The position numbers and the translations under genes are program-made. Shown here in pieces: positions 1 through 23,459 of a DNA stretch of 23,459 bases. The stretch is from positions 1 to 23,459 of the IMG/VR virus record IMGVR_UViG_3300012000_000130. One strand, 5' to 3'. The notes under the pieces are model-generated. The model saw only the letters and a list, made by a program, of their open reading frames with translations, made no database searches and was not told where the DNA came from. Position 1 is the stretch's first letter. Each line of letters starts with the position of its first letter. This DNA comes from a virus.

Positions 1-156
1 CATAGCGGCGGCGTGCATTGCTTCCCATGCTCGTGCCGCAAGATGATGCAGTTTCCCTGCAGGTGTGATAGAACGCAACAGAACTTCAGGCAAACGCCCG
101 TTTGTTGCTCCCTTCAAATCTTTAGGGAGTTTAACTTCGGTTACAGGAAGTTTCAT
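1..156 (-). CDS. Probable peptidoglycan peptidase (M15/VanY-like), N-terminal 52 residues only
   Basis: The reading frame starts at an ATG at 156 and runs off the left edge, so only the first 52 residues are visible. The segment with LPEVLLRSI, then GKLHHLAARAWEAM, resembles the N-terminal region of M15/VanY-like D,D-carboxypeptidases found in actinobacteria and their phages, where it precedes the zinc-binding core. The catalytic motifs lie outside the window, so activity cannot be judged. Its ATG overlaps the TGA of the 37-residue gene upstream. Being last in a run of coupled genes that includes a holin candidate, it fits an endolysin that cuts host peptidoglycan at the end of infection. The family call is from memory of similar N-termini and is tentative. 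Confidence 0.5.
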   Translation of the reverse strand, partial: MKLPVTEVKLPKDLKGATNGRLPEVLLRSITPAGKLHHLAARAWEAMHAAAM

Positions 157-266
157 TTCTTTTTCTTAGACTTCTTGCCGTATTCTTTCATGCGTTCTTT
201 AGCACCTTCCATCTTCTCGTGCTTCATCTTCGCTTTCTTTGAAGAATACTTTTCACCCTTTGACAT
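153..266 (-). CDS. Lys-rich 37-residue hypothetical protein in lysis cassette
   Basis: A 37-residue frame that is about 40% lysine, begins MSKGEKYSSKKAKMKHEKM and ends in a run of Lys. No hydrophobic segment and no recognised domain. It is linked on both sides: its ATG shares a base with the TAA of the holin-like gene (TAATG), and its TGA overlaps the ATG of the peptidase gene (ATGA). This precise coupling is the main reason to accept such a short frame as a gene. Function unknown; a nucleic-acid- or envelope-binding role would only be a guess from its charge. Confidence 0.6.
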   Translation of the reverse strand: MSKGEKYSSKKAKMKHEKMEGAKERMKEYGKKSKKKK

Positions 267-514
267 TATTTTGCCTTCTTCTTCGGTGTGCCGAACGCTG
301 CCGCAATTTCTTCCGAGGTCAACTCGCCATCAACTGAGGCTGCTGCAAGTTTCTGTACAACACCGAACAGGGCTGTAAGTCCAGCAACACCAGCCGACTT
401 GACCACATCTACGCCGAGGATTGCTCCACCTGTGATGATTGGTAACGCTGATGCGATGAACAGCGACACGAGGCGTTGTCCGAGGTCGAGGGCTTTTGCG
501 ATTGCTGAGTTCAT
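266..514 (-). CDS. Small membrane protein, holin candidate (82 aa)
   Basis: Starting at the ATG at 514 gives 82 residues with two closely spaced hydrophobic stretches (about residues 14-36 and 38-58), an acidic segment and a Lys-rich C-terminus (KKKAK). This is the usual size and layout of a class II phage holin, which forms lesions in the cytoplasmic membrane at lysis. An AAAGGA Shine-Dalgarno-like sequence precedes this ATG; the longer frame to 643 would overlap the 55-residue gene fully and is less likely. It lies between another small membrane protein and a probable peptidase, supporting a lysis role. Holin assignment is by topology and position, not sequence identity. Confidence 0.65.
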   Translation of the reverse strand: MNSAIAKALDLGQRLVSLFIASALPIITGGAILGVDVVKSAGVAGLTALFGVVQKLAAASVDGELTSEEIAAAFGTPKKKAK

Positions 515-678
515 TCTGTGTCCTTTTGTGTTAGGGATATAAGCGAGTGTATCAAAATACCTGCACCAGTTAATAGAACTGCCTGTCTTAAGGTAGGTCC
601 TGACAAGGTGATTAGAACCATGCCTGTGCCCACCCACGTCCAAGTGTTTTCCATGATGTAGGTGATGATGCGTTTCAT
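511..678 (-). CDS. Small membrane protein (55 aa), possible second holin or antiholin
   Basis: A 55-residue frame beginning MKRIITYIMENTWTW with two hydrophobic segments (about residues 15-26 and 33-49) and a short polar tail (QKDTE). Its ATG overlaps the TGA of the PA14 gene and its TGA overlaps the ATG of the 82-residue holin candidate, both as ATGA, so all three are probably translated as a coupled unit. Two adjacent small membrane proteins before an endolysin is a common arrangement in phages of actinobacteria, where one may be a holin and the other an antiholin or a second pore component. Which is which cannot be told from sequence. Confidence 0.6.
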   Translation of the reverse strand: MKRIITYIMENTWTWVGTGMVLITLSGPTLRQAVLLTGAGILIHSLISLTQKDTE

Positions 679-2177
679 TGACGTCTCATTCTAGTGGATG
701 GGATTGCGGCGATTAAGGCTCCTGCGGCTACTAGGGTTCGGCGTGTTTTTACAGGGATGTTTGACCCTGTTGGCACATAGTTCTCGAATTGTGAGCCGAA
801 GATGTTGATGGTTTTTTCGAACGCTTTTTTGATTTTGGTTGGGGCTTGTTGGATTGCTTCGGTGAACGCTTCTAGTTGTTCTTCGGTGAGTTCTTCTACT
901 TTGATTTGTTCGAATAGTTGTTCGGCTTGGGTTTCGGTGATGGCGGCTAGGACTTCGGGGCTGGATGCTATTTGGGTGGCTTGGTCTGATGTGATGTCTG
1001 CGGCTAGGACTTGGGTGATGGCTGCGACTATTTGTTCAGGTGCGGCTTCGGTGAGGGTGTCTAGGATTTTTTCTAGTTGTTCGTCGGTGACTGGTTCATC
1101 TGCTGGTATTTCGATTACGGTTTCGGGTAGGGTTGTGGGTGATGAATCCGTTTCTTGTATTAGTGTTATTTCTGTTGTATATTCCTGCGGCTCTGTTGTG
1201 TCTGTTGGCTGTTCTGTTTCGTCGGGAGCAGGCTCAACTTCGGGATAGGGAACGGTTATCTCAGGAATGGTTGTCTCGTCAGGCTCAACAGGTTCTGGGA
1301 GAGTCTCGTCAGGAACGGTTGTAGATGTTTCTGGTTCTGTGGTTTCGGGTTCGTCAACTGTGGTTTCGGGTTCGGGTGTGGTGGGCTGAGGTTGAGGCTC
1401 GATGGTGGGAGTAGTTGTCGTTGTTTGAGGCGGTGTATAGGGGGCTTCAGTCGTTGTTGTCGTTTGGGGAACAGTCGTTGAAGTTGTTGTGGTTGTTGTT
1501 GTCGTGGTATCTGCAGTTGATGTGGTTGTGCTTGTCTGAATTGGTTCGCTGGTTGTGGTCGTTGATGTGGGAAGGGTTGTCGTAGATGTCGAAGTTGTTG
1601 TGGTCGTTGAGGATGTGGTTGTTGAAGTTGTTGTTGAAGTTGTCTGCGAAACTGCGCTAGTTGTAAACGCTTCGTCTGGCACGATTGTCCAGTCGCCGTT
1701 ATCTATTTTCCATGCAAGCATCAGGCAGGCTGCGCCGCCGTTCTCGTACATCCATAGTTCTAAAGGCTGGCTACCTGCTTCTAGTTCTAGTGGACCTGAC
1801 ATCATCCATGTGCAACCCTGGTCATTCCAGTTACCCCATTCATCTAAACCGATTTTGATTGTGCCACCGTCATCTGATGCAAGCATGAACTCGATTGTCT
1901 GATGTTCAGGGATATCTATGTAGCCTGTCATGTGGACCATGAACAGGTCGTAGGTGCAGTCCTCGAATAGTTCGTAGTCGTAGTTGCGGTTGATGTTGTT
2001 TTCTGTTTCCGAACCGCAGACAGGGTATTCGGTGGTGGATTGGAGTGGTGGTATTTCGTTGATTGTGTAGTAGGTGGTTGCTAACCCTGGTGTTGCTTCA
2101 GCGTTTGCTGTTTGTGGGAAGAACGAGAACAGGATTGCTGGTAGCGGTATAAGCCACCTTGTTAGATTGCGACCCAC
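675..2177 (-). CDS. Secreted PA14-like protein with Thr-rich linker and C-terminal hydrophobic anchor
   Basis: 500 residues from a GTG start. Residues 1-26 form a signal peptide (MGRNLTRW, hydrophobic core, TANAEA cleavage-like site). Residues about 30-165 look like a PA14 beta-barrel (LASDDGGTIKIG and PLELWMYENGG are typical), a carbohydrate-binding or adhesive module. Residues 170-345 are a Thr/Ser then Pro/Glu/Thr linker. Residues 345-460 are helical with repeated EQL/TEEQ motifs, and a final hydrophobic stretch (about 477-492) ends in RMRRQ, suggesting a membrane anchor. It is therefore probably displayed on the host envelope rather than built into the virion. It leads the coupled lysis cassette. 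Thr-rich linkers of this type are frequent in Acidimicrobiia, pointing to host origin. Role unknown; surface exclusion or lysis assistance are inferences. Confidence 0.7.
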   Translation of the reverse strand: MGRNLTRWLIPLPAILFSFFPQTANAEATPGLATTYYTINEIPPLQSTTEYPVCGSETENNINRNYDYELFEDCTYDLFMVHMTGYIDIPEHQTIEFMLASDDGGTIKIGLDEWGNWNDQGCTWMMSGPLELEAGSQPLELWMYENGGAACLMLAWKIDNGDWTIVPDEAFTTSAVSQTTSTTTSTTTSSTTTTTSTSTTTLPTSTTTTSEPIQTSTTTSTADTTTTTTTTTSTTVPQTTTTTEAPYTPPQTTTTTPTIEPQPQPTTPEPETTVDEPETTEPETSTTVPDETLPEPVEPDETTIPEITVPYPEVEPAPDETEQPTDTTEPQEYTTEITLIQETDSSPTTLPETVIEIPADEPVTDEQLEKILDTLTEAAPEQIVAAITQVLAADITSDQATQIASSPEVLAAITETQAEQLFEQIKVEELTEEQLEAFTEAIQQAPTKIKKAFEKTINIFGSQFENYVPTGSNIPVKTRRTLVAAGALIAAIPSTRMRRQ

Positions 2178-2180
2178 ACT

Positions 2181-2378
2181 TTACGGCTCGGCAGGTTCTT
2201 CAACTACAGGTGCAACAAACTCGTCAGCAACAGGGTCATAGGTGTAACCGATACCTGCTGGGTTTTCGTCTGTGTATTCAACATAAGTTTTGTCGGTTTG
2301 TGTTGCAATAAATTCTGTGTCAGCGACAATCACATTGACAACAATGTTGTCGGTGTTTATTTCTGCGTATGTTGCCAT
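2181..2378 (-). CDS. Small tail-fibre-associated protein (65 aa)
   Basis: MATYAEIN followed by NVIVADTEFI, and near the end the GIGYTYDPVADEFVAP block. The C-terminal block matches the ending of a widespread family of small phage proteins that typically finish with AGIGYTYD...FIAP and sit beside tail-fibre genes. This copy is about half the usual length and lacks the central tryptophan region. It directly follows a glycine-rich fibre gene and its stop is three bases before the GTG of the PA14 gene. No Shine-Dalgarno sequence is evident. Likely a fibre accessory or assembly factor; that role comes from context only. Confidence 0.6.
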   Translation of the reverse strand: MATYAEINTDNIVVNVIVADTEFIATQTDKTYVEYTDENPAGIGYTYDPVADEFVAPVVEEPAEP

Positions 2379-2380
2379 AG

Positions 2381-3322
2381 TTAAACCGTTACCACTTCTT
2401 GACCGCCTGTAGCAACAATGCCTGCCGTGCTTAAATATCTAACAATTACTATGCCTTGATATCCGTTGCCACCATTTCTTGACACAAAATCTGAACCACC
2501 ACCACCACCCGCACCATACATTGTTGCGTTAGTTGCCGCCGATACTTGTGCGCCGCTTCGGTCTAACGCGCCTGCGCCTGCGCCTGTGCCACCACTTGCA
2601 AGTTGAGCGTTTGCGTTTGTGCTGTAACTTGCGCCGCCGCCACCTGATGACCAAGTGCCTTGACTTGTTAAAGTTGTCGGAAAATTAGCGGCAGTCAAAT
2701 TACTGTTAAAATAAGTTGCTGCTAAACCTGCGCCACCTGTGCCGCCTGTGCCAGTTGCGCTGTTACCTGAACCACCAACCGCACTAGCACCGCCACCTGC
2801 ACCTGAACCATAATAAGTTGGGGCAGTTACGCCTTCTTCGCCGCCTGCTCTTGCAAAAGTTCCTATGCCTGTGCCTGCTGTCCCTAAATTGACATAACCA
2901 CCAACACCGCCACCCGAACCACCGTTACTACCACTTAGGTTTGTTGTGCTTGATGCAGTTCCGCTACCACCGCCACCGCCACCCAAATTTGTGGTTATTG
3001 ACGCAAAACTAGAGATGCCACCATCAGTTCCACGAACATCTATTGTTGTTGAACCTGTACCACCTGCACCAACCGTTACCGTTTGATTAGTTGAAATTGT
3101 GCCCACGGGAACGAACCCTGTGATTGAACCGCCACCACCGCCGCCGCCAATTCTTGTGCCGCCACCGCCACCACCGCTACAAACAAGTGCTTCCATAGCA
3201 CCGCCTGTAGTAACTGTCAAAGTGCCTGACGAAGTAAAAACATGATACTTATACGAAAGAGTTGGATTAACTACTGTCGGTGTGTTGCTTGCCGAAACAT
3301 AACCCATCAACCTTGCAGCCAT
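2381..3322 (-). CDS. Glycine-rich tail-fibre / adhesin protein (313 aa)
   Basis: A short unique N-terminus (MAARLMGYVSAS) leads to a beta-strand block with YKYHVFTSSGTLTVT, then about 220 residues dominated by Gly with Ala, Ser and Thr (runs of five to seven Gly), and a closing IVIVRYLS strand. This is the layout of glycine-rich domain tail proteins, whose polyglycine helices form hypervariable receptor-binding loops at fibre tips (as in the T2 gp38-type adhesins). It is paralogous to 3585-4439, sharing the FTSSGTLTVT and TNQTVTVGAGG motifs. Start at 3322 follows the previous TAG by two bases. It probably helps decide host range. Confidence 0.75.
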   Translation of the reverse strand: MAARLMGYVSASNTPTVVNPTLSYKYHVFTSSGTLTVTTGGAMEALVCSGGGGGGTRIGGGGGGGSITGFVPVGTISTNQTVTVGAGGTGSTTIDVRGTDGGISSFASITTNLGGGGGGSGTASSTTNLSGSNGGSGGGVGGYVNLGTAGTGIGTFARAGGEEGVTAPTYYGSGAGGGASAVGGSGNSATGTGGTGGAGLAATYFNSNLTAANFPTTLTSQGTWSSGGGGASYSTNANAQLASGGTGAGAGALDRSGAQVSAATNATMYGAGGGGGSDFVSRNGGNGYQGIVIVRYLSTAGIVATGGQEVVTV

Positions 3323-3324
3323 AA

Positions 3325-3582
3325 CTAAACCTCACTCTCGATATCAGGGCTAACAGGCGCAACAAAATCTGTGCCATTCCAAATGTCATTAATTCCAGCA
3401 AATTTTGAACGAAATGAACTTGAATAACTTGTTTGTTTCCATTCGCCCGTCAAACCAATTGACGCAATAAACTCTTGACCAACAGATTCGCTGTCGGGAA
3501 ACTCGCCACCGCCACAATCAGAGTTAGCAATAACGATTACTTGTGCAACTTTACCATCTTGGATTCTTGCGAAATGTGCCAT
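3325..3582 (-). CDS. Small tail-fibre-associated protein (85 aa)
   Basis: MAHFARIQDGKVAQVIVIANSD, then FIASIGLTGEWKQTSY, then RSKFAGINDIWNGTDFVAP. This matches the common small phage protein usually written as MAHFAK..N.V..VIVV...C...GG.W.QTSYN..FRK.YAGIGY.YD...F..P, found beside fibre genes in many environmental phages. It is paralogous in its C-terminal part to 2181-2378, each following a glycine-rich fibre gene. Spacing to both neighbours is two bases. Possibly a chaperone, tip component or assembly factor; no experimental role known to me. Confidence 0.7.
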   Translation of the reverse strand: MAHFARIQDGKVAQVIVIANSDCGGGEFPDSESVGQEFIASIGLTGEWKQTSYSSSFRSKFAGINDIWNGTDFVAPVSPDIESEV

Positions 3583-3584
3583 AA

Positions 3585-4439
3585 TTAAACCTTGAACCTG
3601 ACATAAACGATTCCTGAACCACCAAGTCCGCCTGCTGTGCCGTTTACTGAACCGCCACCACCTGAACCTGTGTTTGCTGCTGCTGCTGTGCCAGTTGTTG
3701 TGCCACCTGCACCGCCAACACCTGAACCGCCAGCACCGCCAGCGCCCGAACCACGACCGCCACCGCCTGCTGCTTTATAAAGTGCTGAACCACCGATGAA
3801 TGCGCTGACATCGTAACCTGCACCGCCAGCACCGCCCGTTGTGCCACTACCATTTGCGCCACGAGCAGAATAGCCACCGCCACCACCTGCTGCGTCAGTT
3901 ACGCCGTTACCGCCACGGAAACCTGTGTAATTTTCTGTTGCTGTCGAAGTTCGTGTGCCACCATAACCTGAACCACGACCACCACCAAAACTTTGATTGG
4001 TGCAAGTTGCAGAACCGTCAAGATTTGTCATCGCATCACCAGTTAATAAACTATTAATTGAACTTGTTCCAATGCCTGAATAAGAACCGTAAGCGTTAGC
4101 CTGATAACTTGTAGTTGTAGCGCCGCCTGCGCCAACGGTTACTGTTTGATTTGTTGACAAATAAACTGTTTGTTGAGCGATGACGCCGCCGCCGCCGCCG
4201 CCGCCAAAACCACCTACACCGTCACCTGATGACCCGCCCGAAATTGCAAGAACATCAAATAAACCTGCAGAAGTAACAGTCAAAGTGCCTGACGAAGTAA
4301 AAGTAAGCAGCGTATAGTTCTCGCCAGAAACAGTTATAGAACTTGAAGTGCCACCAGTCGCCACACCATAACCCGTAGTAGCAACAATAGTGCTTGTGCT
4401 TCCAGCACTTACATATCCGAGTTCACGCCTGTTCGGCAT
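3585..4439 (-). CDS. Glycine-rich tail-fibre / adhesin protein (284 aa)
   Basis: A second glycine-rich fibre protein. N-terminus MPNRRELGYVSAG, a beta-rich head containing LLTFTSSGTLTVTSAG, the shared TNQTVTVGAGG motif, then about 170 Gly-rich residues and the terminal strand GSGIVYVRFKV. The closing strand and the FTSSGTLTVT strand are shared with 2381-3322, while the glycine loops differ, as expected for receptor-binding regions that diverge or recombine. Its stop is two bases before the ATG of the 85-residue protein. Likely a virion adhesin. Confidence 0.75.
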   Translation of the reverse strand: MPNRRELGYVSAGSTSTIVATTGYGVATGGTSSSITVSGENYTLLTFTSSGTLTVTSAGLFDVLAISGGSSGDGVGGFGGGGGGGVIAQQTVYLSTNQTVTVGAGGATTTSYQANAYGSYSGIGTSSINSLLTGDAMTNLDGSATCTNQSFGGGRGSGYGGTRTSTATENYTGFRGGNGVTDAAGGGGGYSARGANGSGTTGGAGGAGYDVSAFIGGSALYKAAGGGGRGSGAGGAGGSGVGGAGGTTTGTAAAANTGSGGGGSVNGTAGGLGGSGIVYVRFKV

Positions 4440-4441
4440 AG

Positions 4442-4813
4442 TTAAACCGTAATTCTATTAACGAACCCGTGAATACAAATCACATTCGCAGTCGCCGCAA
4501 AAGCACGAACAACTTTTGCCGTAGCGTTACCTTGCAACAAAAGCCCAGGGATTACAGTTACTAAACCTGCTTCGGGTTGAACTGTTAATTCAATGTTGCC
4601 ATCAGGTGCAGTTGCTTCGCCCCATTCAATCGTCAATTTGACCGATGATGCAGAAGTGTTTACTGCATACAACCAAATCTCATCAATTGTGGTTGTTGTT
4701 GTGGATGCAGTATGGATTGCTGTACCCGCAGTAGCGGTTGCAGCAACCTTAACAGCCAAACCTGTACCGGTAGTACCTGCTGGTTGTAAAGCCAATTTTG
4801 TAAAAGTTGCCAT
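4442..4813 (-). CDS. Small beta-rich virion protein (123 aa)
   Basis: MATFTKLALQPAGTTGTGLAV, then a Thr/Ala-rich stretch, DEIWLYAVNTS, VKLTIEWGEA, and a hydrophobic IPGLLLQGNATAKV segment near the end. The pattern of short strands resembles small phage decoration or fibre-connector proteins that precede fibre genes, but I do not recognise a named family. A clear AGGAG Shine-Dalgarno sequence lies eight bases before the ATG at 4813, in contrast with the four fibre genes downstream, which have none visible, so ribosomes probably enter here and pass along by coupling. Confidence 0.55.
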   Translation of the reverse strand: MATFTKLALQPAGTTGTGLAVKVAATATAGTAIHTASTTTTTIDEIWLYAVNTSASSVKLTIEWGEATAPDGNIELTVQPEAGLVTVIPGLLLQGNATAKVVRAFAATANVICIHGFVNRITV

Positions 4814-4827
4814 TGTTATCTCCTATA

Positions 4828-5601
4828 TCAAACGTCAGGCGTTACATGGGGCAATAAATCGCCGTATTTGGCTACAATTTCGTTAACCAAGTTCTGAATT
4901 AAGTCATTTTTTTGTCTTTGGGCAGTATGTCCGCCAATATGCTGCTTATAAAGCAACTCGGGAATATGCAAACATCGGGTTTTAAGATATGTTCGGACAA
5001 ACAAATCATAATCATCAGCAATCGGCAAATCAGGGTTATGTCCACCAATTTCGCGATAAACATTTGCCCGCCAACATCGCACATGGTTTGGTGCCGAAAC
5101 AATGTGTCGTAAAGTTTTTGGATTAAGTTCTGGTGCAGACATAACCCAAACACCGTGTTCATTAGACCAATATTCGGAACCATACCCAAAGGCCCAGCCT
5201 TTGGGGTAAACACCAGACTGTCCATCTGGCAATATTTCACACCAATCCGAATAAACAAAACCAACCGAAAAATCTTTAAAAGCTTCAGCAACTTTTTGCA
5301 AACAATCAGGCATCAATTCGTCATCGTGGTCCAACTCAACCAAAATATCGCCTTCGGCAACCATAAACGCTTTTCGTTTTACCTGACCTATTGAACCCGA
5401 ATGAACATGGCTTTTATGAAAAACTATTTTATATCTTTCATCTGAAGCAAATCCGTAAAGTTGTCGCCACACATCATCATTGGTTGAATCATCCCAAACA
5501 ACCCACTCCCAATCAGTAAATGTTTGTGCCTTGAGCGAAGCCCAGGTGCGAGCCAACACACCAGGAGGTGTGTTGTAAGTTGCCGTAACAACACTAATCA
5601 T
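4828..5601 (-). CDS. Family 2 (GT-A) glycosyltransferase
   Basis: 257 residues. MISVVTATYN is the classic first strand of a GT2 fold, WVVWDDST the second nucleotide-binding element, and LVELDHDDEL (residues 88-96) holds the DXD-type metal and sugar-nucleotide motif. VYSDWCEI and DDYDLFVRTY later in the protein fit the acceptor half. The length is that of a single catalytic domain without membrane anchor, so it is probably cytosolic. It would transfer a sugar from a nucleotide donor. Its place between the collagen-like fibre and the other fibre genes suggests it either glycosylates a fibre or alters the host surface; this is inference. Start follows the previous gene's stop by 12 bases with no obvious Shine-Dalgarno. 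Confidence 0.85.
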   Translation of the reverse strand: MISVVTATYNTPPGVLARTWASLKAQTFTDWEWVVWDDSTNDDVWRQLYGFASDERYKIVFHKSHVHSGSIGQVKRKAFMVAEGDILVELDHDDELMPDCLQKVAEAFKDFSVGFVYSDWCEILPDGQSGVYPKGWAFGYGSEYWSNEHGVWVMSAPELNPKTLRHIVSAPNHVRCWRANVYREIGGHNPDLPIADDYDLFVRTYLKTRCLHIPELLYKQHIGGHTAQRQKNDLIQNLVNEIVAKYGDLLPHVTPDV

Positions 5602-5613
5602 TTAATAAATATA

Positions 5614-6918
5614 CTAATTAAAAATTGCGTTAGCTAAAACGTTTTGGTCGCTGTCCGTAGCTTGTGCCGCTGTGCCGTTAGATGCAGCCGTTAAACGTCC
5701 TTGAGCGTCAACAGTAATATTTGCTGTGGTGTACGAACCAGCAGAAACAGCTGTGTTGGCCAGTTTTGTTGCCGTAACTGCTCCAGCTGTAATATCTCCA
5801 GCCACAATAGAGTTATTAAGACTAAGTTTGCTGTAAGCAATTGCCGCCGCAGCATTAATATTGGCATTAACAATAGTTCCATCTGCAATCATTGTTGAGG
5901 TAACTGTTCCAGTATCGGCAGCAGTAATAGCAGTTCCGGAAATCTTTGTTTTATCAATAGCGGCAGAAGCATCGATGTCGGCGTTCACAATTGTGCCATC
6001 CACAATCATTGCGCTAGTAATTGTGGATGCAGGAACAGTACCCCACGCTAAACCAGTTGCCGCAGTTGAATCAACTGTCAACATATGACCGTTCGTAGCA
6101 CCAACAGGAAGACGAACTAAAGAACCGCCGTTACGAGTTAGTAAGTCACCTTTGGTTGTAAGTTGTGACCCACCATCAGCACCCTGAGGGCCTTGAGCAC
6201 CCTGCGCACCTGTAGTCCCCTGAGGTCCTGTATCGCCCTGAGGTCCTATTGCCCCTTGGGGTCCTGTTGCTCCCTGAGGTCCTGTTGCCCCTTGAGGGCC
6301 TACAGCCCCTTGGGGTCCTGTTACCCCTTGGGAACCTTGTGCACCTTGTGGTCCTGTAGCTCCTTGGGGACCAGCAACACCTTGAGGACCAGCGGCACCT
6401 TGCGCTCCTTGAGCGCCTTGCGGACCCTGCGGACCAACTACCGTACTATCTGCACCTGTAGCACCTTGAGGACCCTGTGACCCTTGAGGACCTGTGGAAC
6501 CTTGTGGACCAGTAAAACCTTGTGGTCCTTGAGGGCCAATAACACCTTGCGCACCTGTTGCTCCTTGTGGGCCAGTTGCTCCTTGTGGACCTGTGGCGCC
6601 TTGAGCGCCAGTAAAACCTTGAGAACCAGTAGTCCCCTGCGGACCTGTATTCCCTTGCGCACCCTGTGGTCCTACCGAACCTTGAACACCCTGAGGACCC
6701 TGTGAACCCGTAGCGCCCTGAGCACCTTGAGACCCTTGAGAACCCTGAGCACCAACAGCACCCTGCGAACCTTGAGGACCAACACTACCCTGAGGACCCT
6801 GTGCACCTTGAACACCAGTTGGACCAATATTTGCCGTAGAAACAATCGAAACAACGGCATTAGTGATAGTGCTGTTAGATTCGGTGCTACGGCGAACCGT
6901 TACGGCAACAATAGCCAT
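5614..6918 (-). CDS. Collagen-like tail-fibre protein (434 aa)
   Basis: Residues about 1-32 form a unique head ([14 protein letters not shown]), residues 33-245 are uninterrupted Gly-X-Y triplets rich in GPQG, GAQG and GSQG with one short break at ADSTVV, and residues 248-434 are a non-collagenous tail starting [12 protein letters not shown]. The tail carries two imperfect repeats around MIxDGTIVNAxIxAxAAI and ends in [12 protein letters not shown], typical of phage fibre C-termini. The triplets would form a trimeric collagen helix, giving a stiff fibre. ATG at 6918 overlaps the stop of the upstream gene as TAATG. Confidence 0.85.
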
Positions 6919-7256
6919 TAGCGTGTTACATCGGCCAAAACATTAACAGAACCAGCCAAAATTGTTGTGACAACAGAACCGTTCGTTTCTTCAAAATCCC
7001 AATACTTCGTTCCAGCACTCAAAGCCGCAGAATGAGCCGCAGTCAAAGTACAAGTAATTTCACCATTTACGGCATTAGTAATTGCGCAAGAAAAACTTGC
7101 CGCAATTGAAGAAGAATCTTTCTCGTCACGAATCTGTGCACGATAAGTACGCCCAGAAACATTGATTGGCGCAGAAGTATCTGAAGTCAAATTAATAACA
7201 ATAACCTCAGTATCCCCACGAACAATAGTTAAATTTTGAGTTGCTGGTTTAGCCAT
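6918..7256 (-). CDS. Small beta-sandwich virion/baseplate-like protein (112 aa)
   Basis: [26 protein letters not shown], then [39 protein letters not shown] and VNVLADVTR. The order 'RGDT..., [10 protein letters not shown]..., LTA..T..L..G...YDFEE, G.V.V..DVTR' is typical of small Ig-like phage proteins resembling the N-terminal part of baseplate upper proteins (BppU/DUF2479), which usually precede fibre genes. It is coupled to both neighbours by TAATG overlaps. Probably a fibre-to-tail connector; the specific role is inferred. Confidence 0.6.
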
Positions 7257-7684
7257 TACACCACCTTAAAATTACGTCGCGACTTCTCATGGGCAGCAAT
7301 CTGTCCAATAAGTTCATCGAGCTCAGAGTCGGACAACTCCGTTGCCTTCTTATTAGAGTTAACCGTTACCGTAGGTGGCAACATACGGTTGGTGGCCTGT
7401 AGGTAAAGTTGGGCTGACTTGGTGTCACCTTCTAGGGCTTTGTTGTAAAGTGTGTCCAGAAGCTTTTGTGTACGCTCTGGTGAGCCTTGGATGTCGTCTA
7501 CCCGTTTCTTCCATTCGTTGACGAACACTTCTTTTTTTTGCCAGCGTCGTAGGGTGGTTTCGTCCACTTGGTGTTCTATGGCGTACTTTGCTTTGGAGGC
7601 TGGCACCCGCTCCGAGGGAGCGGTGCACAGCCAGTCAAGATAATTTTGTTGTGCAACTGTGAGCGTTGCTTCTTCTATTGCCAT
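7256..7684 (-). CDS. terS: Terminase small subunit-like protein
   Basis: 142 residues from the ATG at 7684 (a TTG one codon upstream is also in frame). Residues 28-60 form a helix-turn-helix of the phBC6A51 terminase small-subunit type (KAKYAIEHQVDETTLRRWQKKEVFVNEWKK in outline), followed by helices with the TQKLLDTLYNKALEGDTKSAQLYL pattern, in which this family mediates oligomerisation. It would recognise the packaging site and guide the large subunit. It is the first gene of the leftward late operon and next to the structured divergent region, where a packaging site could lie. The large subunit is not adjacent: fibre genes follow. Symbol is by analogy. Confidence 0.65.
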   Translation of the reverse strand: MAIEEATLTVAQQNYLDWLCTAPSERVPASKAKYAIEHQVDETTLRRWQKKEVFVNEWKKRVDDIQGSPERTQKLLDTLYNKALEGDTKSAQLYLQATNRMLPPTVTVNSNKKATELSDSELDELIGQIAAHEKSRRNFKVV

Positions 7685-7701
7685 CAATAGATGTTCTGTT
7701 T

Positions 7702-7713
7702 GTTACATGTAAC
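7702..7713. promoter_or_regulatory. Perfect 12-bp palindrome in divergent region, operator candidate
   Basis: GTTACATGTAAC is a perfect palindrome 18 bases upstream of the terminase small-subunit start. Its position between the leftward and rightward transcription units fits a repressor or activator operator acting on one or both. No clear -35/-10 pair was found beside it. Confidence 0.4.
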
Positions 7714-7734
7714 GGTCTGGGGGGGACTATAGGG

Positions 7735-7761
7735 GGGGAAACGGAAAAACCCGGTTTCCCC
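7735..7761. promoter_or_regulatory. Hairpin with 8-bp GC-rich arms
   Basis: GGGGAAAC at 7735-7742 pairs perfectly with GTTTCCCC at 7754-7761 across an 11-base loop. It lies in the 146-base divergent spacer and is preceded by runs of G on the plus strand. There is no U tract after it on either strand, so it is not a clear intrinsic terminator. Confidence 0.45.
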
Positions 7762-7769
7762 AACTGGTG

Positions 7770-7799
7770 CAACCGCGGCGCCTCTGGCGCAAGCGGTTG
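7770..7799. promoter_or_regulatory. Strong 12-bp hairpin upstream of small-basic-protein operon
   Basis: CAACCGC (7770-7776) pairs with GCGGTTG (7793-7799), and GCGCC (7778-7782) with GGCGC (7786-7790), around a TCT loop; only a G on one side and AA on the other are unpaired. It ends just before the ACGTACACAAG motif and lies 31 bases before the ATG at 7831, so it would be in the 5' leader of that operon if transcription starts upstream. Confidence 0.55.
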
Positions 7800-7825
7800 A
7801 ACGTACACAAGTCAAGGTTTAAGGA
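7792..7825 (+). promoter_or_regulatory. Leader motif AGCGG-N4-ACGTACACAAG and GGTTTAAGGA (copy 1)
   Basis: AGCGG at 7792-7796, four variable bases, then ACGTACACAAG at 7801-7811, followed by GGTTTAAGGA at 7816-7825, whose AAGGA serves as Shine-Dalgarno for the ATG at 7831. The same elements with the same AGCGG spacing occur at 15375-15394 and 15443-15452 ahead of the replication operon, so this looks like a shared control element. Confidence 0.5.
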
Positions 7826-7830
7826 CAGTT

Positions 7831-7989
7831 ATGCAAAAAAAGCACCCAGGGTTCAAAGCAGTACAAAACAAGATTGCGAAACAGCAAGGCGTTTCGCAAA
7901 AAGCTGCAGGAGCCATTTTGGCTAGCGCAACCCGCAAAGCGTCCCCAGCAGCAAAACGAAAAAACCCAAGACTGAAAAGAGTCAAATAG
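7831..7989 (+). CDS. Small basic phage protein (52 aa)
   Basis: MQKKHPGFKAVQNKIAKQQG continues to QKAAGAILASATRKASPAAKRKNPRLKRVK in outline. This strongly resembles a short basic protein found in many environmental phages (KHPGFKAVQ..IA...GIS...AGAILAS.TR.AS..AK..NP.L..V). AAGGA precedes the ATG by six bases. It is the first of six small basic genes with stop/start overlaps. Function unknown; a virion-associated or nucleic-acid-binding role is suggested by charge alone. Confidence 0.75.
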   Translation: MQKKHPGFKAVQNKIAKQQGVSQKAAGAILASATRKASPAAKRKNPRLKRVK

Positions 7990-8090
7990 TGGCGTACACA
8001 AAAAAGAAGCAAGCTGCCAAAAAAGTACCTAAAGGATATCATCGCATGCCTAACGGCAAGCTGATGAAAGGTTCAAAACACCGTGGCTAA
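7989..8090 (+). CDS. Small basic protein (33 aa)
   Basis: A GTG start at 7989 shares its first base with the TAG of the previous gene (TAGTG) and gives 33 residues including KKVPKGYHRMPNGKLMKGSKH. The 'GYHRMPNGKLMKG' pattern is familiar from short phage proteins that accompany the neighbouring families. Too short for domain assignment. Accepted as a gene because of the exact coupling at both ends and the shared basic composition of the block. Confidence 0.6.
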   Translation: MAYTKKKQAAKKVPKGYHRMPNGKLMKGSKHRG

Positions 8091-8355
8091 AACAGCAGCC
8101 TGGCAACGCAAAGAAGGCAAAAACCCTACAGGCGGACTCAACGCCAAAGGCGTTGCGTCCTACCGTGCACAAAACCCTGGCTCAAAACTTAAGATGGCAG
8201 TCACAACAAAACCATCAAAACTAAAACCAGGGTCCAAAGCAGCAAAACGCCGCAAATCGTTTTGCGCCAGAATGGGTGGCATGCCAGGCCCAATGAAAGA
8301 CAGCAAAGGTCGCCCAACACGCAAAGCATTAGCACTCAAGAAATGGAACTGTTAA
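8083..8355 (+). CDS. Small basic protein of the DUF6321-like type (90 aa)
   Basis: GTG start at 8083 overlaps the preceding gene by eight bases. AKTAAWQRKEGKNPTGGLN at the start, KSFCARMGGMPGPMKDSKG in the middle and RPTRKALALKKWNC at the end match a family common in cyanophages and other aquatic phages (AWQRKEGK.P.GGLN.KG..S......LK.......R.SFCARM.GM.G....TRK.LALR.W.C). Function unknown. Strong conservation of the Gly/Pro/Arg pattern suggests a real structural role, perhaps in the virion. Confidence 0.75.
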   Translation: MAKTAAWQRKEGKNPTGGLNAKGVASYRAQNPGSKLKMAVTTKPSKLKPGSKAAKRRKSFCARMGGMPGPMKDSKGRPTRKALALKKWNC

Positions 8356-8522
8356 TGCCAGTAAACGCAGCAGGCAACTACACAAAACCAGCCCTACGCA
8401 AACGGCTATTCAACAAAATCAAAGCAGGGTCAAAAGGTGGCGACCCCGGTGAATGGTCAGCCCGCAAAGCACAACTCCTAGCCAGCGAATACAAAAAAGC
8501 TGGCGGCGGATACAAAAACTAA
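8355..8522 (+). CDS. Small basic protein (55 aa)
   Basis: ATG at 8355 overlaps the TAA of the previous gene (TAATG). MPVNAAGNYTKPALRKRLF, then IKAGSKGGDPGEWSARKAQLL and YKKAGGGYKN. The 'Y.KP.LRKRLFNKIKAGSKGG.PGQWSARKAQLLA..YK..GGGY' pattern is common in aquatic phages and often occurs beside the DUF6321-like gene. An alternative ATG four codons upstream exists but loses the neat coupling. Function unknown. Confidence 0.75.
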   Translation: MPVNAAGNYTKPALRKRLFNKIKAGSKGGDPGEWSARKAQLLASEYKKAGGGYKN

Positions 8523-8758
8523 TGGCACTAGCCAAACCCCAAAAGTCCCTAAAAAACTGGACAAACCAAAAATGGCGCACCTCAGACGGCAAACCGTCTA
8601 AAGGCAAAAAACGTTATCTACCAGACGCAGCATGGAACGCACTAACCCCAGCCGAAAAACGTGCCACAAACACAGCCAAAGCACGAGGCAACGCCAAAGG
8701 CAAACAGTTCGTTGCCCAACCCAAAAAAGTTGCACAAAAAACTAGAAACTACAGATAA
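8522..8758 (+). CDS. Small basic protein, DUF5872-like (78 aa)
   Basis: ATG at 8522 overlaps TAA (TAATG). The NWTNQKWRTSDGKPSKGKKR block, followed by YLPDAAWNALTPAEKRATN and GNAKGKQFVAQPKKVA, resembles a short phage family with a 'W.T..GKPS.G..RYLP..AW..L...EK.AT...K' core. Highly basic. Fourth consecutive gene of this block whose stop overlaps the next start. Function unknown; the recurrent grouping of these families argues that they act together, perhaps packaged with DNA. Confidence 0.7.
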   Translation: MALAKPQKSLKNWTNQKWRTSDGKPSKGKKRYLPDAAWNALTPAEKRATNTAKARGNAKGKQFVAQPKKVAQKTRNYR

Positions 8759-8991
8759 TGGCCGGCAAAAAACCAGCCAAACGAAGCACCAGCACACCCG
8801 TAGCACCCAAAGAAGACTACGGCAAACCAACACTCTACGTTGGTTTGACACCAGACACAAACCACGTTTGCTCAGAATGCGGCAAAAAAACAAAACGCGC
8901 CATAATCCGCGAATACAAAGGTATCCTATATTGCGCAAAAGCCTGTGTGGCAAAGGTAAAACGGCGCGAAACAAATCTACAAACACTATAA
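8758..8991 (+). CDS. Small zinc-ribbon-like protein (77 aa)
   Basis: ATG at 8758 overlaps the previous TAA. A basic Lys/Pro/Ser N-terminal arm leads to CSECGKKT (Cys38, Cys41) and LYCAKACVAK (Cys59, Cys63), a spacing consistent with one structural zinc site. The beta-hairpin between the pairs (AIIREYKGILY) is typical of a zinc ribbon. It could bind nucleic acid or a protein partner. Last gene before a 340-base gene-poor stretch; no U-tract terminator follows at once. Confidence 0.6.
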   Translation: MAGKKPAKRSTSTPVAPKEDYGKPTLYVGLTPDTNHVCSECGKKTKRAIIREYKGILYCAKACVAKVKRRETNLQTL

Positions 8992-9332
8992 AAATTTTTA
9001 AGGCACCCTATTTGTTTGCTAGGTACCCCCACTTTTAAAAAATAGTCCAGATGGCTCTGGCTTGTGCCGGTGGTATGTGTAAGTAGGTACGTACCCCCCC
9101 TGCTATCCCCCTCCCTGGGTTCATGTGTGCGCACAACAACAACCAACAGCACCAACACCAAAACAAAACAAAACCAAACCAACGCTGCGTGCACCCAACC
9201 GAGCGACAGAGGAATGTTTATGTTTGTGGGAGGTATGGGTTGTTGTTTGTTTTCTTTTTTGTGAAGAGAGGTTTGGAATGAATTTCCTTGCTCTTTCTTC
9301 TGTCATTATCAACCGTACATGAAAGGAAAGTT
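8992..9332. other. Gene-poor spacer with palindromes and a sharp base-composition switch
   Basis: No convincing protein gene except a possible 14-residue leader at 9278. It contains GGTACGTACC (9086-9095) and TGTGCGCACA (9126-9135), both perfect 10-bp palindromes, a partial repeat of GGTACCCCC near 9022-9030, a nearly pure A/C tract (about 9132-9181) and then a G/T-rich tract (about 9215-9265) with some complementarity to it. The plus strand changes from A/C-rich genes on the left to T/G-rich genes on the right across this spacer. It may hold a promoter, a replication origin or a regulatory RNA; none is proved. Confidence 0.4.
9278..9322 (+). CDS. Possible 14-residue leader peptide
   Basis: ATG at 9278 follows GAAGAGAGG by six bases, a plausible Shine-Dalgarno, and encodes MNFLALSSVIINRT before a TGA that lies ten bases upstream of the next ATG (9333). 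Short leaders in this position sometimes control the downstream gene. With only 14 codons it could equally be chance. Confidence 0.25.
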   Translation: MNFLALSSVIINRT

Positions 9333-9638
9333 ATGTCTTTTTTAGACACAGTTAGTGGTATCTATGCGACTAATGCTCCTGGTTTTGTGTATCCGTTTCC
9401 GACGGATGCTGAGACTGCGAGAATGCGTAATAATGTTTGTGGTCATCTTGATGAACATATTTATGAAAAGTACAGTAAGCAACTTGCTCAAGTACAGGCT
9501 TTGCGTGACTTGGCAGTTGACACTGTTATGTGTAAGTGGGAAAATGATAGCGATGATTTGCGTCAGATGAGTCCAGCGCAGTTGGCTGTTCTTATTTTTG
9601 ATTATCATTATTCGCAATCTGACGTTATTTATTACTAG
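9333..9638 (+). CDS. Hypothetical protein (101 aa)
   Basis: Starts MSFLDTVSGIYATNAP; GAAAGGAAAG lies just upstream of the ATG at 9333, which favours it over the longer frame at 9288. The protein is mostly helical and mildly acidic, with MRNNVCGHLDEHIYEKYSK and ending in tyrosines (SQSDVIYY). No recognised domain. T-rich third codon positions match the genes that follow, in contrast with the A/C-rich block on its left. A perfect 13-bp inverted repeat starts nine bases after its stop. Confidence 0.7.
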   Translation: MSFLDTVSGIYATNAPGFVYPFPTDAETARMRNNVCGHLDEHIYEKYSKQLAQVQALRDLAVDTVMCKWENDSDDLRQMSPAQLAVLIFDYHYSQSDVIYY

Positions 9639-9646
9639 TGGTTGTC

Positions 9647-9682
9647 GTGAACCGTGCGCACGCATACGCGCGCACGGTTCAC
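9647..9682. repeat. Perfect 13-bp inverted repeat with alternating purine-pyrimidine centre
   Basis: GTGAACCGTGCGC (9647-9659) and GCGCACGGTTCAC (9670-9682) are exact inverse complements around a ten-base loop. The central 24 bases (9653-9676) alternate pyrimidine and purine without a break. It lies between the stop at 9638 and the Shine-Dalgarno of the next gene. There is no T run after the right arm, so it is not a standard terminator; an RNA-processing hairpin, attenuator or protein-binding cruciform are possible. Confidence 0.7.
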
Positions 9683-9702
9683 TTGACTATAGATGGAGGG
9701 TT

Positions 9703-10413
9703 ATGAAGTCTGTGTATATTCCGTTAGAAAGATTGTTGGAACCTGCTGAACCTAAGTCACTTGATGATTATGGTGTGGTTCAGGAACCTGAGTCTGATAT
9801 TGCGTTAGAAATTGATATGCGTGGTGACGAGTCGGGGACTGACCCTGATGAGTTGCGTCCTATGTTGAATATGTCAGGTGAACCTGATTCTCAACATGAG
9901 CGTGAGGGCACTATTGCTGCGCAGTCTAGTAATGAAGTTTTATGTGAACGTACACATTGGTATGTTCCCGTAAATAGAGAATGTCAATGTGGTGAAACAC
10001 ATAGACGCGTTTTGAGCGCCCACGCACGCGCGAGCGCTCAAAACGCTGTTAGTAATAAACATATCAACATATCAATAAAGGAGAAGGTAATGGAAAATTG
10101 GACAAAGTTAACTGTGTATAAGATATCTCAACCAGGTCAGTATGGTGATTGTGCTGTCACATTCCAGTTGCAAAACGGTGTGAGTCAGTTTGAGTATATG
10201 AAACCTGCGTTGATTGCTCAGTTGGGTATTGAGGAAGGTTCAATTCTTGAGGTTGAACATGTCATTGGTACTGGTCCGCTGAAGCGTAGTTATGTTAAAG
10301 ATGGTATTGAGGTTTCGTTGAGTAATCCTCAGCAGCGAGTAAATCTTGCTGGCACTATCAATAACGTTGGTAAGAGAGTTGGTTTGGTTGCTGGTACTTC
10401 GGTAGCTAAGTAA
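9703..10413 (+). CDS. Hypothetical protein (236 aa), possibly two genes in one open frame
   Basis: GGAGGG four bases before the ATG at 9703 gives MKSVYIPLERLLEP. The frame stays open to 10413. The first part (residues 1-100) is acidic and contains HWYVPVNRECQCGET with a Cys-x-Cys-Gly motif. Residues 100-129 span a perfect inverted repeat and look low in information (SAHARASAQNAV). A strong Shine-Dalgarno (AAAGGAGAAGG) and ATG occur in frame at 10090, from which a compact 107-residue protein would be made. So either one 236-residue protein, or an upstream protein that reads through into a separate gene. No family recognised for either half. Confidence 0.55.
   Translation: MKSVYIPLERLLEPAEPKSLDDYGVVQEPESDIALEIDMRGDESGTDPDELRPMLNMSGEPDSQHEREGTIAAQSSNEVLCERTHWYVPVNRECQCGETHRRVLSAHARASAQNAVSNKHINISIKEKVMENWTKLTVYKISQPGQYGDCAVTFQLQNGVSQFEYMKPALIAQLGIEEGSILEVEHVIGTGPLKRSYVKDGIEVSLSNPQQRVNLAGTINNVGKRVGLVAGTSVAK
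10007..10046. repeat. Perfect 13-bp inverted repeat inside the open frame
   Basis: GCGTTTTGAGCGC (10007-10019) and GCGCTCAAAACGC (10034-10046) are exact inverse complements with a 14-base loop rich in CG and CA steps. It has the same arm length and a similar loop composition as the repeat at 9647-9682, though the arm sequences differ. It lies 44 bases before the internal start at 10090, again just ahead of a strong Shine-Dalgarno. Confidence 0.7.
10090..10413 (+). CDS. Hypothetical beta-rich protein (107 aa), internal start
   Basis: In frame with the longer gene but preceded by its own strong Shine-Dalgarno, AAAGGAGAAGG with a two-base gap to ATG. MENWTKLTVYKISQPGQYGDC, then ALIAQLGIEEGSILEVEHVIGTGPLK and a Gly/Val-rich end. 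The alternating hydrophobic pattern suggests a small beta-barrel, perhaps OB-like, but this is not a family assignment. I consider this the more likely functional product of the region; a terminator follows 16 bases after its stop. Confidence 0.6.
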   Translation: MENWTKLTVYKISQPGQYGDCAVTFQLQNGVSQFEYMKPALIAQLGIEEGSILEVEHVIGTGPLKRSYVKDGIEVSLSNPQQRVNLAGTINNVGKRVGLVAGTSVAK

Positions 10414-10428
10414 TGCAACTCTGCGAAG

Positions 10429-10465
10429 TGAGAGGGCCCGTGAAGGGCTCTCTCATTTCGTTTCT
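10429..10465 (+). terminator. Rho-independent terminator candidate
   Basis: TGAGAGGGCCC (10429-10439) pairs with GGGCTCTCTCA (10445-10455) with one G-T pair and a GTGAA loop, followed by TTTCGTTTCT. It comes 16 bases after the stop at 10413, separating this short operon from the amidoligase operon. Confidence 0.7.
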
Positions 10466-10495
10466 AAAACAAATGGAAAACTGCGGTTTTCGTCA

Positions 10496-10551
10496 TTGTC
10501 GCTTTGGGTCAAATAAAAAAAATAAGATTTTTTTGTATTTGACAGCGACAA
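10496..10551. repeat. Large A/T-cored stem-loop with ATTGTCGCT arm motif
   Basis: TTGTCGCT (10496-10503) pairs with AGCGACAA (10544-10551); after a four-base bulge GTCAAAT (10508-10514) pairs with ATTTGAC (10537-10543); inside, a run of A can pair with a run of T. ATTGTCGCTT appears again at 10575-10584 in the same orientation as the left arm, so there are two direct and one inverted copy within 90 bases, as seen in operators or replication-initiator sites. Confidence 0.6.
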
Positions 10552-10656
10552 TACGCGCCACTATATCCCGCACGATTGTCGCTTGGGAAACACCAACACC
10601 AACACCAGAGCCTCTAACGGGTTCTGGTCACATGTTTTCGGTCCGGGTTTCAATTG

Positions 10657-10721
10657 TTCGGGTGTTGCATTTTTTTATTTTTTGCCTGGGTTTGTGCAAG
10701 ATTCGGGTGTTGCGTTTTTTT
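10657..10721 (+). repeat. Direct repeat TTCGGGTGTTGC plus T run, two copies
   Basis: TTCGGGTGTTGC followed by A or G and seven T occurs at 10657-10676 and 10702-10721, a 45-base period (about four helical turns). Both lie 100-165 bases ahead of the amidoligase start. Repeats spaced by whole helical turns are typical of protein-binding sites on one face of DNA. Confidence 0.5.
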
Positions 10722-10821
10722 GTTTGTTTAAATCTGTTTTTGAGCTTCGCGCCCCCGCTTTCGCGTAGGGCGCTTCGCTCTTCATGTTATTTGTTTATAT
10801 CAACTGTTCAGAAAGGAATGT

Positions 10822-11889
10822 ATGCCTATTAATAGAGATAATCCTGATTTAACTTGTTGTGATTGTGGTGATGATATTCCTATTGCTTCTAGGTTTTTTA
10901 ATTATGACGAAGATGATGTTCGGTGTGAATCATGTTATGAACATTCTTTTGAAAGTGAAGATGAGCCGTTTGAAAATGAATCTGGTTCTATTTTGAGTTA
11001 TAGCACTAAACCTCGTACACGTTTTTATCATGATGATGGTAATCATGGATTTAAACCTGAAACTTTTAATTATAAAGGTCTTGTCTTGAATCGTCCTTAT
11101 ATGGGTTGCGAGTTGGAAGGTGAGTGTCCTGAAGATGAAAACAGGTATGAGTGGGCTGAGTTAATTACTAGTCGTACTAATGGTCTTATTTATTGCAAGG
11201 ATGATTGCAGTATTCATAATGGTTTTGAAATGGTTAGTCATGCTATGGAACTTGATTATGTGCATAATCATTCAGAGGATTGGCAGTCTGCTGTTAAAGA
11301 TATGCGTAAAGCTGGTTGGCGTGCGTGGGATGCTTCCAATTGTGGTTTCCATATTCATATTGAGAAAAAGAGTTTTGTTAATGCTAAGCATGAGATGAAG
11401 TTTATTTATTTTATTTTTAGGAATAAAGCTAAGTTGGTTAAGTTTGTTGGTAGGAATTCTGAGTATGCTCGGTTTAATCTTGAGTCGTTTATTAATGTTC
11501 GTAGTGATTATTGGAATGATAATAAACCTAATATTCTTGAGGTTGTTAAGGGTGTGCGTAAAGATGGTGGTTATGTTCCTGGTCCTATGGAACGTAATCT
11601 TGCGGTTAATCGTTCTAATTGTAATACGCATGAGTTGCGTATTTTTAAGCCGTCTTTGCGTTTTGAAACTTTGATTTCTTATTTTGAGTTTACGCATTGT
11701 TTGTGGGCGTTCACAAAAGAGTTGGATTATCAAACAATTATTAAGCGTAATGCTTTGTATCAGTTTGATGTTTTCTCTGAGTTTGCTCATGATAATGCTG
11801 GTTTGTATCCGCATTTTGTTGAGCGTTTGCATAAACGTCGTGTGGTTAGTAAACCTGTTGGTTGGGAAGATATATCGGATGATAAATAG
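10822..11889 (+). CDS. Amidoligase family enzyme with N-terminal zinc-binding segment
   Basis: 355 residues; AGAAAGGA lies five bases upstream. An N-terminal Cys cluster (Cys12, 13, 15, then Cys35, Cys38) suggests a zinc ribbon or treble clef. The glutamine-synthetase-like amidoligase fold (Amidoligase_2) is indicated in order by GCELEGE (95-101), DCSIHNGFEMVS (128-139), CGFHIHIEK (174-182) and HELRIFKPSLR (270-280); these acidic, His and Arg residues bind metal-ATP and substrate in the family. It would join an amine to a carboxylate using ATP. The next gene is a class II glutamine amidotransferase, a partnership noted in comparative genomics of these enzymes. Substrate unknown: candidates are peptidoglycan peptides, a protein tail or a small metabolite. 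T-rich codon use matches its neighbours. Confidence 0.8.
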   Translation: MPINRDNPDLTCCDCGDDIPIASRFFNYDEDDVRCESCYEHSFESEDEPFENESGSILSYSTKPRTRFYHDDGNHGFKPETFNYKGLVLNRPYMGCELEGECPEDENRYEWAELITSRTNGLIYCKDDCSIHNGFEMVSHAMELDYVHNHSEDWQSAVKDMRKAGWRAWDASNCGFHIHIEKKSFVNAKHEMKFIYFIFRNKAKLVKFVGRNSEYARFNLESFINVRSDYWNDNKPNILEVVKGVRKDGGYVPGPMERNLAVNRSNCNTHELRIFKPSLRFETLISYFEFTHCLWAFTKELDYQTIIKRNALYQFDVFSEFAHDNAGLYPHFVERLHKRRVVSKPVGWEDISDDK

Positions 11890-11901
11890 AAAGGTAATTT
11901 T

Positions 11902-12963
11902 ATGTGTTTGTTAACTTTTATTAAAGAAAATGCTGAGTTGAAGTATGAGCATGCAAAAAAAGCTGCTATCAGTAATCCTGATGGTTTTGGTTTTGCTATT
12001 CATACTCATTTTGGGATTATTCATGATAAGGATATGGATTTTGGTAAATTGTGGTTGAGATGGGAGGATTTGCGTAAAACGTATTCTGGTGTTGCTTTGT
12101 GGCATTTCAGGATTGCTACTCATGGAACAACAAATATTGATAATTGTCATCCTTTTGTTGTTAATGATGGTAAAGCTGTGCTTGCGCACAACGGCATTTT
12201 GCCGTTGGCTATGCCAGCTAACGATAATCGTTCTGATACTCGTATGTTTGCAGAGTTAGTTTTGCCAGCTATTGGTGGTGTGCAAGCGTTAGATAATCAA
12301 GCGGATTTTGATGCTGTAGCCGAATGGGCTGCTGGTAACAAAATTGTTATTTTGTCTGCTGACCCTAATACTAAATTTGATTATTACATAATTAATGAGT
12401 CTTTGGGTCATTGGGTTGATGATGTTTGGTTTTCTAATTCTTCATACAAAACTTTTACGTACACATCGTATAACGCTTACAGCGGTTATGCGCATGGTTA
12501 TGGTTCGTCATATAAGTCTGCTTGGTTGAGTGATGATTATTATGGTGATGGATGGGATGATGATTTAAGTTTACCACAGCAAGCTTCTTTGGCTGAAGTT
12601 GATGATTATGATGACAATAATTGGAATGAGGTTCAAGAGTATTTGGAAGATGAGTTGTATCCGGATGGTATAACTCTTGAGGTTATTAAAACTTTTACTG
12701 AATATTTGCCTGATTTGCCAGCTAAAGCTACGTGTCACAATTGTGGTGCTATGTATTTTTATGACCCTCTTGATGAGTTTTCTGCGACTCATTGTGGTGA
12801 GTGTAGAAAATGTATGGCTTGTGGTGGTGATACTTGTAATTGTTGGGAACATTACGAGTATGGTCAAAGTTATTTCTATTGGGGTGATGCACAGTCGTCT
12901 AGGTATGGCGTTAAAAATGGTTTAGTTGATGTACCAAAAATTGATGGGAGTGTTTATGTCTAA
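11902..12963 (+). CDS. Class II (Ntn) glutamine amidotransferase with C-terminal Cys-rich domain
   Basis: 353 residues, 12 bases after the amidoligase, AGAAAGG upstream. Met is followed at once by Cys2, the N-terminal nucleophile of Ntn amidotransferases. NPDGFGF (25-31), HFRIATHG (68-75), CHPF (82-85), AHNGIL (95-100) and SDTR (111-114) are the glutamine-site motifs. After about residue 180 the protein departs from the family: a Tyr/Ser/Asp-rich stretch (about 180-245), then eight Cys (278, 281, 298, 301, 304, 307, 312, 314) likely binding two zinc ions. The enzyme should release ammonia from glutamine, or act on gamma-glutamyl amides, in concert with the amidoligase. No synthase domain is fused. 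Target specificity may reside in the zinc domain; that is inference. Confidence 0.85.
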   Translation: MCLLTFIKENAELKYEHAKKAAISNPDGFGFAIHTHFGIIHDKDMDFGKLWLRWEDLRKTYSGVALWHFRIATHGTTNIDNCHPFVVNDGKAVLAHNGILPLAMPANDNRSDTRMFAELVLPAIGGVQALDNQADFDAVAEWAAGNKIVILSADPNTKFDYYIINESLGHWVDDVWFSNSSYKTFTYTSYNAYSGYAHGYGSSYKSAWLSDDYYGDGWDDDLSLPQQASLAEVDDYDDNNWNEVQEYLEDELYPDGITLEVIKTFTEYLPDLPAKATCHNCGAMYFYDPLDEFSATHCGECRKCMACGGDTCNCWEHYEYGQSYFYWGDAQSSRYGVKNGLVDVPKIDGSVYV

Positions 12964-13102
12964 AAAGAAAAATGGTGGCCTTAATCATAAGCGACGCAAA
13001 AAGTTGCGTCGCAAGGTTGCTCGTAAAGATAAAAATTGGGAAAAAATTTTTGTGGATTTAGCTGTGTATGAAATTTATTTAAATAAACAAGGAGGTAAGT
13101 AA
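12956..13102 (+). CDS. Very basic 48-residue protein following the amidotransferase
   Basis: ATG at 12956 overlaps the end of the amidotransferase by eight bases and the TAA overlaps the next ATG (TAATG). MSKKKNGGLNHKRRKKLRRK is followed by VARKDKNWEKIFVDLAVYEIYLNKQGGK: a basic arm plus one amphipathic helix. It could bind nucleic acid or be a substrate of the neighbouring ligase. The terminal Gly-Gly-Lys recalls small protein tags, but those codons also form the AAGGAGGT Shine-Dalgarno sequence of the next gene, which explains them without any tag function. Confidence 0.6.
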   Translation: MSKKKNGGLNHKRRKKLRRKVARKDKNWEKIFVDLAVYEIYLNKQGGK

Positions 13103-13515
13103 TGCCGTTTAGAATTCAATCAGAAGGTGAAGTTAGGTTTGAGGTTGATGTTGAATCTTATGGAAGAATGGTTTCGGAAGTTGCTGCAATTGTGGACGCA
13201 AATACTCAAAATAGGGTGGATTTGATGATTGCAAATGGGTTGGCTTCTGATATCGGTCAGTCAATTATGGAAAAATTGTTGGAAGATTCACCATTCGGCA
13301 ACAATCTTTATGGCGCAATTGCAAACAATATTAATTATACATATCTTGTTGATTCTATCAAAACTCAAGTTGTTGGGATGTTGATGGATGATGCGCGTTT
13401 TAATACTTTGTTGCAACGGGCTATCAACAATGTGACTGTGGGTGCAATTGATGAAACTGTTGAGCGTGTTACAGCTCGGCTTCAAAATGAAATTGGGATA
13501 GAAAGTGATGTGTAA
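13102..13515 (+). CDS. Hypothetical helical protein (137 aa)
   Basis: Preceded by an ideal AAGGAGGTAAGTA Shine-Dalgarno region. A short beta start (MPFRIQSEGEVRFEVDVESYG) leads to long helices with repeated alternation of hydrophobic and charged residues (VSEVAAIVDANTQNRVDLMI, VERVTARLQNEIG). No catalytic motif seen. Probably cytosolic and oligomeric. It is coupled to the amidoligase operon upstream and to the next gene by TAATG. Not recognised. Confidence 0.65.
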   Translation: MPFRIQSEGEVRFEVDVESYGRMVSEVAAIVDANTQNRVDLMIANGLASDIGQSIMEKLLEDSPFGNNLYGAIANNINYTYLVDSIKTQVVGMLMDDARFNTLLQRAINNVTVGAIDETVERVTARLQNEIGIESDV

Positions 13516-13802
13516 TGATTATTAAAGTAAAAAATTATACTGATGCAAAACATTATCATCGGCAATATGTAAATAAATTAAATATGTTGGAAACCATCAG
13601 TTTGCATATGCGGGAGTTGTTTGAACGTATTTCTAATTCAGAACATGGTTTGACGCTTGTTGAGTGTGCTAGGTCTGATGACCGATTGAAAATGAGTGAA
13701 ACAAAAATTAGGTTAGATATGTTGCGTCTTGATGGACATATTTACCTGATTGAAGGTAGATATTACAACAAAGAACATGTAGAAGTTGAGGAGTATCAAT
13801 GA
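13515..13802 (+). CDS. Small winged-helix-like protein (95 aa)
   Basis: ATG at 13515 overlaps the previous TAA. The section from about residue 25 to 85 (LETISLHMRELFERI..., LTLVECARSDDRLKMSETKIRLDMLRLDGHIYLIEGRYY in outline) has three helices followed by a hydrophobic beta pair with GHIYLIEGRYY, the shape of a winged helix in which the last strands form the wing. It could be a small DNA-binding regulator. This is a fold guess, not a family match. Confidence 0.6.
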   Translation: MIIKVKNYTDAKHYHRQYVNKLNMLETISLHMRELFERISNSEHGLTLVECARSDDRLKMSETKIRLDMLRLDGHIYLIEGRYYNKEHVEVEEYQ

Positions 13803-13999
13803 GTGACAAAACAAAAGAATACGATAATGAAGTTAAACAAACTAATGTCATTAATGAATTTGTTTCTGTGTTCGCAGATAAGGGTGTTGTGTTTACGGAC
13901 CAAGAAATAAATATTATTTTCAATCGTTACGCAACCAAGTTCCGTGATGTCGTTGAACACATAGACAAGGAAAAAACAAATGACAACAACAAAAAATGA
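13799..13999 (+). CDS. Hypothetical acidic protein (66 aa)
   Basis: ATGA overlap with the preceding gene. MSDKTKEYDNEVKQTNVINE, a central FVSVFADKGVVFTDQEINIIF and a polar Lys/Asn-rich end. No recognised motif. Plus-strand base use here shifts to A-rich, unlike the T-rich genes upstream. Overlaps the next gene by 20 bases. Confidence 0.5.
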   Translation: MSDKTKEYDNEVKQTNVINEFVSVFADKGVVFTDQEINIIFNRYATKFRDVVEHIDKEKTNDNNKK

Positions 14000-14150
14000 C
14001 ATACTTGGATTAATTGATTATCTACAAGAAACACTTGGCGATTATGAATCGCCAGGTCGCCCATACGATGATGATGAATTGTTTGAAATAAATTTATGGG
14101 CCGAAAGATGCACGGTATGGTTGAAAGAACAAATAAAGGAAATGCCATGA
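13980..14150 (+). CDS. Hypothetical acidic protein (56 aa)
   Basis: MTTTKNDILGLIDYLQETLG, then YDDDELFEINLWAERCTVWL and KEQIKEMP. A small acidic helical protein. ATG at 13980 lies inside the end of the previous gene; its TGA overlaps the ATG of the next gene as ATGA. Such short coupled genes are typical of the early region of phages of actinobacteria. Function unknown. Confidence 0.5.
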   Translation: MTTTKNDILGLIDYLQETLGDYESPGRPYDDDELFEINLWAERCTVWLKEQIKEMP

Positions 14151-14221
14151 CGTTCACAATCGGAGTAATCGTGTTTATTGCAGCAACAATATTCATGATT
14201 AACCAAATCACAAAACACTAA
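14147..14221 (+). CDS. Single-helix membrane microprotein (24 aa)
   Basis: ATGA overlap with the previous gene, AAGGAAA just upstream. MTFTIGVIVFIAATIFMINQ then ITKH: one continuous hydrophobic helix of about 18 residues with a short basic end. Its length matches a bare transmembrane segment. It could regulate a membrane protein or be a short toxin; nothing in the sequence decides. Accepted mainly because of coupling and the clean hydrophobic pattern. Confidence 0.45.
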   Translation: MTFTIGVIVFIAATIFMINQITKH

Positions 14222-14231
14222 AGGAGATATC

Positions 14232-14444
14232 ATGACAGCAATAAGCGTTGGGTTTGAATTAAGTGACGCAGAACAATGTATGCCACACCTCAAAGGTGTG
14301 ATGCAAGCAATTGCGTTGGAAGACATAGAAGAACTGTTCCGTTCTTATGTTCGTGAAGCTGGTTGCGAGATAATGTCGCAACTGCTTCGCGACGCAGGTT
14401 GGGATATTGGTGGTAAATCATTTATAGAAATGGGTGGTTGGTGA
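14232..14444 (+). CDS. Hypothetical protein (70 aa)
   Basis: Strong AAAGGAGAT Shine-Dalgarno before ATG. MTAISVGFELSDAEQCMPHL, then AIALEDIEELFRSYVREAGC and LLRDAGWDIGGKSFIEMGGW. Helical, acidic, two Cys. No family recognised. Its TGA overlaps the WhiB ATG, so the two are likely co-translated. Confidence 0.6.
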   Translation: MTAISVGFELSDAEQCMPHLKGVMQAIALEDIEELFRSYVREAGCEIMSQLLRDAGWDIGGKSFIEMGGW

Positions 14445-14740
14445 TGGATAAAACAAAACATGAACAAATACTTAGTGAAGAAATGTTTGATGAGTTAACA
14501 CCTATTTATGCTAATGCTAACTGCAAAAATTGTCCCAGTGAATGGTTTTTTCCTGCGGTTTCTAAAGGTAAAATTCCTAGTGGTCCTGGCACAAATGTTT
14601 ATAACGCTAAACAAATTTGCAGTGAATGTAAAGTTCAAAAAGAATGTTACAACTTTGCTTACAAACATCATTGTATAGGTGTTTGGGGTGGTGTTGTATT
14701 TGGTTCTGAACGTAAACCCAGAAAACGTCTATTTGATTAG
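14444..14740 (+). CDS. whiB-like: WhiB-like Fe-S transcriptional regulator
   Basis: 98 residues from the ATG at 14444 (TGATG overlap). WhiB features are all present: a first Cys (Cys30, with Cys27 nearby) next to a WFFP motif, CSECKVQKEC (Cys59, 62, 68), GVWGG (79-83) and a basic tail with RKPRKR. The four Cys should hold a 4Fe-4S cluster; GVWGG contacts the principal sigma factor region 4 and the basic tail binds DNA. WhiB proteins are restricted to Actinobacteria and their phages, so this is the best host marker in the window. It may redirect host or phage transcription. Cys27 and Cys77 are extra. Confidence 0.85.
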   Translation: MDKTKHEQILSEEMFDELTPIYANANCKNCPSEWFFPAVSKGKIPSGPGTNVYNAKQICSECKVQKECYNFAYKHHCIGVWGGVVFGSERKPRKRLFD

Positions 14741-14749
14741 GAGTCAAAA

Positions 14750-15280
14750 ATGTTGAAACGATTTATTATAGGTGCTGTATGTGTTGCGGGTGTTGTTTGG
14801 TTTTTGACACCGCCTAAACTTGCAAATTACAGCAACGCTGTTCCAAGACCACCTAATGAAACAACCACATCTTTTGATGTGGTTGTTGAGCCGGTTGAGC
14901 CTGTTTTTATTGTACCAAAAGATATTATTAAATTGCCAAATAATATGTTATGTCCTCAATGGGCACAGTTGGCTGCTGACACAGGTTGGCAAGAAAAAGA
15001 TTTGGCAATGCTTGACCAAATTATGCACCGAGAATCTCGTTGTTATACGGCTGTTCATTATAGCGAAGACCCAAATGGTGGTTCGTATGGCCTTATGCAA
15101 ATTAATGCTTTTTGGTGTAAACCATCTGATTTGTATCCGTCTGGATACTTGCAGGCTTTTGGGGTGTTGGAGAACTGTGAACAGTTGTTTCAGCCTCGAA
15201 TTAACTTGTTGTCAGCGCGTTTAATATGGCTTTATGCTAATGAAAAACACGGTAATGGGTGGCTTCCATGGCGAATGTAG
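14750..15280 (+). CDS. Membrane-anchored lytic transglycosylase (SLT-like)
   Basis: AGGAG eight bases upstream. Residues 4-20 are a transmembrane or signal-anchor helix, 21-60 a Pro/Val/Glu linker, and 70-176 a lysozyme-like transglycosylase: MHRESRCY with catalytic Glu95, GSYGLMQIN (111-119) and GNGWLPW near the end. It should cleave glycan strands between MurNAc and GlcNAc on the outer side of the membrane. Three Cys pairs could form disulfides after export. It sits among early genes, away from the lysis cassette, so a role in remodelling rather than final lysis is possible. A resuscitation- or murein-turnover-like host enzyme could be the source. Confidence 0.8.
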   Translation: MLKRFIIGAVCVAGVVWFLTPPKLANYSNAVPRPPNETTTSFDVVVEPVEPVFIVPKDIIKLPNNMLCPQWAQLAADTGWQEKDLAMLDQIMHRESRCYTAVHYSEDPNGGSYGLMQINAFWCKPSDLYPSGYLQAFGVLENCEQLFQPRINLLSARLIWLYANEKHGNGWLPWRM

Positions 15281-15460
15281 TGTGGGGTATTGGTGTTGAA
15301 CCTAAATCCTTGACAGACCGTACACAAATGTGTTTTTATATAATCCCCCTTCAGGGGGGCAGCGGAGACCTGATAGCGGGGGGACGTACACAAGAAGAAG
15401 TACCACGCCAACCGAAGGGTCGGCGTGGTAAGGTTCAGAAACGGTTTAAGGAAGGGTCTA
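15281..15460 (+). promoter_or_regulatory. Structured leader of the replication operon, promoter candidate
   Basis: Contains TTGACA (15310-15315) and TATAAT (15339-15344); each matches consensus but the 23-base spacing is too long for a standard promoter. Immediately after is a hairpin (CCCCCT at 15345-15350 with AGGGGG at 15353-15358), then the AGCGG-N4-ACGTACACAAG motif at 15375-15394, then the 9-bp hairpin at 15401-15430 and GGTTTAAGGA at 15443-15452 as Shine-Dalgarno for the ATG at 15461. CGTACACAA also occurs at 15319-15327. Confidence 0.5.
15401..15430 (+). promoter_or_regulatory. 5' leader hairpin before the Cas4-like nuclease
   Basis: TACCACGCC (15401-15409) pairs perfectly with GGCGTGGTA (15422-15430); inside, ACC and GGT can add three more pairs closed by a GAAG loop. 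It ends 12 bases before the GGTTTAAGGA Shine-Dalgarno region and could influence translation or mRNA stability of the operon. Confidence 0.5.
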
Positions 15461-16303
15461 ATGAGAATTGACAAAGAAACAAACAGGGTTTTTGTTAGAC
15501 AATCCTGGTTGAAAGATATGTTGTTGTGTCCGGAAAGAGCACGACTTGCAGTCGTGCAACCCGAGTTTAAAACGCAAAACGATAGTGCCGCTATTGGTAC
15601 TGCTGTGCACGCGGGCATTGAAGCTGTGTTAGCTAAAGGTGTGTCCGTAAAAGATGCCCCCGAAATTTCGCTTATTAAATTTAAAGAACTTGAAAGTGTT
15701 GGTGTAAACCACACTAATGTAAATCCTGATTCATGGCATAACCATGTGTTGGGTTTAACAGAAGCTTGGGTTAAAGACATTTACCCTAAAGTCCCTATTG
15801 GTGGTAATTCAGAAGTGCCTTTTGCTGTACCAACTAACACATTGGTAAATGGTATGGAATTGTGGTTTGAAGGGACTATGGATTATTTGCATGAAAATGG
15901 TATTTGGGATTGGAAAACAGCTGCCCGTAAATATTCTATTTTAGAAAAACAAACTCAAGATATTCAGTCTTCTATTTATAGTTATGCTGGAGCAAAACTT
16001 GGGGTGTTGCGTGAAGATTCTATTTTTAAATTTGGTGTAATGATAAGAGTCAATAATCATTATGGTCAAATTGTTTCGGTGAATCGCACTAAAGCGCATT
16101 TTGATTTTGTTATTAAACAAGCTGCATCAGCTGTTGCGACAGCATGTGCTATGATGAAAGATAAGGATTCGCCAACGGATGAACGTTGGCTAATAAATGA
16201 CCAACATTACCTGTGTTCGCAACGCTGGTGTCCATGGTGGTCAATATGCAAAGGGGCTCACATAAGTGAGCCCGACAACGAAATAGGAGATAACAATGGA
16301 TAA
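15461..16303 (+). CDS. Cas4/RecB-like PD-(D/E)XK nuclease with four-Cys cluster
   Basis: 280 residues from the ATG at 15461, nine bases after AAGGA; a GTG at 15425 is also open but lies in the leader hairpin. Residues 11-30 hold FVRQSWLKDMLLCPERARL with Cys23; GTAVHAGIEA carries His50; WFEGTMDYL (136-143) and WDWKT (149-153) provide the metal-binding Asp and Lys of the PD-(D/E)XK core; Cys252, Cys257 and Cys263 complete a Cas4/AddB-type Fe-S arrangement. It likely degrades DNA ends, for recombination, host DNA recycling or genome-end processing. It opens the replication operon, overlapping the next gene by eight bases. Confidence 0.85.
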   Translation: MRIDKETNRVFVRQSWLKDMLLCPERARLAVVQPEFKTQNDSAAIGTAVHAGIEAVLAKGVSVKDAPEISLIKFKELESVGVNHTNVNPDSWHNHVLGLTEAWVKDIYPKVPIGGNSEVPFAVPTNTLVNGMELWFEGTMDYLHENGIWDWKTAARKYSILEKQTQDIQSSIYSYAGAKLGVLREDSIFKFGVMIRVNNHYGQIVSVNRTKAHFDFVIKQAASAVATACAMMKDKDSPTDERWLINDQHYLCSQRWCPWWSICKGAHISEPDNEIGDNNG

Positions 16304-16733
16304 AGATAGAGCAATTATTACCCAAGTTGCCGCCAAAATTGCGGCTGATTTGGTTGACAAAACAGCAGAAACCGATTTGAAACTCGGAGAATTTGCTGCT
16401 TTGTTTACAAGTGTAAAAGAAATTATTTTTGAATCAATTGACGCACAATCAACATCAAACGATGCAAAAATTTATGAAATGGCAAAAGAAACATTTAATG
16501 CAACGACTATTTCGGGTAATTCCGAAAACGGTTCTCAAGGCCGTGAAATTGGGTCGTTGCAGATTGTTGGAAAACAACATGGTGATTTGCCAGATTGGCT
16601 TATCAAAGCATGTAAGCGCGATGGTGTAACTAAGGTGTACGACAATCGTGACGGTTTGTCTGTTAACCCTAAACGGCCTTGGTTCAAAGCCGTTGATGCC
16701 GATAAAGCTTACTGGGCACCAAGAACACGATAA
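16296..16733 (+). CDS. Hypothetical protein between nuclease and helicase (145 aa)
   Basis: TAGGAGATAAC precedes the ATG. Residues 1-70 are helical (MDKDRAIITQVAAKIAADLV...), and 85-145 contain SLQIVGKQHGDLPDWLIKAC, then VYDNRDGLSVNPKRPWFKAV and a basic end. Two domains with a polar linker. Its place between a recombination nuclease and a DnaB-like helicase suggests a DNA-binding or recombination accessory role, such as a single-strand binding or annealing partner, but no such fold can be shown from the sequence. Confidence 0.65.
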   Translation: MDKDRAIITQVAAKIAADLVDKTAETDLKLGEFAALFTSVKEIIFESIDAQSTSNDAKIYEMAKETFNATTISGNSENGSQGREIGSLQIVGKQHGDLPDWLIKACKRDGVTKVYDNRDGLSVNPKRPWFKAVDADKAYWAPRTR

Positions 16734-17791
16734 TGAAATTGACCGCAGAACAAATTTCTGCGGGTTGGAATACGGTAGAGGGTCAGGCAACTCCAGATGA
16801 GGTGCCTGACTCTTTAACTGTAAGCCCACCTACAGAATACAGAATGTATGAACCTTTGGCTGAAGCTGCACATTCGTTTGTTCGTTGGGCTCAAAGTCCA
16901 CAAGAACGAATTCATTTAGGGTTGCAACAAATAGATACGGAGATGCGAGGCATTGCGTCTGGTGAATTAGCGATGATGATTGGCTATTCGCATGGTGGTA
17001 AAACTTTAATGTTGTTGCATTCGTTGCAATTTAATCGCGATAAACATGTGGCCTTGTTTATTCCGGATGAACCACGTCAACTTATTTTGACTAAATTAAC
17101 GTGCATTAGACACAACATTGATGCACGAGAACTTGAACATCGTGTTGCGTCTGACGACCAAGAAGCCATTGATTTATTGAGACAGACGGCTGAAGAAGAT
17201 TTCCCAAACTTAACTGTATTTGACCAGCCTTTAAATGCTCTTGATATGGAACGCGCATACAATGAAGTGTGTGATGTGTGGGGTCAAATACCCGACCTTG
17301 TAGTTGTTGACTATCTTGACTTGGTGGATGCTGGTGAAACTGTGCCAGATAAAGCAACATTTTTGAAATCATTTGGTAGAAGACATGACATACCAATGTT
17401 GGTGTTGCATCAAACTTCGCGTGGTTCAGGTGATGAAGGCAAAAAACTGAGTATGTCTTCGGGTGCTTATGGTGGCGAACAACAAGCAACTTCTATTATT
17501 GGTGTTAGGCGCAAAAAATATTCTATTATCGCTGAAATAAATGAATTAAATCTTAAACTTGACCGTGCACATTCTGAACGACTTATTGAACGTTTAGATG
17601 AGTTGCGTTATAATTTGCGTATTCACGAATACACGGTGACTGTAAGTTTGTTGAAAAACAAACGTCCAGCGGGTCAACTTGTTGATGATATTGATTATGA
17701 AATAGACTTAGCAACCGGCAAATTAACACCGTTGCATAATGGTGATTTGCCCAAACAGTATTTAAGAAATCTTCATGGACAACAATTCTAA
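16733..17791 (+). CDS. DnaB/RecA-like replicative helicase ATPase
   Basis: 352 residues, TAATG overlap with the previous gene. After about 70 N-terminal residues comes a RecA core: Walker A GYSHGGKT (84-91), an acidic motif after FIPDEP (109-114), Walker B LVVVDYLDL (189-197) and sensor-like LHQTSRGSG (225-233), followed by a basic RRKKYS. GELAMMIGYSHGGKT is typical of DnaB-family and RadA-like phage helicases. The protein is shorter than host DnaB and lacks its primase-interaction domain. Next gene is a primase, so it likely unwinds phage DNA at the fork. Overlap with that gene is 17 bases. Confidence 0.85.
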   Translation: MKLTAEQISAGWNTVEGQATPDEVPDSLTVSPPTEYRMYEPLAEAAHSFVRWAQSPQERIHLGLQQIDTEMRGIASGELAMMIGYSHGGKTLMLLHSLQFNRDKHVALFIPDEPRQLILTKLTCIRHNIDARELEHRVASDDQEAIDLLRQTAEEDFPNLTVFDQPLNALDMERAYNEVCDVWGQIPDLVVVDYLDLVDAGETVPDKATFLKSFGRRHDIPMLVLHQTSRGSGDEGKKLSMSSGAYGGEQQATSIIGVRRKKYSIIAEINELNLKLDRAHSERLIERLDELRYNLRIHEYTVTVSLLKNKRPAGQLVDDIDYEIDLATGKLTPLHNGDLPKQYLRNLHGQQF

Positions 17792-18656
17792 TACAACACA
17801 ATTATTTGCCGAACTGTTCGCGGGTCGCACAGATGTGTATGGTTCATGGGAAGGTGGCTGTATTAAACAGCCTGTTACTCTTGGTTCGTTCACAAAACAT
17901 TTATGGGGTCAAGAATATATTGGTATTTACCCAATGATGGAAAACAGTACTGTTTGGTGGGGGTGTTCAGATATTGATGTAAACGACATAGACCAGGCTT
18001 TAAATTTGCAACTAGCTTTGCAAATAAAAAATATCAAAAGTTGGGTTGAGCAAACTGTTAAAGGTTTCCATGTTTGGGTGTTTGCTGAAGCACCTGTGGA
18101 CGCAAAAATTATGCGGCGAGCTTTACTCGCCGCCCATGCAGCAGTTAAAGTTCCAGCAAAAGAAATAAATCCCAAACAAGAAGTTGCGTCAGGTTATGGC
18201 AACTATGTACGCCTACCTTATCCTGGTGCGTTATTTGAGTTAAATAAACAACGTTTTATGCTGGATGGAAATAATAATCCGATATCGCTTGAAAAGTTTG
18301 TTGTTGATGCAACAAATAATAGAACGTCAACAAGTTTGTTAGAGCCTTTAGCCGAATTGTACGTTCCCAAACAGCCTGCTGTTTTCAATACGGACACAGA
18401 AGCAATGGCTTTAGAGGTTGCAAAAACGGTGTTGAATCCTTATACGTATCGAATGTTGGCTGAAGGACCATTAAAAGGTTCTGACCGTTCAAGTACGTTG
18501 GTGCGTTTTGCTTATCGTCTTAGGTCTGATGGGTTACCAGCACCCCTCGCATACGGGGTGCTTAAACGTGCAGATATGCAATGGGGTAAATTTTATGCCA
18601 GAGTTGATGGAGAAATTCATTTAACAAAAATTATTGCTGACGTATACGGCGAATGA
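17775..18656 (+). CDS. Archaeo-eukaryotic-type primase (primase-polymerase)
   Basis: 293 residues. WWGCSDIDV holds the catalytic Asp66-x-Asp68; VKGFHVWVF provides the conserved Gly-x-His (His99) motif; INPKQEVASGYGNYVRLPYP (131-150) is the segment with the conserved Lys and the strand that binds the nucleotide, as in phage and TOTE-type AEP primases. Residues about 210-293 form a helical C-terminal part (SSTLVRFAYRLRSDGL..., ending in HLTKIIADVYGE) like primase-associated helical domains. It should make primers, and perhaps extend DNA, beside the helicase just upstream. No separate DNA polymerase gene is in the window. Confidence 0.8.
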   Translation: MDNNSNTTQLFAELFAGRTDVYGSWEGGCIKQPVTLGSFTKHLWGQEYIGIYPMMENSTVWWGCSDIDVNDIDQALNLQLALQIKNIKSWVEQTVKGFHVWVFAEAPVDAKIMRRALLAAHAAVKVPAKEINPKQEVASGYGNYVRLPYPGALFELNKQRFMLDGNNNPISLEKFVVDATNNRTSTSLLEPLAELYVPKQPAVFNTDTEAMALEVAKTVLNPYTYRMLAEGPLKGSDRSSTLVRFAYRLRSDGLPAPLAYGVLKRADMQWGKFYARVDGEIHLTKIIADVYGE

Positions 18657-18994
18657 TACACAAACAGACTTTCAACATTAAACCACGTTCTAAACAACGT
18701 CCTCGTAGCACTCGTTCTGGCCATACTTACACACCTAAAGAAACCAGAGAATACGAGAAAAAAATTTCAGAAGCATATTCGGGTGTTGCGTTTGCTGAAG
18801 GACCGCTACATATCACACTTGTGTTTGATAAAGACAAAACAGAAATAACTATTAAAGAGTTGAAACCCAAACGTAATCCATCTAAATTGCGTGGCGATAT
18901 TGATAATTATGCTAAAGCCATACTTGATGCGTTGAATGGTGTAGCGTATACAGACGACAAACAAATCATCAGTTTGGAATTGAGGAAAAAATGA
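18653..18994 (+). CDS. rusA-like: RusA-family Holliday junction resolvase
   Basis: 113 residues, ATGA overlap with the primase gene. KPRSKQRPRS at the N-terminus is the DNA-binding Lys/Arg patch, RGDIDNYAKAILDALNGVAYTDD (in outline 80-102) contains the catalytic acids Asp82, Asp84 and the Asp101/102 pair, and QIISLELRKK the closing strand. Length matches RusA (about 120 residues). It should cut four-way and branched DNA made during replication or recombination, clearing branches before packaging. Position after helicase and primase is typical. Confidence 0.9.
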   Translation: MIHKQTFNIKPRSKQRPRSTRSGHTYTPKETREYEKKISEAYSGVAFAEGPLHITLVFDKDKTEITIKELKPKRNPSKLRGDIDNYAKAILDALNGVAYTDDKQIISLELRKK

Positions 18995-19419
18995 AAGAGT
19001 CAAGATGGGATATTCCTAAACCAAACTTTAAAAAAGATTTAGAGTTTGGCAAACAGGGCGAAGACCAAGTTAAACAATTCCTGCAAGGAATTGTTAATGG
19101 GTCATTTGAAGTCAAATCTGACCGGTATCGCAACGGGAAAATGGTGGTAGAAATAGCCCAAAACCCTCGTAAACATGGGTGGAAACCGTCAGGCATTATG
19201 ATAACCGAAGCAGAGTGGTGGGTTTATGTGTATACTATGAACCAAGCAATGATAGTGGTGTCCACGGAAAGATTAAAGCGTTATATAAAAATGTTACCAA
19301 AGTCAAGAATTAGGTTGTTTGCGGAAGGCACAAATAATCCAGCGAAGGGTTATTTGTTGTTGCCAGAGGAAGTTTCACAACTCCTCTACGATTCCGCATA
19401 CGACGATGTCAAAGAATGA
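18991..19419 (+). CDS. PD-(D/E)XK-like endonuclease-fold protein (142 aa)
   Basis: ATGA overlap with rusA. LEFGKQGEDQVKQFL (Glu24), FEVKSDRYRNGKMVVEIAQN (Asp44, Glu54) and SGIMITEAEWWVYV follow the order helix, E-V-K-x-D, strand with Glu, then GIxxTxAxWW seen in a phage nuclease family related to Holliday-junction or restriction endonucleases. The Lys normally two residues after the second acid is replaced (VEIAQ), so it may use Lys61 or Lys65 or be inactive. It follows RusA, suggesting DNA branch or end processing. Fold assignment moderate. Confidence 0.6.
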   Translation: MKESRWDIPKPNFKKDLEFGKQGEDQVKQFLQGIVNGSFEVKSDRYRNGKMVVEIAQNPRKHGWKPSGIMITEAEWWVYVYTMNQAMIVVSTERLKRYIKMLPKSRIRLFAEGTNNPAKGYLLLPEEVSQLLYDSAYDDVKE

Positions 19420-20254
19420 CATTCCCCAAGACAATTACGTCTTTTCATCTACTTATTTAAATAAACAGCGTCCACAAACGGCGATGGAAGCGTTAATGCT
19501 TTCTGTGTCCGATGTGGTAGAAGAATCAGTAGAAGAACTACAACCGCTACGCGAAGCCGTAGCAATGTGCATTGAACAGCTTGACGAACAGGACCAGTTC
19601 ATTGTGAACGCAGTTAACAGTGAGTTTCTTTCTTACGAGCAGCTTGGTAAACGCCTTGGCGTTTCCAAGCCTCATGCGTGGCGTCTTAAGAACAATGCCT
19701 ATGCTAAACTACAACAGCTATTAACAATGCACCCACTAATCAGAAAGAAGGTCAGAGTGGTGACTACATGGGAACAATCAGCAAGTCAATGGGTTATGCA
19801 CATTGCATCATTTGCTACAGAAGAAATGGAAACTAACAACGCAAAACTTATGCGTCTTTGCGAATCGGCAAAAAAATGTTTGTTTGACAGCGACGATTTA
19901 CCTGTGTCTTTGTTGTGGACCGAAATAGGTATTGAAGCAATTCAAGAATTACGTTTACGCGGTGTTTGGGATTCTGGCGAAATGTGTTCTTTGTTGGTAT
20001 CTAAACAACATGATTATGGTCATGGCAACATAACAGCATTTGGTCTTAAGGGCGTCCTTGTGCGTTTGTCCGACAAGATTGAGCGTTTAAATAATCTTAA
20101 ATCCAAAAAATCTAAAGCACAAAATGAATCGTTGCTTGATACGCTACGAGACATAGTGGGCTATTGTGTAATAGCTTTGATGCTTAACGACGAAACATTT
20201 CATTTGGAATTAGGAGAGAATTATGCGAACGAGTCAGTTAGTGATTGGATTTGA
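19406..20254 (+). CDS. HTH (sigma-region-4-like) fused to DUF1599/Nmad1 domain
   Basis: 282 residues from the ATG at 19406, which overlaps the previous gene by 14 bases; a longer frame from 19319 lies wholly inside that gene and is unlikely. Residues 50-105 include EQLDEQDQFIVNAV and LSYEQLGKRLGVSKPHAWRL, a helix-turn-helix like sigma-70 region 4. Residues about 195-262 (SKQHDYGHGNITAFG, VRLSDKIERLNNL, ESLLDTLRDIVGYCVIALML) match DUF1599, the nucleotide-modification-associated domain 1. The middle (106-190) is helical and unassigned. The protein may bind DNA and act in nucleotide or base modification; both roles are inferred. Confidence 0.7.
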   Translation: MSKNDIPQDNYVFSSTYLNKQRPQTAMEALMLSVSDVVEESVEELQPLREAVAMCIEQLDEQDQFIVNAVNSEFLSYEQLGKRLGVSKPHAWRLKNNAYAKLQQLLTMHPLIRKKVRVVTTWEQSASQWVMHIASFATEEMETNNAKLMRLCESAKKCLFDSDDLPVSLLWTEIGIEAIQELRLRGVWDSGEMCSLLVSKQHDYGHGNITAFGLKGVLVRLSDKIERLNNLKSKKSKAQNESLLDTLRDIVGYCVIALMLNDETFHLELGENYANESVSDWI

Positions 20255-20396
20255 AATGCCGGTTACAGCAAAAGAAATTGCAGCAATACTGGAAAAACAT
20301 TATGGGCCAATTGATGTCGGTCAAGGAGTTCTTGAAAATGGTTTGCAAACAAATTGTTTATATGTTCACAACAAAAAGAAAAAACATGTCAAGTGA
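20223..20396 (+). CDS. Hypothetical protein (57 aa)
   Basis: TTAGGAGAGAATT before the ATG is a good Shine-Dalgarno, so this short frame is favoured over the overlapping out-of-frame start at 20245. MRTSQLVIGFEMPVTAKEIA, then YGPIDVGQGVLENGLQTNCL and a Lys-rich end. It overlaps the upstream gene by 32 bases. No domain recognised. Confidence 0.55.
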   Translation: MRTSQLVIGFEMPVTAKEIAAILEKHYGPIDVGQGVLENGLQTNCLYVHNKKKKHVK

Positions 20397-20670
20397 AGAG
20401 TCGTACGGTTGGATATACGACATTATTCCTGCTAAACAAGTTGAAGAAATAGAATCAAAAGCAAAAAGTCTTCAACAGAACCTAGACAATGGAGTCAATG
20501 TTGTTTTATCTGCTACTAACGACAGCGCCATAAGATTATGTCGCGCTTATCATTATGGAACGCAAGGAAACATAGAAGCATGGATGCACATAATGGGATT
20601 TTTAGATGCTCTTATTGGTACAATTGAAGAACATTTAGAAGACGAAGGGATAGACCCGTATGCAAAATGA
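20386..20670 (+). CDS. Hypothetical helical acidic protein (94 aa)
   Basis: Start at the ATG at 20386, which overlaps the end of the preceding gene. MSSEESYGWIYDIIPAKQVE, then LSATNDSAIRLCRAYHYGTQ and IMGFLDALIGTIEEHLEDEG. Mostly helical. The frame is open upstream to 20245, but that section is basic, unlike the rest, and lies over another gene. No family recognised. It overlaps the next gene by 11 bases. Confidence 0.55.
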   Translation: MSSEESYGWIYDIIPAKQVEEIESKAKSLQQNLDNGVNVVLSATNDSAIRLCRAYHYGTQGNIEAWMHIMGFLDALIGTIEEHLEDEGIDPYAK

Positions 20671-20803
20671 ACCATCAGAAACACAAGCAGAAACAGAACG
20701 CTATCTTCGTGACCGAGTAGAAGAATTGGAAATCATATTGGAAGCTATGCGCGCGGAACTCCGCGTCGCACAGCAAGAGTTATGGAAACGAGAACCACAA
20801 TGA
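20660..20803 (+). CDS. Small coiled-coil protein (47 aa)
   Basis: MQNEPSETQAETERYLRDRV leads into EELEIILEAMRAELRVAQQE, a heptad-patterned helix of about 30 residues with Leu, Ile and Val at core positions, predicting a coiled coil. Its ATG lies in the end of the previous gene and its TGA overlaps the next ATG as ATGA. Could be an oligomerisation partner or scaffold; not recognised. Confidence 0.5.
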   Translation: MQNEPSETQAETERYLRDRVEELEIILEAMRAELRVAQQELWKREPQ

Positions 20804-21171
20804 GGCCAGTAATTGTACTTTGGGACGACGCCTACTCGGAAGATGAGTGGATGAGTGTTGAGCACTACAACCCCAAGCCCGAAACCCCAAACATTTCTAT
20901 TGGTTACATTGTTGCCTACAACAACAATTACATTCACGTTGCGTCCACAATTGACCAAGACGGGGGTAATTGCTGCGGGATTATGGCAATCCCTTATGAC
21001 ATGATTGTGTACGTAGCCCCACTACAGATTCTGAGTGAAGCCAAAATGTACGGTGATAAAGAAGAATTTGAGCGATACTTGCAAGGCAAGTTCGCTCAAC
21101 GAGCCGAGGTTTACGAGTTTATTGAGCCTGCGGAAATATCTTCAGAAACGAATCCCGAACCTTCTGTTTAG
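20800..21171 (+). CDS. Hypothetical beta-rich protein (123 aa), last early gene
   Basis: ATG at 20800 overlaps the TGA of the coiled-coil gene, favoured over an in-frame ATG at 20782. MRPVIVLWDDAYSEDEWMSV, then SIGYIVAYNNNYIHVASTID and CCGIMAIPYDMIVYVAPL. The pattern, with a strand, WxD, then I-x-x-G-x-hydrophobic and I-P-x-x-M-I-x-V, is that of a small regulatory-type beta fold. Ends the plus-strand operon and overlaps the convergent peptidase gene by 53 bases. Unknown function. Confidence 0.65.
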   Translation: MRPVIVLWDDAYSEDEWMSVEHYNPKPETPNISIGYIVAYNNNYIHVASTIDQDGGNCCGIMAIPYDMIVYVAPLQILSEAKMYGDKEEFERYLQGKFAQRAEVYEFIEPAEISSETNPEPSV

Positions 21172-21613
21172 AGTCAGCCCATTGAGGACTCAATTCAACA
21201 TGCAACCAATCACCTTTTGGCGCACCATGTATTGTCGGCTTGGTGTATTTCTGCCAAGTACCACGGGTCCAGTTGTAGCCACGACCGTGTGGCTCTGGGA
21301 AATAATCCAAAACTAATTCAATACCAAGTTCGTCTGCATGACGAACCAGAAAGTCAGCCATGTGTTCGGCTGCAGCACGACCATTACGCAAACCCTTTGT
21401 TGGGGTCTTGCGATAACTAAGGTCCACCGCCCTGCCTGTAGCGTGCACAGAGAGGCTCTCAGAACCCCTTTTGGGTCTATTGACGAAGGTGCCGTTGTTC
21501 CACAACGCACCACCACTTAAGTAAACCAAGTGCTTAACCAATTCGGTTAATCCTGGTTTTTCACCAGATGCCAACCCATCTTTGTTGCCTGTATATGTTT
21601 TTTTTGCTCTCAT
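21119..21613 (-). CDS. M15-family peptidase, endolysin or tail-associated
   Basis: 164 residues. SVHATGRAVDLSY holds His57 and Asp64, and DWLHVEL has His138: the zinc ligands of the M15 peptidase pattern HxxGxAxD...(E/D)xxH. Asp135 stands where Glu is common in VanY-type enzymes. It should cleave peptide stems of peptidoglycan. Lengthwise it is a bare catalytic domain without cell-wall-binding module or signal peptide, so release would need a holin or virion location. It follows directly (one base) after the large virion protein gene, which suggests a structural, entry-related role, whereas a second M15-like gene ends the lysis cassette on the left. Confidence 0.75.
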   Translation of the reverse strand: MRAKKTYTGNKDGLASGEKPGLTELVKHLVYLSGGALWNNGTFVNRPKRGSESLSVHATGRAVDLSYRKTPTKGLRNGRAAAEHMADFLVRHADELGIELVLDYFPEPHGRGYNWTRGTWQKYTKPTIHGAPKGDWLHVELSPQWADSKQKVRDSFLKIFPQAQ

Positions 21614-21614
21614 A

Positions 21615-23459
21615 TTATTCTGCCTTTCGTTTTCTTACTGGTGAACCAAAGAACCCTAGCCAAGCATTAATCTTGGCGTCGCCGTAAGAGTTTAACAAAC
21701 GGTCGCCAGTTGCTACAGGTACAACAAGTCCCTGCAAAAGATTAACTAATCTATCCTGGGTTGATTCTATTGCTTTATCATTGTATAAATTTTGCCCAAT
21801 AACCTGTTCAGCTGGAAGCCTAAACACAGGGTTAAGGTTCGTACCAAGCTTTTTAGGGTTGGCCAACTGTGACAACTGTTGTTGAATTCTTGTAAAATTT
21901 AAATCCGGTGCAGCATAGGCACCAACTCCTGGAAGTTGAAACGCTTCCACTTCTTGTAAGAACGAAGGTAGTGGTTGATATTCTTCTGCTTCTTTGTCGC
22001 GGATGTTGCGAACAAAACTATTATAAATTGCGTACGGCTTAGGATTCAACCACATGTTTTCGAGTTGCAATGGTAAGTTGCGTGAACTCCAAATCCAAAA
22101 CGGAACAAACTGTTTCATCAACCTGTCGGCCTGCGACAAATCTTCGTAATCAAAATAAAACTTTCTTACCCTTGCCGTAGCTGTACCCGCATCCATACCT
22201 TGTTTTGCGCTGTCAAAACCCAAAATGAATCGTGACATGTTGTCAGACATTTGACCATATTTACGAGAAAACCTTGTTACACGGTTATCGTAAATTTTGT
22301 TCCCACGAATAACTTCGTGAAACAAATCACCATAAATACCACCACCGGAACCCAACATTGCGTTCCTTGCAGTATCAGCCGCAACACGGTCTATCTCGTC
22401 AAGACCGCCAACAAACTCTTCCCACGTGCTACCTTTTTTGTATGCGGAAATCCAATCAAAATATATTTTTGATGCAGGTTTAAGGTTTTCTATTTTTCCA
22501 CCAGCTAAAATATATTGAAACGAGTTACCAATAATGTTTCTAACATGAAAACCTGGGGTCAAAGTTGCGTAAGCTTTATGGAATTTTGTGAACCCACCGA
22601 TGTATCTTGTTAGTTCTTTAATAACTCGTGGGTCTTCAAGGTATTTTGCGTTGTCCCAAAGCTCTTTAAATTCTTTTGTGACAGCAATGTTTGGGAAATA
22701 TTCACTTAAACGCACCCATCCATCTCGCAAAGTTTGTTGGACCATTGTTGAGGCATCAGGAACAGGTATTTGTGTGACGCTACCATCAGCGTTAACAACG
22801 GACACTGGTTTCATGTTTCCAGACAAACCGTCCATCAACCTTGCCTCAACTGTTTCGGTTGGCAAATCAGCCACCGTATTCAAAATCTCTGCTTGCTGTA
22901 CGCCAATGTTAATCAGCACATCTTCCGTTGGTGTGGGCGCACCAGTTTTCTGTGCGTTCTTTAAAGCCTGTTTGGCGTTCTCTATTTGTTCCAACGCTGC
23001 GGTGTCAACTATGTTGACATCCGCTGCAACTTTTGCTGCGTTGCCTTTTGGCGCAGAATTAAGTTTTGCTTGTTTAACTTGGTTGGAAACATTTTGAGTT
23101 AAAAGGTCAAAATTGTGGGCAAGTGTTTTCATTTCATTTGCCCTAATTGTTTCCTCAATTTCCTGTGGCGTTATGGTCACACGCTGTTCCGCTAATGGAA
23201 GGTCAGTGGACGGCTTTCCATATTTGAATGGCTGTTGGTCGTAGCTTGTATCAGGGTTGTATTCGTAACGTGTTTCGTAATCAGGCAAACGTTGTTGATA
23301 CATTTGAGGAGAAGTTCCCTCACCTATAACCGCAGCGCCCGCAGGACCTTCGGCAGCCCTCTGGTAGAAACGTTCCCCTATTTCGCCTATACGTTCAGCA
23401 CCAATAAATTCTGGGTCCGGAACAGGATTAACTATTTGGTCAATCTGTTGGCGCATCGC
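21615..23459 (-). CDS. Large phage virion protein, C-terminal 613+ residues (5' end outside window)
   Basis: The frame is open through the right edge; the ATG near 23456 is probably internal. Visible features, counted from that ATG: a Pro/Gln-rich region (1-110), helices (110-200), LTPGFHVRNIIGNSFQYILAGG split around 299-320, and MKQFVPFWIWSSRNLPLQLEN around 447-467. These last two motifs recur in large polyvalent proteins of phages (the LPD38-type region), thought to travel inside or at the portal of the virion. It is likely an internal or ejected virion protein. The name rests on those motifs. Next gene downstream is the M15 peptidase one base away. Confidence 0.55.
   Translation of the reverse strand, partial: AMRQQIDQIVNPVPDPEFIGAERIGEIGERFYQRAAEGPAGAAVIGEGTSPQMYQQRLPDYETRYEYNPDTSYDQQPFKYGKPSTDLPLAEQRVTITPQEIEETIRANEMKTLAHNFDLLTQNVSNQVKQAKLNSAPKGNAAKVAADVNIVDTAALEQIENAKQALKNAQKTGAPTPTEDVLINIGVQQAEILNTVADLPTETVEARLMDGLSGNMKPVSVVNADGSVTQIPVPDASTMVQQTLRDGWVRLSEYFPNIAVTKEFKELWDNAKYLEDPRVIKELTRYIGGFTKFHKAYATLTPGFHVRNIIGNSFQYILAGGKIENLKPASKIYFDWISAYKKGSTWEEFVGGLDEIDRVAADTARNAMLGSGGGIYGDLFHEVIRGNKIYDNRVTRFSRKYGQMSDNMSRFILGFDSAKQGMDAGTATARVRKFYFDYEDLSQADRLMKQFVPFWIWSSRNLPLQLENMWLNPKPYAIYNSFVRNIRDKEAEEYQPLPSFLQEVEAFQLPGVGAYAAPDLNFTRIQQQLSQLANPKKLGTNLNPVFRLPAEQVIGQNLYNDKAIESTQDRLVNLLQGLVVPVATGDRLLNSYGDAKINAWLGFFGSPVRKRKAE

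Follow-up and report, generated by a model that had tools for sequence, protein, structure and literature searches.

In phage lambda, one leader element with a hairpin, nutL or nutR, stands before two operons, and its boxB hairpins and boxA keep their sequence. Cluster K mycobacteriophages carry the 13-bp SAS sequence GGGATAGGAGCCC in 11 to 19 copies per genome, a few base pairs before start codons; about half of the sites have an inverted repeat directly upstream (PMC3203893). ESAS consists of 17-bp inverted repeats whose sequence is kept within a genome and for which that study gives little support to a hairpin (PMC3203893). In human mitochondrial DNA (mtDNA), a hybrid G-quadruplex that forms at CSB 2 from G-runs after a promoter, and that is linked to replication priming, is established (PMC5027508). 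At CSB 2, non-template G-runs with a short interruption lie downstream of a promoter and are linked to transcription control and replication priming (PMC5027508, PMC3905843), and DNA:RNA hybrid G-quadruplexes from such G-runs are described as a class (PMC3905843).

Here we describe two leaders, A and B, in an actinobacterial-type virus fragment from IMG/VR; the window is this whole stretch of 23,459 bases. Like SAS and ESAS, they present a repeated actinobacteriophage leader element beside start codons with an inverted repeat nearby; unlike them, the element stands in two leaders only and keeps the shape of its hairpin while the sequence is free. SAS has no match in the window at up to 2 mismatches. 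The hairpins of leaders A and B are unrelated to each other in sequence, so we found neither a kept inverted-repeat consensus of the ESAS type nor the common hairpin sequence of lambda nut, although a hairpin-bearing element before two operons does recall nut. As in CSB 2, each putative start region holds at least two non-template G-runs with an interruption, and a promoter upstream is clear only for leader B; in contrast to CSB 2, this is a double-stranded DNA phage with bacterial promoters and a longer, variable gap.

Layout of the two leaders

The features discussed below are as follows.

7702 to 7713, no strand assigned: GTTACATGTAAC, a perfect palindrome that separates minus-strand terS from the G-runs
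7719 to 7738, plus: G-run pair of leader A, GGGGGGGACTATAGGGGGGG (G7-ACTATA-G7); G4Hunter score 2.32, the best of the plus strand
7770 to 7799, plus: hairpin A, CAACCGC-g-GCGCC-tct-GGCGC-aa-GCGGTTG; -22.6 kcal/mol, z -2.1
7792 to 7811, plus: motif copy A; AGCGG in the 3' arm of the hairpin, and ACGTACACAAG (7801 to 7811) as the unpaired A/C-rich linker before the Shine-Dalgarno sequence
7816 to 7825, plus: GGTTTAAGGA with Shine-Dalgarno-like AAGGA; ATG at 7831
7831 to 7989, plus: 52-aa open reading frame (ORF), the first in the small-basic-protein block, without a family match
9092 to 9116, minus: third G-run site, C, where the small-protein block ends; only one site of the window scores higher in G4Hunter
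15310 to 15344, plus: promoter-like hexamers TTGACA (15310) and TATAAT (15339), 23 nt apart
15354 to 15383, plus: G-run pair of leader B, GGGGGG-N18-GGGGGG
15375 to 15394, plus: motif copy B; here AGCGG merges with the second G-run, and ACGTACACAAG (15384 to 15394) precedes the hairpin; not kept in sister phages
15401 to 15430, plus: hairpin B, TACCACGCC-a-ACC-gaag-GGT-c-GGCGTGGTA; z -3.7
15443 to 15452, plus: GGTTTAAGGA with Shine-Dalgarno sequence; ATG at 15461
15461 to 18656, plus: replication operon downstream of leader B, with a PD-(D/E)XK exonuclease, a 145-aa protein, a DnaB-like helicase and an AEP-type primase

The replication-type genes identified in the window are the exonuclease, DnaB, the AEP primase and RusA. 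We collected 17 related loci through the exonuclease and 56 through the helicase. Synteny is kept in these relatives: terS on the minus strand, then small genes, an amidoligase and, further on, a lysis-like gene followed by the exonuclease, the 145-aa gene, helicase and primase. Amidoligase-like and glutamine-amidotransferase-like genes lie side by side in the window (10822 to 12963), and most relatives searched have an amidoligase-like gene. Elsewhere in the window, the ORF at 19409 to 20254 has a sigma-factor-like part (residues about 15 to 106) apparently fused to a nucleotide-modification-associated domain (DUF1599), and the structural half encodes a collagen-like protein with Gly-X-Y repeats (6191 to 6828, minus).

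In the relatives, both leaders keep the same layout: a G-run pair, a hairpin, an A/C-rich linker, a Shine-Dalgarno sequence and ATG. At leader A, divergent from terS, relatives have G7-ACTATA-G7, with GGGGGGGACTATAGGGGGGG kept exactly in most, or a variant containing GGGTAGGG, and then the hairpin; GGGTAGGG occupies the gap in a few relatives, where the site retains the capability to form a G-quadruplex, and L078 lacks the usual form. After the hairpin often come ACACAAG or CCACAG, the Shine-Dalgarno sequence and ATG. At leader B, two runs of G6 to G8 stand 3 to 18 nt apart, downstream of hexamers resembling TATAAT or TACAAT; distant relatives have GGGGGGGAAAGGGGGGG or GGGGGGAACCTACGGAGGGGGG, and L038 and L035 are without the pair. 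The leader B hexamers of the window were not called by a standard promoter scan; the same leader of L038 reads TTGACA-N17-TATACT. No convincing -35/-10 pair was found in leader A.

The window has G-run pairs only at A and B (none in 100 shuffles). Eighteen relatives, most of them close to 40 kb long, show such pairs at A, B and C and practically nowhere else. Those at A and B persist while their gaps range from 3 to 18 nt. The helicase has a single INPHARED relative, MW202803; the 27 kb read of it contain no pair. G4Hunter scores peak at site A on the plus strand of the window and at site C on the minus strand. GGGGGGGACTATAGGGGGGG is the sole canonical G-quadruplex motif (G3+N1-7, four times) on its plus strand; leader B lacks this intramolecular motif and, because its runs are G6, would allow a hybrid or a two-tetrad structure only, not a canonical intramolecular quadruplex of three tetrads. 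Around site C (9040 to 9200), a non-coding stretch, ATGGATGGCATC..GCCGTAGCC, is conserved among relatives and may be a small RNA or a further control region.

The hairpins are conserved in shape. The sequence-only reading had noted a strong hairpin in each leader, and this extends well beyond the window: 45 of 54 leaders fold better than 95% of their shuffles (24 of 31 at A, 21 of 23 at B), and 41 of 54 reach a stem score of at least 9, a level seen at 16% of the 390 other gene starts examined and in 13% of random windows. Their sequences are unrelated between groups, and most stems have one small interruption. This is a test of shape rather than of column-wise covariation, as the stems differ too much for an alignment free of fitting; low scores in some shortened slices (e.g., B_L015 and B_L016) contrast with full leaders, which fold well. 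Rfam covariance models gave no match in either leader at E of at most 1. An intrinsic terminator on the plus strand was rejected for both leaders, as no T-run follows the hairpins.

Sequence comparison thus points to a single composite type of leader, present as A and as B, and not to a 16-nt regulator site that occurs twice. Since relatives keep the G-runs and hairpin without ACGTACACAAG, the shared layout is old and the shared 16-mer either recent or fortuitous. It had been proposed that one regulator, or one RNA-level mechanism, controls both operons; because a single architecture is common to both leaders in dozens of relatives, a common mechanism at the DNA or RNA level is likely, while the sequence suggested as its recognition site finds no support (see below).

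G-run pairs in unrelated phages

The exact 20-mer of leader A is present in at least 120 IMG/VR stretches and in 18 stretches of GTDB genomes, as a single copy per contig stretch, and the matches listed fall into about 32 unrelated flank groups. It lies beside terS; in a marine T7-like group (L228), 33 to 50 nt downstream of TerL; near TerL in L195 and L211; and in the interior of O-like, DnaD-like or primosomal genes. The gap ACTATA is kept exactly in many lineages. In an unbiased sample of G7-N(1-16)-G7, short AT-rich gaps are common (TA, AAA, TTT, ACACA, ATTTA, ATATA). Pooling this sample with the 20-mer matches gave 128 non-redundant sites, which are samples rather than a full census; 57 of them fall in ORFs of at least 100 aa, even though these ORFs make up 76% of the sequence. 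Among 53 ORFs with a G7-AT-rich-G7 site, 12 match the primosomal family phrog_9327 and 10 the replication initiation family phrog_270; initiator families are predominant there, and none of these families is in the top 25 for 56 control ORFs from the same contigs. The G-strand is the template strand of the gene at 36 of the 57 intragenic sites, opposite to leaders A and B. Intergenic pairs in the unrelated phages L376, L415, L416, L458 and L485 start 29 to 30 nt after TTGACA.

The gene ydaU of Rac in Escherichia coli K-12 contains a pair of the same class, CCCCCCCTAAATCCCCCCC (NC_000913.3, 1421632 to 1421650), and the O-like gene of Gifsy-2 has G5-ATTAAA-G5. Rac has an active origin, oriJ (PMC3945230), which we infer overlaps ydaU. 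The pairs of these other phages resemble a lambda-type origin in lying inside an initiator gene, and lambda iterons also carry G-runs (GGGGG); they differ in having one G-run pair with an AT-rich gap instead of four iterons and dyad symmetry, and the pairs of the window stand in leaders. No lambda-type iteron origin was recognized here, with no O-like gene among the genes tested in this fragment.

In L372 (Prochlorococcus phage P-SCSP2), GGACACTATAGGAGA, directly after terL, resembles a T7/SP6-type promoter and takes the position where marine relatives carry G7-ACTATA-G7. A reading of the site as a promoter of a T7-type RNA polymerase (ACTATAGGG; P-SCSP2 carries GACACTATAGGAGA after TerL) was set aside, as the 20-mer is single-copy per contig stretch.

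A limited search of the open-access literature found no paper on the motif. A survey of double-stranded DNA viruses gives quadruplex motif counts by annotated region, and this part of it does not describe the G-run pair (PMC8036883).

Possible mechanism and alternatives

Two G-runs are the minimum for a hybrid DNA:RNA quadruplex. Because two non-template G-runs suffice elsewhere, and because CSB 2 is tied to priming, we favor, tentatively and at somewhat less than an even chance, the reading that each leader combines a promoter-proximal or origin-associated G-quadruplex/R-loop element with a leader hairpin. The order of parts would be a promoter-like -10 (where present), a non-template G-run pair near the expected transcript start, a bulged hairpin, an A/C-rich linker, the Shine-Dalgarno sequence and ATG. 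When RNA polymerase moves off the promoter, a G-quadruplex, possibly a hybrid one, may form together with an R-loop from the G-runs of the displaced strand, the nascent RNA or both; this could tune early transcription and might also keep the DNA open or leave a replication primer. The hairpin would keep the G-rich 5' end apart from the ribosome site, protect or process the mRNA, or do both. In this phage, such control would apply to the small-basic-protein block and to the replication operon.

A broader version, which we regard as rather doubtful, would make G7-short AT-rich gap-G7 a general cis-element of tailed phages, placed at origins within initiator genes or directly after promoters and coupling transcription to the start of replication through a G-quadruplex/R-loop, with these leaders and Rac ydaU as instances. 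Intragenic sites mostly have their G-strand as the template strand, the reverse of A and B, so a single mechanism may fail to account for both. This bias and the exact ACTATA gap, which a pure structure model leaves unexplained, are the main points against the quadruplex/R-loop reading.

The strongest rival, unlikely in our estimation, takes the G-run pair as a sequence-specific site for a phage protein (a replication initiator, terminase or regulator), with the G-runs as direct-repeat half sites. The recurrence of one 20-mer, ACTATA included, across the flank groups counted above is what such a site would leave, as is its location in initiator genes, where lambda ori iterons, likewise in gene O, end in G-runs. 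Yet the gap varies from 2 to 18 nt and is free in sequence, so the spacing of the supposed half sites is not fixed, and the replication genes tested in this genome fragment include no O-like or DnaD-like initiator.

It is fairly improbable, too, that the hairpin and linker are the functional unit, as a translational operator, an RNase III/RNase E site or a 5' stabilizer, and that the G-runs only mark the start of a strong promoter. Most leaders do share a similar bulged shape with unrelated sequence directly before the ribosome site, but G-run pairs persist without a hairpin or gene start in the T7-like group and in initiator genes.

Between terS and the G-runs, the GTTAC..GTAAC inverted repeat (7702 to 7713) is conserved with compensating arms. 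In relatives, it is found near the first G-run with arms of up to 11 bp and a spacing of 0 to 41 nt, for example, ATCGTAACCT..AGGTTACGAT in L070 and AATCGTTACAT..ATGTAACGATT in L249. It is a candidate operator, terminase site or minus-strand leader stem.

That this palindrome and the adjacent G-run pair form a packaging site, cos or pac, seems improbable. Site A is nearly invariant and adjoins terS in the group of the window and TerL in the marine T7-like L228 and in L195/L211; pairs also occur, however, at B and C and within initiator genes of other phages. Contigs of about 40 kb span A, unlike what is expected of cos, and their ends are scattered; we therefore rejected a cos site at A, which lies at scattered internal positions of these contigs, contig ends being indirect evidence.

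The shared 16-mer

The similarity first noticed between the leaders, AGCGG-N4-ACGTACACAAG with identical spacing, is exact at 7792 to 7811 and at 15375 to 15394 and greater than chance would give in the window: allowing up to 3 mismatches yields 3 matches, against a mean of 0.13 in dinucleotide shuffles, and 0 of 100 shuffles reached 3. The third match (21004 to 21023, minus, 2 mismatches) is within a gene. GGTTTAAGGA does lie near both start codons, as had been observed, and in the window occurs only there; it precedes ATG by 5 nt in A and 8 nt in B, is largely Shine-Dalgarno sequence (AAGGA), and follows the motif by 4 nt in leader A versus 48 nt in leader B.

The exact match in two leaders is what a single regulator binding AGCGG-N4-ACGTACACAAG would produce, but such a regulator is very improbable. 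The pieces belong to different structural elements: the hairpin precedes ACGTACACAAG in leader A and follows it in leader B, and AGCGG is part of the hairpin 3' arm in A and of the second G-run (GATAGCGGGGGG) in B. Among about 50 relatives, the 16-mer breaks up. Upstream of the exonuclease, sisters at 81 to 88% identity lack ACGTACACAAG and keep the G-runs and hairpin; at the motif position of leader B, sisters have CAAGCAACAAG, ACATACACAAG or CAAAGAACAAG. In a search for the combined motif, as the sequence-only reading had suggested, the 16 fixed bases match 11 IMG/VR stretches, in leaders only within the group of the window (L006, L011, L014), and the printed contexts of the other eight are unrelated sequence. 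ACACAAG..GGTTTAAGGA matches 106 IMG/VR stretches, most of which are not loci of this group.

Frequent occurrence of the motif inside unrelated coding sequence, which had been named as speaking against a common regulator, is close to what we found. CGTACACA, a part of the motif that lies mostly within genes and on both strands, is the top overrepresented 8-mer under a third-order model (8 in the window versus 0.5 expected; 27 in seven sisters versus 2.4), and the motif ACGTACACAAG recurs in this genome because it contains this genome-wide word. We rejected the motif as an operator on its lack of conservation and on the dispersal of CGTACACA.

CGTNCACA is overrepresented in this phage and two related groups, again on both strands and mostly within genes (in the window, for example, at 7467 [minus], 7802, 7993, 9949, 12458, 15319, 15385 and 21006 [minus]). 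Its excess persists under synonymous codon shuffling in the window (23 versus 8.5 ± 2.1), the sisters (67 versus 26.6 ± 4.1) and group 2 (88 versus 38.4 ± 5.7) and is absent in the more distant group 3 (31 versus 26.2 ± 4.3). It could be a Chi-like sequence, a dispersed repressor site or a word of the host. A DnaA box was rejected, as TTWTNCACA is not enriched (3 versus 2.2 in the window; 16 versus 16.7 in the sisters).

A poly-G artefact of two-color sequencing, suggested by contigs of the unbiased sample that end in pure poly-G (e.g., L407 and L420), has a negligible chance of explaining the pairs, since A and B are internal and recur at one position across many contigs whose metagenome identifiers differ, and a G-run pair of the same class stands in the E. 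coli K-12 reference genome.

Significance

Even if the proposed mechanism is wrong, the presence of one exact sequence in about 32 unrelated phage flank groups, among the matches listed, needs explaining, and the proposal is testable in E. coli K-12 because one copy lies in Rac ydaU. If it is true, replication start regions and early promoters would be recognizable in many uncultured phages by a simple feature of their DNA, and tailed phages would join mitochondrial CSB 2 as a case of transcription-linked G-quadruplex priming.
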